From assembly GCF_036347135.1 (NCBI RefSeq), contig NZ_CP108938.1, positions 3,286,001-3,350,000 on the forward strand: a stretch of DNA of 64,000 bases. Reading direction: 5' to 3'. Below the pieces are notes generated by a model. It had not been told where the DNA came from, searched no databases, and was given only the letters and a program-made list of their open reading frames with translations. A program made the translations under genes and the position numbers. The stretch is from Streptomyces sp. NBC_00775 (GTDB taxonomy: Bacteria > Actinomycetota > Actinomycetes > Streptomycetales > Streptomycetaceae). Of the stretch, positions 1 to 64,000 are shown in pieces (position 1 is the first letter of the stretch; each line of letters starts with the position of its first letter).

Positions 1-414
1 CTTGGCCACCGCGTGGACCTTGTACTTGGTGGCCGAGGCGAGGTGGGTCGAGGGCGTCCAGCTGGCGCCGTCGCCGGCGATCTTGCCCTCGACCGCGTTG
101 CCCTTGGTGTCCTCGACCTTGACCTCGGTCAGCTTGCCCTTGGCGGCGGACACCTTGAGGGCGCCGCTGGTCTTCACATCGGCGGCGCCGTCCTTGGGGG
201 CGATGGTCACCACGGCCTGCGAGGCCTTGGTGTCCGCCGTACTGGAACTGCCGGCACTCTTGCCCTTGCCGTCCCCGGACCCGGTGTCCGAGTCCCCTCC
301 CCCGCCGCAGGCGGTCACGGCGAGCAGCAGGACGCCCAGCAGGAGTGCCAGGATTCCCTTGCCCTTGTGTGTCCGCGCGCCAACCGACGCCCCCGATATC
401 GGTCGCCCGTTCAA
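1..414 (-). CDS. L,D-transpeptidase-type lipoprotein, N-terminal part (gene runs off the left edge)
   Basis: The gene is read on the minus strand from a TTG at 414, preceded by a GAGGGGAG ribosome binding site about 7 nt upstream. Only the first 138 codons are in the window. A lipoprotein signal (hydrophobic run ending LLLLAVTACGGG) leads into a Ser/Gly/Asp-rich spacer. An Ig-like domain follows (AVVTIAPKDGA, then LKVSAAKGKLTEV and WTPSTHLASATKYKVHAVA). This lipobox plus Ig-like fold is the usual N-terminus of actinobacterial L,D-transpeptidases, and a complete paralogue lies immediately downstream. The YkuD catalytic domain lies outside the window, so the enzymatic call is inferred from the domain order and the neighbour. 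The expected role is 3-3 peptidoglycan cross-linking on the outer face of the membrane. Confidence 0.75.
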   Translation of the reverse strand, partial: MNGRPISGASVGARTHKGKGILALLLGVLLLAVTACGGGGDSDTGSGDGKGKSAGSSSTADTKASQAVVTIAPKDGAADVKTSGALKVSAAKGKLTEVKVEDTKGNAVEGKIAGDGASWTPSTHLASATKYKVHAVAK

Positions 415-593
415 AATGGTTCTCCCCTCGCACGGCCTGATCAGGCCCGCACTCCAGCGCGTCCCACGCGCGTATCGCGCTAATTAATCACACGACCTGG
501 AGCGATGGCTCCCCGGGAATGTCACTGTTCAGTCCCAACTTCGGCCGAACGGGGTGCCACTGGAGCGCGTCGTGCGCGTACCCCTATATCGGG

Positions 594-1811
594 CTACTTC
601 ACCGCGCCACCCGCTTTCCACTCCTTCCAGCGCATGTTCCACCCGCCGAGCCCGTTGTCGGGAGCGACCTCTTTGTCCTTGCTGTTGACGACCTCGATGA
701 CGTCCCCGATGAGACTGCGGTCGAAGAACCAGCCCGCCGGGGTGTCCGAACTGCCGCCCTTCACGTCCCTCAGGCCCACACAGCCGTGGCTGACGTTGGT
801 GTTGCCGAAGGCGTCCGGCGCCCAGTAGTTGCCGTGCAGGAAGGTCCCGGAGTCGGTGAGCCGCATCGCGTGGGGAACGTCCGGAATGTTGTACTCGCCG
901 CCGAAGCCGACCGTGCGGCTGTTCATCCGCGTCATCTCCAGCATCTCCATGACGACCATTTTCCCGTTGTACGTCGTCCTCTTGGGGGCGCCCGCCGTGA
1001 TCGGGACCGTGGCGAGAAGGTCACCGTCGCGGCGTACCTCCATGGTGTGCTCGGCGGCGTCGACGAGTGAGACCTGGCTGCGTCCGACGGTGAACGAGAA
1101 GGTCTTGGACTGGAGTCCGTACACGCCCGGTGCCGCCTCCACGTCGCGCAGCCGCAGCCCGACCGTGACCTTCGTCCCCGGCTTCCAGTACTTCCGCGGG
1201 CGGAAGTCGAGCCGGTCGTTGCCGAACCAGTGCGGTCGGATCTCGACGGCGGGCTTCGCCGTCACCTGGATGGCGCGTTCGACGGCGGCCCGGTTCTCGA
1301 TCTCCCGGTTGAATTCGAGCGAGACGATCATTCCGGTGCCGACGGTGGCCCGGTTCTCCGGAGTGACGTATCCGATGAACCGCTCACCGGGGACGGCCGT
1401 CGTGAACGTCGTGTGCCGTGCCGAGCGCCGCCCGTGCTCGTCGAGAGCCACCACGTCGACGGTGTACTTGGCGGCCAGGGCGAGCCTCGGATCGTCGGGT
1501 TTCCAGGTCAGGCCGTCGTCGGTGATGTGCCCAGGCACCCGGGACTCCTGCGCGTCCTGGGACTTGACGACCTTCACGGATTCCAGCCTCCCATCGGGCA
1601 CCCGCACCTTGAGCGGCTCGTCGGGGCGTACGCCCTTGCTGGCGTCGCCCGGCGAGACGCGGATGACGTCCTCGGGCGACTGTGGTTTGCCGAGCACCTC
1701 GTCGATCGGGTCCGAGGTGCAGCCGGCGGCTCCGGCCAGCAGGCCGGCCCAGGTCAGTACGGCGGCCAGCGCGGCCCCTGCGCGCCGCGCGCGCGTCTGT
1801 ACGTGCTTCAC
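594..1811 (-). CDS. L,D-transpeptidase lipoprotein (Ig-like + YkuD)
   Basis: This is a complete 405-residue L,D-transpeptidase. Its start is taken as the GTG at 1811, just before the basic n-region (VKHVQTRARR) of a lipoprotein signal ending LLAGAAGC; a GGGA motif lies about 5 nt upstream. Two Ig-like segments follow (RVSPGDASKGVRPDEPLKV and YVTPENRATVGTGMIVS). The C-terminal YkuD domain carries HGNYW and the catalytic SHGCVGL motif, with the cysteine near residue 344. Enzymes of this family make 3-3 (mDap-mDap) peptidoglycan cross-links and resist most penicillins. It is in tandem with the partial paralogue at 1-414 and divergent from glgX. The much longer open frame running on to 4199 is antisense to glgX and not coding. 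Confidence 0.9.
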   Translation of the reverse strand: MKHVQTRARRAGAALAAVLTWAGLLAGAAGCTSDPIDEVLGKPQSPEDVIRVSPGDASKGVRPDEPLKVRVPDGRLESVKVVKSQDAQESRVPGHITDDGLTWKPDDPRLALAAKYTVDVVALDEHGRRSARHTTFTTAVPGERFIGYVTPENRATVGTGMIVSLEFNREIENRAAVERAIQVTAKPAVEIRPHWFGNDRLDFRPRKYWKPGTKVTVGLRLRDVEAAPGVYGLQSKTFSFTVGRSQVSLVDAAEHTMEVRRDGDLLATVPITAGAPKRTTYNGKMVVMEMLEMTRMNSRTVGFGGEYNIPDVPHAMRLTDSGTFLHGNYWAPDAFGNTNVSHGCVGLRDVKGGSSDTPAGWFFDRSLIGDVIEVVNSKDKEVAPDNGLGGWNMRWKEWKAGGAVK

Positions 1812-1964
1812 GTGGGTCCCAACGACTGTGCCCCTCTGGGGAAACGTGAGTGCGAGGCACGCTCTGGGCAGAACAGTGGGGAGGACGACGCGATGGGGAG
1901 CCGCGGCCGGGACGCCGCATGCCCCTTTTTCGGGTCGTTCCATGAGCCGCGGGAGGCTGAACCG

Positions 1965-4262
1965 GTGTCGAGCGCACCCGAGCAGGAGGCAGTCCAGGAG
2001 GGGCGTGCCGCGGGCGGCGGGCTGCCCGCGCAGTCGGCCGCTCCCGCGCTGAACGGCGCCCGGGCGCCGCACGACGACACCGGGGCCCGGCAGCCGGCGG
2101 CGCCCGCCGTGTCCGTGTGGCCGGGCGCCCCGACCCCGCTCGGATCGCGCTTCCGCGTCGGCCCCGACGGCGTCGCGGGCACCAACTTCGCCCTCTGGGC
2201 GGGCGGCGCGGAAGCGGTGGACCTGTGTCTCTTCGACGAGCGGGACGGTGAGATCCACGAGACCCGCGTACCGCTCACCGAGCTCACCCATGAGATCTGG
2301 CACGGCTTCGTCCCCGACGTACTGCCCGGCCGCCGCTACGGCTACCGCGTGCACGGCCGCTGGGACCCGTGGACCGGCGCCCGCTGGAACCCGGCGAAGC
2401 TGCTCCTGGACCCGTACGCCCGTGCCGTCGACGGTGACTTCAGCCTGCCGCCCGAGGTGTACGGGCACGTCCGGGACTGGCCCCAGCAGCAGGTCGCCGA
2501 CACCGTGCGCGACGACCGGGACTCGGCGCCGTACGTCCCCAAGGGGGTCGTCGTCCACGATGACGACGACTGGTCGGACGACCACCGCCCGAAGACCCCG
2601 TGGGCGGACTCGGTGATCTATGAGCTGCACGTGCGTGGTTTCACGCGCCTGCATCCCGGCATTCCGGAGGAGTTGCGGGGGACGTACGCCGGGCTGGCGC
2701 ACCCGGCCGCGATCGAGCACCTGGTGAAGCTCGGCGTGACCGCCGTGGAGCTGCTGCCGGTGCACCAGTTCGCGCACGAGGACCATCTGCTGCGGCGGGG
2801 CCTGAAGAACTACTGGGGTTACAACTCGATCGGCTACTTCGCGCCGCACGCCGGATACGCCGCCTCCGGCACGACCGGCCAGCAGGTCGGCGAGTTCAAG
2901 CGGATGGTGCGCGCGCTGCACGCCGCGGGGATCGAGGTCATCCTCGACGTGGTCTACAACCACACCGCGGAGGCGGGCGAGCTGGGACCGATGCTGTCGC
3001 TGCGCGGCATCGACAACCGGGGCTACTACCGGCTGCAGTCCGATGCCCGCCGGTACGCGGACTACACGGGGTGCGGCAACACCTTGCACGTGGTGCAGCC
3101 GCATGTGCTGCGGCTGATCACGGACTCGCTGCGGTATTGGGTGACGGAGATGGGGGTGGACGGTTTCCGCTTCGATCTCGCCGCGGCGCTCGCCCGCTCC
3201 ATGCACGACGTCGACATGCTGTCGCCGTTCCTCGCCGTCATCGCCCAGGATCCGGTGCTGCGGCGGGTGAAGCTGATCGCGGAGCCCTGGGACGTGGGAT
3301 CCGGGGGATATCAGGTGGGGTCCTTCCCCCCGCTGTGGACGGAGTGGAACGACCGGTACCGGAACGCCGTGCGGGACTTCTGGCGGGGCGCGCTGCCGGA
3401 CGTACGGGATCTGGGGTACCGGCTGTCCGGGTCGAGCGACCTCTACGCCTGGGGCGGTCGCCGGCCGTACGCCTCGGTGAATTTCGTGACCGCTCATGAC
3501 GGTTTCACGCTTCGGGATCTCGTGTCGTACGAGCGCAAGCACAACGAGGCGAACGGGGAAGGGAACCGGGACGGTTCCGACGACAACCGGGCGTGGAACT
3601 GCGGGGCGGAGGGGGAGACGGGCGACGAGCGCGTACGGGGGCTGCGGCGCCGGCAGCTGAGGAACCTGCTGACGACTCTGCTGCTGTCCACCGGGGTGCC
3701 GATGCTGGTGGCCGGGGACGAGTTCGGGCGGACTCAGCGCGGCAACAACAACGCGTACTGCCAGGACAACGAGATCAGCTGGGTCGACTGGTCGAATCTC
3801 GACGATCCCGGATGGCGGGCGCTGTTCGAGCTGACGTCCCGGCTGATCGCCCTGCGGCATGAGCATCCGGTGCTGCGGCGCCGTGCCTTCTTCTCCGGGC
3901 GGGCCCATTCGGCCGACGGTTTGCGGGACTTGGCGTGGTTCACCGCCCGGGGCACGGAGATGACGGAGCGGGACTGGTACGCGCCCGCCGCGACGCTGGG
4001 CATGTATCTGTCCGGGCGGGACATCCCTGGGCGGGACGCCCGTGGAGTGCCCGTAGTGGACGACAGCTTCCTCGCCGTGCTGCACGGCGGGGATCGGCCG
4101 GTGAGTTTCCTTCTTCCGGGGATGCCTTGGGCCGAGCGGTACGAGGTGGTTGTCGATACGTCTCGGGAGGAGCAGGGGGAGGCTCCAGGGGTGGTGCACC
4201 GGGCGGGGGCGGCGGTTACGGTGCCGGCGCGGGCTGTGCTGCTGCTCCGGGTGGTCGGGTAA
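1965..4262 (+). CDS. glgX: Glycogen debranching enzyme GlgX (GH13)
   Basis: This 765-residue protein is an isoamylase-type debranching enzyme. It hydrolyses alpha-1,6 branch points of glycogen limit dextrins in the cytoplasm. The GTG start at 1965 follows GGGAGG at 1951-1956. After a disordered Ala/Pro-rich N-terminus of about 50 residues comes the CBM48-like domain (PTPLGSRFRVGPDGVAGTNFALW). The GH13 barrel follows, with GFRFDLAAALAR (nucleophile Asp), LIAEPWDVG (acid/base Glu) and NFVTAHDGFTL (transition-state Asp). PWADSVIYELHVRGFT is typical of GlgX and TreX. The gene is divergent from the L,D-transpeptidase and ends at a strong palindrome. The pathway partners glgP, glgE, treS, pep2 and glgB lie at 26-39 kb. 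Confidence 0.95.
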   Translation: MSSAPEQEAVQEGRAAGGGLPAQSAAPALNGARAPHDDTGARQPAAPAVSVWPGAPTPLGSRFRVGPDGVAGTNFALWAGGAEAVDLCLFDERDGEIHETRVPLTELTHEIWHGFVPDVLPGRRYGYRVHGRWDPWTGARWNPAKLLLDPYARAVDGDFSLPPEVYGHVRDWPQQQVADTVRDDRDSAPYVPKGVVVHDDDDWSDDHRPKTPWADSVIYELHVRGFTRLHPGIPEELRGTYAGLAHPAAIEHLVKLGVTAVELLPVHQFAHEDHLLRRGLKNYWGYNSIGYFAPHAGYAASGTTGQQVGEFKRMVRALHAAGIEVILDVVYNHTAEAGELGPMLSLRGIDNRGYYRLQSDARRYADYTGCGNTLHVVQPHVLRLITDSLRYWVTEMGVDGFRFDLAAALARSMHDVDMLSPFLAVIAQDPVLRRVKLIAEPWDVGSGGYQVGSFPPLWTEWNDRYRNAVRDFWRGALPDVRDLGYRLSGSSDLYAWGGRRPYASVNFVTAHDGFTLRDLVSYERKHNEANGEGNRDGSDDNRAWNCGAEGETGDERVRGLRRRQLRNLLTTLLLSTGVPMLVAGDEFGRTQRGNNNAYCQDNEISWVDWSNLDDPGWRALFELTSRLIALRHEHPVLRRRAFFSGRAHSADGLRDLAWFTARGTEMTERDWYAPAATLGMYLSGRDIPGRDARGVPVVDDSFLAVLHGGDRPVSFLLPGMPWAERYEVVVDTSREEQGEAPGVVHRAGAAVTVPARAVLLLRVVG

Positions 4263-4299
4263 GGAGTTTGCCGACTGCGGGTGTGTGGGGGCTGGTCCA

Positions 4300-4358
4300 A
4301 AAGATTGCGCAGTTCCCCGCGCCCCTGAAAGGGGCGCGGGGAACTGCGCAATCTTTTA
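4300..4358. repeat. Perfect 28-bp inverted repeat, probable glgX terminator
   Basis: Arms 4300-4327 and 4331-4358 are perfect 28-nt reverse complements around a 3-nt GAA loop. The stem core is GGGGCGCGGGGAACTGCGC, the same sequence found near 38924, 39092 and 50224. The rightward arm ends in ATCTTTT, so it can act as an intrinsic terminator for glgX. It is one copy of a dispersed intergenic family. Confidence 0.9.
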
Positions 4359-4361
4359 GGG

Positions 4362-4420
4362 GGGTCTGGGGGCGCAGCCCCCAGGGATGGGACGGGTAGG
4401 GGCGGCGGGGGCGAGGAAAC
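4362..4420. repeat. Dispersed intergenic repeat (GGGACGGGTAGGGGCGGCGG type)
   Basis: The sequence from 4362 contains a short hairpin (CTGGGGGCGCAGCCCCCAG) followed by GGGATGGGACGGGTAGGGG and GGCGGGGGCGAG. The same block occurs at 39176-39205, and in inverted orientation at 38829-38860, each time next to a gene end. It seems to be the outer part of the same composite repeat. Confidence 0.75.
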
Positions 4421-4484
4421 CCGGCGTCCACACCATGGACGGTGGCTTGACCCGCGGGGCTTCTCGCTGGCAGCGTCCATGGTC

Positions 4485-4580
4485 ATGAGGCCCTCCGCTG
4501 ATCACCCGCGCGCGCTCGTCGCGCTCGTGGAGCGGCGCCACGTCGACCTGTGCCGGCAGTCCAGCGCCATCTGTCGCTGA
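4485..4580 (+). CDS. Short Cys-containing leader peptide upstream of the sulfatase
   Basis: A 31-codon ORF starts at ATG 4485; an in-frame ATG also lies at 4479. It contains RRHVDLCRQSSAICR and ends at TGA 4580, 80 nt before the sulfatase. The pattern (R)RHVDLxRxxSAxCR at the C-terminus is that of the 'putative leader peptide' family of Streptomyces, usually found upstream of sulfur assimilation and transport genes. By analogy with actinobacterial Cys-codon attenuators, ribosome stalling at the two Cys codons may link cysteine supply to expression of the downstream gene. No good Shine-Dalgarno is visible. An 8-bp inverted repeat (CCATGGAC 4433-4440, GTCCATGG 4475-4482) brackets a TTGACC at 4447. 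Identity is recognised from the motif; the mechanism is inferred. Confidence 0.75.
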   Translation: MRPSADHPRALVALVERRHVDLCRQSSAICR

Positions 4581-4660
4581 CCGAGCCCGCAGGCTCCTCG
4601 CGCTCCCTCTCCCTCCTTTTTCTTCCCTGACTTCTTCCTTACTTCTTCCGAGGAACCCCC

Positions 4661-6088
4661 ATGTCCGAAATATCCCGTCGGGCTTTCGGTGGACTGGTCG
4701 GTGGCGGTGCCGTGACCGCCGTCGCCGGCACGGCCACCACCGCCGAGGCCACCACCGCCGAAGCCGCCCCCGCCGAGCGCCCGTTCCAGGCCCGTACCGC
4801 CTCCCCCACGTCCGCCCGGCGCCCCAACCTCCTGGTCATCCTGGGTGACGACCTCGGCTGGGCCGACCTCTCCTCGTACGGCGCACCGCACATCAGGACG
4901 CCGAACCTGGACCGGCTGGCGCGCCAGGGGGTGCGGTTCACCGACGCGTACTCCGGGTCCGCCACCTGCTCGCCGACCCGGTTCAGCCTGTACACCGGCC
5001 GCTATCCGGGCCGTACGAAGGGCGGGCTCGCCGAGCCCATCGCGAACAGGACCCAGGGTCTGGACCCGAACCACCCCACGCTCGCCTCACTGCTGAAGAA
5101 GGCGGGCTACTCGACCGCGCTGATCGGCAAGTGGCACTGCGGCTGGCTGCCGGACTACAGCCCCACGAAGTCGGGTTGGGACGAGTTCTTCGGCAACCAC
5201 GGGGGCGTGCTGGAGTACTTCTCCAAGCTCGGCCAGCTCGGCGACTACGACCTCTACGAGGGGGACGCGACCTACAAGGACCTGCGCTACTACACAGAGG
5301 TCCTGACCGAGCGTGCCGTGGAATACGTCGGCCGGAAGCACGACAAGCCGTGGCTGCTCAACCTCAACTTCACCACCCCGCACTGGCCTTGGCTCAGCGA
5401 GGACGACGCCGAGACCGGTGCCGGGATCGCCGCGAAGATCCGGGCCGCCAAGAGCCAGGCCGAGGTCACCGCCGCGCTCCTGCACAACGATGGCGGCTCG
5501 GTGGAGAAGTACACGCAGATGGTCGAGAGCCTGGACGCCGCCGTCGGCGAGGTGCTGACCGCGCTGCGCCGGTCCGGGCAGGAGGAGAACACGCTGGTGC
5601 TGTTCGCCAGCGACAACGGCGGTGAGCGCTGGTCGTACCTGTGGCCGCTCAGCGGTGAGAAGGCCTCGCTGCTGGAAGGCGGTATCCGGGTGCCGACGAT
5701 CGTCCGCTGGCCGCACCGGCTCGACGGCAACCAGGTCAGCCACGAGCCGAACTTCTCCCCCGACTGGACCGCGACCCTGCTGGAGCTGGCCGGCGCCCGG
5801 CCCGACCCGGCCTATCCGCTGGACGGCACGAGCCTCGCGGGCTATCTGCTGAAGGGCGAGGAGCTGCCGGAGCGAGAGCTGTTCTGGCGGGTGCGGGCCA
5901 ACCGGGCGCTCAGGCGCGGTGATTGGAAGTACTACCAGGACGCGGCCGGGGCCGATCACCTCTACGACCTGGCCGCGGACAACCGCGAACAGGCCGATCT
6001 CGCGCCGGACAAGCCGGAGTTGCTCGCCGAGCTGAAGGCGGCGTGGGAGAAGATCGACGACGGGCTGCTGCCGTACCCGGCCACTTAG
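4661..6088 (+). CDS. Tat-exported sulfatase (arylsulfatase family)
   Basis: This 475-residue type I sulfatase starts at ATG 4661, after GAGGAA. The N-terminus has a twin-arginine signal (SRRAFGGLVGGG), so the folded enzyme should leave by the Tat system. The metal-binding Asp pair is in LGDDLGWADLSSYG (D63, D64). The active-site signature is CSPTR at residues 103-107; Cys103 would be converted to formylglycine by a formylglycine-generating enzyme encoded elsewhere. IGKWHCGW and FASDNGGERWSYLWP are further family blocks. It probably releases sulfate from organic sulfate esters outside the cell, which suits control by the Cys leader peptide just upstream. The natural substrate cannot be read from the sequence. 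Confidence 0.92.
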   Translation: MSEISRRAFGGLVGGGAVTAVAGTATTAEATTAEAAPAERPFQARTASPTSARRPNLLVILGDDLGWADLSSYGAPHIRTPNLDRLARQGVRFTDAYSGSATCSPTRFSLYTGRYPGRTKGGLAEPIANRTQGLDPNHPTLASLLKKAGYSTALIGKWHCGWLPDYSPTKSGWDEFFGNHGGVLEYFSKLGQLGDYDLYEGDATYKDLRYYTEVLTERAVEYVGRKHDKPWLLNLNFTTPHWPWLSEDDAETGAGIAAKIRAAKSQAEVTAALLHNDGGSVEKYTQMVESLDAAVGEVLTALRRSGQEENTLVLFASDNGGERWSYLWPLSGEKASLLEGGIRVPTIVRWPHRLDGNQVSHEPNFSPDWTATLLELAGARPDPAYPLDGTSLAGYLLKGEELPERELFWRVRANRALRRGDWKYYQDAAGADHLYDLAADNREQADLAPDKPELLAELKAAWEKIDDGLLPYPAT

Positions 6089-6733
6089 TCAGCCGAGGAT
6101 CCCCCGGTCGTACGCCACCGCCACCGCCGCCGCGCGGTCCTTGACGCCCAACTTGGCGTACAGGTGGGTGAGATGGGTCTTGACGGTCGCCTCACTGATG
6201 AACAGTTCGCGGGCGATCTCACGGTTCGACGTCCCCTTGGCGACCAGGGCCAGAACTTCGCGCTCGCGCGCGGAGAGCGGCTCGTTGCCGGGGGCCTGGG
6301 GGCTGCGGACCGCGGAGACCAGGCGGGAGGCGACGGCGGGAGACAGGACCGTACGGCCTTCCGCCGCCGCGCGGACGGCGGTGAAGAGTTCGTCGCGCGG
6401 GGCGTCCTTCAGTAGATAGCCCGTCGCGCCCGCCTCGATCGCGGGCAGGGTGTCCGAGTCTGTGTCGTACGTCGTCAGGACCAGCACCTTCGCACGGGCC
6501 GAGCGGCGGGTCAGCCGGGCGATGGCCTCTACTCCGCCGCCGCCCGGCATACGCAGGTCCATCAGGATCACGTCCGGGTCGAGGGCGGCGGCCCGCTCCA
6601 CGGCCTCGACGCCGTCGGACGCCTCGCCCAGGACCCGGAATCCGGGCGCGGACTCGAACATGCCGCGCAGGCCGTCCCGTACGACGGGGTGGTCGTCGAC
6701 GATCAGCAGGGTGATCACAGCGTCATCGGTCAT
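6089..6733 (-). CDS. Two-component response regulator, NarL/LuxR type
   Basis: This is a 214-residue regulator starting at ATG 6733. The receiver domain begins LLIVDDHPVVRDG, with the phosphoacceptor Asp in DVILMDLRMPGG and the conserved Lys in YLLKDAPRDEL. A C-terminal LuxR helix-turn-helix follows (LSAREREVLALVAKG, then TVKTHLTHLYAKLG). The start lies inside the last codons of the kinase gene (11-bp overlap), so the pair is translationally coupled. It probably controls the ABC transporter genes upstream in the same minus-strand run (7999-9632), a common arrangement in Streptomyces. The effector signal is unknown. Confidence 0.93.
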   Translation of the reverse strand: MTDDAVITLLIVDDHPVVRDGLRGMFESAPGFRVLGEASDGVEAVERAAALDPDVILMDLRMPGGGGVEAIARLTRRSARAKVLVLTTYDTDSDTLPAIEAGATGYLLKDAPRDELFTAVRAAAEGRTVLSPAVASRLVSAVRSPQAPGNEPLSAREREVLALVAKGTSNREIARELFISEATVKTHLTHLYAKLGVKDRAAAVAVAYDRGILG

Positions 6734-7991
6734 CGCGGACCAACGGTACGCGAGCCGAGACCGCCGTGCCGTGCCCCGGCTCGGCCTCGATCGTGAGGGT
6801 GCCGGCGATGCGTTCGGCGCGGGCGCGCATGCCGTCGAGGCCGAAGCCGCCGATGCGGGTGCGTTCGGGTAGGGCGCCCGGGTCGAAGCCGCGGCCGTCG
6901 TCGCGGATGTCGAGGATGACCTCGTCGCCCAGGAAGGAGAGGGTGACACCGAGGCGGGTGGCCCGGGCGTGCCGGGCGGCGTTCGACAGGGCCTCCTGGA
7001 CGATCCTGAGGAGGGTCGCCGCGAGCTCCTCGTGGAGCTGCTCGGCCGTGCCCGTGACGGTGAACTCGGCGCGTACGCCCGTCCGTTCGGACCATTCGGC
7101 GACCGTCTTCTTCAGCGCTTCCGGCAGACCGTCGTCGGCCAGCGCGACGGGGGCGAGGTTGTGCACCGACCGGCGGGCCTCGCCGAGGCTGTGGCGGGCG
7201 AGGGCGGAGGCGCGTCCGAGGTGGGTGCGGGCGATGGTCAGGTCGGGGGCGTTGGCGACGACTTGGAGCTGGGCGATGATTCCGGTCAGGCCCTGGGCGA
7301 TCGTGTCGTGGATCTCGGCGGCCAGCCGACGGCGTTCGTCGGCCACGCCGGCTTCCCGTGCCTGGACGAGGAGTTGGGCGTGCAGGGCGGCGTTCTCGTC
7401 GAGGGCCTGCTGCAACGCGGTGTTGGTGCGGCCCAGTTCGGCGATGGTCTCGGCCTGGACGCGGGCGCGCTGCTCCTCCTGCTCGTTGAACCGGGTGAAC
7501 ACCACGACCAGGCCGGTGTTGGCGGCGAGGACGAGGAAGAAACCGAGCCAGATGACCAGCCCGTGCAGTGGCATGCCGCCCACCTCGCTGCCGGCCATGG
7601 TGATCGCGGTCAGGAACAGACCGGGCATCACCAGTCGGCGGGGCAGCTCCCGGAGGGCCGTGTAGTAGCCGGTCACGGCGTAGAAGGCGAAGAACGGGTT
7701 GAGCCAGGTCAGCACGAACCCGAGGGCCCAGCGCAGGAAGTAGAGGCACACACCGGTCCGGCTCGGGCCCGGTCGCCTCCGCTTCACCCTCCCCCACCAC
7801 ACCTGCAGGACGGCACCGGCGGCGACGAGTGCCGCCGAGGCGATGACCTCGGACCGGCCCATGCCGACCAGGCGGGCGGAGATGATCGCCGCGACGACAC
7901 CGGTGACCAGCAGCGCGTAGGGCCCCCAACGGTCGAAGGAGGCCCGGGGCTCCAGCGGCACGGCGTTCGTCATGGCCCCAGTGTCCGGCAC
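6723..7991 (-). CDS. Sensor histidine kinase (HisKA_3/HATPase)
   Basis: This 422-residue membrane kinase has several hydrophobic segments in its first 170 residues (for example YALLVTGVVAAIISARLVG). A coiled linker follows, then a HisKA_3 box (RRLAAEIHDTIAQGLTGII, His near 226), the N box (EALSNAARHARA) and G boxes (DDGRGFDPG, GFGLDGMRARA). It pairs with the NarL-type regulator that overlaps its 3' end. GTG 7991 is preferred because GGGAG lies about 10 nt upstream; ATG 7973 is an alternative. It lies 7 nt downstream of the ABC permease gene, consistent with one operon of ATPase, permease, kinase and regulator. Confidence 0.92.
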   Translation of the reverse strand: MPDTGAMTNAVPLEPRASFDRWGPYALLVTGVVAAIISARLVGMGRSEVIASAALVAAGAVLQVWWGRVKRRRPGPSRTGVCLYFLRWALGFVLTWLNPFFAFYAVTGYYTALRELPRRLVMPGLFLTAITMAGSEVGGMPLHGLVIWLGFFLVLAANTGLVVVFTRFNEQEEQRARVQAETIAELGRTNTALQQALDENAALHAQLLVQAREAGVADERRRLAAEIHDTIAQGLTGIIAQLQVVANAPDLTIARTHLGRASALARHSLGEARRSVHNLAPVALADDGLPEALKKTVAEWSERTGVRAEFTVTGTAEQLHEELAATLLRIVQEALSNAARHARATRLGVTLSFLGDEVILDIRDDGRGFDPGALPERTRIGGFGLDGMRARAERIAGTLTIEAEPGHGTAVSARVPLVRDDR

Positions 7992-7998
7992 GGCCCGC

Positions 7999-8733
7999 TC
8001 ACTCCCAGCGGAACCAGCGCGACGCGACGCCCGTCAGCAGCAGCGTCCACACCGCGAGCACTCCGAGGTGCGCCCAGCCCGGCCAGTCCCCCGCGGCCGC
8101 CCGGTTCAGGGCCTGCGCGGCGGCGCCGAACGGGGTGTAGCCGACGATCCGGGCGAGCGTGTCCGGCATGGACTGCACCGGCAGCCACACGCCCGCGCAG
8201 AACATCATCGGGAAGAACACCGCCGAACCGATCGCACCCGCGACCTTCGTCGTACGGGACAGCGCGGAGACCACCGCGCCCAGCGCGAGCGCGGCCAGGA
8301 TCGCCAGGAGCAGGGCGAGGACATAGCCGTACGGCTGCTCGGGCAGTCGTACGTCGAAGGCGAGGCGGCCCACGGCGAGGGCGCACAGAGCGGAGGCCAG
8401 GGCCGCCGCGCCGTAGACCAGCATCTGCGCGGACAGCAGGGCGGACGGGCGTACCGGAGTGGTGGACATGCGGCGCAGGATGCCGCGCTCGCGGTAGCCG
8501 GTGAGGTTCTGCGGCATCGACTGCAGCCCGCCGATGATCATGCCGAGCAGCACGGCCACCGGGACGTACACATCGATCGTGCGCAGGCCGCCCAGGTCGG
8601 CCTGGTGGTGGCGGAAGGACGGGATCGATCCCAGGATCACCAGCAGCAGGGTGGGGAACAGCAGGATCCAGAAGAGGGCGCCCGGTTCACGGCGGAAGAG
8701 GCGCACTTCGGTGCGCAGGACGGCGGTGTTCAT
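7999..8733 (-). CDS. ABC-2 type transporter permease (DrrB-like)
   Basis: This 244-residue integral membrane protein starts at ATG 8733, overlapping the TGA of the ATPase gene by 4 bp. The N-terminus (TEVRLFRREPGALFWILLFPTLLL) is typical of ABC-2 permeases, and about six hydrophobic segments can be traced, for example LLLAILAALALGAVVSALS. The family signature region contains GYRERGILRRMSTTP. It forms the membrane part of an exporter with the upstream ATPase. Substrates of this family are usually drugs, lipids or peptides; none can be assigned here. Confidence 0.9.
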   Translation of the reverse strand: MNTAVLRTEVRLFRREPGALFWILLFPTLLLVILGSIPSFRHHQADLGGLRTIDVYVPVAVLLGMIIGGLQSMPQNLTGYRERGILRRMSTTPVRPSALLSAQMLVYGAAALASALCALAVGRLAFDVRLPEQPYGYVLALLLAILAALALGAVVSALSRTTKVAGAIGSAVFFPMMFCAGVWLPVQSMPDTLARIVGYTPFGAAAQALNRAAAGDWPGWAHLGVLAVWTLLLTGVASRWFRWE

Positions 8734-9632
8734 GCGGTGACCTCCGTGAGGTCCAGGAACGCGTCGTCCAACGTGGCGTCGGACACGCGGAGTTGGTGGG
8801 CGGTGATGTGGTGGCGGGCGAGGAGGGTGATGACCGCGTTGACGGTCTCGTCGGTGCCGGAGAGTGTGATCCGGCCGTCCTTGTGCGCGACCGACGCGAG
8901 CGCGGGCAGCGCGTTCAGGTCACCGTCGTCCAGCGGAGCAGAGGGCGTGAAGCTGATGACGGTGGAGCCCGCCGAGCGGCGGATCAGCCCTGACGGGGTG
9001 TCCAGGGCTGCCACCCGGCCCTGGTCGATCACGGCGATCCGGTCGCACAGGCGCTGCGCCTCCTCCATGAAGTGCGTGACGAGCAGGACGGTGACCCCGC
9101 TGGCCCGGACGTCCTCGATGAGCTGCCAGGTGTCGCGGCGGGCGCGCGGGTCGAGCCCGGTGGTCAGTTCGTCGAGGACGACGACGCGGGGGTTGCCGAT
9201 GAGGGCGAGCGCGATGAACAGGCGCTGTTTCTGGCCGCCGGAGAGCTTCGCGAAGCGCGTGGTGAGCTTGGCGGTCAGGCCGAGGCGTTCGGCGAGGGGC
9301 TGCCAGTCGGCGGGGTTCGGGTAGAAGGCGGCGTACAGCTCCAGGGCCTCGCGGACGGTGAGCTTGGCCTGGAGTTCGCTCTCCTGGAGCTGGGCGCCGA
9401 GGACGCGGGCGACCTGCTCGTGGTCGGCGACGGGGTCGAGGCCGGTGACCCGGACGCGGCCCGCGTCGGGGACGCGCAGGCCCTCGACGCATTCGACGGT
9501 GGTGGTCTTGCCGGCGCCGTTCGGGCCGAGGATCCCGAAGATCTCGCCCTCCTCGACGGCGAAGGAGACCCCGTCGACGACGGCCCGGCCACCGTAGGAC
9601 TTGCGTAGTCCGCTGACTTCGATGACTGACAT
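8730..9632 (-). CDS. ABC transporter ATP-binding protein (DrrA-like)
   Basis: This 300-residue nucleotide-binding subunit starts at ATG 9632 (MSVIEVSGLRKSYGG). It has Walker A GPNGAGKTTT, a signature KLSGGQKQRLFIALA, Walker B VVVLDELTTGLD (catalytic residue Glu) and an H-loop VTHFMEEA. The C-terminal 80 residues form the extra domain found in DrrA-type exporters. It is first in a four-gene minus-strand operon with the permease, kinase and regulator. A 179-bp region (9633-9811) separates it from the divergent ABC exporter operon and must hold both promoters; I could not define their hexamers. Confidence 0.92.
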   Translation of the reverse strand: MSVIEVSGLRKSYGGRAVVDGVSFAVEEGEIFGILGPNGAGKTTTVECVEGLRVPDAGRVRVTGLDPVADHEQVARVLGAQLQESELQAKLTVREALELYAAFYPNPADWQPLAERLGLTAKLTTRFAKLSGGQKQRLFIALALIGNPRVVVLDELTTGLDPRARRDTWQLIEDVRASGVTVLLVTHFMEEAQRLCDRIAVIDQGRVAALDTPSGLIRRSAGSTVISFTPSAPLDDGDLNALPALASVAHKDGRITLSGTDETVNAVITLLARHHITAHQLRVSDATLDDAFLDLTEVTA

Positions 9633-9811
9633 GCTCCGAGGGTCCCGGGGAGGCGGCGGGCGGCACATCGGCCATCGCGCTCGAAGCCGCATCAGCCGAT
9701 CGGTTGATGCGGCGGTACGACCTGCTGATCGACCTGCGATGAGATCGTTGAACGATTCAGGACCGGCCAAAACTCGGTGGGCACTGTCAGTGGTGAACCG
9801 TAGGCTCGCCG

Positions 9812-11719
9812 ATGATGCCCACAACAGATGCAGTGACCAAGGATCGTGTCGACCGCTCGACCGTACGCAGCCTGTTGCGCCTGTGGCCGTATGTGCGGCC
9901 GGTGCGGGTGCGGCTGTTCGGCGCGGCCTTGGTCGCGGTGGTCGCCTCCTGTACGGGGCTGGTGTTCCCGCTCGTCCTGAAGTGGATGGTGGACGGTCCG
10001 GTGGCCGGCCACGATCCGGCGGGTGTCTGGCTCGGGGCGCTGTATCTGCTGTTGCTCGGGCTGGCCGAGGCCGGGCTGTTCGGGCTGCGGCGGTGGCTGG
10101 TGGCGCGGCCGCTGGCGGGGGTCGAGGCGGCGATGCGGGCGGATCTGTACCGGCATCTGCAGCGCCTCCCGGTCGCCTTCCACGACCGCTGGGCCTCCGG
10201 TCAGCTGCTGTCCCGGGGCACCACGGACCTGATGCTGGTGCGCATGTTCCTGGCGTTCCCGCTGACCTTCCTACTGGTCAACTCCGTGACGATCCTGCTG
10301 GGCGTGGCCATCATGCTGGCCCAGGAGTGGACGCTCGGGCTGGTGCTGCTCGCTCCCGCCGTCCCCGTCGTGATCGTCTGCTGGCTCTTCGAGCGGCGCT
10401 ACTCGGAGGTGGCCCGGCGCTCGCAGGACCAGGTCGGCGATCTGACGACGGTCGTCGAGGAGAGCGTGCTCGGCATCCGTATCATCAAGGGCTTCGGCCG
10501 CCATCGCAGCCAGGCCCGCGCCTTCCGCGAGCTGTCCGGGAAGCTGCGCGGCACGGAACTCGTCAAGGCCCGTCTCCTCGCTTCCATCTGGGCCGTCATC
10601 GTCACCCTGCCCGAACTCGCCATCGGCGCCGCCCTCGTCCTCGGCACGGTCCAGGTGGCCGACGGCCACCTCTCCGCCGGCACGCTGGTGGCCTTCCTCT
10701 CGACGGCCCTCGCGCTGCGCTGGCCCGTCGACTCCATCGGCTTCCTCCTCGCGATGAGCCAGGAGGCGGGGACGGCGACGGAACGGTATTTCGAGGTGAT
10801 GGACGCGGAGCCGGAGTCGACTGACGCCGACACCGGTACCGCTACCGCTACCGCTACCGCTGTGGGCAATCGTTCCGCAGGGCGATGGGGGTCCCCCCGC
10901 TCGAGCGAAGCCGAGAGTGGGGGAGGGTGGGCACAGCCTGCAGCGCCGGGTGCCGATTCGGCAGAGTCCAGGGACGGCGGACTTCGGTTCCACAGCGTCC
11001 GGTTCCGCTATCCCGACGCCCCGAAGGACACCGCGCCCGTCCTCGACCGCATAGACCTCCACATCCGCCCCGGCGAAAGCATGGCCCTCGTAGGCGCGAC
11101 CGGCACGGGCAAAACCACCCTGACCGCCCTCGTCCCCCGCCTCCACGAGGTGACCTCCGGCCGCATCACCCTGGACGGCGAGGACATCACCCAGATGTCC
11201 AGGGACACGCTGCGCGAACTCGTCGCCGTGGCCTTCGAAGAGCCCACCCTCTTCTCGGCGACGGTCGGCGAGAACGTCCTCATGGGCGCCGAAGACACCG
11301 CGGGCGAGCCCGAGCTGGACCGCGCCCTCGCCGTCGCCCAGGCGGACTTCGCGCACGCGCTGCCGCAGGGCACCGCGACACAGGTCGGGGAGCAGGGCCT
11401 CAGCCTGTCGGGCGGGCAGCGCCAGCGTCTGGCCCTGGCACGGGCGGTGGTCGGCCGCCCCCGCTTCCTTGTGCTCGACGACCCGTTGTCGGCCCTGGAC
11501 GTGCACACGGAGGCCGCGGTCGAGGCCGCCCTGCGCCGGGTGCTCGCGGAGACGACCGCCCTGATCGTGGCGCACCGCCCGTCCACGGTCCTGCTCGCCG
11601 ACCGCGTGGCCCTGCTCTCCGGCGGCCGCATCGCCGCGGTCGGCACCCACCACGAACTGCTGCGCACGAACACCGAGTACGCCCATCTGATGTCGGGTGC
11701 AGAGGAGGACGACCGATGA
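9812..11719 (+). CDS. ABC exporter half-transporter, subunit A of pair 1
   Basis: This 635-residue protein has a type IV exporter membrane domain (residues 20-325), a variable linker and an ATPase domain. The ATPase has Walker A GATGTGKTT (near 428), a canonical LSGGQRQ signature (near 531) and Walker B VLDDPLSALD. In that Walker B the catalytic Glu is replaced by Asp, and the H-loop is intact (VAHRPST). Glu-to-Asp at this position marks the degenerate site of heterodimeric exporters. The linker contains a GCTACC hexamer run and a palindromic repeat insert (10885-10932) that keeps the frame. The stop overlaps the start of subunit B (ATGA). ATG 9815 is an alternative start. Confidence 0.9.
   Translation: MMPTTDAVTKDRVDRSTVRSLLRLWPYVRPVRVRLFGAALVAVVASCTGLVFPLVLKWMVDGPVAGHDPAGVWLGALYLLLLGLAEAGLFGLRRWLVARPLAGVEAAMRADLYRHLQRLPVAFHDRWASGQLLSRGTTDLMLVRMFLAFPLTFLLVNSVTILLGVAIMLAQEWTLGLVLLAPAVPVVIVCWLFERRYSEVARRSQDQVGDLTTVVEESVLGIRIIKGFGRHRSQARAFRELSGKLRGTELVKARLLASIWAVIVTLPELAIGAALVLGTVQVADGHLSAGTLVAFLSTALALRWPVDSIGFLLAMSQEAGTATERYFEVMDAEPESTDADTGTATATATAVGNRSAGRWGSPRSSEAESGGGWAQPAAPGADSAESRDGGLRFHSVRFRYPDAPKDTAPVLDRIDLHIRPGESMALVGATGTGKTTLTALVPRLHEVTSGRITLDGEDITQMSRDTLRELVAVAFEEPTLFSATVGENVLMGAEDTAGEPELDRALAVAQADFAHALPQGTATQVGEQGLSLSGGQRQRLALARAVVGRPRFLVLDDPLSALDVHTEAAVEAALRRVLAETTALIVAHRPSTVLLADRVALLSGGRIAAVGTHHELLRTNTEYAHLMSGAEEDDR
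10885..10932. repeat. In-frame palindromic repeat element inside the ABC exporter gene
   Basis: The segment reads TGGGGGTCCCCCCGCTCGAG, continues GCGAAGCCGAGAGTGGGGGA and ends GGGTGGG. Reversed, this is TTCCCCCA-like, variable core, GGGGGGACCCCCA, the same architecture as 44301-44336. It encodes a Gly/Ser/Arg-rich stretch between the membrane and ATPase domains, where an insertion is tolerated. The (GCTACC) hexamer run just before it (10841-10861) adds further low-complexity linker. Confidence 0.7.
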
Positions 11720-13608
11720 CGGCGGCGCCCACGACCACCGCGCCGAACAAGGAACCGGAGAAGGAACCGGGCAAGGAACCGGGCAAGGACCGGCCGGGCC
11801 GGGAACCCGAGCGGTACACGGACCCCTTCGACCGCGACACGCTGCCCACTCCCCCGGGCGCGACCGCCGCGCTGCTGCGCTCCCTGCTCGCCCCGCTCAG
11901 GGCCCGTGTGGTCGTGACCACCGTCCTGCTGCTGCTCCAGCAGGCCGCGGTACAGGCGAGCCCGCTGCTCGTGGCATACGCCCTCGACCGCGCCGTACCG
12001 GCGTTCCGGCACGACGACCACGGCCCGCTCATCGTGGTGGGAGTCGGGTATCTGCTGTGTTCGCTGGCCTCCGGCGGGCTCCAGTACGCCTTCATCATCG
12101 CCTCGGCCCGCGTCAACCAGGACGTGCTGCTCGATCTGCGCGGCCGGATCTTCCGCCATGCGCAGGCGCTGAGCATCGACTTCCATGAGCGCTACACCTC
12201 GGGCCGGCTGATCTCCCGCTCCACGACGGACGTCGAGTCGTTGCGCGAGCTGCTCAGCGAGGGTCTGCAGGAGCTCGTCACGGTCATCCTGTCGTTCGTC
12301 TACATCTCGGCGATGCTGCTCTGGCTGGACCTGGGCCTCGGTGCGGTGGCGGTGGTGTCCTTCGTGCCGCTGTATCTGCTCATTCGCCTCTACCAGCACC
12401 GCGCGGGCCGTATGTTCGCCCTCCGGTCGACCGCGATCGCCGCCGTGATCGTGAAGTTCGCGGAGACGATGAACGGCATCCGCCCGGTGCGCGCGTTCCG
12501 TCGCGAGGCCGCCAACGACGCGGACTTCCGGGTGCTCAACCAGCGCCACGAGAAGACGAACGGCGACGCCATGCTGGAGATGGCCCGCTATGTCGTCGGC
12601 TCCCGTCTGGTCGCCAACACGGCGGTCGCGGGGATCGTGCTGTGGGGCGCGTACCGGGTGGCCTCGGGGTCGCTGGCGCTGGGTGTGCTGGCCGCCGCGG
12701 TGCTCTATCTGCGCCGTCTGTACGACCCGATCGACCGGCTCGGCATGTTCCTCAACTCGTACCAGTCCGCGGCGGCTTCGCTGGAGAAGATCGCGGGCCT
12801 GCTGGCCCAGACGCCGTCGGTGCCGGAGCCGTCCGCGCCGAAGCAGCTGCCCGCTCTGGCGTCCGAGCACCCCGGTCGCGAGGTCGTCTTCGACGACGTC
12901 CGCTTCGCGTACCGCACCGGCGGCGAGATCCTCCCCTCCTTCTCGCTCACGCTCCCCGCCGGGCAGACGGTGGCCGTGGTCGGCTCGACGGGCGCGGGCA
13001 AGTCGACGCTGGCCAAGCTGCTGGCCCGCTTCTACGACCCCTCGGACGGACGGGTCCTCCTCGACGGCGTCGATCTGCGCGATCTCTCCGTGCCGGAACT
13101 GCGGCGCGGTGTGGTGATGGTGACCCAGGAGGCGTTCCTGTTCTCCGGCACGGTCGCCGAGAACATCGCGATCGGCCGCCCGGACGCGTCCCGCGAGGAG
13201 ATCCAGCAGGCTGCGAAGGCGATCGGCGCCCATGACTTCATCAGCGCCCTGCCCGACGGCTACGACACGGACGTACGCAAACGGGGTGGCCGTATCTCGG
13301 CGGGCCAGCGCCAACTGGTCGCGTTCGCCCGGGCGTTGCTCGCCGACCCGGCGGTCCTCATCCTCGACGAGGCGACCAGTTCCCTGGACATCCCCGGCGA
13401 ACGGGCCGTCCAGCGGGCGATGTCGACGGTTCTGCGCGGCCGTACGGCGGTGGTCATCGCGCACCGGCTGTCGACGGTGGAGATCGCCGACCGGGTGCTG
13501 GTGATGGAGCACGGCCGGATCGTCGAGGACGGCACACCCGAGGAACTCGTCGCGGGTACCGGCAGGTTCGCGGATCTGCACCGGGCGTGGCGCGACAGCC
13601 TCGTGTAG
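11716..13608 (+). CDS. ABC exporter half-transporter, subunit B of pair 1
   Basis: This 630-residue partner of the preceding gene starts at ATG 11716 in a 4-bp ATGA overlap, with GAGGAGG upstream. The N-terminus carries a 15-nt tandem repeat encoding Glu-Pro-Gly-Lys units. The membrane domain follows, then Walker A GSTGAGKST (near 422), the signature ISAGQRQ (a departure from LSGGQ) and Walker B LILDEATSSLD with the catalytic Glu. The H-loop is AHRLST. It therefore supplies Walker A/B and the Glu for the competent ATP site, whose signature comes from subunit A. The degeneracy is complementary, as in known heterodimeric exporters. The substrate is unknown. Confidence 0.9.
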   Translation: MTAAPTTTAPNKEPEKEPGKEPGKDRPGREPERYTDPFDRDTLPTPPGATAALLRSLLAPLRARVVVTTVLLLLQQAAVQASPLLVAYALDRAVPAFRHDDHGPLIVVGVGYLLCSLASGGLQYAFIIASARVNQDVLLDLRGRIFRHAQALSIDFHERYTSGRLISRSTTDVESLRELLSEGLQELVTVILSFVYISAMLLWLDLGLGAVAVVSFVPLYLLIRLYQHRAGRMFALRSTAIAAVIVKFAETMNGIRPVRAFRREAANDADFRVLNQRHEKTNGDAMLEMARYVVGSRLVANTAVAGIVLWGAYRVASGSLALGVLAAAVLYLRRLYDPIDRLGMFLNSYQSAAASLEKIAGLLAQTPSVPEPSAPKQLPALASEHPGREVVFDDVRFAYRTGGEILPSFSLTLPAGQTVAVVGSTGAGKSTLAKLLARFYDPSDGRVLLDGVDLRDLSVPELRRGVVMVTQEAFLFSGTVAENIAIGRPDASREEIQQAAKAIGAHDFISALPDGYDTDVRKRGGRISAGQRQLVAFARALLADPAVLILDEATSSLDIPGERAVQRAMSTVLRGRTAVVIAHRLSTVEIADRVLVMEHGRIVEDGTPEELVAGTGRFADLHRAWRDSLV

Positions 13609-13635
13609 CGACGGGCAGAGGCGAGAGGGGGGCGG

Positions 13636-15351
13636 ATGATCGACGCGTACGAGGATCCGGGGACGCCGGACTGTCGTGGCGGCTGGCGGTACCTGTGGTG
13701 GCTGGTCACGCGGCAGGCGGGCCGGTCCGTTGCCGGGGCGCTGATCGCCAGCGTCTGGATGGCGCTTCTGGCGCTGCCGCCGTATCTGCTGTCCCGTGCG
13801 ATCGACGACGGGCTGGAGCCGGGCGACCAGGCCGCGCTGGCCGGCTGGACCGCCGCCGTGCTGGGCATCGGGGTGTTCAACGCCTGGCTGGGCGTGGTGC
13901 GGCACCGCACGATGACCAAGCTGCGGATGGACGCCAACTTCCGTACGGTCAAGGTCGTGGTCGAGCAGTCGGTCCGGCTGGGTGCCGCGCTGTCGCGGCA
14001 GGCCGGGGCCGGGGAGGTCGTCACGATCGGGGTCGGTGACGTGCAGACGATCAGTACGTCGCTGACCGCCGTCGGCCCCGGCGTCGCCGCACTCTTCACC
14101 TACGCCGTGGTGGCCGCGCTGCTGCTGTCGGTCTCGCTCCAGCTGTCCGTGGTGATCCTGCTCGGGGTGCCGCTGATCGCCGTACTCGTCGGCCCGTTGA
14201 TGGGACGGTTGCAGGGCACCGAGACGGGTTACCGCGAGCGGCAGGGCGTGCTGACGGCCCGGATCGCCGACCTCGCGGGCGGCCTGCGCGTCCTCAACGG
14301 GCTGGGCGGCAAGGGACTGTTCGCCGACAGCTTCCGGCGCGACTCGCAGGCGCTGCGGGAACAGGGGTACCGGGTCGGGGCGGTGACCAGCTGGGTCCAG
14401 GCGCTGGGCACGGGGCTGCCGACTCTGTTCCTCGCCGTCGTGACCTGGCTCGCGGCCCGGCTGGCCGCCCAAGGGGACATCACGGTAGGCGAGTTGGTGT
14501 CCGTGTACGGGTATGTCGCGGCCCTCGTGCTGCCGGTGGCGTTCTTCATCGAATGCGGCTACCAGCTCAACCGGGGCGTGGTCTCCGCCCGGCGTGTCGC
14601 ACGGTTCCTGTCCCTGGAGCCCGCCGCCGATCGCGCCGACGCGCTGGACGCGCCCTCGTCCCCAGCGGTACTGCACGATCCGGAGTCGGGTGTCCGGGTG
14701 GTGCCGGGGCGGCTGACCGCGCTGGCCGGTGGCCGTCCCGCGGAGTCCGAGGCCGTGGTCGACCGCCTCGGCAGGTACGCGGAGTCGGCGGTGACCTGGG
14801 GCGGCGTACGGCTGGATGAGATCGCCCTGCCGCAGGTGCGCGAGCGGATCATGGTCGCGGACAACGAGGCCGACCTGTTCGCGGGCCCCCTGCGCGACCT
14901 GGTCTCGGGGCGCCGGGACCACGACGACGAAACCATCACCCGGGCGGTGCACGCGGCCGTGGCGGACGACATCGTCCTCGGCCTGCCGGACGGGCTCGAC
15001 TCGGCCGTCGAGGCGCAGGGCCGCAGTCTCTCCGGCGGTCAGCGGCAGCGGGTACGGCTGGTGCGGGCGCTCCTCGCCGACCCCGAGGTGCTGCTCGCGG
15101 TCGAGCCCACCTCGGCGCTCGACGCACACACCGAGGCCGCCGTGGCGACCCGGCTGCGCGCGGCGCGCTCCGGCCGCACGACCCTCGTCACCAACACCTC
15201 GCCGCTCCTCCTGGACCGGGCGGACACCGTGTACTTCCTGGTCGACGGCAAGGTCGCGGCGAGCGGCAGCCATCGCGAACTCCTCGACGGGGAGCCGGGA
15301 TACCGGGCGCTGGTGGCCCGCGACGTGGACTCCGAGGAGGTCGTGCGATGA
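13636..15351 (+). CDS. ABC exporter half-transporter with degenerate ATPase domain, subunit A of pair 2
   Basis: This 571-residue protein starts at ATG 13636 after GAGAGGGGGG. The membrane domain is normal (about residues 25-325). The ATPase domain has lost its P-loop: the expected GxxGxGKST position reads LAGGRPAESEAV. Walker B reads LLAVEPTSALD, with the Asp lost, and the H-loop His is replaced (VTNTSPLLL). The signature SLSGGQRQRVRL is intact (near 467). So it cannot hydrolyse ATP by itself but can offer LSGGQ to a partner. The partner is the next gene, which overlaps by 4 bp and has the opposite pattern. Confidence 0.88.
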   Translation: MIDAYEDPGTPDCRGGWRYLWWLVTRQAGRSVAGALIASVWMALLALPPYLLSRAIDDGLEPGDQAALAGWTAAVLGIGVFNAWLGVVRHRTMTKLRMDANFRTVKVVVEQSVRLGAALSRQAGAGEVVTIGVGDVQTISTSLTAVGPGVAALFTYAVVAALLLSVSLQLSVVILLGVPLIAVLVGPLMGRLQGTETGYRERQGVLTARIADLAGGLRVLNGLGGKGLFADSFRRDSQALREQGYRVGAVTSWVQALGTGLPTLFLAVVTWLAARLAAQGDITVGELVSVYGYVAALVLPVAFFIECGYQLNRGVVSARRVARFLSLEPAADRADALDAPSSPAVLHDPESGVRVVPGRLTALAGGRPAESEAVVDRLGRYAESAVTWGGVRLDEIALPQVRERIMVADNEADLFAGPLRDLVSGRRDHDDETITRAVHAAVADDIVLGLPDGLDSAVEAQGRSLSGGQRQRVRLVRALLADPEVLLAVEPTSALDAHTEAAVATRLRAARSGRTTLVTNTSPLLLDRADTVYFLVDGKVAASGSHRELLDGEPGYRALVARDVDSEEVVR

Positions 15352-17105
15352 GCGCGCAGCTGCCGGTCGCCGAGCCCGCCGAGGTGCGTCGGGCGGCGGT
15401 GCGGCTGATCCGGGCGGACGGGCGGGCCTTCGCCGCCGTGCTCGGCCTCAACGCGCTGGCCGCCGCGGCCGGTCTGGTCGGCCCCTGGCTGCTCGGGCGG
15501 ATCATCGACGACGTACGGGCCGGGGGCGGTGTGGATGTCGTGGACCGGCTGGCGCTGGTCATCCTGGTGTGCTCGCTGGCGCAGCTGCTGCTGGCGCGCT
15601 GGGCCCGTTATGTGGGGCACCGCTTCGGGGAGCGGACGCTGGCGCGGGTGCGTGAGGAGTTCGTGGAGCGGGCGCTGACGCTGCCGGCCTCGGTCGTGGA
15701 GCGGGCGGGCACGGGCGATCTGACCGCGCGCGGCACCGCCGACGTCACCGTCGTGGGCAACACCCTGCGCGACGCGGGACCCGAGCTGCTCATCTCCTCG
15801 GCCCAGGCGCTGTTCATCCTCGGCGCGGTCTTCGTCATCGACCCGCTGCTCGGCGGCTGCGGGCTCCTCGGCCTGGCCGGCATCCGGTTCGCCCTGCGCT
15901 GGTATCTGCGCCGGGCCCGCACCGGCTATCTCGCCGAGGGCGCCGCCACGTCGGAGGTCGCCGAGATCCTCGCGGCCACCGCGTCCGGCGCCCGCACGAT
16001 CGAGGCGTTCGGGCTGCGGGAGCGCCGGACCGCCGCGAGCCGGGACGCCCTGGAGACCTCCCGCCAGAAGCGGATGTGGACCCTGTTCCTGCGCAGCGTG
16101 TTCTTCCCGGCCGTGGAAATCTCCTACGTCCTTCCCGTGGTCGGCGTGCTGCTGGTGGGCGGCGCCCTGCACGCCCGGGGTGCGATGAGTCTGGGTGCCG
16201 TGGTCTCCGCGGCCCTGTACATGCGCCAGCTCGGTGAGCCGCTCGACCAGATCCTGAACCAGGTCGAGCAACTCCAGAGCAGCAGCGCCTCCTTCGCCCG
16301 GGTGGAGGGCCTCGGCCGGGCGCCGAGGGCCGTTCCGTCCGGCTCCCCCACTCCGGTGGACGACCGCATCGACGTGAGGGGTGTGCGCTACTCCTACGAC
16401 CGCGGGGGCGAGGTGCTGCGCGGGGTCGACCTGACCGTGCGGCCCGGGGAGCGGCTGGCCGTGGTCGGCCCGTCCGGCGCCGGGAAGACCACCCTGAGCA
16501 GGCTGCTGGCGGGCGTCGACGCACCGGGCGCCGGCTCGGTGACGGTCGGGCGGGTCCCGATCGTCGCGCTCGACCCCGAGCAGCTGCGCCGGCAGGTCGT
16601 CCTGGTCACCCAGGAGCACCATGTGTTCCTGGGCACGGTCCGCGACAACCTGCTGATCGCCGAACCGGCCGCCACGGACGCCCAGTTGTGGGCGGCGCTC
16701 GCGGCGGTCGGCGCCGACGACCTGGCCGAGGAGCTGCCGGACGGCCTGGACACCGAACTGGGCCCCGAAGGCTTCCCCGTGGACGGCTCCCGCGCCCAGC
16801 AACTCGCCCTGGCCCGGGTGGTCCTGGCCGACCCGCACACCCTGATCCTCGACGAGGCCACCGCACTCCTGGATCCGACGACCGCCCGCCACACGGAGCG
16901 CGCGCTGGCCGCCGTGCTCGAAGGCCGCACCGTCATCGCCATCGCCCACCGGCTGCACACCGCGCACGACGCCGACCGGGTGGCCGTGATGGAGGACGGC
17001 CGGCTGACCGAACTCGGCACGCACGACGAGCTGGTGGCGGCGGAGGGGGCGTATGCGGCGCTGTGGCATTCGTGGCACGGGGAGCGCGGGCCTTCGGGCG
17101 GCTGA
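15348..17105 (+). CDS. ABC exporter half-transporter, subunit B of pair 2
   Basis: This 585-residue protein starts at ATG 15348, overlapping the previous stop (ATGA). It has a full membrane domain, Walker A GPSGAGKTT (near 373), Walker B LILDEATALLD (near 499, Glu present) and H-loop AHRLHT. The signature, however, is degenerate: the LSGGQ position reads VDGSRAQQ. With the preceding subunit it makes one complete catalytic site (Walker A/B from this protein, LSGGQ from the partner) and one dead site. The pair is directly downstream of pair 1, so all four genes may be one transcript from 9812. Confidence 0.88.
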   Translation: MSAQLPVAEPAEVRRAAVRLIRADGRAFAAVLGLNALAAAAGLVGPWLLGRIIDDVRAGGGVDVVDRLALVILVCSLAQLLLARWARYVGHRFGERTLARVREEFVERALTLPASVVERAGTGDLTARGTADVTVVGNTLRDAGPELLISSAQALFILGAVFVIDPLLGGCGLLGLAGIRFALRWYLRRARTGYLAEGAATSEVAEILAATASGARTIEAFGLRERRTAASRDALETSRQKRMWTLFLRSVFFPAVEISYVLPVVGVLLVGGALHARGAMSLGAVVSAALYMRQLGEPLDQILNQVEQLQSSSASFARVEGLGRAPRAVPSGSPTPVDDRIDVRGVRYSYDRGGEVLRGVDLTVRPGERLAVVGPSGAGKTTLSRLLAGVDAPGAGSVTVGRVPIVALDPEQLRRQVVLVTQEHHVFLGTVRDNLLIAEPAATDAQLWAALAAVGADDLAEELPDGLDTELGPEGFPVDGSRAQQLALARVVLADPHTLILDEATALLDPTTARHTERALAAVLEGRTVIAIAHRLHTAHDADRVAVMEDGRLTELGTHDELVAAEGAYAALWHSWHGERGPSGG

Positions 17106-17165
17106 CCCGCACCGCGCCGGCCGCCTCCCTGGTTGAATGGCCAGCCCGTCGGACGAAGGGGAGAC

Positions 17166-18410
17166 ATGGGCCTTGAGACGACCATCGCCGTGGCGGGGTT
17201 ACTGGTGGGGGTCGCTGCGGCGGCGCTCGCCTGGGCGCCCCAGCGGCTGGCGAGCCGGGAACGGAGCGTCGCCCTGTTCGTCCGGACGCGGGGCCATCTG
17301 CGGGGCAGCCGGGCCGAGTTGAGCACGGCGTGCGCCGAGGGCCAGACCGCGCACCGCGCCGACGGGGAGCTGGTGCTGCTGACCCGGCCCGGCTGGATCC
17401 CGCCCCGCCCGCTCACCCTGGACTCCGTCCGCATGACGCTGCGCGAACCCCGGCCCGATGAGCGACTGGACGGCTGCCGTGCGGACTTGCGCCGGTACTG
17501 GCCGCACGGTCCGGGGGCACGGCGCACGGAGACCTACTCGGCCGCGATCGAGGCGTTCGACCGGCCGGGGGTCTGGTTCAACGGCCCGTCCTACCGCCTG
17601 CTCGACGTCGCGTCCGCACCGGCCGACCACCCCGAGGGCGGACTCGGCCTCACCTTCGCGCTCGGCCGCTACTTCGACGGCCTGGACACCACCGAGCCGC
17701 TTGCCTACGAGGAGGCGCTGCGTCAGCTGAAGGGCGGGGCCAGGCCGTTGCAGGGCCCGATCCGACGGGGCCTCGGCAGTCCTTTCGCGCTGGACAGGAG
17801 AGCCGCGCTCCCGGGGGTGAGCACGCTGACGGTCCGGGCCGAGGACGACGACGCGTACTTCTTCATGCACCGTCGCGAGGCCGGCAAGGTCGCCGTGGCC
17901 ATGGACACCACACACGTCGCTCCCGCCGGGGAGTTCCAGCCGCACGCCGACGTGCTGCCCGTGTGGCGGTCCGACCTCGACCTGTGGCACAACACGATGC
18001 GCGAGTACGCCGAGGAGTTCCTGGGCGCCGCCGACGCCACCGGAAGCGGCGGGGTGACCATCGACTACGCGCGCGACGCGCCCTACGCGGACTTCCAACG
18101 GGCAGTACGGGAGGGCCGTGCCCGCGTGCGGTTCCTCGGGCTCGGCCTTGATCCGCTGACCTGGAAACCGGAGATCTGCCTGGTCTGCGTGTGGGACGCC
18201 CAGGCCTTCGACGAGATCTTCGCGAGCATGGGCGAGCGCAACGAGGAAGGCGTCCTCGTGGTCGGCACCCGGGCCCAGGAGGGCTACCGGGGCATCCCCT
18301 TCACCGCCGACAACGTGCTCGGTTACGCCGAACACGCCGGAACCCTGCCGGCGGGCCGGGCGTGTCTGACGCTGGCGTGGCGCTGGCGCCGTGAACTGGG
18401 GCTGGGCTGA
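17166..18410 (+). CDS. Conserved-type protein of unknown function with N-terminal membrane anchor
   Basis: This 414-residue protein starts at ATG 17166, with AAGGGGAG about 4 nt upstream. One N-terminal hydrophobic segment (IAVAGLLVGVAAAALAWAP) suggests a membrane anchor with the rest in the cytoplasm. I recognise no catalytic motif; short blocks include FDRPGVWFNGPSYRLLDV and FLGLGLDPLTWKPEICLV. Codon 12 is TTA (17199-17201), which would make it depend on the bldA tRNA. It follows the ABC exporter run by 60 bp and may be co-transcribed, but nothing links the functions. Confidence 0.75.
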   Translation: MGLETTIAVAGLLVGVAAAALAWAPQRLASRERSVALFVRTRGHLRGSRAELSTACAEGQTAHRADGELVLLTRPGWIPPRPLTLDSVRMTLREPRPDERLDGCRADLRRYWPHGPGARRTETYSAAIEAFDRPGVWFNGPSYRLLDVASAPADHPEGGLGLTFALGRYFDGLDTTEPLAYEEALRQLKGGARPLQGPIRRGLGSPFALDRRAALPGVSTLTVRAEDDDAYFFMHRREAGKVAVAMDTTHVAPAGEFQPHADVLPVWRSDLDLWHNTMREYAEEFLGAADATGSGGVTIDYARDAPYADFQRAVREGRARVRFLGLGLDPLTWKPEICLVCVWDAQAFDEIFASMGERNEEGVLVVGTRAQEGYRGIPFTADNVLGYAEHAGTLPAGRACLTLAWRWRRELGLG

Positions 18411-18423
18411 GCGGTTTCGGCGC

Positions 18424-18465
18424 CCCCTAGGGGTGTAAGGACAGTCCCGTGCCGTGCCCCTAGGG
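18424..18465. promoter_or_regulatory. Two CCCCTAGGG palindromes upstream of the oxidoreductase
   Basis: CCCCTAGGGG at 18424-18433 and CCCCTAGGG at 18457-18465 start 33 bp apart, about three helical turns. They lie in the 173-bp gap between the unknown gene and the MDR oxidoreductase. Paired palindromes on one face of DNA suggest a cooperative operator. A terminator role for the upstream gene is also possible. Confidence 0.35.
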
Positions 18466-18583
18466 CCTGTCCCCGATTCCCGTGAGCGGGTCTCGCGGCT
18501 ACCGTCGTGAGGAGTGGCGGCCGCCGGGACCGGTCGGTCTCTCCCGCCGCTTCCGCCCCGAATGCCTGCGTCACGGAGGCCCG

Positions 18584-19561
18584 ATGAAGGCGATCGCCCA
18601 GGACCGGTACGGCTCTCCGGACGTGCTGGAGCTGCGGGAGTTCGACAAGCCGGAGCCCGCCGGCGGCGAGGTGCTGGTGCGGGTGCACGCGGTGTCGGTC
18701 AACGCGTACGACTGGCACCTCATGCGGGGCGATCCGTATCTGGCGCGTCTGTCGTTCGGCGCGGTCCGGCCGAAGGTGCGGATCCGGGGCCGGGACTTCG
18801 CGGGACGGGTAGAAGCGGTCGGCGCGGACGTGCGGCGACTGCGTCCCGGGGACGAGGTGTTCGGCGAGGCCGACGGGGCGTTCGCCGAGTACGTGTGCGC
18901 GCCCGACGCAGCGGTGTCGGCGAAGCCGGCCGGCCTGACGTTCGAGCAGGCGGCCGCGCTGCCACTGGCCGGGAACACGGCCCTGACCGGGCTGCGCGAC
19001 GTGGGGCGGCTGGCGTCGGGGCAGCGCCTCCTGGTCAACGGAGCGTCCGGAGGAGTCGGCACCCTCACCGTGCAGATCGCCAAGTCGTACGGCGCGGAGG
19101 TGACCGCGGTGTGCAGCGCGAGAAACGCCGAGCTGGTCCGCTCGCTCGGCGCGGACCGGGTCATCGACTACGCCGAGGAGGACTTCACGCGCGAAGGCCC
19201 GCGGTACGACGTCGTGTTCGACCTGGTGGCCAATCGCTCACTGAGCGACCTGCGCCGCGCGCTGACACCCACGGGCACGCTCGTGCTGTCCGGCGGCGGC
19301 GTGTCCGAGGGCGGCAGCCTCTTCGGCCCGATGGGCCTCACCCTCAGGGGCCAGGCGCTGTCCCGCTTCGTCGGCCAGCGGGTCCTCACGTTCTTCGCCC
19401 AGCCGACCGGGGAGAACCTGGCGGCCCTGCGGGAACTCGCCGAGTCCGGCAAGCTCGCCCCGGTCATCGACCGGACGTACGGCTCACTGAGCGAGATACC
19501 CGACGCCATCCGGTACATGGAGATCGAGCACACCCGGGCGAAGGTCGTCATCACGGTGTGA
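18584..19561 (+). CDS. NAD(P)-dependent MDR oxidoreductase (quinone oxidoreductase-like)
   Basis: This 325-residue protein starts at ATG 18584 after GGAGG at a good distance. It is a medium-chain dehydrogenase/reductase without the catalytic zinc ligands. The GroES-like N-terminal domain (KPEPAGGEVLVRVHAVSVNAYDW) is followed by a nucleotide-binding fold with NGASGGVGTLTVQIAKSYG. This composition fits the zeta-crystallin/quinone oxidoreductase branch, which reduces quinones or enones with NADPH. It stands alone between unrelated genes and is convergent with the PII gene. Confidence 0.88.
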   Translation: MKAIAQDRYGSPDVLELREFDKPEPAGGEVLVRVHAVSVNAYDWHLMRGDPYLARLSFGAVRPKVRIRGRDFAGRVEAVGADVRRLRPGDEVFGEADGAFAEYVCAPDAAVSAKPAGLTFEQAAALPLAGNTALTGLRDVGRLASGQRLLVNGASGGVGTLTVQIAKSYGAEVTAVCSARNAELVRSLGADRVIDYAEEDFTREGPRYDVVFDLVANRSLSDLRRALTPTGTLVLSGGGVSEGGSLFGPMGLTLRGQALSRFVGQRVLTFFAQPTGENLAALRELAESGKLAPVIDRTYGSLSEIPDAIRYMEIEHTRAKVVITV

Positions 19562-19575
19562 CCGCCCGCTCCCCC

Positions 19576-19911
19576 TCACACCGCGTCCGGCCCCCGCTCC
19601 CGCGTCCGGATGCGCACCACCTCCTCCACCGGCGTCACCCACACCACCCCGCCGCCCGTCCCGCGGGCCCCCGCCGCACGGATGACACGGACAAGATCCG
19701 CGGCGTCGAAGTCCAGCGTGAGGACGTCGAGCCGGAGCCGAGGGCTGAGGTCCACGCGGTACTCGGCGCCGCGATAGATCTCCACGCGGACCCTCTTCGG
19801 CGTGTACCCCTGGACTTCGGTCACGGTCACCCCGCGCACCCCGAAGGACTGGAGCGCCCGCATCACGTCAGGCACCCGATGCGGAGGGAGGACCGCGGTG
19901 ACAAGCTTCAC
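19576..19911 (-). CDS. PII-family nitrogen regulatory protein (GlnB/GlnK-like)
   Basis: This 111-residue PII protein starts at GTG 19911 after GAGGGACC, 21 bp downstream of the ammonium transporter stop. The T-loop carries YRGAEY with the conserved Tyr51, the uridylylation or adenylylation site of the family. The C-terminal PVEEVVRIRTRE block is typical. It departs from the classical protein in the B-loop, where GTGGGVVWV stands where GDGKIF is usual, so the ATP-contacting Lys is missing. It probably gates the adjacent Amt channel according to 2-oxoglutarate and adenylate levels. No glnD is nearby, and this appears to be an additional amt-PII pair rather than the amtB-glnK-glnD operon. Confidence 0.85.
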   Translation of the reverse strand: MKLVTAVLPPHRVPDVMRALQSFGVRGVTVTEVQGYTPKRVRVEIYRGAEYRVDLSPRLRLDVLTLDFDAADLVRVIRAAGARGTGGGVVWVTPVEEVVRIRTRERGPDAV

Positions 19912-19932
19912 GGTCCCTCAACTCCCCATCCG

Positions 19933-21366
19933 TCAGCCGGAGTCCGTGTCGCCCGCCGGTTCCTTCTCCGGGGCCTTCCGCGCCACCGCCGCGGCGGCGA
20001 CCGGCTCCGGAGCCAGCCCCGTCACCGCTGTCTCCGCCGGGTACGCCTCCTCGTCGTGCACCGCGAGGTCCCCGCCCTCCAGGACCTCGTCGGGGGCGCG
20101 CAACTTCACGAACAGGCCGATCGCGCGCAGGATGAGGAAGGTCATCACGGCGTCGTAGACGATGACCGTGCCCGCGGCGCCGGCCTGCTTCCACAGCTGG
20201 TCGAGGTTGCCGTAGAGCCAGCCGCTGGTGGACCAGGCGGTGGAGCCGTCCTTGTTGAGGTAGACCGCCATCGCCGGGTCGGCGAAGATCCCGACGAGCA
20301 TGCCGCCCGCGAGGCCCGCGATGCCGTGGGTGTAGACGACGCCGAGCGCGTCGTCGACCTTGTTGAACGGCGGCACCTTGGACAGGTAGTTCCAGGCCAG
20401 CCACACCAGGGACGACGCGATGATGCCGATGTAGATCGCGCCGATGCCGGTGACGAATCCGGCCGCCGGGGTGATCGCCACCAGGCCCACGATCATGCCG
20501 TTGACCGAGCCCAGGAAGGTCGGTTTGCGCTGCGGGCCCGCGAACATGTCCCACACCACCCAGGTCAGCAGCGCGACCGCCGTGCAGAGGTTGGTGTTGA
20601 GGACGGCGGCGGCGGCGTTGTGGCCGCCGAAGTACATGTCGCCGCCGTTGAACCCGTTCCAGCCGAGCCACAGGATGCCCGCGCCGACGGCGACCATGGG
20701 GAGGTTGTTGGGGACGCCGTGCGCGCGGTCGCGGGCCAGCCGGGGGCCGATGACCGCGGCCGCCACGAACCCCGAGGTGCCGGCGGCGAGATGGATGACG
20801 TACCCGCCGGAGTAGTCGAGCGCGCCCTTGGCCGCCCACCAGCCGCCGCCCCAGAGGAGGAAGGCGTTGACCGTGTAGACCAGGGTCGACCAGAGGGGGA
20901 CGAAGAGCAGCCACGCGCGGATGTTCATCCGGCCGACCACGCTGCCCATGAAGAGCAGCGGAGTGATGGCCGCGAAGGCAAAGTGGAAGTAGGCGAGCGT
21001 GGACTGCGGGAAGTGGAAGCTCGGCATCAGGTCATTGCCGTTGACGAGCGGGATGTACGCCTGTGCCTGCTCGCTCGCCGAGCCGACGATGGTGCCCGGG
21101 CGGCCCACGAACGCGCCGAGGATGCCGGGCCAGTCGGAGTTCAGGGGTTCACCGAACCCCATCTTGAACTCCCAGAGCACCCAGCCGACGAGCACGAGCG
21201 AGAAGCCGGTGAAGGCCATGAACATGGTGTTCACGACCCACTTGCGCTGGACGAGGCCGCCGTAGAGGATCGCGATACCGGGGATGCTCATCAGGCCGAC
21301 CAGGGTGGCCGCGACGAGCTGCCAGGCGTTGTCGCCGGCATCCAGCCAGTTGGGATAGGGGATCAC
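19933..21366 (-). CDS. amtB: Ammonium transporter, Amt family
   Basis: This roughly 477-residue channel has eleven hydrophobic segments. Family blocks include VGLMSIPGIAILYGGLV, FHFAFAAITPLLFMGSV, LGWNGFNGGDMYFG and the Amt signature GSVNGMIVGLVAITPAAGFV. A polar C-terminal tail of about 70 residues extends beyond the usual end. The start is taken as GTG 21366, because AGGGGAG sits 11 nt upstream; ATG 21387 is possible but has no ribosome binding site. It conducts NH4+/NH3 into the cell and is in an operon with the PII gene. I looked for a GlnR box upstream and found only weak partial matches. Confidence 0.92.
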   Translation of the reverse strand: MIPYPNWLDAGDNAWQLVAATLVGLMSIPGIAILYGGLVQRKWVVNTMFMAFTGFSLVLVGWVLWEFKMGFGEPLNSDWPGILGAFVGRPGTIVGSASEQAQAYIPLVNGNDLMPSFHFPQSTLAYFHFAFAAITPLLFMGSVVGRMNIRAWLLFVPLWSTLVYTVNAFLLWGGGWWAAKGALDYSGGYVIHLAAGTSGFVAAAVIGPRLARDRAHGVPNNLPMVAVGAGILWLGWNGFNGGDMYFGGHNAAAAVLNTNLCTAVALLTWVVWDMFAGPQRKPTFLGSVNGMIVGLVAITPAAGFVTGIGAIYIGIIASSLVWLAWNYLSKVPPFNKVDDALGVVYTHGIAGLAGGMLVGIFADPAMAVYLNKDGSTAWSTSGWLYGNLDQLWKQAGAAGTVIVYDAVMTFLILRAIGLFVKLRAPDEVLEGGDLAVHDEEAYPAETAVTGLAPEPVAAAAVARKAPEKEPAGDTDSG

Positions 21367-21524
21367 TGCGCCGTCAACTCCCCTCATGGGAGCGGCAGTC
21401 CGGCGGACCGCCGGTGTGCACGGCAGGATCGTGCCGGATCTATTGCGGGTCGGTTCCGGGGGCATGTCGCCCGAGCAAATTTGTCCTCACCCTCAACGGC
21501 CCGTTTCTGGCCGGTAGTTGAAGA

Positions 21525-21539
21525 GTTCGTATAACGAAC
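21525..21539. promoter_or_regulatory. Palindrome GTTCGT-ATA-ACGAAC in the amtB/protease divergent region
   Basis: A perfect 6-bp inverted repeat with a 3-bp spacer lies at 21525-21539 in the 414-bp region between amtB (minus) and the M4 protease (plus). It is one of the few AT-containing islands in the region and looks like an operator half-pair. Which gene it controls, and the regulator, are unknown. Confidence 0.4.
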
Positions 21540-21588
21540 ATGACCAACCGGACAACGGACTATTTCCGGCCAACTTCTTGATGCGCTC

Positions 21589-21617
21589 CTGACAGACAGC
21601 GCAATCTGCTGCCACTC
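21589..21617 (+). promoter_or_regulatory. Shared promoter-like element of the M4 protease genes, copy 1
   Basis: CTGACA (21589-21594), a 17-nt spacer and CCACTC (21612-21617), followed by TTCC, lie 163 nt upstream of the first protease start. The second protease has ATGACA, a 17-nt spacer and CCACTCTTCC at 24019-24051. The spacers differ while both boxes and their distance are kept. That points to a promoter or a two-box regulator site. Confidence 0.5.
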
Positions 21618-21780
21618 TTCCCACGGCAAGTTCACAGCAACCCCACAGTCTTACCGCTGTGTCGTGCCGTACGACCCCATGCACCTGGTTCCGCGTACCG
21701 CCCTGTTCTGCCCGGACGGGTCACCCATCGTCCGGTCTCCCCTGGCCGCGCGACCCGCGGCCACGCAGAAGGAGTCAGTG

Positions 21781-23826
21781 TTGAGTAGCAGTTCTCCCCA
21801 CAGACGCACCTCCCACATCACCAAGCGCCGTATCTCGGGCGTCGCCCTCGTCGGCGTCGCCGCCCTGTTGACCGCGGCCGTCCAGTCGGGCGCCGCGAGC
21901 GCCGCCCCGGAGAAGGCACCTCGGGCGGGCAAGGTCAACCCGGGCGCGGTCGCCCTGAAGCTCACGCCCTCGCAGCGCGCCGAGCTGATACGCGACGCCA
22001 ACGCCGCCAAGGCGACCACCGCCAAGGACCTGGGCCTCGGGGCCAAGGAGAGCCTGGTGGCCCGCGATGTCATCAAGGACCACGACGGCACCGTCCACAC
22101 CCGCTACGAGCGGACGTACGACGGACTCCCGGTCCTCGGCGGCGACTTGGTGGTCGACACCGCCACGTCCGGCAAGACCGAGCACGTCTACAAGGCGACG
22201 AAGGCCACCATCAAGGTCTCCTCGCTCAAGCCTTCCGTCGCCGCCGCCAAGGCGGAGAAGCAGGCCCTGTCCGCCGCCAAGGCCGCCGGTTCGAAGCAGA
22301 CCGACGCGGACCGCGCGCCCCGCAAGGTGATCTGGGCGGGCAGCGGCACACCGGTGCTGGCGTACGAGACGGTCGTCGGCGGTCTCCAGGACGACGGCAC
22401 CCCGAACCAGCTGCACGTCATCACCGACGCGGCCACCGGCAAGAAGCTCTTCGAGTGGCAGGGCATCAAGACCGGTATCGGCAACACCCAGTACAGCGGC
22501 CAGGTGACCCTGACGACCACCCAGTCGGGCTCCACCTTCACGCTGAACGACAGCGCGCGCGGCGCCCACAAGACGTACAACCTGAACCACGGGACGTCCG
22601 GCACCGGCACGCTGTTCTCGCAGACGAACGACACCTGGGGCAACAGCACCACGTCGAACGCCGCGACCGCCGGCGCCGACGCGCACTACGGTGCCGCCGA
22701 GACCTGGGACTTCTACAAGAACACCTTCGGCCGCAGCGGCATCAAGAACAACGGCGTGGGAGCGTACTCGCGCGTCCACTACGGCAACGCGTACGTCAAC
22801 GCGTTCTGGGACGACACCTGCTTCTGCATGACGTACGGCGACGGGTCCGGCAACGCCGACCCGCTGACCTCGCTGGACGTCGCGGGCCACGAGATGAGCC
22901 ACGGCGTCACGTCGAACACCGCGGGCCTCAACTACTCGGGCGAGTCCGGCGGTCTGAACGAGGCGACGTCCGACATCTTCGGCACGGGCGTCGAGTTCTA
23001 CGCCAACAACTCCACCGACGTGGGCGACTACCTCATCGGCGAGAAGATCGACATCAACGGCGACGGCACCCCGCTGCGCTACATGGACAAGCCCAGCAAG
23101 GACGGCGGCTCCGCCGACTCCTGGTACTCGGGTGTCGGCAACCTCGACGTGCACTACTCCTCGGGTGTCGCCAACCACTTCTTCTATCTGCTGAGCGAGG
23201 GCAGCGGCGCCAAGGTCATCAACGGCGTCAGCTACAACTCGCCGACGTCGGACGGCCTTCCGGTCACCGGCATCGGCCGCGACAAGGCGCTGCAGATCTG
23301 GTACCGGGCGCTCACCACCAAGTTCACCTCGACCACCAACTACGCGGCGGCCCGCACCGGCACGCTCGCGGCGGCGGGTGAGCTGTACGGCACCACGAGC
23401 ACCGAGTACAAGGCGGTGCAGGACGCGTGGGCGGCCGTCGCGGTCGGTGCGCGCTCCGGTGGCGGCGGCGGAGGCGGTACGTCGTTCGAGAACACGGCCG
23501 ACGTATCAATTCCGGACAACGGAGCGGCGGTCACGTCGTCGATCACGGTCTCCGGCCGCACCGGCAACGCGCCCACGAACCTCGCGGTCGCCGTGGACAT
23601 CATCCACACCTGGCGCGGTGACCTCGTCGTCGACCTGGTGGCCCCGGACGGCTCGGTCTACAACCTGAAGGCGTTCAGCTCCTCCGACTCGGCGGACAAC
23701 GTCCAGACCACCTACACGGTCAACGCTTCCTCCGAAGTCGCCAACGGGACCTGGAAGTTGAGGGTCCAGGACAAGGCGGCACAGGACACCGGCTACATCA
23801 ACAGCTGGAAGCTGACCTTCCCGTAA
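21781..23826 (+). CDS. Secreted M4 neutral zinc metalloprotease with C-terminal P-domain
   Basis: This 681-residue thermolysin-family protease starts at TTG 21781, 6 nt after AAGGAG; the adjacent GTG 21778 is less well spaced. A signal peptide with basic start and hydrophobic core ends near AASAAPEK. The FTP/PepSY pro-region follows (TVHTRYERTYDGLPVLGGD). The catalytic domain has the zinc motif HEMSH and the third ligand in GGLNEATSDIFG. A Gly-rich linker (SGGGGGGGTSFE) leads to a proprotein-convertase P-domain of about 110 residues (HTWRGDLVVDLVAPDG, WKLRVQDKAAQDTG). The P-domain often aids folding or substrate binding. A closely related paralogue lacking it follows in tandem. Probable role: extracellular protein degradation. 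Confidence 0.94.
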   Translation: MSSSSPHRRTSHITKRRISGVALVGVAALLTAAVQSGAASAAPEKAPRAGKVNPGAVALKLTPSQRAELIRDANAAKATTAKDLGLGAKESLVARDVIKDHDGTVHTRYERTYDGLPVLGGDLVVDTATSGKTEHVYKATKATIKVSSLKPSVAAAKAEKQALSAAKAAGSKQTDADRAPRKVIWAGSGTPVLAYETVVGGLQDDGTPNQLHVITDAATGKKLFEWQGIKTGIGNTQYSGQVTLTTTQSGSTFTLNDSARGAHKTYNLNHGTSGTGTLFSQTNDTWGNSTTSNAATAGADAHYGAAETWDFYKNTFGRSGIKNNGVGAYSRVHYGNAYVNAFWDDTCFCMTYGDGSGNADPLTSLDVAGHEMSHGVTSNTAGLNYSGESGGLNEATSDIFGTGVEFYANNSTDVGDYLIGEKIDINGDGTPLRYMDKPSKDGGSADSWYSGVGNLDVHYSSGVANHFFYLLSEGSGAKVINGVSYNSPTSDGLPVTGIGRDKALQIWYRALTTKFTSTTNYAAARTGTLAAAGELYGTTSTEYKAVQDAWAAVAVGARSGGGGGGGTSFENTADVSIPDNGAAVTSSITVSGRTGNAPTNLAVAVDIIHTWRGDLVVDLVAPDGSVYNLKAFSSSDSADNVQTTYTVNASSEVANGTWKLRVQDKAAQDTGYINSWKLTFP

Positions 23827-23863
23827 ACCCTGGCCGGCTCGGGTCTGCCGCAGGGCACAGAAC

Positions 23864-23905
23864 AGGGCGCCGTCCCGGAGGTTCAACTCCCCGGGGCGGC
23901 GCCCT
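23864..23905 (+). terminator. Intrinsic terminator of the first M4 protease
   Basis: AGGGCGCCGTCCCGG (23864-23878) pairs almost perfectly with CCGGGGCGGCGCCCT (23891-23905) around a 12-nt loop, and CTTTG follows. It lies 38 bp after the stop codon. The rest of the 310-bp gap to the next protease holds that gene's promoter region. Confidence 0.75.
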
Positions 23906-24018
23906 CTTTGCCATGCCCTGACCGCGCTTTTGTTGTCCCATGGACAAAATCCGGAGGTCGCGGCTCGCACCAGATTTTCACCTGGGCGATTCTTTTCAGC
24001 CAAGATCTAGTCGGGGTC

Positions 24019-24047
24019 ATGACATTTATGTGCTGCTGATGCCACTC
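24019..24047 (+). promoter_or_regulatory. Shared promoter-like element of the M4 protease genes, copy 2
   Basis: ATGACA (24019-24024), a 17-nt spacer and CCACTC (24042-24047), followed by TTCC, lie 89 nt before the GTG start of the second protease. It matches the element at 21589-21617 in both boxes and spacing. Neither box is a good match to the vegetative sigma consensus at the -10 position. Confidence 0.5.
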
Positions 24048-24136
24048 TTCCATCGCACGGCTCACCCGCACCGCAACTTCACACCGTCCGTACGACTACC
24101 CCACGCCGTCCGGACGCCCCCACACGAGGAGCTTGC

Positions 24137-25798
24137 GTGACTCAGTTCTACGCGCGTCACAAGCGCACCACTCTGGCCATCGCCACCGCTGTCGCGGCCG
24201 GAGCCCTGCTCACCACCGGTATGACCACCGGTGCCTCCGCCCAGAACGCCGCCTCCCCCTCGGGTGCCGCGGCCCTCGCCGCCGCCCCGGTCCAGCTGTC
24301 CGCGGCCGCGCGCACGGCCCTGATTCAGAAGGCGGACGCCAACACGGCCGCCACGGCTCAGCAGATAGGCCTCGGCGCCAAGGAGAAGCTGGTCGTCAAG
24401 GACGTCGTCAAGGACGCCGACGGCACGGTGCACACGCGTTACGAGCGCACCTACGCCGGACTCCCGGTCCTCGGCGGCGACCTGGTCGTCCACCAGAAGC
24501 CGGGCAAGACCGAGACCGTGACCAAGGCGACGACGAAGACCATCAAGGTGGCCTCCCTCAAGCCGCAGATCGCCGTCGCCAAGGCCGAGAAGCAGGCCCT
24601 GACCGCGGCGCGGGCCGCGGGCTCGGAGAAGACCGCCGCGGACGGCGCCCGCAAGGTGATCTGGGCCGGCAACGGCACCCCGACCCTGGCGTACGAGACG
24701 ATCGTCGGCGGCCTCCAGGACGACGGCACCCCCAACCGTCTGCACGTCATCACCGACGCCGCCACCGGCAAGAAGCTCTTCGAGTACCAGGGCATCGAGA
24801 ACGCGACCGGCACCGGCAAGACGCTGTACTCGGGCACCGTCAGCCTCACCACCAGCCTCTCGGGCACGACGTACTCGCTGACCGACGCCTCGCGCGGCAG
24901 CCACAAGACGTACAACCTGAAGCACACCACCAGTTCGGGCACCGGCACCCTGTTCACCAACACCACGAACACGTGGGGCACCGGCGCCGCCTCCAGCTCC
25001 ACCACCGACGTGACCGCGGCCGCCGACGCCGCCTACGGCGCGCAGGAGACCTGGGACTTCTACAAGAGCACGTTCGGCCGCAGCGGCATCAAGAACGACG
25101 GTGTCGGCGCCTACTCCCGCGTCCACTACGGCAGCTCGTACGTCAACGCCTTCTGGGACGACGACTGCTTCTGCATGACGTACGGCGACGGCTCCAGCAA
25201 CACGCACCCGCTGACCTCGCTGGACGTGGCCGGCCACGAGATGAGCCACGGCGTCACCGCCAACACCGCGGGCCTCAACTACAGCGGTGAGTCCGGCGGT
25301 CTGAACGAGGCGACCTCCGACATCTTCGGCACCGGCGTGGAGTTCTACGCGGCGAACTCCTCGGACGTCGGCGACTACCTCATCGGCGAGAAGATCAACA
25401 TCAACGGCGACGGCACCCCGCTGCGCTACATGGACAAGCCCAGCAAGGACGGCGGCTCCGCCGACTCCTGGTCGTCCAGTGTCGGCAACCTCGACGTGCA
25501 CTACTCGTCGGGCGTGGCGAACCACTTCTTCTACCTCCTCTCGGAGGGCAGCGGCGCCAAGACGATCAACGGGGTCAGCTACAACTCCCCGACGTCCAAC
25601 AGCTCCACGGTCACCGGCATCGGCCGCGACAAGGCCCTGCAGATCTGGTACAAGGCGCTGACGACCTACTTCACGTCGTCGACGAACTACAAGGCCGCCC
25701 GCACGGGCACGCTCTCCGCGGCGTCGGCCCTGTACGGCTCCAGCAGCACGGAGTACGCGGCGGTCGCGGCGGCGTGGTCCGCGGTGAACGTCAGCTAG
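24137..25798 (+). CDS. Secreted M4 neutral zinc metalloprotease
   Basis: This 553-residue thermolysin-family protease starts at GTG 24137 after GAGGAG. A signal peptide (TTLAIATAVAAGALLTTG) leads to the FTP/PepSY pro-region (TVHTRYERTYAGLPVLGGD) and the catalytic domain with HEMSH and GGLNEATSDIFG. It ends right after the catalytic domain, without the P-domain of its upstream neighbour. The two mature domains are very similar, so the pair is a tandem duplication followed by gain or loss of the P-domain. It is exported by the Sec route. Confidence 0.94.
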   Translation: MTQFYARHKRTTLAIATAVAAGALLTTGMTTGASAQNAASPSGAAALAAAPVQLSAAARTALIQKADANTAATAQQIGLGAKEKLVVKDVVKDADGTVHTRYERTYAGLPVLGGDLVVHQKPGKTETVTKATTKTIKVASLKPQIAVAKAEKQALTAARAAGSEKTAADGARKVIWAGNGTPTLAYETIVGGLQDDGTPNRLHVITDAATGKKLFEYQGIENATGTGKTLYSGTVSLTTSLSGTTYSLTDASRGSHKTYNLKHTTSSGTGTLFTNTTNTWGTGAASSSTTDVTAAADAAYGAQETWDFYKSTFGRSGIKNDGVGAYSRVHYGSSYVNAFWDDDCFCMTYGDGSSNTHPLTSLDVAGHEMSHGVTANTAGLNYSGESGGLNEATSDIFGTGVEFYAANSSDVGDYLIGEKININGDGTPLRYMDKPSKDGGSADSWSSSVGNLDVHYSSGVANHFFYLLSEGSGAKTINGVSYNSPTSNSSTVTGIGRDKALQIWYKALTTYFTSSTNYKAARTGTLSAASALYGSSSTEYAAVAAAWSAVNVS

Positions 25799-25816
25799 TT
25801 CCGGCGTAATCGAACG

Positions 25817-25855
25817 GGGCGGTACCCGGGGAGAGGGCAACTCCGGGTACCGCCC
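25817..25855 (+). terminator. Intrinsic terminator of the second M4 protease
   Basis: GGGCGGTACCCGG (25817-25829) and CCGGGTACCGCCC (25843-25855) form a perfect 13-bp stem with a 13-nt loop, 18 bp after the protease stop. No long T-run follows, which is common in high-GC actinobacteria. Confidence 0.75.
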
Positions 25856-25868
25856 TACGCTGTCCCCC

Positions 25869-26369
25869 ATGCCCTTCACGTACGAGGACGTGGGCGCGAC
25901 CCGCGAGGACCGCTGCCCACCGGGCTTCCACCGACTGCACGTCCGCTCCCGGATCGGCGAGGGCGAGGCCGTCTTCCGCCGCGCCTCCGAGGCCCTGATG
26001 ACCTGGGAAATGCACCGGGCCATGGGCGTCGGCATCTCCTCCGAGGCCGACAAGGCCGCCCCCGGAGTGGACGTCACCGTCGGTCTCGGCCCGATCAAGG
26101 CCCCCTGCCGCGTGGTCTGGACGGCCGAGGAACCACGCCGCACCGCCTGGGCCTACGGAACGCTTTCCGGCCATCCGGAGTGCGGCGAGGAGGCCTTCGT
26201 CGTCACCCGCACCGGCGACGGCACCGTCTGGCTGACGATCACCGCCTTCAGCCGCGCGGCGAAGTGGTACTCCCGCGCGGCCGGACCGGCGACCCGAGGA
26301 CTCCAGCACGCCTACGCCCAGAGGTGCGGGAAGGTACTGCGCCGGTTGTGCGCGGGCCTGGACGACTAG
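25869..26369 (+). CDS. DUF1990 family protein
   Basis: This 166-residue protein matches the DUF1990 pattern: an N-terminal FTYEDVGATR, then ALMTWEMHRAMGV, VTVGLGPIKAPCRVVW, AWAYGTLSGHPECGEEAF and FSRAAKWYSRAAGP. The family is widespread in actinobacteria and plants, but its biochemical role is not established. There is no Shine-Dalgarno. A TANNNT-type box (TACGCT, 25856-25861) ends 7 nt before the ATG, so the message may be leaderless. It is convergent with glgP. Confidence 0.85.
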   Translation: MPFTYEDVGATREDRCPPGFHRLHVRSRIGEGEAVFRRASEALMTWEMHRAMGVGISSEADKAAPGVDVTVGLGPIKAPCRVVWTAEEPRRTAWAYGTLSGHPECGEEAFVVTRTGDGTVWLTITAFSRAAKWYSRAAGPATRGLQHAYAQRCGKVLRRLCAGLDD

Positions 26370-26382
26370 AGCCTCGCCCCCC

Positions 26383-29001
26383 TCACCGCATCAGAACCCA
26401 CGCCTCCTCCCCCTTCTCCTCCGCCGGCACCGCCACCAGCCCCAGCTCCGCGCCGGATGCCAGCAGTCGGTGCGTGGGCAGGATCCGGACCGTGTAGCCG
26501 AAGGGGCCCGTGCGGTCCAGGGAGAGCGGGCCCTCGTAGACCCAGCGGCCCTCCAGGTCCGGGCCGCCCGCCGGTTTCAGCGCCACGCACATCGCGTCCG
26601 CGATCCGGTCGTCCGCGTCGACGCGCCCGGCGACGGCCTGGACCTCGACGTCGTCGGGGACGAGGTCACCGAGGCCGACGCGGACGTGCAACGACAGGGT
26701 CGTACCGAGTTCGGCGGACGTCGTGGCGGAGGAGGCCTCGACGTGGTCGACGGTGACCTGGGGCCAGGCGGCGCGCACCCGGGACTTCCAGGAGGCGAGT
26801 TCGCGGGCCGTGTCCGCGGTGAGCGAGCGGTGGGCCTGGGCCGCGGGGGCGTAGAGCCGCTCCACGTACTCGCGGACCATCCGGCCCGCCAGCACCTTCG
26901 GACCGAGGTGGGTCAGCGTCTGGCGCACCATCTCGATCCAGCGGTCGGGCAGCCCGTGCTGGCCGCGCTCGTAGAAGCGGGGGGCCACCCGCTGTTCGAG
27001 CAGCTCGTAGAGAGCCGCGGCCTCCAGGTCGTCACGGCGGTCGTCGTCGGTCGCCGTGCCGTCCGCCGTCGGGATCGCCCAGCCGAAGTCGGGCTGGAAC
27101 CACTCGTCCCACCAGCCGTCCAGAACCGACAGATTCAGACAGCCGTTGAGCGCCGCCTTCATGCCGGACGTGCCGCAGGCCTCCAGGGGCCGCAGCGGGT
27201 TGTTGAGCCAGATGTCGCAGCCGGGGTACAGCTTCTGCGCCATCGCCATCCCGTAGTCCGGCAGGAACACGATCCGGTGCCGGACCCGCGGGTCGTCCGC
27301 GAACCGGACCAGCTCCTGGACCAGGCGCTTGCCGCCGTCGTCCGCGGGGTGGGCCTTGCCCGCGACCACGATCTGGACCGGGCGCTCGGCGTGCAGGAGA
27401 AGGTCCATGAGGCGGTCGCGGTCGCGCAGCATCAGGGTCAGCCGCTTGTACGAGGGGACCCTGCGGGCGAAGCCGATGGTCAGGACGTCGGGGTCCAGCA
27501 CCCCGTCGATCCAGCCGAGTTCGGCCGTGCCGGCGCCGCGCTGGCGCCAGGACGCGGTCAGCCTCTCCCGTACCTCCACCACCAGCTGCTCCCGCAGCAC
27601 GCGCCGCAGGTCCCAGATCTCCTGGTCCGCGATGGCGGCCACCGCGTCCCAGCGGTCCGAGCCGCCGACCGTCAGCGCGTCCTGGGTGCGCGGCGCGCCG
27701 ATCTGCCGTGCGCCCAGGCGGAACACCTCCGGCGCGACCCACGTCGGTGCGTGCACACCGTTGGTCACCGAGGTGATCGGGACCTCTTCCGGGTCGAAGC
27801 CCGGCCACAGGCCCGAGAACATCTCCCGGCTGACCTGGCCGTGCAGCAGCGAGACCCCGTTCGCCCGCTGGCCCAGCCGGAGCCCCATCACCGCCATGTT
27901 GAAGAGGTTCGGCTCGCCGCCGGGGTAGGTCTCCATGCCGAGGCCCAGGATGCGTTCCACGTCGATGCGCGGGAGTTCGGCGTCCGGTCCGAAGTGGCGG
28001 GCGACCAGCTCCCGGTCGAAGCGGTCGATTCCGGCCGGGACGGGGGTGTGCGTGGTGAAGACCGTGCCGGCCCTGACCGCCTCGAGCGCGGGCTCGAAGT
28101 CCAGCCCCTGGCCGACGAGTTCGGCGATCCGCTCCAGGCCCTGGAAGCCCGCGTGCCCTTCGTTCGTGTGGAACACCTCGGGCTGCGCGTGGCCGGTCAG
28201 ACGGCAGTACGTCCGCACCGCGCGCACGCCTCCGATGCCCAGGAGCATCTCCTGCGACAGGCGGTGCTCGCTGCCGCCGCCGTACAGCCGGTCGGTCACC
28301 CCGCGTTCGCCGAGGTCGTTCTCCTCGACGTCGGAGTCGAGCATGAGCAGCGGGACGCGGCCGACCTGGGCCAGCCAGATCCGGGCCCGCAGCGCCCGCC
28401 CGCCGGGGAGGGCCAGCGAGACATGGGCCGGGGTGCCGTCGCTCTCGCGCAGGGGCACCAGCGGGAGTTCGTTCGGGTCCAGGACCGGATAGTGCTCCTG
28501 CTGCCAGCCGTCGCGGGAGAGGGACTGGCGGAAGTAGCCGTGCCGGTAGAGCAGCCCCACACCGATCAGCGGGACGCCCAGGTCGCTGGCGGCCTTCAGA
28601 TGGTCGCCCGCGAGGATGCCGAGGCCGCCGGAGTACTGCGGCAGCGCGGCCGTGATGCCGAACTCGGGTGAGAAGTAGGCGATGGCGGCGGGGAGTTCGG
28701 AGGTCTGGGACTGGTACCAGCGGTCGCCGGTCACATAGTCGCGCAGATCGTCGGAGACCGCGGCGAGACGGCGCAGGAAGTGACGGTCCTCGCCGAGCTC
28801 CGCGAGACGCCCGGTCGGCACGCTGCCGAGCAGGCGTACGGGGTCGCCGTCCGACGCGGCCCAGCGCTCCGGGTCGACGGACTGGAAGAGGTCACGGGTC
28901 TCGGCATGCCAGGACCAGCGGAGGTTGCGCGCCAGGTCACTGAGCGGGTGAAGGGCTTCGGGGAGTACGGGTCGTACGGTGAATCTGCGGATGGCCTTCA
29001 C
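26383..29001 (-). CDS. glgP: Alpha-glucan (glycogen/maltodextrin) phosphorylase
   Basis: This 872-residue enzyme releases glucose-1-phosphate from the non-reducing ends of alpha-1,4-glucans. The start is GTG 29001 with GGAAG just upstream. The N-terminus has the DUF3417 domain of the actinobacterial GlgP type (HPLSDLARNLRWSWHAETRD). The PLP-binding block is EACGTSGMKAALNG, with the Schiff-base Lys, followed by LSVLDGWWDEW. VFHTNEGHAGF and TTHTPVPAGIDRF are further active-site blocks. It is divergent from the S8 protease and lies 1.7 kb upstream of glgE, so it belongs to the same alpha-glucan region. Confidence 0.95.
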   Translation of the reverse strand: MKAIRRFTVRPVLPEALHPLSDLARNLRWSWHAETRDLFQSVDPERWAASDGDPVRLLGSVPTGRLAELGEDRHFLRRLAAVSDDLRDYVTGDRWYQSQTSELPAAIAYFSPEFGITAALPQYSGGLGILAGDHLKAASDLGVPLIGVGLLYRHGYFRQSLSRDGWQQEHYPVLDPNELPLVPLRESDGTPAHVSLALPGGRALRARIWLAQVGRVPLLMLDSDVEENDLGERGVTDRLYGGGSEHRLSQEMLLGIGGVRAVRTYCRLTGHAQPEVFHTNEGHAGFQGLERIAELVGQGLDFEPALEAVRAGTVFTTHTPVPAGIDRFDRELVARHFGPDAELPRIDVERILGLGMETYPGGEPNLFNMAVMGLRLGQRANGVSLLHGQVSREMFSGLWPGFDPEEVPITSVTNGVHAPTWVAPEVFRLGARQIGAPRTQDALTVGGSDRWDAVAAIADQEIWDLRRVLREQLVVEVRERLTASWRQRGAGTAELGWIDGVLDPDVLTIGFARRVPSYKRLTLMLRDRDRLMDLLLHAERPVQIVVAGKAHPADDGGKRLVQELVRFADDPRVRHRIVFLPDYGMAMAQKLYPGCDIWLNNPLRPLEACGTSGMKAALNGCLNLSVLDGWWDEWFQPDFGWAIPTADGTATDDDRRDDLEAAALYELLEQRVAPRFYERGQHGLPDRWIEMVRQTLTHLGPKVLAGRMVREYVERLYAPAAQAHRSLTADTARELASWKSRVRAAWPQVTVDHVEASSATTSAELGTTLSLHVRVGLGDLVPDDVEVQAVAGRVDADDRIADAMCVALKPAGGPDLEGRWVYEGPLSLDRTGPFGYTVRILPTHRLLASGAELGLVAVPAEEKGEEAWVLMR

Positions 29002-29351
29002 GGGCTTCCACCTTCACGGAGGACGTACGCGGCAGAGGGACGCACGTCCGTGTGCGCCCTTCGTCACCCACGACGGTAGCGGCGCGGGTGCCCTCGCGAC
29101 ACGGCGCATCGGAAGCCCTGTGGGCCCGGGCAGCCGATCGGGCCGACTACGTGACTTCGGCGGGAATGCACCGCAACCTTCACCCGCACATCACGGCCGA
29201 TATGGCCGATTCCGCCCTCCTGGGCGGCCTTGTGGTGCTTCACCCCACACGAGAGGCTCGCCGGGTGGCGTACGGCCGGCACGACAGGGCCCAGGCCGAC
29301 ACCGGCCGGCTCCGGCCTCCGTACGCCGAGTTGAGGAGGGGAACTCAAGTC
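29002..29351. other. Divergent intergenic region between glgP and the S8 protease
   Basis: These 350 bp must contain the promoters of glgP (minus) and the protease (plus). I see no RNA gene or convincing sigma hexamers. A TTGAG/CTCAA inverted repeat (29331-29335, 29344-29348) puts the protease ribosome binding site GAGGGG in its loop, which could affect translation. Confidence 0.5.
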
Positions 29352-30554
29352 ATGGCACAGACGAGAGAGAGGCGTCTGCGCTGGGCGGGGGGCGTCACCG
29401 CGGTCGCGACGGCCGCGGTGCTTTCGGCCATCACCCTGCCCGCGCACGCCGCCCCGGAGGGGCAGATACTCGGGGCCGGCGATCCCGGTTCCGTCAGCGG
29501 GAGTTACATCGTGACGCTCAAAGGGGGGACCCAGGCTCCGTCGTCGGCGGGAAAGAGCATCGCCGAGAAGTACGGGGCGAGAATCAGCCATACCTACGGC
29601 ACGGCCCTCAACGGCTTCGCCGTGAAGGTCAACGAGAAGCAGGCCCGGCGGCTCGCGGCGGACTCCCGCGTGGCCTCGGTCGTACAGGACACCCGGGTGA
29701 CGCTCGACCACTTCGAGAAGAACCCGCCCTCGTGGGGCCTGGACCGGATCGACCAGCCTGACCTGCCGCTCGACAAGGGTTACACCTGGCCCGAATCGGC
29801 GGGCGCCGGCGTGACCACGTACGTCATCGACACCGGCATCCGGATCACGCACAAGGACTTCGGCGGCCGGGCGAGCTACGGCTGGGACTTCGTCGGCAAC
29901 GACAAGACGGCCAAGGACGGCAACGGGCACGGCACGCACGTCGCCGGGACCATCGTCGGCACCAAGTACGGCGTGGCCAAGAAGGCCAAGGTCGTCGCCG
30001 TCCGCGTCCTCGACAACGACGGCTCCGGCACCACCGCGCAGGTCATCGCGGGCATCGACTGGGTGACCAGGCACGCGAAGAAACCGGCCGTGGCGAACAT
30101 GAGCCTGGGCGGGTACGCGAACACACAACTGGACACCGCCGTACGCAACTCCATCGCCTCCGGCGTGACCTACGCGGTGGCCGCGGGCAACGACGGACTT
30201 CCCGCCGGTCTGTACTCCCCGGCCCGGGTCACGCAGGCCCTCACGGTCGGCGCGAGCGACAAGACGGACGCACGGGCGAGCTTCTCGAACACCGGTTCCT
30301 CGCTCGACCTGTTCGCGCCCGGCGTCGCGATCACCTCGGCGTCGTACGCGAGTGACACGGGGAAGGCGACCTATTCCGGTACGTCGATGGCGAGCCCGCA
30401 CGTCGCGGGCGCGGCCGCGCTCTATCTGGCCGACCATCCCAAGGCGACACCGGCCCAGGTGGCCAAAGCGCTGGTGAAACAGGCGGTTTCGGGCAGGATC
30501 TCAGGCGCGGGGCTCCTTTCGCCGAACAAGCTCCTGCACGTCGAGAACCCCTAG
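29352..30554 (+). CDS. Secreted subtilisin-like serine protease (S8, with I9 pro-domain)
   Basis: This 400-residue preproprotease starts at ATG 29352 after GAGGAGGGG. A Sec signal ends near LPAHAAPEG (residue 34). An inhibitor_I9 pro-domain spans about 48-120 (SYIVTLKGG, NGFAVKVNEKQAR). The peptidase domain has the full triad: D160 (YVIDTGIRITH), H193 (GNGHGTHVAGT) and S345 (GTSMASPHVAG). The oxyanion Asn is in AVAAGNDG. It resembles proteinase K/aqualysin-type enzymes and ends without any C-terminal domain. It is the third secreted protease within 9 kb. Confidence 0.94.
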   Translation: MAQTRERRLRWAGGVTAVATAAVLSAITLPAHAAPEGQILGAGDPGSVSGSYIVTLKGGTQAPSSAGKSIAEKYGARISHTYGTALNGFAVKVNEKQARRLAADSRVASVVQDTRVTLDHFEKNPPSWGLDRIDQPDLPLDKGYTWPESAGAGVTTYVIDTGIRITHKDFGGRASYGWDFVGNDKTAKDGNGHGTHVAGTIVGTKYGVAKKAKVVAVRVLDNDGSGTTAQVIAGIDWVTRHAKKPAVANMSLGGYANTQLDTAVRNSIASGVTYAVAAGNDGLPAGLYSPARVTQALTVGASDKTDARASFSNTGSSLDLFAPGVAITSASYASDTGKATYSGTSMASPHVAGAAALYLADHPKATPAQVAKALVKQAVSGRISGAGLLSPNKLLHVENP

Positions 30555-30572
30555 CGGGCCCCGGGGACACCA

Positions 30573-30603
30573 ACCGGCCTCGACCTCACAGGACGAGGCC
30601 GGT
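30573..30603 (+). terminator. Intrinsic terminator of the S8 protease gene
   Basis: ACCGGCCTCG (30573-30582) and CGAGGCCGGT (30594-30603) form a perfect 10-bp stem with an 11-nt loop followed by CTTGTGT, 18 bp after the stop codon. Confidence 0.75.
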
Positions 30604-30750
30604 CTTGTGTGTAGACATACGCGTGAGTAGTTAACAAAGTGCCGGAATGCCCACCCGCATAGGGTGGGAAGGCTCCTCCGGTACGCCCCGCAGGCCCCAT
30701 CTCCCGACACCCTCATCCGCCCACCCACGTTGACGCGGACAGGAGCGGTC

Positions 30751-33005
30751 ATGCCCGCAACGCACCACTCGTCCCCCACGTCGCCACCCCCGACGACCAC
30801 CCCCGACACACCCCCCATACGCAGGGCCGACGCCGATTCCCGCACCCCGGAGAAACCCTCCGCCGCGACCGGCGCCACCAGCACGGCCGTCACCACCACC
30901 GCCACCGTCACCACCACGGCATCCACGGCATCCACCACGGCGCACGCGTCATCCACGGCGTCCACGACGTACACGGCGTCCATCGGGCGCATCCCCGTCC
31001 TGGACGTCCACCCGGTCGTCGAGCACGGGCGACGGCCCGCGAAGGCGGTGGCCGGCGAGTGCTTCGAGGTTTCGGCCACGGTCTTCCGCGAAGGCCATGA
31101 CGCGGTCGCCGCGAACGTCGTCCTGCACGATCCGGACGGCCGCGCCGGCCCCTGGACCCCGATGCGCGAACTGGCCCCCGGCACCGACCGCTGGGGCGCC
31201 ACGGTGTCCGCGGGGAAGGAGGGCCGCTGGACGTACCGGGTGGAGGCGTGGGGGGATCCGATCTCCACCTGGCGGCACCACGCGGGGATCAAGATCCCGG
31301 CGGGCATCGACACGGAGCTGGTCCTGGAGGAGGGCGCACGGCTGCACGAGCGGGCGGCCACCGGGGTGCCGAAGGGCAAGGGCCGCCGGGACACGATCCT
31401 CAAGGCCGCCGACGCACTGCGCGACCTCGACCGCCCCGCCGCGGCCCGTCTCGCCGCCGCGCTCACGCCCGAGGTGGACAAGATCCTCGCCCGCCATCCG
31501 CTGCGCGAACTCGTCACGTCCTCGGAGCCGTTGACGCTGCTGGTGGAGCGTGAGCGGGCGCTGTACGGCGCGTGGTACGAGTTCTTCCCGCGCTCGGAGA
31601 ACGGGCAGCCCGAGAGCGGGCTGTCGGAGAGCGGACGGCCGGTCCCGCCGCCGCACGGCACGTTCCGCACGGCCGCCGAACGCCTGCCCGCCATCGCGGA
31701 GATGGGCTTCGACGTCGTCTACCTGCCACCGATCCACCCCATCGGCAGGACCTTCCGCAAGGGCCCCGACAACACCCTGTCCGCGGGCCCGTACGACGTC
31801 GGTGTGCCCTGGGCGATCGGCTCCCCGGAGGGCGGGCACGACGCCGTCCACCCGGACCTGGGCACGATCGACGACTTCGACGCGTTCGTACGCCGGGCAG
31901 CACGCGAAGGCCTGGAAGTCGCCCTCGACTTCGCGCTCCAGTGCTCCCCCGACCACCCGTGGGTGGAGAAGCACCCGGAGTGGTTCCACCACCGGCCGGA
32001 CGGCACGATCGCGTACGCCGAGAACCCGCCGAAGAAGTACCAGGACATCTACCCGATCGCCTTCGACAAGGACATGCCGGGCCTGGTCCGGGAGACGCTG
32101 CGCGTGCTGCGGTACTGGATGGATCACGGCGTACGGATTTTCCGCGTCGACAATCCGCACACCAAGCCGGTGGTGTTCTGGGAGCAGGTGCTGGCGGACA
32201 TCAGCCGCACCGACCCGGACGTGATCTTCCTGGCGGAGGCGTTCACCCGCCCGGCGATGATGCGCACGCTCGCGGCGGTCGGCTTCCAGCAGTCGTACAC
32301 CTACTTCACCTGGCGCAACACCAAGGAGGAGCTGACCGACTACCTGACGGAGCTGTCGGGTGAGACAGCCGCGTACATGCGGCCGAACTTCTTCGTCAAC
32401 ACCCCTGACATCCTTCATGAGTTCCTGCAGCAGGGTGGCCGGCCGGCCTTCGAACTGCGGGCCGTTCTGGCCGCGACACTGTCGCCGACCTGGGGGATCT
32501 ACAGCGGGTATGAACTCTGTGAGAACGCCCCGCTGCGTGCCGGGAGCGAGGAGTATCTGAACTCCGAGAAGTACCAACTGCGGCCGCGCGACTGGGAGTC
32601 GGCGGAGCGTGACGGACGTAGCATCGCGCCATTGGTGGGCGCGCTCAACGCGATCAGGCGGCGCAGCCCCGCGCTGCGTCAGTTGCGCGACCTCCATTTC
32701 CATCACACGGACAAGGAGGCGGTGATCGCCTACTCGAAGTCTGATCGGAACGCACGCGGTTCGAACACGGTTGTGGTGGTGGCCAACCTCGACCCTCACC
32801 ACACCCAGGAGGCCACGGTCTCGTTGGACATGCCGCAACTCGGCCTGGACTGGCACGAGTCCGTGCCGGTGCGCGACGAGCTCACCGGCGAGACCTACCA
32901 CTGGGGCAGGACCAACTATGTGCGCCTGGAGCCGGGGCATAGGCCCGCGCACATCCTCACCGTCCTGCGACCGTCCTCACCGCAGATCGGAGGGTCACCC
33001 ACAAT

Positions 33006-33009
<4 letters not shown>
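30751..33009 (+). CDS. glgE: Maltose-1-phosphate:alpha-glucan maltosyltransferase GlgE
   Basis: This 752-residue GH13_3 enzyme extends alpha-1,4-glucans with maltosyl units from maltose-1-phosphate. The ATG at 30751 follows AGGAG. The core starts near residue 80 ([13 protein letters not shown]). The catalytic blocks are [16 protein letters not shown] (nucleophile Asp) and [10 protein letters not shown] (acid/base Glu), with [15 protein letters not shown] typical of GlgE. The first roughly 80 residues are low complexity and rich in Thr, Ala, Ser and Pro ([15 protein letters not shown]), longer than I expect for the family. The stop overlaps the treS start (ATGA), showing an operon glgE-treS with pep2 and glgB downstream. 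Confidence 0.95.
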
Positions 33010-34724
<1,715 letters not shown>

Positions 34725-34733
34725 AACCCGGAC

Positions 34734-34759
34734 GGCGGGGCGGTTTCTCCCGCCCCGCC
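34734..34759 (+). terminator. GC hairpin between treS and pep2
   Basis: GGCGGGGCGG (34734-34743) and CCGCCCCGCC (34750-34759) form a perfect 10-bp stem with a 6-nt loop, 9 bp after the treS stop and 67 bp before pep2. No T-run follows. It may be a partial terminator or a stabiliser that lowers expression of pep2-glgB relative to glgE-treS. Confidence 0.6.
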
Positions 34760-34826
34760 CTGGGCACGCATCACTCACACCCCGACTCGCCCGGTCTCCG
34801 GGCCCCTGGGGAAAGGACGCGACGCC

Positions 34827-36254
34827 ATGTCGGAAGCCGCAACCCCCTCTGCCACGGCCCCCGTCGCACGCCCCGAACTGCTCGCGTCCCTCGATCCACT
34901 GCTGCGGGAGTGGCTGCCCCGACAGCGCTGGTTCGCGGGCAAAGGGCGTCCGGTGACCGGATTCTCCCTGGTGGCGGCGGTAGAACTACTGCCGCTCACA
35001 GCCAAGTTGGGCCTGCTCCATCTACTCGTACGCGTACACCAGCCACTCAGCCCGGCCCGGGGAGCCACCCCGCACCCCGGGGACTGCTACCAGCTGCTGA
35101 TCGGCGTACGCGAGGTGCTGCCGCCACGGCTCGCGCCCGCGCTGATCGGGCATCTGGAGGAGGGGCCGCTGGCCGGCCGCACGGTGTACGAGGCGCTGTA
35201 CGACCCGCGCCCCGCCGCCGTACTCCTGGAAGCCCTGCGCACCCGGGCCCGCGTCGGCGAGCTGCGCTTCGAGCGTGAGCGGCACCGGGGGCCCGGGGAG
35301 GCCCGGGAACTCCGGGAGATCCGGGGCGATCTGGTGCCACGGGTGGTGACGTCGGAGCAGTCCAACTCGTCCATCGTCTACGGAGATACGTTCATCCTGA
35401 AGCTGTTGCGCAGGATCGTGCCGGGGACCAATCCGGATCTGGAGCTTCCGCTGGTGCTGTCCCGGGAGGGCTGTATACGGGTGCCCGCCCCGGTGGCGTG
35501 GATGGTCGCGGACCTGGGCGAGGAGAAGACGTACATACTCGGTGTGCTCCAGCCCTTCGTACAGGGCGCGTCGGACGGCTGGGAGCTGGCGCTACGCCAG
35601 CTGGCCAAGGGCGAGGACTTCACCGGCGAGGCGCGGGAACTGGGCCGAGCCACGGCCGAGGTGCACACGGCGCTGGCCGATGCGCTGCCCACGGCCACGC
35701 TCGGCCGCGCGCAGATGGGGCCGCTCGTCGACGGCATGACCGAGCGCCTGGAGGCGGCCGCACAGGCGGTGCCCGCGCTCCGTCCCTACGCTCCCGGCCT
35801 GCGCACCGCCTTCGAGGCGCTGGCCGATCTGGCCGCCGAGGGCCACACCTGGACCGCGCAGCGCATCCACGGCGACCTGCACCTCGGCCAGTGCCTGCGC
35901 TCCCCCTCCGGGGAGTGGTCGCTCATCGACTTCGAGGGCGAGCCCTCGAAACCGCTCGCCGAACGCCGCATGGCACAGCCTCCGGCACGGGACATCGCGG
36001 GCATGCTCCGCTCCTTCGACTACGCGGCCCACTCGCAGCGCCCCCCGGTGCCCGGCTGGGCGGATGCGTGCCGGGCCGCGTTCTGCACCGGGTACGCCGA
36101 GGTCGCCGGCGTCGACCCGCGCACCGACCCCGTACTCCTGCACGCCTACGAGACGGACAAGGCGGTCTACGAAGTCCTGTACGAGGCCCGGCACCGGCCC
36201 GACTGGCTGCCGGTGCCGCTCGCGGCCGTACGCCGGCTCGCCGCGTCCCCCTGA
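34827..36254 (+). CDS. pep2: Maltokinase (Pep2/Mak)
   Basis: This 475-residue kinase phosphorylates maltose to maltose-1-phosphate, the donor for GlgE. The N-terminal cap ([19 protein letters not shown]) is the family hallmark. The kinase core has [15 protein letters not shown], the catalytic loop [12 protein letters not shown] and the metal-binding [16 protein letters not shown], as in aminoglycoside-phosphotransferase-like folds. The ATG at 34827 follows GAAAGGA. It lies between treS and glgB, which is the standard order for the GlgE pathway. Confidence 0.94.
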
Positions 36255-36300
36255 ACGCCCTTGCCGTTCCCGACCTCACCCTGCCGAGGAGGCCCTGCCC

Positions 36301-38820
36301 GTGACGCCCCGCCCCCCGTCCGACGACAGTCCGAAGAAGAACGGTGCGACTGGTGAGACTGGTGCGAAGAAGCCGGCCGCAGTGAAGAAGACGGCGGTGA
36401 AGAAGGCCGCCGAGGGGAAGACGACGGCCAAGAAGGCCGCTGCCGGGAAGAAGGCTGCCACGGGGAAGAAGGCCGTGGGTAAGAAGGCTCCGGGGAGCGA
36501 GACCACGGCGAGCAAGGCCGCGGGAGGCAAGACCACTGACAGCAAGGCCGTGAAGGCTGCGAAGGTGCCGGAACCCGCCGCCGACGGCGCACCCGTCCTG
36601 GCCCCCGTTCTGCCCCCTGTTCCGGCCCCCGTTTTCGCCGGTGTCGACCCCGGTGACCGGGAGCGGCTGCTCAGCGGCACGCATCACAATCCGCACGGGG
36701 TGCTGGGAGCCCATCCAGTGCCGGGCGGCGTCGCCTTCCGGGCCTTCCGCCCGTACGCGCTCGGGGTGACTGTCGTGACGGACGACCTGCGCGCCGAGCT
36801 GCACGACGACGGGGACGGTTTCTTCTCGGGGCTGCTGCCGCTGCGCGCGGTTCCGGCGTCGTACCGGCTGGTCGTGGCGTACGAGGCCACGGAGCAGGAG
36901 ACCGAGGACGCGTACCGTTTCCTGCCCGCGCTGGGCGAGTTCGATCTGCATCTGCTCGGCGAGGGCCGTCACGAGCAGTTGTGGCGTGCGCTCGGCGCGG
37001 AGCCGATGGTGCACCAGGGCGTGACCGGAACCCGCTTCGCGGTGTGGGCCCCGAACGCACGCGGCGTGCGCCTCGCCGGCACCTTCAACTTCTGGGACGG
37101 CACGGGATATCCGATGCGGTCGCTGGGCTCCTCCGGGGTGTGGGAGCTGTTCGTGCCCGCGATCGGCGAGGGTGAGCTCTACAAGTTCGACATCACCCGC
37201 CCGGACGGCACGCACACGCTGCGCGCCGACCCGATGGCCCGGCGCACCGAGGTGCCTCCGGCGACGTCGTCGATCGTCCACGCGTCGCACCACGAGTGGC
37301 GGGACGAGGACTGGATGACCGGGAGAGGGGCGCGGGCCGCGCACGAGGCTCCGTTCTCGGTCTACGAGGTGCATCTGGCGTCCTGGCGCCCCGGGCTGAC
37401 GTATCGCCAACTGGCCGAACAACTACCGGCGTACGTCGGCGACTTGGGCTTCACCCATGTGGAGCTGATGCCAGTGGCCGAGCATCCGTTCGGCGGATCG
37501 TGGGGCTACCAGGTGACGGGCTTCTACGCGCCGACGGCGAGGCTGGGCACCCCGGACGACTTCAAGTACCTGGTGGACGCGCTGCATCGGGCCGGCATCG
37601 GCGTCCTGATGGACTGGGTTCCGGCCCACTTCCCGCGCGACGACTGGGCGCTGGCCGAGTTCGACGGCCGACCGCTCTACGAGCATGAGGACCCGCTGCG
37701 GGCCGCGCACCCCGACTGGGGCACCCTGGAGTTCGACTACGGACGCCGCGAGGTCCGCAACTTCCTCGTCGCCAACGCCGTCTACTGGTGCGAGGAGTTC
37801 CACATCGACGGCCTGCGCGTCGACGCCGTCGCCTCGATGCTCTACCTCGACTACTCCCGCGAGCCGGGCCAATGGGTCCCCAACGAGCACGGCGGCCGCG
37901 AGAACCTCGACGCGGTCGCCTTCCTCCAGGAGATGAACGCCACCGTCTACCGCCGCAACCCGGGCGTGGTCACCATCGCGGAGGAATCCACGGCCTGGGA
38001 CGGCGTCACCCGGGCCACGCACCATATCGGCCCGGGCGGCTTCGGAGGTCTGGGCTTCGGCCTGAAGTGGAACATGGGCTGGATGCACGACTCGCTGGAC
38101 TATGTGGCCCATGACCCCATCCACCGCCAGTACCACCACAACGAGATGACGTTCTCGATGGTGTACGCCTACAGCGAGAACTACGTCCTGCCCATCTCCC
38201 ACGACGAAGTCGTCCACGGCAAACGCTCACTCGTGTCGAAGATGCCCGGCGACTGGTGGCAACAACGCGCCAACACCCGCGCCTACCTCGGCTTCATGTG
38301 GGCCCACCCCGGCAAACAACTCCTCTTCATGGGACAAGAATTCGCCCAGGGCGCCGAATGGTCCGAAGCACACGGCCCCGACTGGTGGCTCCTCGACCCC
38401 GCCTACGGAGCGGAACCGGACCACCGGGGCATACGCGACCTCGTCCGCGACCTCAACACCGTCTACACCCGCGAACCCGCCCTCTGGCAACGCGACACCG
38501 ACCCCACCGGCTTCACCTGGATCGCCGGCGACGCCGCCGAGGACAACGTCTTCGCCTTCCTCCGCCACGACGCCCACGGCACACCACTCCTGGCCGTGTC
38601 CAACTTCTCCCCCGCCGTCCGCCACGCCTACCGCCTCGGCGTCCCGGAGGACATCCCCGCCTGGCACGAGATCCTCAACACCGACGCCGCCCGCTACGGC
38701 GGCAGCGACGTCCTCAACCAGGACCCCGTCAAACCCGAACCCCACCCCACCCACGGCCGCCCCACCAGCATCCAACTCACCCTCCCCCCACTCGCCACCC
38801 TCTGGCTCCGCCCCGCCTAA
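36301..38820 (+). CDS. glgB: 1,4-alpha-glucan branching enzyme with Lys/Ala-rich N-terminal tail
   Basis: This 839-residue enzyme makes alpha-1,6 branches in glucan. GTG 36301 follows GAGGAGG by 8 nt. Residues 1-90 form a very basic repetitive tail ([19 protein letters not shown] and similar), much like the C-terminal tails of histone H1 or of actinobacterial HupS. The enzyme core then begins ([18 protein letters not shown]). The CBM48 domain is followed by the GH13 barrel, with [16 protein letters not shown] (Asp), [15 protein letters not shown] (Glu) and [15 protein letters not shown] (Asp). It is the last gene of the glgE-treS-pep2-glgB run and ends against an intergenic inverted repeat. 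Confidence 0.95.
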
Positions 38821-38825
38821 ACGTT

Positions 38826-39206
38826 CTTCGCCCCCGCCGCCCCTACCCGACCCATCCCCCAGGGGCTCCGCCCCTTCAACCCCGTTCGGTTGTGCGTCGG
38901 GTGCGGGACGGTGGGGGCTGGGCGCGCAGTTCCCCGCGCCCCTGGGGTGGGTGGGCGTGAAGGTTGATTGTTGGGTGCGGGGCAGTGGGGGCTGGGTGCG
39001 CAGTTTCCCGCGTGCCTGAAGGCACGGGGCTGCGCCCTGGTCCCCCGCCCGTCCCGGTTCGTCGGGGGGGTGGGGTTGCTTTTGCCTTTAGGGGCGCGGG
39101 GAACTGCGCGACAAGCCCCCACCGGCCCGCAGCCGACGAACAACCCCCGGGGTCGAAGGGGCGGAGCCCCTGGAGGATGGGACGGGTAGGGGCGGCGGGG
39201 GCGAGA
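38826..39206. repeat. Composite intergenic inverted repeat between convergent glgB and helD
   Basis: The 390-bp gap holds no gene. Its ends (38826-38877 and 39156-39206) are about 50-bp inverted repeats with only a few mismatches, each abutting a stop codon. Between them are three copies of the GCGCAGTTCCCCGCGCCCCT motif (38924-38943, a divergent one near 38998-39017, and a reverse one near 39092-39111). Related copies lie at 4300-4420 and 50213-50250. The arms probably act as a bidirectional terminator. Confidence 0.8.
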
Positions 39207-39210
39207 ACTC

Positions 39211-41481
39211 CTACGCCGGCCCAGACTCCCGCAGCGAATCCGGCAACTCACCGGTATAGAGCACCCCAAGCGCCTGCGTAGCCCGAGTCAGAGCCACATA
39301 CAGGTCACTCGTCCCGTACAACGCCGGCTCGACCACCAGCACGGAGTCGAACTCCAGCCCCTTGGCCTGCCGAGGGTCTAGAAGGACGACGGCGCGGGTC
39401 AGATCGGGCTCCGATCCCACCGCAACCCCCTCCAGACGCACGGCCAGCGCAGCGTGCAGCGCACGAGGCGCGATCACCGCAAGCCGCCCCTCGGCGGGGG
39501 TCAGTTCGGCGACGGCCTTGGCGACGGCGCCGGGCAAGTCGTCACCCGCGTCCCGCACCCACGGCCGTACCCCCGTAGACCGCACGGACCGAGGCGGCTC
39601 AAACCCGGGCCGCTCCGCCCGCACCACCCCCGCCGCGACATCCATGATCTCGGACGGAGTCCGGTAGTTGACGGCGAGACGCGTGTGCTCCCAGCGGTCC
39701 TCCACATACGGGGAGAGGATCTCCTCCCACGATCCGACCCCCGCCGCCTCCGCGGTCTGCGCGGGATCACCCACGAGGGTCATGGAGCGCGTGGGACTCC
39801 GGCGCATCAGCAGCCGCCAGGCCATGGGCGACAGTTCCTGCGCCTCGTCGACGATGATGTGGCCGAAGGCCCAGGTCCGGTCGGCGGCGGCACGCTCGGC
39901 GGCGCTGCGGTGGTCGTCCTCCTCGTGCCGCTCGGCCATCCGTTCGGCGTCGATGATGTTGTGCGCGGAGAGGACCTCGGAGTCCTCCTCGTCCTTGTCC
40001 TCGAACTCGTAGGTACGAGAGGCGTAGGAGACGTCCAGGACGCCCTGTGCGTAGGCGACCTGGGTGCGGCGCTCCTGGTCCGCGAGCGCCCTGGCCACCC
40101 GGTCGTCCTCGCCGAGCAGCTCGGCGGCCTCGTCGAGGAGCGGCACGTCCGCGGTGGTCCACTCGCCGGTGACCGGACGGCGGATCGCCTCGGCGTCCTC
40201 GTCCGGGAGGTAGCCCTCCGGACCGGCCAGGAAGTCGGCGACCAGCCGCTGCGGTGTCAGCCTCGGCCACAACTGGTCGATCGCGCCCCAGACTTCGGGG
40301 TTCTCGGCCAGCTCGTCACGCATCTGCGTGATGTCGCTGGCGTCGAGGAGGTTGGAGCCGTCGAAGGGGTCGGTGCCGATGCGTTCGGCGAGCATGTCGG
40401 TGAGGGTGTTCAGGATGTGACCCTCGAAGTACTCGCGCGCGACATTGTGCGGCAGCTTGGCCTCGCGGGTGCGTTCGCGGGCGACCTGGACGAGCCCGGC
40501 GTCGAGCATCAGTATGTCCCGGTCGTGCTCGATCGCGATCACGGGGTCGGGGAGCTCCTGGCGGTCACGGACCACCGAGGCCAGTACCTCGGCCATGTCC
40601 GCGCGGCCCTTCACGGCGGCTGCCTCGGGGGTGTCGGCCGCCGTCGCCTTCACGCCGGGGAACAGCTCACCGACCGTCGCGAGCAGGACGCCCGTCTCGC
40701 CGAGCGAGGGCAGCACCTCGCCGATGTAGCCGAGGAAGGCCGGGTTGGGGCCGACGATGAGGACGGCGCGCTTGGCCAGCAGCTCCCGGTACTCGTAGAG
40801 GAGGTATGCGGCCCGGTGCAGGGCGACGGCCGTCTTGCCGGTGCCGGGGCCGCCCTCCACCACCATGACACCCCGGTGCGGGGCACGGATGATCCGGTCC
40901 TGCTCGGCCTGGATGGTCTGCACGATGTCGCTCATGCGGCCGGTGCGCGCGGAGTTGAGCGCGGCGAGCAGCACGGCGTCTCCGGTCGGGTCCTCGTGAC
41001 CGGTGCGTTCGTGGTCGCCGAGGTCGAGGATCTCGTCGTGCAGGTCGGTGACGTGCCGGCCGTCGGTGGTGATGTGCCGGCGGCGGCGCAGGCCCATGGG
41101 GGTGTGGCCGGTGGCCAGGTAGAAGGGGCGGGCGACCGGGGCCCGCCAGTCGATGAGGATCGGGGTGTGCTCGGTGTCGTCGGCGCGGATGCCGATCCGG
41201 CCGATGTGGTGTTTGACGCCTGTGGTGAGGTCGACGCGGCCGAAGCAGAGCGAACCGTCCACGGCGTTCAGCGCGGCGAGCAGGCCCGAGCGCTCGGCGA
41301 CCAGGATGTCCCGTTCGAGGCGTGCCTGCATGGGCGTGCTGCCCTGCGCGAGCGCGTTCCCGACGGATGCCTCCGTGACACCGCGCAGGGCGTCCACGCG
41401 CGCGTACAACCCGTCGATGAATTCCTGCTCATCGCGCAATTCATCGTCGGGAAATTCTGTGTGTGAGCCCCTGTTTGACAA
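39211..41481 (-). CDS. helD: HelD-like RNA polymerase-associated helicase/ATPase
   Basis: This 756-residue UvrD/Rep-type superfamily 1 protein starts at TTG 41481, 6 nt after GGGAG. The N-terminal coiled region (DELRDEQEFIDGLYARVD) matches the arm that HelD inserts into RNA polymerase. ATPase motifs include EGGPGTGKTAVALHRAAYLL (Walker A), FGHIIVDEAQELSPMAWRLL (Walker B), MTLVGDPAQTAEA and LAVNYRTPSEIMDVAAG. It has no nuclease domain. Actinobacterial HelD removes stalled RNA polymerase from DNA and in some species gives rifamycin tolerance. I found no rifamycin-associated element upstream. Its start codon sits beside the -35 box of the divergent candidate small RNA. Confidence 0.9.
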   Translation of the reverse strand: MSNRGSHTEFPDDELRDEQEFIDGLYARVDALRGVTEASVGNALAQGSTPMQARLERDILVAERSGLLAALNAVDGSLCFGRVDLTTGVKHHIGRIGIRADDTEHTPILIDWRAPVARPFYLATGHTPMGLRRRRHITTDGRHVTDLHDEILDLGDHERTGHEDPTGDAVLLAALNSARTGRMSDIVQTIQAEQDRIIRAPHRGVMVVEGGPGTGKTAVALHRAAYLLYEYRELLAKRAVLIVGPNPAFLGYIGEVLPSLGETGVLLATVGELFPGVKATAADTPEAAAVKGRADMAEVLASVVRDRQELPDPVIAIEHDRDILMLDAGLVQVARERTREAKLPHNVAREYFEGHILNTLTDMLAERIGTDPFDGSNLLDASDITQMRDELAENPEVWGAIDQLWPRLTPQRLVADFLAGPEGYLPDEDAEAIRRPVTGEWTTADVPLLDEAAELLGEDDRVARALADQERRTQVAYAQGVLDVSYASRTYEFEDKDEEDSEVLSAHNIIDAERMAERHEEDDHRSAAERAAADRTWAFGHIIVDEAQELSPMAWRLLMRRSPTRSMTLVGDPAQTAEAAGVGSWEEILSPYVEDRWEHTRLAVNYRTPSEIMDVAAGVVRAERPGFEPPRSVRSTGVRPWVRDAGDDLPGAVAKAVAELTPAEGRLAVIAPRALHAALAVRLEGVAVGSEPDLTRAVVLLDPRQAKGLEFDSVLVVEPALYGTSDLYVALTRATQALGVLYTGELPDSLRESGPA

Positions 41482-41504
41482 TTCCGCTCCCGCCCGGATA
41501 TACT
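41475..41504 (+). promoter_or_regulatory. Consensus sigma70-type promoter for the candidate small RNA
   Basis: TTGACA at 41475-41480 and TATACT at 41499-41504, with an 18-bp spacer, face right, away from helD. Hexamers this close to the vegetative consensus are unusual in Streptomyces and occur mainly at strongly expressed genes. No coding sequence follows; an intrinsic terminator lies 66 nt after the predicted start. Confidence 0.85.
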
Positions 41505-41510
41505 GTGGCC

Positions 41511-41604
41511 AGTGAACTTCTTTGCGACTCAATCCCCTTGAAGTCGCGAACCATTGAATATACGCAGAGAAATCCCCCGAGCGCAATCGCTCAGGGGATT
41601 TTTT
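41511..41604 (+). ncRNA. Candidate small RNA of about 94 nt
   Basis: Transcription from the promoter at 41475-41504 should begin near 41511. A first hairpin (GCGACTCAA / TTGAAGTCGC, 41524-41547) exposes a TCCCC loop. The transcript ends at a hairpin with stems AAATCCCC/GGGGATTT and GAGCG/CGCTC, followed by six Ts. There is no ORF with a ribosome binding site inside. It is antisense to the expected 5' leader of helD if that gene is transcribed from further upstream. I do not recognise a known RNA family; the loops have four to five C residues, fewer than the 6C RNA motif. Confidence 0.75.
41570..41604 (+). terminator. Intrinsic terminator with T-run
   Basis: AAATCCCC (41570-41577) pairs with GGGGATTT (41594-41601) and GAGCG with CGCTC, with a CAAT loop; TTTTTT runs to 41604. 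The T-run is only on the plus strand, so it terminates rightward transcription and does not serve the minus-strand thioredoxin gene. Confidence 0.9.
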
Positions 41605-41642
41605 GTATACCGATGGGACCGATGGGTTGGGTATCGGTGAGG

Positions 41643-41975
41643 TCAGAGCACGTCGGACAGCTCCTCCAGCAGCCGTCGCTTGGGCCGGGCCCCCACCATC
41701 GCCTTCACGGGCTCACCGCCCTGGAACACCATGAACGTGGGCATAGACAGCACCTTGTACGCGTTCGTCGTCTCCGGGTTGGTGTCCACGTCCAGCTGGA
41801 CCACCTTCAGCCGGTCGCCCTCCTCGGAGGCCAGAGCGCTGAGCACCGGCCCCATCTGCCGGCACGGCGGGCACCAGTCGGCGGTGAACTCCACCAGCAC
41901 GGGCAGATCCGCCCCGATCACCTCCGTCGCGAAGTCCGCGTCCGTCACCTCGGCCACACCTGCTGCCTTCACCAC
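41643..41975 (-). CDS. Thioredoxin with WCPPC active site
   Basis: This roughly 110-residue thioredoxin has the sequence LVEFTADWCPPCRQMGPVL, so the active site is CPPC rather than the usual CGPC. The cis-Pro loop is SMPTFMVFQGGEP. CPPC changes the redox potential of thioredoxin-fold proteins. GTG 41975 is taken as the start because AAGG lies 9 nt upstream; GTG 41984, overlapping the merR stop as GTGA, is an alternative. The gene is coupled to the upstream MerR regulator, which suggests a thiol or oxidant response. Confidence 0.88.
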   Translation of the reverse strand: MVKAAGVAEVTDADFATEVIGADLPVLVEFTADWCPPCRQMGPVLSALASEEGDRLKVVQLDVDTNPETTNAYKVLSMPTFMVFQGGEPVKAMVGARPKRRLLEELSDVL

Positions 41976-41980
41976 TGCGA

Positions 41981-42442
41981 TCACCCTTCTGTTCTTCCTG
42001 CCGGGGGTCCGGGGGTTGTCCCCCGGGAAAACACAGCGCATACGGGTTCCGGGCCGCCCGGAACCTCGGCGTCGGCGGCCAGCTCGTCCCGCGCCCGTTC
42101 CGCCCGCGCCAGCTGCTCGCCGACCTTCGCGCGCACCGACACCAACTCGTCGATCAGCGCGTCGAGCTCGCCGAGCTTGCGGCGGTAGACCGCGAGCGAC
42201 GCGGGGCACGAGTCGCCCTCCGGGTGCCCGGCCCGCAGACACTCCACGAAGGGCCGCGTCTCCTCCAGGTCGAACCCGAAGTCCTGCAACGTCCTGATCT
42301 GCCGCAGCAGCCGCAGGTCGTCCTCGTCGTACGTCCGGTACCCGTTCTCGCCCCGCCGCGCGGGAAGCAGCCCCCGCGACTCGTAGTAGCGCAGAGTCCG
42401 CGTGGTCGTCCCCGCCTGCGCCGCCAGCTCGCCGATTCGCAT
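41981..42442 (-). CDS. MerR family transcriptional regulator
   Basis: This 153-residue regulator starts at ATG 42442. The winged helix is MRIGELAAQAGTTTRTLRYY, followed by the ESRGLLPARR and YRTYDEDDLRLL blocks of the family, then a dimerisation helix. Cys residues occur in PFVECLRAG, EGDSCPAS and EPVCAVF and could bind metal or sense thiol stress. Its stop overlaps the thioredoxin gene region, so merR-trx is one operon. A perfect palindrome just upstream (42457-42476) is the likely autoregulatory operator. Confidence 0.9.
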   Translation of the reverse strand: MRIGELAAQAGTTTRTLRYYESRGLLPARRGENGYRTYDEDDLRLLRQIRTLQDFGFDLEETRPFVECLRAGHPEGDSCPASLAVYRRKLGELDALIDELVSVRAKVGEQLARAERARDELAADAEVPGGPEPVCAVFSRGTTPGPPAGRTEG

Positions 42443-42456
42443 GCCTTGACGGTAAT

Positions 42457-42476
42457 CCTTGACGCCGACGTCAAGG
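42457..42476. promoter_or_regulatory. MerR-type palindromic operator upstream of merR-trx
   Basis: CCTTGACG (42457-42464) and CGTCAAGG (42469-42476) form a perfect 8-bp inverted repeat with a 4-bp spacer. It starts 14 bp before the merR start codon. It contains TTGACG on both strands, so it overlaps the -35 region as MerR operators typically do. Confidence 0.8.
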
Positions 42477-42519
42477 CAAGCCATGTCGGCCGCCGGGGCA
42501 CGGGCTGCCCTCTCCCCGA

Positions 42520-43035
42520 TCAGGCCGGCGGCAGCAGCGGCTTCCGCTCCACCGGTGACGACAGGACGATCGAGGTCGTCGTACGGCCCAGCGCGGACGT
42601 CTGCCCCAGGACGTCCTCCAGGTGGATGGTGTCCTGGACGGCGACCTTGAGGATCCAGCAGTCCTCGCCGACGACGTGGTGGACCTCGACGATCTCGGGG
42701 CGGGCCAGCAGCTCCAGGGTCCTGGGGTGCTTCAGGGTGTAGCCGCCGTGCGGGTTGACGCGGATGAAGGCCTGGAGGCCGTAGCCGAGGCGGGGCGCGG
42801 AGACGTGGGCGCCGTAGCCGGTGATGGCGCCCGCGGACTCCAGGCGGCGGACGCGTTCGGCTACGGCGGCCGGGCTCAGCCGGACGCGGCGGCCCAGCTC
42901 GCTGAGCTTGATCCGGCCGTCGCTCTGCAGCAGCTCCAGGATCTGCCGGTCCAGCGCGTCGAAGGCCACCGACGTTTCGTTGGCGGCGGCGCGCAGATGC
43001 CGTGGTTCCTTCGGTGCCTCGGCCGCATCTCCCAT
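42520..43035 (-). CDS. Lrp/AsnC family transcriptional regulator
   Basis: This 171-residue protein starts at ATG 43035 after GGGGGAG. The N-terminal helix-turn-helix is FDALDRQILELLQSDGRIKL then LGRRVRLSPAAVAERVRRLE. The C-terminal RAM domain (ITGYGAHVSAPRLGYGLQAF, VHHVVGEDCWILKVAV) binds amino acids and forms octamers. It is divergent from the epimerase gene over an 86-bp gap, so it may control that gene as well as itself. The ligand is not predictable. Confidence 0.92.
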   Translation of the reverse strand: MGDAAEAPKEPRHLRAAANETSVAFDALDRQILELLQSDGRIKLSELGRRVRLSPAAVAERVRRLESAGAITGYGAHVSAPRLGYGLQAFIRVNPHGGYTLKHPRTLELLARPEIVEVHHVVGEDCWILKVAVQDTIHLEDVLGQTSALGRTTTSIVLSSPVERKPLLPPA

Positions 43036-43121
43036 GACTCCCCCTTCAGAACTCCTGCGTACGTCGGGAGAATTATGACCACAAGGCCGCAGCTCATCGA
43101 ATGGGATCGGGGGAGGGCGCC

Positions 43122-44024
43122 ATGCCTGAGGTAGCTGTCATCGGCGGAAGCCGGTATTTCGGAAAACGCCTGATAGACCGGCTGATGGCCGCGGGAGACC
43201 GGGTCACCGTCATCAATCGCGGCTCGTCGGCACCGCCCGCGGGGGCAATTCACCTCATCGCCGACCGCAATGATGAGAATTCCCTGGAGAACGCCCTGGG
43301 TTCGCGGACTTTCGATGTGGTCATCGACCAGGTCTGCTATACGCCGAGGCAGGCGGAGATCGCGCGACGGGTATTCGCGGGACGCACACGGCGGTACGTC
43401 ATGACGTCCACCGTCGAGGTGTACGAGTACGAGGACTCGGCGGCCCTCGTGCGCGAGGACGCCGTGGACCCCCGTACCGTCACCGTCGACCTCGAACTCC
43501 CCTGGGACGACCCAGACTTCCTCGACGCGCACTACGGCGAGGGCAAGCGGCAGGCCGAGGCGGTCTTCACGGCCGACCCCGCGTTCCCGTACGTGGCCGT
43601 CCGCGTCGCCCACGTCCTGGGCGGGGCCGACGACTTCACCGGCCGCCTCGACCACTACACCGACCGCATCCGCACCGGCGAACCGATCGCCGTCCCCGCC
43701 GTGAACCACCCGGCCACGTACATCCATGTCGAGGAGATCGCGGACTTCCTCGCCTGGACGGCGGGCGCGGACTTCACCGGGCCGGTGAACGCCGCCTCCC
43801 ACGGGGTGCTCACCACCGAGGCGTTGTGCGAGGCGGTCGCCGTGCACGTGCCGGAAGGCAAGACGGCCTTCCAGAGCGTCGAGGTCGGGGAGGCCTCGCC
43901 GTTCTCCTTCGCCCGTTCGTACGGGATGGACAACTCGCGGGCCACCCAGCTCGGTTTCGCGTTCGGCGAGGCTCGCCAATGGCTCCCCCAGGCCGTGGCC
44001 GAGACGGTCGGAAAGGACAACTGA
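43122..44024 (+). CDS. NAD-dependent epimerase/dehydratase (extended SDR)
   Basis: This 300-residue protein starts at ATG 43122 after GGGGGAGG. The Rossmann motif is IGGSRYFGKRLIDRL. The active-site Tyr-Lys pair is in HYGEGKRQAE, and the Ser/Thr in MTSTVEVYE. HPATYIHVEEIADFLAW is the downstream SDR block. It belongs with NAD-dependent epimerase/reductase proteins acting on sugars or similar compounds; the substrate is unknown. It is 1 bp from the aldo/keto reductase gene, so the two form an operon of oxidoreductases divergent from the Lrp regulator. Confidence 0.88.
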   Translation: MPEVAVIGGSRYFGKRLIDRLMAAGDRVTVINRGSSAPPAGAIHLIADRNDENSLENALGSRTFDVVIDQVCYTPRQAEIARRVFAGRTRRYVMTSTVEVYEYEDSAALVREDAVDPRTVTVDLELPWDDPDFLDAHYGEGKRQAEAVFTADPAFPYVAVRVAHVLGGADDFTGRLDHYTDRIRTGEPIAVPAVNHPATYIHVEEIADFLAWTAGADFTGPVNAASHGVLTTEALCEAVAVHVPEGKTAFQSVEVGEASPFSFARSYGMDNSRATQLGFAFGEARQWLPQAVAETVGKDN

Positions 44025-44025
44025 C

Positions 44026-44952
44026 ATGCGGTACAGGCTTCTTGGAGACCTCCGCGTCGGCGCGATCGGCCTCGGCGCGATGCCGCTGTCGATCGAGGGC
44101 CACCCGGACGAGGCGCGCGCACTGGCCACGGTGCACGCCGCCCTCGACGCGGGCGTGACCCTCCTGGACACGGCGGACTCGTACCACCTGCCCGGCGCCG
44201 AGCCCGGCCACAACGAACAGCTCGTGGCCCGCGCCCTGGCCACATACGGCGGTGATACCAGCGAGGTGCTGGTCGCCACGAAGGGCGGGCGCGGCAGACC
44301 TTCCCCCAGTGCCTTAAGGGCCTGGGGGGACCCCCACGGCAGCTGGACGGTAACGGGTTCCCCGGCCCATCTGAAGTCGGCCGCGGAGGCCTCCTTGAAG
44401 CGGCTCGGTGTGGAGGCGATCGGCCTCTACCAGCTGCACAAGCCCGACCCCGCCGTCCCCTTCGAGGACTCGGTCGGCGCCCTGCGCGAACTCCTCGACG
44501 CGGGCAAGATCCGCCTGGCCGGCATCTCCAACACCACCACCGACCAGATCCGCCGGGCCCACGCGATCCTCGGCGACCGTCTGGTCTCCGTCCAGAACCA
44601 GTACTCCCCCGAGGTACGGGACAGCGAGCCGGAGCTACGGCTCTGCGCCGAACTGGGCATCGCCTTCCTCCCGTGGAGCCCGCTGGGCGGCATCTCCCGC
44701 AGCTCCCTGCGCGGTTCGTCGAGCGTACGGCCGGACGACCGCTTCGGCGCCTTCCACGAGGTGGCCCACGAGCGGGGCGTCAGCCCCCAACAGATCTGCC
44801 TGGCCTGGCTGTTGACCCGGTCGCCGAACGTCATCCCGATCCCGGGCGCCAGCCGCCCAGAGACCATCCGGGACTCGGCGGGCGCCGCGGACCTGGTCCT
44901 GGACACGGAGGAGCTGGCACGGCTGGACGCGGGGGCCGGCCCCCGGGACTAG
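44026..44952 (+). CDS. Aldo/keto reductase carrying a palindromic insert with a TTA codon
   Basis: This 308-residue AKR starts at ATG 44026. The catalytic tetrad is visible: Asp and Tyr in LLDTADSYHLP, Lys in VLVATKGG and His in GLYQLHKPDP. The C-terminal FLPWSPLGGISR and NVIPIPGASRPETI bind NADPH. After VATKGGRG an extra stretch (RPSPSALRAWGDPHG) is encoded by a palindromic repeat at 44301-44336. Its TTA codon (44314-44316) would make translation depend on the bldA tRNA. The insert lies just after the catalytic Lys strand, so activity may be altered. Confidence 0.9.
   Translation: MRYRLLGDLRVGAIGLGAMPLSIEGHPDEARALATVHAALDAGVTLLDTADSYHLPGAEPGHNEQLVARALATYGGDTSEVLVATKGGRGRPSPSALRAWGDPHGSWTVTGSPAHLKSAAEASLKRLGVEAIGLYQLHKPDPAVPFEDSVGALRELLDAGKIRLAGISNTTTDQIRRAHAILGDRLVSVQNQYSPEVRDSEPELRLCAELGIAFLPWSPLGGISRSSLRGSSSVRPDDRFGAFHEVAHERGVSPQQICLAWLLTRSPNVIPIPGASRPETIRDSAGAADLVLDTEELARLDAGAGPRD
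44301..44336. repeat. Palindromic repeat element inserted in the aldo/keto reductase gene
   Basis: The element begins TTCCCCCAGTGCCTTAAGGG and ends CCTGGGGGGACCCCCA. It has outer CCCCCAG/CTGGGGG arms and an inner CCTTAAGG palindrome. Its ends match the inverse of the element at 10885-10932, and similar sequences are widespread in Streptomyces. It is 36 bp long and keeps the reading frame. Confidence 0.8.
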
Positions 44953-44975
44953 GGGGGTGTGGCGAGAAAGTCCCG

Positions 44976-45013
44976 CACAACACTCCCTAGTCGTCACAAC
45001 ACTCCCTAGTCGT
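44976..45013. repeat. 19-bp tandem duplication at the 3' end of the AAA ATPase gene
   Basis: CACAACACTCCCTAGTCGT occurs twice in tandem at 44976-44994 and 44995-45013. The second copy contains the stop codon of the minus-strand ATPase gene (CTA at 45006-45008). The first copy is an extra stop-bearing copy just downstream. Confidence 0.85.
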
Positions 45014-46499
45014 CGTCCCCTGTCGCGAGAGAGTCTTCGGCGTCCCCGTCGGGGTCCCGCACGCCCAGCAGCCGGCGCGTCAACCGGTCCCGGTCGGACA
45101 GCAGCTCATCCACCGCGGCCCGGAGGTCGTCCGGCTCCGTCCGCTCGGCCTCCCGTTCGGCCGCGATCAGCACGGCCCGTCGTACGAGCTCCTTGGTGAA
45201 GGACGCCGTCGTGCCCGCCGTGCGGGCGACGATCTCGTCGGTGAGGTCCTTGCCGAGGTCGAGGGAGGCGCCGTACAGGGCGAGGAGACGGGCGCGGCCC
45301 TCGGCGTCGGGTACGGGGATCTCGACGGCGAGGTCGACGCGGCCGGGGCGTTGGACGAGGGCGGGCTCCAGCAGGTCCGCGCGGTTGGTGGTGAGCAGGA
45401 AGGCGACGTCGGCGTCGTCGCCGAGGCCGTCCATCTCGTTCAGCACCTGGAAGAGCAGGGGCTGTTCGCCGCCGCCGTAGTCGCGGGCCTCGGCGATCAG
45501 ATCGCAGTCCTCCAGGACGACGAGGGCGGGCTGGAGCATGCGTGCCAGGGCGCAGGCCGGGCCGATGGCGTCGATGCTCGTCCCGGCCAGCACCACGACC
45601 GTGAACTCCGGGAGGTGGGAGAGGAGATAGCGGATCGTGTGGGTCTTGCCGGTGCCGGGCGGGCCGTAGAGGAGAAGGCCGCGGCGCAGGTGCTGGCCCG
45701 CGGCGCGCAGGCGTTCACGGCGGCGCGCCACTCCGACCACCTGGCGCTCCACGCGTTCCAGGAGACCGTCCGGCAGCACGATCTCCTCACGGGAGAGACC
45801 GGGTCGGCGATGGAAGCGGAACGGTCCCAGGCCGTGGCCGAAGTCGGAGCCCTCGAAGGAGAGGACCTGGCCGCGGAAGATGTTGTGCGCGCGGACCAGA
45901 GCGTCGATCTCCGCCAGCAGCCGGTCCGCGAACTCCTTCTCCCGAGCGAGGACTTCGATCTCCACCTTGTTGCGCCCGTACTCGTCCGCCGGGCCGCGCA
46001 GCAGCACCGCGAACCGCTCGTCGCCCTCCTGGCCGAGGTAGAACCCGAAGGAGACACAGGCGAGTTCCTGGTCAGGGGAGATCGGCAGATGCGCGTAGTC
46101 GACCGCGCCGATCACGAACCGGTTGTACCGGTCGGCCGATTCGAGGATGTCGCCCAGCGTCAGGTCCCCATGATGGGAGGAGCCGCGCATGCCGATCAGT
46201 TCGTAGGAACGCCCCTCGGCCGCGAACCAGCGCTCCACCGCCAGATGCACATTGGGCAGGTCGTACGAGGGATACGCGGCCTTGACCACCGGCTGGTCCC
46301 CGGGTGCCGTGCCCAGATGCGCGCGCATCCGCTCGGCGAGATTCCGGCCGTCCGCGACCTGGGGCTTGGGCCGCGCGACGGCGTCGAGGAACTGGCTGAA
46401 CAACTCGCCGACCTCCTCAAGAGACAGCGGTGAGCCCTGCCCCTCGGCGGCGAGCCGGGCCTTGAACTCCGCATTGCTGATGATCTCGGTCTCGCCCAT
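45006..46499 (-). CDS. AAA family ATPase
   Basis: This 497-residue protein starts at ATG 46499 with GGAGG at good spacing. The C-terminal AAA module has Walker A GPPGTGKTHTIRYLL, an unusual Walker B LVVLEDCDLIAE, sensor 1 FLLTTNRADLLE and arginine finger region LVQRPGRVDLAVEIP. The N-terminal 240 residues form an uncharacterised domain seen in AAA proteins of the CDC48/FtsH-like 'ATP-binding' group in actinobacteria. It probably remodels proteins, but no partner is adjacent. The upstream region has 20-bp direct repeats. Confidence 0.88.
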   Translation of the reverse strand: MGETEIISNAEFKARLAAEGQGSPLSLEEVGELFSQFLDAVARPKPQVADGRNLAERMRAHLGTAPGDQPVVKAAYPSYDLPNVHLAVERWFAAEGRSYELIGMRGSSHHGDLTLGDILESADRYNRFVIGAVDYAHLPISPDQELACVSFGFYLGQEGDERFAVLLRGPADEYGRNKVEIEVLAREKEFADRLLAEIDALVRAHNIFRGQVLSFEGSDFGHGLGPFRFHRRPGLSREEIVLPDGLLERVERQVVGVARRRERLRAAGQHLRRGLLLYGPPGTGKTHTIRYLLSHLPEFTVVVLAGTSIDAIGPACALARMLQPALVVLEDCDLIAEARDYGGGEQPLLFQVLNEMDGLGDDADVAFLLTTNRADLLEPALVQRPGRVDLAVEIPVPDAEGRARLLALYGASLDLGKDLTDEIVARTAGTTASFTKELVRRAVLIAAEREAERTEPDDLRAAVDELLSDRDRLTRRLLGVRDPDGDAEDSLATGDDD

Positions 46500-46526
46500 G
46501 CCCGCCTCCGCGCTGTCCGGCCGCAC

Positions 46527-46572
46527 TGTCCGGCCGACCACTCTGGCCTAGTTGTCCGGCCGACCACTCTGG
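46527..46572. repeat. 20-bp direct repeats upstream of the AAA ATPase
   Basis: TGTCCGGCCGACCACTCTGG occurs at 46527-46546 and 46553-46572 (26-bp period), with a partial third copy TGTCCGGCCGC at 46514-46524. They lie 15-73 bp upstream of the ATPase start codon, where a promoter would be. They may be regulator-binding repeats or simply a local duplication. Confidence 0.7.
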
Positions 46573-46688
46573 TCTCCCAGCCTGGGACCGAACACGTAGG
46601 CCGGTCAAAGCATTTGGGACGGATGTCCCCGAACGTGTGCGTCAGACCGGCGGACAGCACCCCGATGTGCGTAAAGCGGACCGTCGGC

Positions 46689-47459
46689 CTACGCGTGGGC
46701 CGCGACCCCCGCCGACTCCTCCACCTCCAGCAGCGACGCGCTCTGCCGCTCCTCCTCGAACGCCTTGCGTCCGCCGCGCAGGCCGAACAGCCGCTTGGCG
46801 AGGGCGATGTAGAGCACCGCCAGGATGTTGAGGACCAGGGTGGCGATCTTCAAGTAGCTGACGTGCTCAGTGAGTTCGTAGATCTCCAGGGGCAGGAAGG
46901 CGGCGGTGGCGACGACCGTGAGGTACTCCGCCCAGCGCTTGGCGTACCAGAGTCCGCCCGCCTCGATGAGTTCGATCAGGGCGTACGCCAGCAGCAGCAC
47001 GGCCACCAGCGTCAGGGTGGAGTGCTTGTAGCCGAAGGTCTTCTGGATGGTGCCGACCACGGGCGAGTGGTCGAGGTCGTAGTGGAAGTGCCTGAAGACC
47101 GGGCGAAGGACGTCGAGGTACTCGTCGAAGAGCCGGCGCACCGAGTCCTGGCTGTTGCTGAACTTCCACACGGCGGCCGCCACCAGCACGATGAACACGC
47201 CGCGCACGGCCCGCTCGATCGCCAGGAAGCGCAGGATGAACAGATCGCGCAGCACCTTGCCGCGCGGCACCAGCGGAGCCTCTTCCGCCGGGCCGGAACC
47301 ATGCGGGTCGCCCAGCACGAAGTCACCGCAGCGCAGACAGCGCCATGCCTCGCCCAGGCTCGTCCCGGCACGCAGCCGCGCCCGCAGCTCCGACTCGTTC
47401 GGCGCGTACGTCACATGCCCGCGCCGCGCACATGTGCGCCGGTCCCAGTCGATCTTCAT
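46689..47459 (-). CDS. DUF2127 family membrane protein
   Basis: This 256-residue protein starts at ATG 47459. The N-terminal 60 residues are soluble, with Cys pairs (RTCARRGH, WRCLRCGDFVLG) that could bind zinc. About five hydrophobic segments follow (FIVLVAAAVWKF, TLTLVAVLLLAYALIELIEAG, IATLVLNILAVLYIALAKRLFG). The AYALIELIEAGGLW block is characteristic of DUF2127. The function of the family is unknown. It is separated from the downstream AAA gene by 189 bp. Confidence 0.85.
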   Translation of the reverse strand: MKIDWDRRTCARRGHVTYAPNESELRARLRAGTSLGEAWRCLRCGDFVLGDPHGSGPAEEAPLVPRGKVLRDLFILRFLAIERAVRGVFIVLVAAAVWKFSNSQDSVRRLFDEYLDVLRPVFRHFHYDLDHSPVVGTIQKTFGYKHSTLTLVAVLLLAYALIELIEAGGLWYAKRWAEYLTVVATAAFLPLEIYELTEHVSYLKIATLVLNILAVLYIALAKRLFGLRGGRKAFEEERQSASLLEVEESAGVAAHA

Positions 47460-47484
47460 ACTCCCGTGTCCTCCGCAGAACGTG

Positions 47485-47517
47485 CCGTGCCGTGCCGGTC
47501 AGTCCGGCACGGCACGG
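47485..47517 (-). terminator. Hairpin terminator downstream of the MFS gene
   Basis: CCGTGCCGTGCCGG (47485-47498) and CCGGCACGGCACGG (47504-47517) form a perfect 14-bp stem with a 5-nt loop. It lies between the stop of the MFS transporter (47569) and the start of the DUF2127 gene, so it separates the two minus-strand transcripts. Confidence 0.75.
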
Positions 47518-47568
47518 TAGTGCATGTTCTACGAGACGGTGGGCCGAGGGTCGCGGTTCCGGGGTCGG

Positions 47569-49311
47569 TCAGCGGGTGGCGCTGGCCGCGGGTTCGGGCT
47601 CTTCGGCTTCCGGGGCGTCCGACGCGTCGGGCTCGGGCTCGGGCTCGGGCTCGAACGTGTCCGTCACGTCGGCCTCGGGCTTGGCCTCCGCCGTACGGCC
47701 GTTCCGCGGCAGCAACACAGCCACCAGCACCGTCCCCACCCCCAGGATCACCGCACCGATGAGGCTGGTGTGCGCGACCGCGTCCGCGAAGGACGAGCCG
47801 ACCGCGTCGGCCATCTGGTGGGCGCCCTGGGCGAGTTGGTCGGCCTGCGCCTTCACCTGCGCGGCCTTCTCCACATCCCCCGTCCGCGCGGCCTGCTCGG
47901 CGAGCTGCTGGGCCTTGTCTCCGATGCCCTGGGCGACCGCGTACCCCGCGCCCACCGAGTCCTGCGCCGTGGACAGGGCACCCGCCGGAAGCTTGCTGCC
48001 CGCGGTCGCGTCCGAGAGGTGCGAGGAGTACGAACTCGCCAGCACCGAACCGAGGATGGCGATACCGAGCGAGCCGCCGAGTTCCAGGGAGGTGTCGTTC
48101 ACCGCGCCGCCGACGCCCAGATCGGACTCGGGGAACGCGCCCATGATGGCGTCCGTGCAGGGCGACAGCGCGAGCCCGATCGCGAGGCCCAGGATGACGA
48201 GGGGCAGGACGAAATCGCCGTACGACGATGACGCGTCCACCTGGGTGAGCAGCGCGAGCGCCGCCGTGCCGCCGACCATGCCCGCGGTGACCGTGATCTT
48301 CATGCCGATGCGCGGGGTGAGGTAGCCGGTGAGCGCCGAGCCGACGAAGACGGCCCCGGCGAGCGGCAGCATGCGCACTCCGGTGTCCAACGCGTCGTAT
48401 CCGAGGACGAATTGGAGGTGCTGCGTGAGGTAGTAGAAGGCGCCGAAGACGGCCAGGAAGAACAGCGCGACGGCGAGGTTGGAGCCGGCGAAGCGGCGGT
48501 TCGCGAAGCGGCGTACGTCGATGACCGGGCGGGGGTGGCGCAGCTCCCACACCACGAAGAGCGCGAGGCCGACTCCCGCGACGACCGCGGCGGTCACGGC
48601 CTTGACACCCCAGCCGAAGTGCGGCCCTTCGATGATCATGTAGACCAGCGAGCCGATCCAGACCACGGACAGCAGACCACCCACGTAATCGATGCGGTGC
48701 TGATGCCCGGCCTTGGACGGCGGTACGAGCACGAGGGCGCCGATGATCGCGAGCGCGGCAATGGGCACGTTGATCAGGAACGTGGACGACCAGCCGTGGT
48801 GCTCCAGGAGCAGGCCCGCGACCAGCGGACCGGCGGCGATCGCGAGTCCGGCGGTGGCGGTCCACAGCACGATCGCCTTGGCCCGCTCCGCGCGCGGGAA
48901 GGTCGCGGCGAGCAGGGAGAGCGTGGCGGGCATGATCAGCGCGGCGCCGACGCCCATGACGGCACGGGCGGCGATCACCCCCGTGGAACTGCCGACGAGC
49001 GAGCCCGCGACGGCGCCTCCCCCGAAGACCACGAGTCCCAGAATGAGCGCCCCGCGCCGGCTGTACTTGTCGCCGATGGCGCCGAGCAGCAGCATCAGCG
49101 CGGCGTACGGGACGGTGTAGCCGTCGATGACCCACTGCAGGTCGGCGCTGGACAGCCCCAGGTCCTGGGTCATGTCCGGGGCCGCGACCGTGAGGGCGGT
49201 GTTCGCCATCACGATGATCAGCAGGCTCAGACAGAGGACCAGCAGCGCCCACCAGCGCCGGGCGTAGGGCCGGCCCATCCTCTCGACCGGTTCGTTCATG
49301 ACGAGACGCAT
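47569..49311 (-). CDS. MFS drug exporter, DHA2 family (14 TM)
   Basis: This 580-residue transporter starts at ATG 49311, about 10 nt after AGGAAGGG; ATG 49299 is possible. It has fourteen predicted membrane segments. Motifs include LQWVIDGYTVPYAALMLLLG and GDKYSRRGALILGL (motif A). A long hydrophilic loop near the C-terminus contains Ala/Gln-rich helices (AEQAARTGDVEKAAQVKAQA), and an acidic tail (EPEPEPEPD) ends the protein. DHA2 members export drugs and dyes in exchange for protons. The divergent TetR gene and two palindromes between them point to inducible efflux. Confidence 0.93.
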   Translation of the reverse strand: MRLVMNEPVERMGRPYARRWWALLVLCLSLLIIVMANTALTVAAPDMTQDLGLSSADLQWVIDGYTVPYAALMLLLGAIGDKYSRRGALILGLVVFGGGAVAGSLVGSSTGVIAARAVMGVGAALIMPATLSLLAATFPRAERAKAIVLWTATAGLAIAAGPLVAGLLLEHHGWSSTFLINVPIAALAIIGALVLVPPSKAGHQHRIDYVGGLLSVVWIGSLVYMIIEGPHFGWGVKAVTAAVVAGVGLALFVVWELRHPRPVIDVRRFANRRFAGSNLAVALFFLAVFGAFYYLTQHLQFVLGYDALDTGVRMLPLAGAVFVGSALTGYLTPRIGMKITVTAGMVGGTAALALLTQVDASSSYGDFVLPLVILGLAIGLALSPCTDAIMGAFPESDLGVGGAVNDTSLELGGSLGIAILGSVLASSYSSHLSDATAGSKLPAGALSTAQDSVGAGYAVAQGIGDKAQQLAEQAARTGDVEKAAQVKAQADQLAQGAHQMADAVGSSFADAVAHTSLIGAVILGVGTVLVAVLLPRNGRTAEAKPEADVTDTFEPEPEPEPDASDAPEAEEPEPAASATR

Positions 49312-49343
49312 GGCTACGGTCGCCCTTCCTCGTTCGACGCGGC

Positions 49344-49361
49344 TTGCACAGTGGTGTGCAA
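49344..49361. promoter_or_regulatory. TetR operator candidate 1
   Basis: TTGCACAGTGGTGTGCAA is an 18-bp palindrome (arms TTGCACA/TGTGCAA) 32 bp before the MFS start codon. Together with the second palindrome it fills the divergent promoter region. Confidence 0.85.
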
Positions 49362-49388
49362 TTGCTCAACCATGTGCAATGTACGTGG

Positions 49389-49406
49389 TTGCACAGCACT
49401 GTGCAA
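49389..49406. promoter_or_regulatory. TetR operator candidate 2
   Basis: TTGCACAGCACTGTGCAA is an 18-bp palindrome (arms TTGCACAG/CTGTGCAA), 58 bp before the tetR start. The two sites start 45 bp apart, and a further TGTGCAAT half-site lies between them (49374-49381). Confidence 0.85.
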
Positions 49407-49464
49407 ACAGGGAGGGTGGGGGCCTGGCGGGCGGGAGACCGGCCGTCGGCGAAAGGCGGGCAGA

Positions 49465-50082
49465 ATGGCAGCCATGACCACGGGTAACGCCAGCCGCGCG
49501 GATGTGAACCGCCGCCGCATCCTCGATGTCGCACTCGCCGAGCTGCTGCGCGACCCCGACGCGTCCATGGACCAGATCGCACGGGCCGCGGGCGTCGTAC
49601 GGCGCACGGTGTACGGGCACTTCCGGAACCGCGAGGCCCTGGTCGGCGCCCTGACCGACGAGGCGGTCGAAACGGTCGCGGCGGCGCACGCGGCGGGCCG
49701 CGAGGGCGTCGAGGACCCGGCGGAGTCACTCGCCCGCTCGACCCTGGCCGTCTGGGAGATCGCCGACCGCTACCGGCTGCTGGTCGCGCTCGCGCAGCGC
49801 AGCGTCACCATGCAGGGCATCCGCGACCGCCTCGCGCCGGTCCGCGAGGCCTGCGCGGAGATCCTCCGGCGCGGCCTGGAGCAGGGCGTGTTCGAGTCCC
49901 CGCTGCCGCCGCGCGCCCTGGCGTACGTACACGAGCAGTCGCTGTTCGCCCTCATGGACGCGGTGAACGACGGCCTGCTGGCAGCGGAAGAGGCGGGCCG
50001 CTCCGCCGCGGTCACCATGCTGACCGCGGCGGGCGTACCCGCCTCTCGTGCCACCGAGCTGGTGGCGAAGCTGAGCGATTGA
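49465..50082 (+). CDS. TetR family transcriptional regulator
   Basis: This 205-residue repressor starts at ATG 49465 after GAAAGG; ATG 49474 is an alternative. The DNA-binding domain is NRRRILDVALAELLRDPDAS then MDQIARAAGVVRRTVYGHFR, the typical TetR helix-turn-helix. The C-terminal ligand domain has no recognised subfamily. It is divergent from the DHA2 exporter, and the intergenic region holds two near-identical 18-bp palindromes. It most probably represses both genes until a drug-like ligand binds. Confidence 0.92.
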   Translation: MAAMTTGNASRADVNRRRILDVALAELLRDPDASMDQIARAAGVVRRTVYGHFRNREALVGALTDEAVETVAAAHAAGREGVEDPAESLARSTLAVWEIADRYRLLVALAQRSVTMQGIRDRLAPVREACAEILRRGLEQGVFESPLPPRALAYVHEQSLFALMDAVNDGLLAAEEAGRSAAVTMLTAAGVPASRATELVAKLSD

Positions 50083-50172
50083 GCTTCCTCAGCTGGTTCT
50101 TCAGTTGCTTCTTCAGTGATGCACCGAGCGGCCAGGCCTACGGGGGAGTGACCCAGCCGCTCGGCGCCTTGA

Positions 50173-50201
50173 GGGCGTGCCCCGTTCAGGGAGGCACGCC
50201 C
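50173..50201. terminator. Hairpin between convergent tetR and dctA
   Basis: GGGCGTGCC (50173-50181) and GGCACGCCC (50193-50201) form a perfect 9-bp stem with an 11-nt loop, about 90 bp after the tetR stop. It could end transcription from either side. Confidence 0.6.
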
Positions 50202-50212
50202 GGTCAAGTGGA

Positions 50213-50250
50213 GCGCCCCGTAAGGGGCGCGGGGAACTGCGCGACCAGCC
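50213..50250. repeat. Dispersed intergenic repeat copy between tetR and dctA
   Basis: GCGCCCCGTAAGGGGCGC forms a hairpin (GCGCCCC/GGGGCGC) continuous with GGGGCGCGGGGAACTGCGCG and ACCAGCC. This is the same motif as at 4300-4358 and 38924-39111. All copies lie at gene ends. Confidence 0.8.
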
Positions 50251-50310
50251 ACGACGTACCCGCAGCTTCCGAACGGTCCGCAGCTCCGAACCGCGCCCCC
50301 AGCGGAGCGC

Positions 50311-51699
50311 CTACGCCTTAGCCAGTTCCTTCTCGCCACCCTGCTCAGGCACCTCGGGCAGCTCAGCGGCAGCGTCCTCGTAGTCGTCCAGCAGCGTCTT
50401 CTCGTCGAAGGGCAGCTCACCGGCGAGAACCCGGCTCACCCGGTCCTTGTCGATCTCCTTCGTCCACGTGCCGATCAGGACCGTCGCCACCGCGTTGCCC
50501 GCGAAGTTCGTCAGGGCGCGCGCCTCGCTCATGAACCGGTCGATGCCGACGATGAGGCCGACACCGTCCACCAGGGCGGGCTTGTGCGACTGGAGACCAC
50601 CGGCCAGGGTGGCGAGACCCGCGCCGCTGACACCCGCCGCGCCCTTCGAGGCGAGGAGGAGGAAGAGCAGGAGCGGGATCTGCTCGCCGATGGACATCGG
50701 GGTGCCCATGGCATCGGCGATGTAGAGCGACGCCATGGTCATGTAGATCATCGTGCCGTCGAGGTTGAAGGAGTAGCCGGTCGGGACGGTGATGCCGACC
50801 ACCGGCTTGCTGACGCCCAGGTGCTCCATCTTCGCGATGAGCCGCGGCAGCGCGGACTCGGAGGAGGAGGTGGACAGGATCAGCAGGAACTCCCGGGCCA
50901 GGTACTTGAACAGCGAGAAGATGTTCAGCCCGGCGAAGGCGCGCAGCATCGCGGCGAGCACGATGAAGACGAACAGGAAGCAGGTCGCGTAGAAGCCGAG
51001 CATCAGCACGGCGAGGCTCTTGAGCGCGTCCACACCGGCCGAACCGACCACCGCGGCGATGGCACCGAAGGCACCGATCGGAGCGGCCCACATCACCATG
51101 GCGAGGATGCGGAAGACGAGCCGCTGGATGTGCTCGACACCGCGCAGCACCGGCTGGCCGACCGGCCCCATGGCCTGGAGAGCGAACCCGGCGAGCAGCG
51201 CGACGAGCAGGGTCTGCAGGACCTGGCCCTGGGTGAAGGCGGAGACGAAGGTCAGCGGGATGATCGACAGCACGAAGTCGACCGGCGGCAGCGCGTCGGC
51301 GGACACCTGGTCGTGCCCGGTCGCCTTGATCGCTTCGGTCAGGTGCATCCCGTCACCCGGGTGCAGGATGTTGCCGACGACGAGACCGATGGTGAGCGCG
51401 ACGAGCGACATCACCGTGAAGTAGCCGAGCGCGATACCGCCGACCGCTCCGACCTTGGCGGCCTTCCGGACCGATCCGATTCCGAGCACGATCGTGCAGA
51501 AGATGATCGGCGAGATCATCATCTTGATCAGGTTCACGAAGCCCGTACCCAGGGGCTTGAGCTCGACCCCGGCGTCGGGCCAGATCAGTCCGACGGCGAT
51601 ACCGAGCGCCACCGCGACGATGACGGCGATGTACAGGTAATGGGTGCGATCCCGCTTCACAGCGGGTGCGGCAGGTGCGGTTCGGGGTGTGCTGGCCAC
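50311..51699 (-). CDS. dctA: C4-dicarboxylate:cation symporter DctA
   Basis: This roughly 462-residue DAACS-family symporter imports succinate, fumarate or malate with protons or sodium. GTG 51699 is preferred because AAGGAGG lies 6 nt upstream; the longer frame back to 51732 includes this ribosome binding site. Family motifs are LIKMMISPIIFCTIVLGIG, STSSSESALPRLI (serine-rich hairpin loop), GYSFNLDGTMIYM and FMSEARALTNFAGNAVAT. It is divergent from a CitA/DcuS-like kinase and its regulator, the classical arrangement for substrate-induced dicarboxylate uptake. Confidence 0.94.
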   Translation of the reverse strand: MASTPRTAPAAPAVKRDRTHYLYIAVIVAVALGIAVGLIWPDAGVELKPLGTGFVNLIKMMISPIIFCTIVLGIGSVRKAAKVGAVGGIALGYFTVMSLVALTIGLVVGNILHPGDGMHLTEAIKATGHDQVSADALPPVDFVLSIIPLTFVSAFTQGQVLQTLLVALLAGFALQAMGPVGQPVLRGVEHIQRLVFRILAMVMWAAPIGAFGAIAAVVGSAGVDALKSLAVLMLGFYATCFLFVFIVLAAMLRAFAGLNIFSLFKYLAREFLLILSTSSSESALPRLIAKMEHLGVSKPVVGITVPTGYSFNLDGTMIYMTMASLYIADAMGTPMSIGEQIPLLLFLLLASKGAAGVSGAGLATLAGGLQSHKPALVDGVGLIVGIDRFMSEARALTNFAGNAVATVLIGTWTKEIDKDRVSRVLAGELPFDEKTLLDDYEDAAAELPEVPEQGGEKELAKA

Positions 51700-51737
51700 G
51701 GCTGCCCTCCTTGACGACGTCGTCGGCATCATCCGGC

Positions 51738-51783
51738 GTGCGGCTCACGACCGGCGGAATCCCGGAGTGCGGCTCACGTCCGG
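51738..51783. promoter_or_regulatory. Direct repeats between dctA and the two-component system
   Basis: GTGCGGCTCACGACCGG (51738-51754) and GTGCGGCTCACGTCCGG (51767-51783) are 17-bp direct repeats, 16 of 17 identical, with a 29-bp period, just upstream of dctA. A CitB-type regulator commonly binds such tandem sites. They are the best candidate for the binding sites of the regulator encoded at 53628. Confidence 0.65.
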
Positions 51784-51900
51784 GGGGGATCCGGGAGGCG
51801 TGGACTCCCGGGGGATGCGGTGACTATCTCCCGGCTTGTGAGGGCGGTCACCCTTCCGTTCATTTAGTTCACACTTATATGGAGAGGCAGACTGAACGAC

Positions 51901-53631
51901 ATGCGCCTTCCCCGCGTCCCGCGACCCCGCAGCCTGGCCGGCCAGCTCTTCGGCATGCAGGCCGTGCTGATCGCGGTCCTCGTCGCCGGGTACGCGCTCT
52001 TCACCTACGTCAGCGACCGCGGCCAGGCCGAGGACGCGGCGGCCAGCCGGGCCATGGCCGTCGCCCGCTCGGTCGCGGACGCCCCTTCCGTGCACGAGGC
52101 GATCCGCACCACGAACCCCACGAAGACCCTCCAGCCGTACGCCCTCCAGGTGCAGCGGGACACCGGCATCGACTTCGTGACGATCATGAACCCGCAGGGC
52201 ATCCGCTGGACCCACCCCGACGAGAAACTGATCGGCAAGCACTTCCTCGGCCACATCGGCCCCGCCCTGAACGGCACGTCGTTCACGGAGACGTACACGG
52301 GCAGCCTCGGCGCGTCCATGCGTGCCGTCACCCCGGTCTACGACAACGGCCACATCGTCGGCCTGGTCAGCGCGGGCATCAAGGTCGAGGCGATCACCAA
52401 ACGCGTCCAGGAGCAAGTGTCGGCCCTCGTCGGGGTCGCGGCGGGCGCCCTGGCGCTGGGCGGCCTCGGCACGTACGTCATCAACGCCCGGCTGCGCCGC
52501 TCCACGCACGGCCTGAACGCGGCCGAGCTCAGCCGTATGCACGACTACCACCAGGCCGCGCTGCACGCCGTGCGCGAGGGGCTGCTGATGCTGGACGGGC
52601 AGTTCCGGGTGGCGCTGATGAACGACGGCGGGCGGGAACTCCTCGGTGTGACGGACGACGTGGTCGGCCGCTCGGTGGCCGAACTCGGGCTGCCCGCACC
52701 GCTGACGGGCGCGCTGCTGTCGGCGGAGCCCCGGGTCGACGAGGTGCATCTCACCGCGTCGCGCGTCCTCGTCGTCAACACCTCACCGGTCACCGGCGGC
52801 GAACGCCGCGGCACGGTGGTGACCTTGCGCGACGTCACCGAACTCCAGTCATTGATGGGCGAGTTGGACTCGGAGCGCGGCTTCACCCAGGCGCTGCGCT
52901 CGCAGGCGCACGAGGCCGCGAACCGTCTGCACACGGTGGTGTCCCTCATCGAGCTGGGCCGCGCCGAGGAGGCCGTCGACTTCGCCACGGCGGAGCTGGA
53001 GCTGGCGCAGACGCTCACCGACCAGGTGATCTCGGCGGTCAGCGAACCGGTCCTCGCGGCGCTGCTGCTCGGCAAGGCCGCGCAGGCGAACGAGCGGGGC
53101 GTGGAGCTGGTGGTGTCCGACGACAGCGCCATCGACGACGGACTCCTCCCCGAGAGCCTTCCGGCCCGGGACCTGGTGACCGTCCTCGGCAACCTGATCG
53201 ACAACGCGGTGGACGCGGCGCAGGGAACGGTGCGTGCGCGGGTCACGGTGACGGCGTTCACCGACGAGTCCGTCCTGGTACTGCGGGTCGCTGACACCGG
53301 CGCCGGGGTGGACCCGGCCCACGCCGAGCAGGTCTTCCAGCGCGGCTGGTCCACGAAACCGGCGGGACCCGGCGGCCGCGGCCTGGGCCTCGCCCTCGCC
53401 CGGCAGGCGGTGAGCCGCCACGAGGGCACGCTGACCGTGCGGGAGGCGTCCGGGGGCGGGGCGGAGTTCGAGGTGCGGCTGCCGTTGCCTACGGTGTCCT
53501 CGGCGCCGGCCGCGACACCGGCCTCCGTGTCGGGCGCGGCGGGGGACGCTGGCGCCGAGCCCGAGCCCACCCCGTCCGAGCCGGCCCCGCCCAAGCCTGC
53601 CCAGCACGCCTTGCCTGGAGGCGACGTATGA
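51901..53631 (+). CDS. Sensor histidine kinase, CitA/DcuS type
   Basis: This 576-residue kinase has a first membrane segment (LFGMQAVLIAVLVAGYALF) and an extracytoplasmic sCache domain (GIDFVTIMNPQGIRWTHPD). A second membrane segment (LVGVAAGALALGGLGTYVI), a PAS domain and a Spo0B-like dimerisation helix (LRSQAHEAANRLHTVVSLIE, with the phospho-His) follow. The HATPase domain has NLIDNAVDAAQG, DTGAGVDP and GRGLGLALARQAV. A Pro/Ala-rich tail of about 45 residues ends the protein. The family senses citrate or C4-dicarboxylates, which fits the divergent dctA. It overlaps the regulator gene by 4 bp. Confidence 0.93.
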   Translation: MRLPRVPRPRSLAGQLFGMQAVLIAVLVAGYALFTYVSDRGQAEDAAASRAMAVARSVADAPSVHEAIRTTNPTKTLQPYALQVQRDTGIDFVTIMNPQGIRWTHPDEKLIGKHFLGHIGPALNGTSFTETYTGSLGASMRAVTPVYDNGHIVGLVSAGIKVEAITKRVQEQVSALVGVAAGALALGGLGTYVINARLRRSTHGLNAAELSRMHDYHQAALHAVREGLLMLDGQFRVALMNDGGRELLGVTDDVVGRSVAELGLPAPLTGALLSAEPRVDEVHLTASRVLVVNTSPVTGGERRGTVVTLRDVTELQSLMGELDSERGFTQALRSQAHEAANRLHTVVSLIELGRAEEAVDFATAELELAQTLTDQVISAVSEPVLAALLLGKAAQANERGVELVVSDDSAIDDGLLPESLPARDLVTVLGNLIDNAVDAAQGTVRARVTVTAFTDESVLVLRVADTGAGVDPAHAEQVFQRGWSTKPAGPGGRGLGLALARQAVSRHEGTLTVREASGGGAEFEVRLPLPTVSSAPAATPASVSGAAGDAGAEPEPTPSEPAPPKPAQHALPGGDV

Positions 53632-54308
53632 CCGATCCCATCCGCGTACTCGTCGTCGAGGACGACCCGGTCGCCGCCGACGCGCACGTCATGTACGTCG
53701 GCCGGGTGCCCGGCTTCACGGCGGTCGGCAAGGCCCACACGGGAGCGGAGGCGCGCCGCGCCCTGGACCGTACGCCCGTAGATCTGCTCCTCCTGGACCT
53801 GCACCTGCCGGACGTGCACGGGCTGCAGCTCGCCCGCTCCCTGCGCGCCGCCGGGTATCACGCGGACGTGATCGCGGTGACGTCCGCGCGGGACCTGGCG
53901 GTCGTACGGGAGGGGGTCTCGCTCGGCGTCGTCCAGTACGTCCTGAAGCCGTTCACCTTCGCCACGTTGCGGGACCGGCTGGTGCGGTACGCCGAGTTCC
54001 ATGCCTCGGTGGGCGAGGCGAGCGGGCAGGACGAGGTGGATCGGGCGCTGGCGACCTTGCGCGCCCCGGGACCGGCCGCTCTCCCGAAGGGCCTGAGCGC
54101 ACCAACCCTGGAACGGGTCACCGTCGCCCTGAGGGATTGCGCCGAGGGCCTCACGGCGGCTGGAGTCGCCGAGGCGGTCGGCATCTCGCGGATCACGGCG
54201 CGGCGGTATCTGGAGCATCTGGTGGAGTCGGGGCGGGCGGCTCGGGCTCCGCAGTATGGGCAGGTGGGGCGGCCGGAGTTGCAGTATCGGTGGGTTCGGG
54301 GGGTTTGA
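53628..54308 (+). CDS. Response regulator, CitB/DcuR type
   Basis: This 226-residue regulator starts at ATG 53628 in an ATGA overlap with the kinase stop. The receiver has VLVVEDDPVAADAH, the phosphoacceptor Asp in DLLLLDLHLPDVHG and the Lys in YVLKPFTFATL. The C-terminal domain (LTAAGVAEAVGISRITARRY) is the winged helix-turn-helix of the CitB group rather than LuxR or OmpR. It should activate dctA in response to external dicarboxylates, probably through the direct repeats at 51738-51783. Confidence 0.93.
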   Translation: MTDPIRVLVVEDDPVAADAHVMYVGRVPGFTAVGKAHTGAEARRALDRTPVDLLLLDLHLPDVHGLQLARSLRAAGYHADVIAVTSARDLAVVREGVSLGVVQYVLKPFTFATLRDRLVRYAEFHASVGEASGQDEVDRALATLRAPGPAALPKGLSAPTLERVTVALRDCAEGLTAAGVAEAVGISRITARRYLEHLVESGRAARAPQYGQVGRPELQYRWVRGV

Positions 54309-54317
54309 GCGCGGGTG

Positions 54318-56729
54318 TTAGGTGGGCGTGGGGGTGCCTGGTGGGGGGTCATTGAGTTCGGCGGCCCGGGCGCGGGCTTCGGTGGCTCGGTCGGGGGCGT
54401 CGGCGCGGGTGAAGGCGTCGGCGGCCCGGAGCCAGTGGGCGCGGGCCTCGGCCGGGCGGCGGGTGTCCTCGTGCGCGAGCGCCAGGTTTACGAGGGCCCG
54501 GCCCGCGTTGTACCAGTCCTCAAAATCCTCCAAGGTCTCCCGGGCCTTGCCGAACGCCTCGATTGCCTCCCCTGTCCAGCCCACCTCATACAGGGCGTTG
54601 CCGAGGTTGATCCAAGCAACGGCCTCCCGGTGGCGGTCCTCCGCGGCCTGGTAGAGGACGCAGGCGCGGGTATGGGCCTCGACCGCCTCCCCCACCCGGC
54701 CCACCTCCCGCAGGACGAGGCCGAGGTTGTTCCACGCGCTGGCCTCGCTGTGGCGGTCCTCGGCGGCCTGGTACAGGTCGCGGGCGCGGGTGTGGGCCTC
54801 GATCGCCTCCCCCACCCGGCCCGCCAACTGCAGGGCGCCGCCTAGGTTGTTCCACGCAATGGCCTCCAGGCGGCGGTCCTCGACGGCCTGGTACAGGTCA
54901 CGGGCGCGGGTGTGGACCTCGATCGCCTCCCCCACCCGGCCCACCTCACGCAGGGCGCTGCCGAGGTGGCTCCACGCGCCAGCCTCGCCGAGCCTGTTCC
55001 CGGCGCGGTGGGTGGCCTGCTGGGCGACACGGGAGATGGTGATCAAGTCGTCGAAGTACCGCCGCCAGTCCAGGTACACCGCCAGGCGCGCGGACAGCCG
55101 CACAGCCACATCCGCATACCGCTCCTCACGCGCCCACTGCACCGCCGCCACCAGTCCCGCCCGCTCCCCGTCCAGCCACGCCAGCGCCCGCCCCCGGTCC
55201 CCGAACCGCTCCGGCTCCGGCATCCCCGGCAGCCACCGCAACCGGTCATCGGCCGCGTCCGCCCACCGGTGGTAGAACTCCAGCACCCGCCCCCGCGCCG
55301 CCTCGCCCTCCCCCCTCAACCTCACATCCCCCGCCACCACACCCGCCCCATACGCCCGCACCAGGTCATGCAACCGCCACCGTCCTCGCCCACTCCCCCG
55401 CTCGACGAGGTGGGCCCGGGCCAGTGCCTTCAGGTCTCGTGCCGGAGGGGCATCGGCCCCGATCAGCGCGGCGACGACCTCGTCGCTGGCCTCCGGCCCC
55501 GGAGCGAGGGCGAGCAGGCGCAGCAGACGGGCCTGACTGGGCGACAGACGGCGGTAGGAGAGGTCGAAGGCGGCGCGGACGCTGCGGTCGCCGTCGTCGA
55601 GGTGGGCGAGACGGTCGTGGGACACGGCGAGTTCGTCGACGAGTTCCGTGACCGGCTTCTCCGGGTCCTCCGCCAGCAGCGCGGCCGCGATCTGCAAGGC
55701 CAACGGCAAGTGTCCGCAGAGGGCCGCGAGTCGCTCGGCCGCTTCGGCGTCATCCGTGACACGACTGTCATCGGGGTCGGCGATCCGCAGGGCGAGGTCG
55801 AGGAGTTCGTACGCGGCCTTGGGCGTGAGCTGGTCCAAGGGGACGAGCCGCGCGCCCAGTTGGGGCAATCGGTCGCGGGACGTGACCAGGACGCGGTGCC
55901 GGGCGTCACCGGGCAGCAGAGGGCGCACCTGGTCCGGCGACGACGCGTTGTCGGCCAGCACCAGCACCGCTCCGTCCTTCCTCGCGCGCTCGGCGAGTAC
56001 CGAGCGGTAGAGAGCCACGCGGTCGTCCACCGTGGCAGGGATGTGTTCCGGCGGGACCCCAAGGGCCCGCAGCAGGGACTGGAGGGCTTGGTCGGCGGTG
56101 ACGGGGTCCTCGTCGTAGCCGTGCAGGTCCACGAAGAGCGTCCCGCCCGGGAACCAGCCCTTCTCACACGCCAGATGGGCACTCTGGACGGCGAGCGCGG
56201 TCTTCCCGATGCCACCGAGTCCGGACACGGCGGCGACGAGCACCGCCGTGGGCTCCGGTGATCCCGTCGACCGGGGTACGGCCGGGTCCAGTGCGCGCAG
56301 CAGCGCGGCCGTCTCGTCGTCCCGGCCGGTGAAGCCGCCGGGCCTGGGCGGAAGGGAGGCCATGGCCTCGGGCGCGGCGGCACCGGTCACCTGGACGTTG
56401 ATCTGTAAGCCGATCACCTCGCGCAGGAACAACCCGCCCCGGAAGTCGGTGTGATCGCCGCAGTACCAGGTGCCGCTGCCCGGCGTGTGCCGCTCCATCG
56501 CTGCCACGACGGCACGGGCCACCGTCCGATCGGCGGCGAGCAGCTCCGCCACCTTGTCGCCCCAGGCCCGCACCGCGTCCTGCCGCGCGGGATGGCACGC
56601 CGCTTCGGCGAGCGCCTGCGCGGACGCGCCCGCGCCCTGTGCTACCGCCCCCGCCAGGTCCTCGACTGCCCGGCGCCCGGCCTCCCCGCCCGCGCCCTCG
56701 GCCAGGGCCGCCAGCAACGCCACGTTCAT
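54318..56729 (-). CDS. NB-ARC/TPR NLR-like STAND ATPase A
   Basis: This roughly 803-residue protein starts at ATG 56729; a GTG at 56777 is possible and neither has a clear ribosome binding site. Residues 1-85 form a helical domain I do not recognise. A short linker follows (YCGDHTDFRGG, then LPPRPGGFTGR). The NB-ARC domain has the P-loop GLGGIGKTAL (170-179), kinase-2 VLVLADNASS, VLVTSRDRL, the GLPL block CGHLPLALQIA and an MHD-like LHDLVRAYG. At least four 40-residue TPR units follow. Leu107/108 of the linker is a TTA codon (56406-56408). It lies 97 bp downstream of a small membrane protein gene. STAND proteins oligomerise on ligand binding; this one probably senses through the TPRs. Confidence 0.9.
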   Translation of the reverse strand: MNVALLAALAEGAGGEAGRRAVEDLAGAVAQGAGASAQALAEAACHPARQDAVRAWGDKVAELLAADRTVARAVVAAMERHTPGSGTWYCGDHTDFRGGLFLREVIGLQINVQVTGAAAPEAMASLPPRPGGFTGRDDETAALLRALDPAVPRSTGSPEPTAVLVAAVSGLGGIGKTALAVQSAHLACEKGWFPGGTLFVDLHGYDEDPVTADQALQSLLRALGVPPEHIPATVDDRVALYRSVLAERARKDGAVLVLADNASSPDQVRPLLPGDARHRVLVTSRDRLPQLGARLVPLDQLTPKAAYELLDLALRIADPDDSRVTDDAEAAERLAALCGHLPLALQIAAALLAEDPEKPVTELVDELAVSHDRLAHLDDGDRSVRAAFDLSYRRLSPSQARLLRLLALAPGPEASDEVVAALIGADAPPARDLKALARAHLVERGSGRGRWRLHDLVRAYGAGVVAGDVRLRGEGEAARGRVLEFYHRWADAADDRLRWLPGMPEPERFGDRGRALAWLDGERAGLVAAVQWAREERYADVAVRLSARLAVYLDWRRYFDDLITISRVAQQATHRAGNRLGEAGAWSHLGSALREVGRVGEAIEVHTRARDLYQAVEDRRLEAIAWNNLGGALQLAGRVGEAIEAHTRARDLYQAAEDRHSEASAWNNLGLVLREVGRVGEAVEAHTRACVLYQAAEDRHREAVAWINLGNALYEVGWTGEAIEAFGKARETLEDFEDWYNAGRALVNLALAHEDTRRPAEARAHWLRAADAFTRADAPDRATEARARAAELNDPPPGTPTPT
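54541..54990. repeat. 120-bp tandem repeats encoding TPR units (ATPase A)
   Basis: The 3' half of the gene has a 120-bp period (for example starts near 54661, 54781 and 54901), each unit encoding 40 residues such as GEAIEAHTRARDLYQAAEDR. Units are similar at the DNA level, so the array can expand or contract in frame. Confidence 0.8.
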
Positions 56730-56826
56730 GTGCCCGTCCCGCCCGTCCCACCGTCCCGGTCCGTACTGCCGACCCACTCGGAGCCGTCAGTGCGTCAACG
56801 GTACGGCGTCAGTGCGGAGTTCGGAC

Positions 56827-57366
56827 CTACCTCGCGTACACCACGACCTGCGCCCCGAGCCCCGCCAACGCCAACGCCTCCACCACCGACAGCCCGACGA
56901 GCAGTCCGCCGCCGTCCCCGCTCGCCCAGAACACCACCAGCGCGGCCAGCGGGACGGCACAGAACGCCGTCAGGTCCACCACGCACTGAATGACCTTCCT
57001 GGGACCGCGCCGCGCGTCGCCACGGTGGGCGGTCTCCCAGCCGAAGGCGGCGAACCCACCGCCGGGATCGGCCAGCGCGGCCAGCTTCGGCCCCAACTCG
57101 CCGCGCACATAGGCCCCGATCGCGGAGATCTTCTCGTCGTTGACGAGGTAGGTCCACCCGAGCACCACGCACACGGGAGGCAGAGCGAGCAGCATGGACG
57201 CCTGCCCGGCCTGGGCAGCGGCGGCGATGACGGCGGCCACGACCCCGAGCGTGACGTACAGCAGGTTGTCGCGAAACCCGATCCGGGCCTTCTGCTCGTC
57301 CTTGACGCTCTGGTACTCGGCGAGCAGCAACTGCCCGACGGTAACGCCCTGTTCTGGCTCCGGCAC
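56827..57366 (-). CDS. Small multi-pass membrane protein next to the NLR-like genes
   Basis: This 179-residue protein starts at GTG 57366, 9 nt after GGGAGG. A soluble N-terminus (LLAEYQSVKDEQKARIGFRD) leads into two hydrophobic segments (LLYVTLGVVAAVIAAAAQAG and MLLALPPVCVVLGWTYLV). A cytoplasmic stretch of about 60 residues follows, then two more membrane segments near the C-terminus. I recognise no family with certainty; the layout recalls small membrane proteins found in conflict systems. It is upstream of ATPase A on the same strand and divergent from the PNP gene. Inferred role: a membrane effector or partner of the adjacent ATPase. Confidence 0.7.
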   Translation of the reverse strand: MPEPEQGVTVGQLLLAEYQSVKDEQKARIGFRDNLLYVTLGVVAAVIAAAAQAGQASMLLALPPVCVVLGWTYLVNDEKISAIGAYVRGELGPKLAALADPGGGFAAFGWETAHRGDARRGPRKVIQCVVDLTAFCAVPLAALVVFWASGDGGGLLVGLSVVEALALAGLGAQVVVYAR

Positions 57367-57419
57367 TGAGTCCCGCCTCCCCCGTACCCAACACCCCACT
57401 CATGGCGGTGACTTGGCAG

Positions 57420-57425
57420 TACCTT
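57420..57425 (+). promoter_or_regulatory. -10 box for a probably leaderless PNP message
   Basis: TACCTT (57420-57425) fits TANNNT and ends 6 nt before GTG 57432. No ribosome binding site precedes either GTG 57432 or the in-frame ATG 57402. That spacing is what leaderless actinobacterial genes show. No convincing -35 box is visible. Confidence 0.5.
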
Positions 57426-57431
57426 AAACAC

Positions 57432-58340
57432 GTGACCGTGCCACAGCCCACCGCAGCCATCGCCGTCATCCTCACGGCGCTCCCGGTGGAGTACGACGCC
57501 GTACGCGCCCACCTGACGGATACCGAGGAGCTCGTCCACCCCGACGGGACCCGGGCGGAGCGGGGCAGGCTCGACGGCACGTCCTGGAGTGTCGCGATTG
57601 CCGAGCTGGGCGAGGGGGCCCTGAACACCGCCGCGCTCACCACGCGGATCGTGGACTGGCTCGCCCCGGAGGCTTTGTTCTTCGTCGGGGTGGCGGGCGG
57701 GCTCAAGGACGACATCGAGATCGGTGACGTCGTGGTCGGTACGAAGGTGTACGCCATCCACGGCGGCAAGCAGACCCCGGACGGCTTCCAGGCGCGGCCC
57801 GAGGTCTGGCACGGCTCGCACCGGCTGGTGCAGGCGGCCCGTTCGGCGCTGCGGGACATGCCGGACGTACGAGCGCATCGCAAGCCGATCGCGGTGGGAG
57901 ATGTCGTCCTGGCCGACGACAAGTCGGCGCTCGCCGCGCACATCCGGCACCACTACAACGACGCCTGTGCCATCGAGATGGAGGGCTCAGGCGCCGCCCA
58001 TGCCGCCTATCTGAAGGGCCAGTTGGACACCCTCGTGATCCGGGGCATCAGCGACCGCGCCAACCCCGAGAAGCACAAGGCCGATGCCTCCGGCTCCCAG
58101 GAACTGGCCGCCAAGCAGGCGGCGGCGGTGGCCGTCGCCGTGCTCCGCAAGCACCTGCCGCGCCGCGACTCCGCCGGCGTCCCCGAGCCCCGTGACCCCC
58201 AGGAGGGTCCCCAACGAGGCGATGACGGCGGGGCCACCTACGGCGGCGACCACATCGACTTCCGCGGCGGCACCTTCCACGGGCCTGTCACCGGAAAGTC
58301 GGTCGGGCGACGACGGGACGACGACCACCCGCGAGGGTAA
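57432..58340 (+). CDS. PNP/nucleosidase-domain protein ending in an NLR linker
   Basis: This 302-residue protein (or 312 from ATG 57402) has a PNP_UDP_1 nucleosidase fold: IAVILTALPVEYDAVRAHL, VGVAGGLKDDIEIGDVVVG (near 86), AIEMEGSGAAHAAYLKG (near 180) and VIRGISDRAN with the catalytic Asp (near 205). These match the MTA/SAH nucleosidase-like branch. The last 40 residues are not part of that domain: YGGDHIDFRGGTFHGPV is the same linker that precedes NB-ARC in ATPase A. The frame then ends at TAA 58340, while the continuation (KGTVHGPVPVATTT, LPPRPLGFTGR) is in the +1 frame. It thus looks like the N-terminal effector of a PNP-NB-ARC-TPR protein. Related PNP effectors in antiviral systems cleave ATP or other nucleotides. 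Confidence 0.85.
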   Translation: MTVPQPTAAIAVILTALPVEYDAVRAHLTDTEELVHPDGTRAERGRLDGTSWSVAIAELGEGALNTAALTTRIVDWLAPEALFFVGVAGGLKDDIEIGDVVVGTKVYAIHGGKQTPDGFQARPEVWHGSHRLVQAARSALRDMPDVRAHRKPIAVGDVVLADDKSALAAHIRHHYNDACAIEMEGSGAAHAAYLKGQLDTLVIRGISDRANPEKHKADASGSQELAAKQAAAVAVAVLRKHLPRRDSAGVPEPRDPQEGPQRGDDGGATYGGDHIDFRGGTFHGPVTGKSVGRRRDDDHPRG

Positions 58341-58359
58341 GGGCACCGTCCACGGCCCG

Positions 58360-60414
58360 GTGCCGGTCGCGACCACCACACTCCCACCCCGGCCCCTCGG
58401 ATTCACCGGCCGATCAGCCGAGTTGGGCCGGTTGCTCCCCCATCTCGCGCCCGCCGAGGTCGAGGAGACGGCGCTCCCCCTCCTCATCTTCGCCGTCACC
58501 GGCATGGGCGGCATCGGCAAGACGGCACTCGCGGTCGAGGCGGGCCACCAGGCTCGCACGCAGGGCTGGTTCCCCGGCGGCACGCTGTTCGTAGACCTGC
58601 GCGGTTACGACGACAACCCGGTCACGGCGGACCAGGCGATTCTGGCTCTGCTCGACGCGCTCGGCGTACGAGGTCCGGATCTCCCGCCGACGACGGCACG
58701 CCAGTACGACGCCTACCGCGCCCTCCTCGCCGAGCGGAGGGACCGGATGCTGCTGATCCTGGACAACGCCTCGGCCGCGTCCCAGTTCCTCCCCCTCCTG
58801 CCCGGCACGGACCACCACCGCGTACTGATCACCTCCCGGGACCGCCCGTACGCCCTCCCCGTACGCCTCATCGACCTCGAAGCCCTCACTCCGGACGAGT
58901 CCGCCGCCCTCGTGACCCGCGCCTTGCACGACGCCGACGAACGCGACGACCGCCCGACCCGCGAACCGGCCGCTCTCCGCCAACTGACCGACCTGTGCGG
59001 CCACTTGCCCCTCGCACTCCAGATCGCCGCGGCGATGCTCCGCCGGCGCCGCCACCGTGACATCGCCTCACTGCTGAGCGAGATCGCGGAGACCGGGGAC
59101 GCCACGACCGTCCTCGACAACGGCAGCCCGGGCACGGACCTGTACGGCCGCTCACTGGCCTTACGGCCTGTGCTGGAGACCTCGTACCGCCGACTGCCGC
59201 CGGACCAGGCACGGCTGCTGCGGCTGCTTGCCCTCGCGCCCGGGGCGGAGACCGGAACGGAAGCCGTCGCAGCCCTGGCCGACCTCGACGCGCGGGCCGC
59301 CCTGTCCCTGCTGGAGGATCTCGCCGCTACCCACCTGGTTACACCGGTGTGCAGTGGGGAGGGCTCGGATTCCGCTGTGCGGTGGCGGTTGCATGACCTT
59401 GTGCGGGCCTATGGGGCGGGTGTGGTGGCGGGGGATGTGAGGTTGAAGGGGGAGGGGGAGGCGGCGCGGGAGCGGGTGTTGGAGTTCTACTTCCTGTGGG
59501 CGGTTGCGGCCGATGGCCGGTTGCGGTGGCTGCCGGGGATGCCGGAGCCAGAGCGGTTCGGCGATCGGGGGCGGGCGCTGGCGTGGCTTGACGGGGAGTG
59601 GGCGGGGCTGGTTGCGGCGGCGCAGTGGGCGCGGGAGGAGCGGTACGCGGCTACGGCGGTGCGGCTGTCCGCGTACCTGGCGGAGTACCTGAACTGGCGG
59701 CGGTACTTCGACGACAAGATCACGATCTCCCGTGTCGCCCAGCAGGCCACTCACCGTGCTGGGGACGGACTCGGCGAGGCCGGTGCGTGGATCAGCCTCG
59801 GCAACGCCCTGCGGGAGGCGGGCCGGACAGAGGAGGCGATCGAGGCCCACACCCGCGCCCGCGACCTGTCCCAGGCCGCCGAGGACCGCCAGCGGGAGGC
59901 CATCGCGTGGACCGGCCTCGGCCTGAACCTGCGGGAGGCGGGCCGGACGGAGGAGCCGATCGAGGCCCACACCCGCGCCCGCGACCTCTACCAGGCCGCC
60001 GAGGACCGCCACCGCGAGGCCGGCGCGTGGAACAACCTCGGCATCACCCTGTGGGAGGTGGGCCGGACGGAGGAGGCGATCGAGGCCCACACCCGCGCCC
60101 GCGACCTCTACCAGGCCGCCGAGGACCGCCACCGCGAGGCCGGCGCGTGGAACAACCTCGGCAACGCCCTGCAGGAGGCGGGTCGGACAGGGGAGGCAAT
60201 CGAGGCGTACGGCAAGGCCCTGGAGACCTACGAGGAATTTGAGGACTGGTACAACGCGGGCCAGGTCCTCGAAAACCTGGCCATCGCCGACGAGACCGCC
60301 CAACGCCGGGCCGAGGCCCGCACACACTGGCTTCAGGCCGCCGACACCTTCACCCGCGCCGACGCCCCCGACCGAGCCACCCAAGCCAGCACCCAGGCCG
60401 AGCGCCTGACATAG
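58360..60414 (+). CDS. NB-ARC/TPR NLR-like STAND ATPase B
   Basis: From GTG 58360 this is 684 residues; the open frame reaches back past ATG 58222 within the PNP gene. No ribosome binding site supports either start. NB-ARC motifs are GMGGIGKTAL (near 48), LLILDNASAA, RVLITSRDR, CGHLPLALQIA and the MHD-like LHDLVRAYG (near 343). Four or more 40-residue TPR units follow (59821-60300). Leu in SLALRPVLE is TTA (59161-59163). The codons upstream of the GTG (EGKGTVHGPV) continue the linker begun in the PNP ORF, so the two ORFs are probably one protein interrupted at about 58308. Its C-terminal half is nearly identical to ATPase A at the DNA level. Confidence 0.85.
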   Translation: MPVATTTLPPRPLGFTGRSAELGRLLPHLAPAEVEETALPLLIFAVTGMGGIGKTALAVEAGHQARTQGWFPGGTLFVDLRGYDDNPVTADQAILALLDALGVRGPDLPPTTARQYDAYRALLAERRDRMLLILDNASAASQFLPLLPGTDHHRVLITSRDRPYALPVRLIDLEALTPDESAALVTRALHDADERDDRPTREPAALRQLTDLCGHLPLALQIAAAMLRRRRHRDIASLLSEIAETGDATTVLDNGSPGTDLYGRSLALRPVLETSYRRLPPDQARLLRLLALAPGAETGTEAVAALADLDARAALSLLEDLAATHLVTPVCSGEGSDSAVRWRLHDLVRAYGAGVVAGDVRLKGEGEAARERVLEFYFLWAVAADGRLRWLPGMPEPERFGDRGRALAWLDGEWAGLVAAAQWAREERYAATAVRLSAYLAEYLNWRRYFDDKITISRVAQQATHRAGDGLGEAGAWISLGNALREAGRTEEAIEAHTRARDLSQAAEDRQREAIAWTGLGLNLREAGRTEEPIEAHTRARDLYQAAEDRHREAGAWNNLGITLWEVGRTEEAIEAHTRARDLYQAAEDRHREAGAWNNLGNALQEAGRTGEAIEAYGKALETYEEFEDWYNAGQVLENLAIADETAQRRAEARTHWLQAADTFTRADAPDRATQASTQAERLT
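59821..60300. repeat. 120-bp tandem repeats encoding TPR units (ATPase B)
   Basis: Four units start at 59821, 59941, 60061 and 60181. Units two and three share long identical DNA stretches (for example 59998-60042 and 60118-60162). Each unit encodes a 40-residue TPR such as GRTEEAIEAHTRARDLYQ. The period keeps the frame. Confidence 0.9.
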
Positions 60415-60422
60415 CCCCGCCC

Positions 60423-60923
60423 TCACCCCACCCCCACATATCCCCGAGCCCCCCACCCCGGCAGCACCGCCCACATCCGCGTCCCGCCCCCGGGCTCCCG
60501 CGCCTCCCCGAACCCCCACTCCCCCTCACACGCCCGCACCACACACCCCAGCACCCGCAGCGCCGCCCGCCGCCGCGCATCACAGGCGGCGACGAGGCGG
60601 GGATGGACGTGCCGGGGGTGTCCGTCGTACAGGATCACGCGCAACGCGCCCTCCCGGTACCGCAGCGACATATACACCTCGACATCGGGCGTGAACCGAC
60701 AGGCACACGCGGCCAGTTCGGCCACCACCTGCACGGCCGCGTCCGTCATGTCGTCCAGTCCGTGCGTCTGGAGGACGACGCGGGTCGCCGCGCGTGCGAC
60801 GCGTGAACTCGCCGGTCCGGCAGGCAGCGTGAAGCTGTAGGCGAGAGTGTCGGGGGACGGCGGCGGTGTCTTCTCCAGGTCGGTGGAGAGGGGGCAGGCC
60901 GATACGGCAACGGTTGTGGACAT
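60423..60923 (-). CDS. HATPase-domain regulator (RsbW/AbaA-like)
   Basis: This 166-residue protein starts at ATG 60923 after GGAG. It has the fold of the short histidine-kinase-like ATPases of Streptomyces: VARAATRVVLQTHGL, AAVQVVAELAACACRF (degenerate N box) and LRVILYDGHPRHVHPRL. The usual GxG boxes are weak, so ATP binding is uncertain. It is divergent from the XRE gene, and such ATPases commonly accompany XRE/DUF397 pairs in whiJ-like modules. Probable role: antagonist of a regulator, controlling development or secondary metabolism. Confidence 0.75.
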   Translation of the reverse strand: MSTTVAVSACPLSTDLEKTPPPSPDTLAYSFTLPAGPASSRVARAATRVVLQTHGLDDMTDAAVQVVAELAACACRFTPDVEVYMSLRYREGALRVILYDGHPRHVHPRLVAACDARRRAALRVLGCVVRACEGEWGFGEAREPGGGTRMWAVLPGWGARGYVGVG

Positions 60924-61123
60924 GAGCAACTCCCTTGGGTGAGAACGCGGGCAGGCTCGCGCGACGCGCTTCCGGCCACGTCGGACCGTAAGCAACTCGT
61001 CACCGACTGTAGAGCTTGAAGTAGCACGTGTGCCACATGCTTGCGTGCATTGCCTCCACGAGCTGGACCGGTACGTCACTGACGGTGCAAACTGGCCCCG
61101 ACCAAGCGGGGAGGAAGGTGTCA

Positions 61124-61975
61124 ATGCCGACACGGCCAGCGCCGACGGAACGTCAGAAGCGCCTGGGCGCAGAGCTGCGCAAGATGCGGCTCGCCGCCGG
61201 CCAGACCACGGAGTACGCCGCCGGATTGCTCGGGCTGGACCGTACGAAGGTGTCCAACATGGAGTCGGGCATCCGGGCAACCACTCCCGAGCGGATTCGG
61301 ATACTCGCCGGCAACTATGACTGCGCGGACGAGGCGTACATCGAGGCCCTGGTCGCCATGGCCGATCTGCGCAAGCGGGGCTGGTGGGCCCACTTCAAGG
61401 GGATCCTCCCCCAAGGTCTTCTGGATGTAGCCGAGTTGGAGTGGTTCGCCTCTCGACTGCGCAGTTACCAGACCGTGCACATCCCCGGACTACTTCAACT
61501 CGGCGAATACGCCCGCGCCGTCTTCGGCGCCGTGCTCCCCGCGCTACCCCAGTCGGAGGTGGAGGTACGCGTACTGCAGCGGATGCAGCGGCAACAGGTC
61601 CTGGACCGTGACAACCCCGTCGACTACATCGCGTACATCCACGAGTGGGCTCTGCGCATGCGGTTCGGCGGACGCCGCGCGACCCGGGAGCAGCTCCTGC
61701 ACCTGTGCGAGTCGTCCGAGCGCGACAACATCGAGGTGCGCGTCCTCACCGTCGACGCCGGGGCGTTCCCCGGCGCCGGACACGCGGTCCTGTACGCCGA
61801 CGGCGCCGTACCCCAACTGGACACCGTGCAGCTGGACTCCGCGCATGGCGGCGAGTTCACCCACGCCGAGGCGCAGCTCGCCAAGTACCGGACCCACATG
61901 GAATGGTGGCGTGCCCACACACTCGGACCGCAAGAGACACGCGACCTCATCCACGGCATCGCCCACGAGCTGTAA
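61124..61975 (+). CDS. XRE family regulator with DUF5753 domain (WhiJ-like)
   Basis: This 283-residue protein starts at ATG 61124 after GGGGAGGAAGG. The helix-turn-helix is RLGAELRKMRLAAGQTTEYA then LLGLDRTKVSNMESG. The C-terminal DUF5753 domain has LEWFASRLRSYQTVHIPGLL, QLGEYARAVF and EVRVLTVDAGAFPGAGHAV. This architecture is expanded in Streptomyces and is typical of WhiJ-type regulators, almost always paired with a DUF397 protein, as here (9 bp downstream). XRE/DUF397 pairs are reported to act like toxin-antitoxin pairs and to influence antibiotic production. Confidence 0.92.
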   Translation: MPTRPAPTERQKRLGAELRKMRLAAGQTTEYAAGLLGLDRTKVSNMESGIRATTPERIRILAGNYDCADEAYIEALVAMADLRKRGWWAHFKGILPQGLLDVAELEWFASRLRSYQTVHIPGLLQLGEYARAVFGAVLPALPQSEVEVRVLQRMQRQQVLDRDNPVDYIAYIHEWALRMRFGGRRATREQLLHLCESSERDNIEVRVLTVDAGAFPGAGHAVLYADGAVPQLDTVQLDSAHGGEFTHAEAQLAKYRTHMEWWRAHTLGPQETRDLIHGIAHEL

Positions 61976-61984
61976 GGACACCCC

Positions 61985-62176
61985 ATGGCCGAGATCACCT
62001 GGGAAGAGCCCTTCTGCGGCGAAGGAAACAACTGCTTCCGCATAGGCACCGACCCAGAAGGCAACGCCTACATCGCCATCGCCGGACAGGAAGACCACTA
62101 CCTCACCGACACCCGCGAAGCCCTCCGCACCCTCATCCGCGACATCAAGGCAGGAAGGGCGGACCACCTCCTGTAA
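61985..62176 (+). CDS. DUF397 domain protein
   Basis: This 63-residue protein starts at ATG 61985 with AAGGA in the short gap after the XRE stop. Typical DUF397 features are the N-terminal WEEPFCGEGNNCFRIG and the C-terminal ALRTLIRDIKAGRADHLL. Family members partner with the upstream XRE regulator. The molecular role (proposed toxin, antitoxin or co-regulator) is not settled. Confidence 0.92.
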   Translation: MAEITWEEPFCGEGNNCFRIGTDPEGNAYIAIAGQEDHYLTDTREALRTLIRDIKAGRADHLL

Positions 62177-62196
62177 CCCCAGAGGGACACACGCGG

Positions 62197-62619
62197 CTAA
62201 CCCCAGCGGCGAGCAACCGGCAAGCGAGTGATCCCAACAAAGACCACGAACGCCACCAGGCTCCCGACGGCGAGAGCGGGATAGTCGGCCCAGTCCGGAT
62301 CAGCCGGGGCGGGGGTCCCGGCCCGTACGAGCCGCGCGGTACCCCACCCGGCCAGCAGCCCCACAACGAAGGCCGGCCACCGATACCGCACCCCGTCGGT
62401 CACGTCGTCCGTCAATGCCGACACCGTGCCCACAAAGATCAGCACCACCACCATGTCCCCCCAGCCGACGGCGGCGGCCCCCGCCGCGACGGCGACACAG
62501 GCAGCCCAGACCCGTGCCAGCGGCATGATCGGCGCGGCGCCTCGCGAAGCCCCCCGCGGAAGCCAGAAGAACCGGCGCACACGCTCAGCAAATCCACGTG
62601 CCTTGTCGTCCGACGTCAT
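62197..62619 (-). CDS. Small membrane protein of unknown function
   Basis: This 140-residue protein starts at ATG 62619. A basic N-terminus (KARGFAERVRRFFWLPRG) is followed by four hydrophobic segments (VWAACVAVAAGAAAVGW, MVVVLIFVGTVSAL, AFVVGLLAGWGTARLV and ALAVGSLVAFVVFVGITRL). No family is recognised. It is convergent with the DUF397 gene and divergent from the sugar-binding protein gene. Confidence 0.7.
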   Translation of the reverse strand: MTSDDKARGFAERVRRFFWLPRGASRGAAPIMPLARVWAACVAVAAGAAAVGWGDMVVVLIFVGTVSALTDDVTDGVRYRWPAFVVGLLAGWGTARLVRAGTPAPADPDWADYPALAVGSLVAFVVFVGITRLPVARRWG

Positions 62620-62764
62620 GTCGCCGCCCCCTGCCGTGATGACGTACTCGACCGTGATGACGTACTACTCGACCCGCATGAGGTGGACTCGCGGCAGCGG
62701 TCGATGGTTGCGCGTGCCGCCTTCACCCCAGGACGGCCAACTCCCAACCCCTGCAAGGTCATTG

Positions 62765-62780
62765 ACCTGACTAGACCACT
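62765..62780. promoter_or_regulatory. DasR-like (dre) operator upstream of the sugar-binding lipoprotein
   Basis: ACCTGACTAGACCACT matches the DasR consensus A(G/C)TGGTCTAGACCA(G/C)T at 13 of 16 positions, with a perfect right half (CTAGACCACT). It lies 70 bp before the start codon and overlaps a TTGACC (62763-62768) that could be a -35 box. DasR and related GntR proteins repress amino-sugar and other sugar uptake genes. Confidence 0.6.
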
Positions 62781-62849
62781 CCTCTTACGTTCACCGGGCA
62801 GACAACTCGACTCGGCCACAACGACGTAGGCCAGTAGGAGGTCGTGCCC

Positions 62850-64000
62850 GTGCGCCCCACCGCCGCCCCACTTCTCCTCGCAACGCTGCTCGCCGCCACC
62901 GCGCTCACCGCATGCGGCTCGGGTTCCGGAAGTGATCCGGACACCGTGAAGATCTCTTTCAAGCAGTCGACGGACAACTCGATCAAGGTCATGGACACCT
63001 ACCTGGCCGACGTCAAGAAGCAGTTCGAGAAGGCGAACCCCGGTAAGAAGGTCGAGCTGGTGCCGATCAAGGCCCCGGACTCCGAGTACTACGTCAAACT
63101 CCAGCAGATGCTGAGGTCGCCCAAGACGGCCCCCGACCTGGTCTACGAGGACACGTTCCTCATCAACTCGGACATCACCAGCGGATACCTGAAGCCCCTC
63201 GACCCGTATCTCGACAAGTGGCAGGACTGGGACCGGTTCATCGACACCGCCAAGGCGGCGGCCAAGGCCCAGGACGGGAAGACGTACGGCGTCCCGGACG
63301 GGACGGACACCCGGGGGCTCTGGTTCGACAAGGACATCTTCAAGAAGGCCGGTCTGCCCGGTGACTGGCAGCCGAAGACGTGGGACGACGTCCTCGCCGC
63401 CGCCCGCACCATCAAGGAGAAGGTCCCCGGCGTCACACCGCTGAACGTCTACACGGGTAAGCCCGCCGGCGAGGCCGCCACCATGCAGGGCTTCGAAATG
63501 CTGCTGTACGGGACCGGTGACGGGACCACGGACCCGCTGTACGACACCGCCACCAAGAAGTGGATCGCCGGGAGCCAGGGCTTCAAGGACGCCCTCACCT
63601 TCGTGGAGACCGTCTACAAGGAGAAGCTCGGCCTCGACGTCGCCGATGCCCTCGACCCCAACATCCAGACGAGGATCCGCGGTGAGCTGCTGCCCAAGGG
63701 CAAGCTCGGCATCGACCTCGACGGCAGCTGGCTCCCGCAGGACTGGCTGAAGGGCTCGGGGCACGAATGGCCCCAGTGGTCGCAGAAGCTGGGCCTCGCC
63801 TACATGCCCACCCAGCACGGCCAGGCCCCCGGCAAGGTGAGCATGTCCGGCGGCTGGACCTGGTCGATCCCGGCCAAGGCCCACAACCCCGACCTGGCCT
63901 TCAAGTTCATCGAGGCGATGCAGACCAAGGCCAACGCCCAGAAGTGGTACGTCGCCAACTCCGGTATCGCGGTCCGCGAGGACGTCGCCGCCGACCCCGC
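62850..64000 (+). CDS. Sugar ABC transporter substrate-binding lipoprotein (runs off the right edge)
   Basis: The gene starts at GTG 62850, 8 nt after AGGAGG (GTG 62844 is too close) and remains open to the window end, giving at least 383 residues. The lipoprotein signal ends LLAATALTACGSGSG. The body is an extracellular solute-binding protein family 1 (MalE-like): VMDTYLADVKKQFEKANPGK, LQQMLRSPKTAPDLVYED, GVPDGTDTRGLWFDKDIFKK and GKVSMSGGWTWSIPAKA. It delivers an oligosaccharide or sugar to an ABC permease expected downstream. A DasR-like site upstream suggests control by amino-sugar availability; the real substrate is unknown. Confidence 0.9.
   Translation, partial: MRPTAAPLLLATLLAATALTACGSGSGSDPDTVKISFKQSTDNSIKVMDTYLADVKKQFEKANPGKKVELVPIKAPDSEYYVKLQQMLRSPKTAPDLVYEDTFLINSDITSGYLKPLDPYLDKWQDWDRFIDTAKAAAKAQDGKTYGVPDGTDTRGLWFDKDIFKKAGLPGDWQPKTWDDVLAAARTIKEKVPGVTPLNVYTGKPAGEAATMQGFEMLLYGTGDGTTDPLYDTATKKWIAGSQGFKDALTFVETVYKEKLGLDVADALDPNIQTRIRGELLPKGKLGIDLDGSWLPQDWLKGSGHEWPQWSQKLGLAYMPTQHGQAPGKVSMSGGWTWSIPAKAHNPDLAFKFIEAMQTKANAQKWYVANSGIAVREDVAADP

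Follow-up and report, generated by a model that had tools for sequence, protein, structure and literature searches.

Comparison of a locus in a 64,000-nucleotide stretch of DNA from Streptomyces sp. NBC_00775 (the window) with its relatives revealed a gene within which, in many Streptomyces species, translating ribosomes seem programmed to pass over a single base midway. Recoding is strongly supported by this comparison, and it is very probable that programmed +1 frameshifting produces two proteins from the one immune-type gene: a PNP that ends in a short motif, and a PNP-linker-NB-ARC-TPR protein (Table 1). What the comparison demonstrated directly is the +1 frame, a site, its codon choices, a hand-over of coding constraint between frames, loci in which the second ORF has no start, and natural fusions of the two parts; an immune role of the locus is what we infer.

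Table 1. Features of the locus, in positions of the window.
Feature	Position	Strand	Remarks
Divergent sister NLR-like gene	54318-56777	-	N-terminal region, GDHTDFRGG motif, NB-ARC, TPR
GDHTDFRGG motif of sister NLR	about 56400-56459	-	
190-aa ORF between sister NLR and PNP	56827-57399	-	Pfam: no family
PNP/MTA-nucleosidase-like ORF, 0 frame	57432-58340	+	PNP domain, then linker and C-terminal GDHxDF motif; TAA stop
PNP_UDP_1 domain, residues 12-239	57465-58148	+	Pfam E 3.7e-34
Shine-Dalgarno-like AGGAGG	58201-58206	+	2 nt 5' of slippery Pro codon
Slippery CCC_C, proposed +1 shift site	58209-58212	+	Pro codon bias over 70 loci
0-frame CAA after proposed slip (minority Gln codon)	58212-58214	+	Minority synonym in 70/70 loci
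+1 codon AAC after proposed slip	58213-58215	+	
+1-frame linker, T/S/G/A/P-rich	58213-58350	+	Would take the place of the motif in the shifted product
0-frame tail motif YGGDHIDFRGGTFHGPVTGK	58239-58298	+	Predicted only in unshifted product; conserved in PNP frame
Stop codon of unshifted product	58338-58340	+	
NB-ARC-TPR part, +1 frame, from HGPVP	58351-60414	+	Pfam; +1-frame purifying selection past PNP stop
NB-ARC domain	58486-59049	+	Pfam E 5.6e-11
TPRs	about 59785-60237	+	Pfam TPR_12 E 4.9e-35

The original prediction, made from the window alone, described a PNP-NB-ARC-TPR receptor split by a +1 frame change, and both parts of that description held. The PNP ORF, upstream of whose start there is a same-frame ATG (57402), overlaps the NB-ARC/TPR ORF, which is in the +1 frame and ends at 60414. 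The architecture is evident from Pfam domains and from natural single-ORF relatives, in which effector, NB-ARC and repeats form one polypeptide, as at the window locus they would only after a shift; in one such fusion (P0017) ...SDSEEAPPQ runs directly into VHGPVP. The AlphaFold model of the PNP resembles MTANs (TMt 0.76-0.85 among the 50 matches listed), and its PDB relatives are MTA/SAH nucleosidases. Residues E20, E182-M183-E184 and S207-D208, which we take to include the catalytic Glu/Asp positions of this fold, are invariant in 17 of 17 PNPs and align with MTANs, the E20 column falling just outside the strongest part of the alignment. Fold and Glu/Asp positions thus both identify an MTA/SAH nucleosidase-like PNP. 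It also matches a PN-superfamily effector model (PADLOC E 3.4e-19). The PNP effectors of antiphage systems include ATP nucleosidases such as Detocs; the match to the PN-superfamily model is common to the Detocs type and the window PNP, whereas the NB-ARC-TPR partner and the proposed recoding set the locus here apart.

The +1 arrangement is widely conserved. Among named-genome loci with an NB-ARC homologue behind the PNP, 62 of 65 have it in the +1 frame, a figure that precedes any choice of loci for closeness to the PNP stop. In a first sample, 17 of 18 loci were of the close +1 type, and the remaining one (L027) encodes the NB-ARC separately, from an ATG of its own. Two samples, pooled, de-duplicated and picked for a +1 NB-ARC match near the PNP stop, yielded 70 junctions with PNP identities of 53-96%. 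The frame is kept in all 70 despite 25 different distances from site to NB-ARC and at least 46 changes of that distance on the PNP protein tree, and the +1 relation is therefore not a matter of chance; elsewhere, our statistics count related loci as separate unless the PNP tree is named. The original prediction had offered a gene broken by mutation as one option and programmed frameshifting as the other. Conservation of the arrangement across many species shows the first to be wrong; the second is the one that the comparison supports. A pseudogene or sequencing error has a negligible likelihood: the NB-ARC ORF is indeed shortened or in another frame at six loci (L052, L090, L072, L081, L096 and L107), the last four of which are the early-ending ORFs among the 70 junctions, but 70 junctions with the same frame, at such PNP divergence and with purifying selection on both sides, refute it.

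A PNP tail of this type in genomes lacking the NB-ARC gene had been named as evidence against the split receptor, and this was found in part, as 15 of 80 PNP loci have no NB-ARC match downstream; among them, the contig of L089 stops shortly past the PNP and L099 continues as one long ORF. The site described below was present in all seven further split loci with a +1 NB-ARC, and in none of the eight single-ORF fusions, which were scanned directly. Nineteen split loci lack an intact +1 NB-ARC; of these, seven had no recognisable shift site, three had another next codon and nine kept the site, a retention that counts against recoding. Outside the genus, a search of 391 genomes of the order gave weak PNP matches in three, whose regions (L170-L172) are below the 50% identity limit of the split-locus site scan.

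At all 70 junctions the site is a Shine-Dalgarno-like (A/G)GGAG(G) separated by 2 nt from a CCC or CCT, and the base after this codon is C or T in 69 (C 56, T 13, A 1). GGAG is present in every junction and GGAGG in 64. The proline codon is CCC in 63 loci and CCT in seven, never CCG or CCA, against a background in which CCG makes up 53%. In the 0 frame, every junction continues with a minority synonym (CAT, CAA, TTT, CTT, TTA, AAA or CGA); these codons cover six residues, and the residue has changed at least 16 times on the tree. In gene-like ORFs of the window, CAA accounts for 9.3% of its synonyms and the +1 codon AAC for 94.6%.

The Shine-Dalgarno-like element lies 6 nt upstream of the first +1 codon and so could also serve initiation there, with the NB-ARC starting inside the PNP gene at that codon or later. 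AGGAGG at this spacing is a good binding site, an ATG is exactly at that codon in three of the 70 loci, the window has +1-frame ATG (58222) and GTG (58360) codons, and a canonical start of some kind lies between site and Walker A in 48 loci. Scanning the genome from which the window comes for this pattern yielded 12 matches, compared with six for the reversed pattern; one of the 12 is the site itself, and nine had an ATG next at the same spacing and resemble ordinary ribosome binding sites. Nonetheless, overlapping genes are an improbable explanation, as the codon is not ATG in 67 of the 70 loci (ATC 24, TTC 14, AAG 13, AAC 6, ten others), and 14 have no ATG, GTG or TTG up to Walker A that could start an intact NB-ARC. 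Initiation also leaves unexplained the use of CCC/CCT without CCG, the pyrimidine that follows and the minority A-site codon, and codon differences in the overlap are mostly non-synonymous in the +1 frame. The original prediction was correct in seeing no convincing start for the NB-ARC ORF, the annotated start being inside the Walker A motif in 38 of 120 homologues (the best 120 of 1839 matches). Separate genes that always have their own ribosome binding sites, which it had given as grounds for rejection, are not the pattern seen, given the 14 start-less loci, although L027 is such a gene in having its own ATG.

Evidence for where a frameshift would occur came from the stretch between the site and the PNP stop. 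No +1 stop occurs there in any of the 70 loci, compared with 29 of 70 in equal windows immediately upstream and 55 of 70 in a second set upstream (p 9e-11 and 4e-25), and Val/Leu codons before A are NTG in 0 of 50 cases inside the stretch versus 301 of 541 upstream (p 2e-17), with loci taken as independent for these p values. In 31 loci, the synonymous fraction before the PNP stop is 0.53 in the PNP frame versus 0.18 in the +1 frame, and past it 0.07 versus 0.65. Direction and site are thus conserved and coding constraint passes from one frame to the other, as in programmed frameshifting. The openness and codon-choice tests together place the hand-over at or before CCC_C, which does not support C58308, the base that had been given as an example of one that could be skipped; the site proposed here is about 100 nt further upstream. 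The same tests led us to drop a shift or reinitiation at the PNP stop (often CGG_UAG), a reading we consider very improbable. The stops are unusual (TAG 47, TAA 9, TGA 2 where the NB-ARC is intact or cut by a contig end, compared with TGA in 181 of 233 control ORFs and in 9 of 19 loci with the NB-ARC absent or broken), and GG precedes them in most loci. However, avoidance of NTG before A matters only if the stretch is translated in the +1 frame; CGG would, by base pairing, re-pair poorly on GGU; and the stop preference may stem from which residue the +1 frame encodes across the stop (Arg, Lys or Ser rather than Glu or Asp). Shine-Dalgarno-like affinity is modest at the PNP stop and strongest at offsets of about -115 and -95, the shift site. 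Around the stop, windows of 60 nt between -60 and +160 show no unusual RNA structure (mean z -0.20 to 0.36, mononucleotide shuffles), a point against recoding; for window -160 to -100, into which part of the site region falls, mean z is -0.55, and no structure is claimed.

Programmed +1 frameshifting at CCC_C would proceed as follows. A ribosome translating the PNP would meet CCC (58209-58211), preceded at a distance of two bases by AGGAGG, while its A site holds a minority codon that is decoded slowly. A fraction of ribosomes would then slip +1, from CCC to CCC on CCCC, and read the common +1 codon; those that do not slip would continue to TAA. These elements recall prfB, which likewise has a Shine-Dalgarno-like hexamer a few nt upstream, a re-pairing P-site codon, a slow A-site codon and a +1 direction. 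The Shine-Dalgarno-like element and a P-site codon able to re-pair in +1 are found over the 70 loci, but none has an A-site stop codon, sense minority codons being used instead: prfB has AGGGGG-3 nt-CUU_U and a stop codon, the window locus AGGAGG-2 nt-CCC_C and a minority sense codon. m1G37 on tRNA-Pro protects proline codons from +1 slips, and it is conceivable, if rather unlikely, that the frameshift is a switch, its rate set by how fully the A-site tRNA is charged or by m1G37 of tRNA-Pro. Were this so, infection or translational stress would shift the balance between free PNP-motif effector and PNP-NLR receptor and arm the cell, and an immune receptor gene would sense the decoding machinery in cis. 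According to the available sections of PMC12421855, Actinomycetota lack the prfB shift (2,658 genomes), and in Mycobacterium smegmatis a +1 site of the prfB type gave only about 6% shifting, the latter counting against recoding.

Unshifted, the product would be a nucleosidase with a C-terminal GDHxDFRGG motif, which the sister NLR shares near its N-terminus; as had been noted, YCGDHTDFRGG precedes the sister's own NB-ARC. Among 72 loci with sufficient flank, 45 have a divergent sister NB-ARC, with the motif sequence listed for 29 of the 45, and 55 have a homologue of the 190-aa ORF in the same place; hydrophobic stretches in that ORF, judged by eye, suggest a membrane protein. The PNP tail probably has its own role with the sister, which may recruit the PNP by analogy with amyloid-type effector/NLR pairs. 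The shifted product would be an NLR-like receptor carrying its own PNP effector without the motif. Once activated, the PNP would act by cleaving a purine nucleoside or nucleotide, halting the cell. In the sections available of PMC9815663, fungal PNP_UDP/PUASM systems similarly have a short C-terminal effector motif that recurs at an NLR N-terminus, but with separate genes, NACHT or NACHT-WD40, the motif FxGxGxQxxGxGxF and no frameshift seen. BASS pairs of filamentous bacteria, as far as the available text describes them (PMC7889193, PMC8086366, PMC12261475), likewise share a motif between the C-terminus of an effector and the N-terminus of an NLR, the two genes being adjacent or overlapping; their effectors are mainly Bell, and the PNP here resembles them in its shared motif.

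Clusters in Antonov et al. 2013 (e.g., magnesium chelatase) likewise have a frameshift that joins two annotated genes, with single-ORF fusions elsewhere, although in the part of that paper available none of the four families confirmed above 10% is this gene, the chelatase shift is -1 on A-runs, and NB-ARC as a term is absent from the main text (PMC3711429). In open-licence PMC literature we found no programmed frameshift with NB-ARC in Streptomyces, without claiming absence from print, and for frameshifting in antiphage defense only ribosome profiling of phage infection, an unrelated matter. Annotation hides the family, as the receptor half is often started inside the P-loop and the halves appear as separate genes. 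To our knowledge, few conserved programmed frameshifts exist in bacterial chromosomal genes outside mobile elements, prfB being the best known. A +1 site conserved across many Streptomyces in an NLR-like gene would show how a single gene can supply both effector and receptor.

The PNP ORF, a nucleosidase-like gene, is overlapped by a downstream NB-ARC/TPR ORF in relative frame +1, and Pfam domains over the two comprise PNP_UDP_1, NB-ARC and TPRs, in agreement with the original prediction of a PNP and NB-ARC pair split by a +1 frame change. In the genome (11.1 Mb, one contig) NB-ARC is matched 17 times at E ≤ 0.001, and 14 of these matches are above cut-off. The TPR units of the NB-ARC ORF are near-identical in DNA, which suggests recent repeat turnover.

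Features of the locus (window coordinates)
Feature	Coordinates	Remark
Sister NLR	54318-56777 (-)	divergent NB-ARC-TPR gene
190-aa ORF	56827-57399	no Pfam family; membrane-like by eye
PNP ORF	57432-58340	frame 0
SD-like AGGAGG	58201-58206	
Slippery CCC_C	58209-58212	
PNP stop	58338-58340	
Near-identical TPR units	59785-60237	in NB-ARC/TPR ORF
NB-ARC/TPR ORF	end 60414	frame +1

Two samples of homologous loci were compared. A PNP search over 295 genomes of the genus gave matches in 66, and among the 30 loci fetched (sample 1) a downstream NB-ARC match was identified by query in 18 and none in 12, three of which (L008, L015, L023) have a remnant in +1 of the HGPVP linker (HGPVP being where the NB-ARC-TPR part starts). 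Sample 2 came from scanning contigs with 17 aligned PNPs, and the best 80 of 371 relatives were kept. The earlier option that the gene was broken by mutation was not upheld, as NB-ARC lay in +1 in 62 of 65 matches in sample 2 and was of the close +1 type in 17 of 18 in sample 1 (exception L027); the three others in sample 2 were L052 (+2, NB ORF of 54 aa), L090 (NB ORF of 156 aa, in frame 0) and L110 (fused in one ORF). PNP tails lacking an NB-ARC gene, which had been held to speak against a joined protein, seem to occur in part, with no downstream match found in 15 of the 80 sample-2 loci, next to 65 with one. Pooling gave 79 close +1 junctions, or 70 after removal of nine that were sequence-identical; the NB-ARC ORF ends early in four (L072, L081, L096, L107).

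The PNP tails printed share a near-invariant GAG-GAG-GGN-CCC-CAW. In the 70 junctions, the SD-like element (GGAG in 70, GGAGG in 64) ends 2 nt ahead of a proline codon that is CCC in 63 and CCT in seven, compared with a background, taken from the same loci as the sites, of 53% CCG, 35% CCC, 7% CCT and 5% CCA. The next 0-frame codon (CAT 32, CAA 21, TTT 12, CTT 2, TTA, AAA and CGA 1 each) is in every case a minority synonym, with shares of 0.21 to 0.003 against that same-locus background, and this choice is recurrent, since the tree shows at least 16 changes of the residue there. In the +1 frame the codon is ATC in 24, TTC in 14, AAG in 13 and AAC in six, with others in the remainder.

No +1 stop was found between site and PNP stop (72–129 nt) in any of the 70 loci, whereas two equal upstream windows had such stops in 29 and 55 loci, and Val/Leu codons before A were NTG in 0 of 50 cases inside the stretch versus 301 of 541 upstream. 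On these grounds the stretch is predicted to be translated in +1, which would place the shift at or before CCC_C and not downstream, for example at C58308, as once proposed; in the tightest loci, 50 nt separate CCC_C from the closest +1 stop upstream of it. The PNP stop, where the +1 NB-ARC is intact or contig-cut, is TAG in 47, TAA in nine and TGA in two, and control ORFs of the same loci use TGA in 181 of 233; the TAG-richness may come from the residue that the +1 frame encodes across the stop.

The site-to-NB-ARC distance takes 25 values, with at least 46 changes on a quick PNP-domain tree, and the frame is constant in all 70 junctions, which were selected for +1 (the unselected figure is 62/65). 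Among close pairs of 31 equal-spacing loci, the proportion of synonymous codon differences was 0.53 in the PNP frame versus 0.18 in +1 over the 45 nt before the PNP stop, and 0.65 in +1 versus 0.07 in the PNP frame over the 60 nt after it. In 14 start-less loci it was 0.71 in +1 versus 0.05 in the PNP frame for the first 84 nt from HGPVP (91 pairs). As judged from these substitution patterns, the +1 frame is under selection.

No ATG, GTG or TTG was found in +1 from the previous +1 stop to the PNP stop in 26 of 70 loci, nor as far as Walker A (the P-loop) in 14. The NB-ARC ORF at the locus itself lacks a convincing start, as claimed; in L027 NB-ARC has its own ATG. PNP and NB-ARC are separate genes in L027, the latter with its own GDHxDF motif copy, and its PNP has CCG at the position of the others' CCC and two +1 stops ahead of the PNP stop. 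Among the best 120 of 1839 database matches (P0001-P0120), 38 have an annotated start inside Walker A, a recurrent mis-annotation of the NB-ARC half.

Among the named loci, 19 are split and lack an intact +1 NB-ARC; in these the site was kept in nine (including L089, which stops at a contig edge), unrecognisable in seven and followed by a different codon in three (L052 TCT, L088 CAC, L106 GGG); a +1 stop lies within the stretch ahead of the PNP stop in three (L062, L079, L088). With nine keeping the site and seven without it, site decay appears to accompany NB-ARC loss only in part. A further 21 PNP genes, non-identical to the earlier ones, were examined by the same motif-anchored search that had defined the site. 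All seven split genes with +1 NB-ARC had the site, a minority codon and zero +1 stops; the NB ORF of L178 has 408 codons, and L132, L136 and L144 are known over a short stretch only. That search did not find the site in any of seven single-ORF genes, nor did a direct scan for GGAGG/CCY in eight single-ORF fusions. Six split genes without an NB-ARC match had a partial site in two (L148 CCC CGG, L180 CCC CGA) and none in four, and L182 (match in +2) has CCT CAG.

Four features that +1 shifting is known to draw on are an SD element at short spacing, a tRNA-Pro prone to slip on CCC_C, an A-site codon that is read slowly and a +1 codon that is read fast. The +1 slippage of tRNA-Pro is a subject of PMC7577736 and PMC8324841. 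A passage of PMC12421855 gives the prfB shift as absent in Actinomycetota and a prfB motif in M. smegmatis as shifting at about 6%. The whole case is comparative, and the loci are related to one another.

Read without the shift, the gene encodes a nucleosidase-like protein whose tail is YGGDHIDFRGGTFHGPVTGK. Its PNP domain resembles MTA/SAH nucleosidases (MTANs) by sequence and fold (predicted structure with mean pLDDT 71.5; tail 246–302 below 50), and residues that we take, from MTANs, to be catalytic are invariant in 17 of 17 PNPs. In the predicted shifted product the tail is swapped for a T/S/G/A/P-rich linker of 29–56 residues, then HGPVP and NB-ARC-TPR. Single-ORF relatives (P0005, P0017, P0089) have PNP joined to HGPVP or HVPVP, with the tail absent, and in four genomes (L149-L152) a fused copy lies 8–9 kb from a split copy. 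L028 is presumably, by its tail, one ORF with PNP running on into apparent WD40 repeats.

Of the 72 loci whose flank is long enough, 45 have a divergent NB-ARC gene upstream of PNP, and 55 have a homologue of the 190-aa ORF, whose product could be a third component, at the place that it takes here between sister NLR and PNP. A pattern search picked up the GDHxDFRGG motif of the unshifted tail in 29 of those 45 sister genes and not in 16. PNP tails ending in xFxAK tend to go with a sister that does likewise (5/6 versus 0/23 otherwise; p 5e-5, an eye count with relatedness not removed). The sister NLR and PNP are connected, since L156 (2034-5207) is a single ORF in which PNP is fused to a protein with 70% identity over sister residues 38–812, motif included. 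L110 is a further one-ORF fusion of PNP with a sister-type NLR (the identity was measured on L156). Fungal PNP effectors (in sections of PMC9815663) and bacterial BASS pairs (in sections of PMC7889193) are precedents, having, as here, a motif common to effector and NLR. The connection between sister NLR and PNP may account for retention of the unshifted tail in loci that have lost NB-ARC. Together, a PADLOC match and the logic of NLRs suggest a putative role for the locus in defence.
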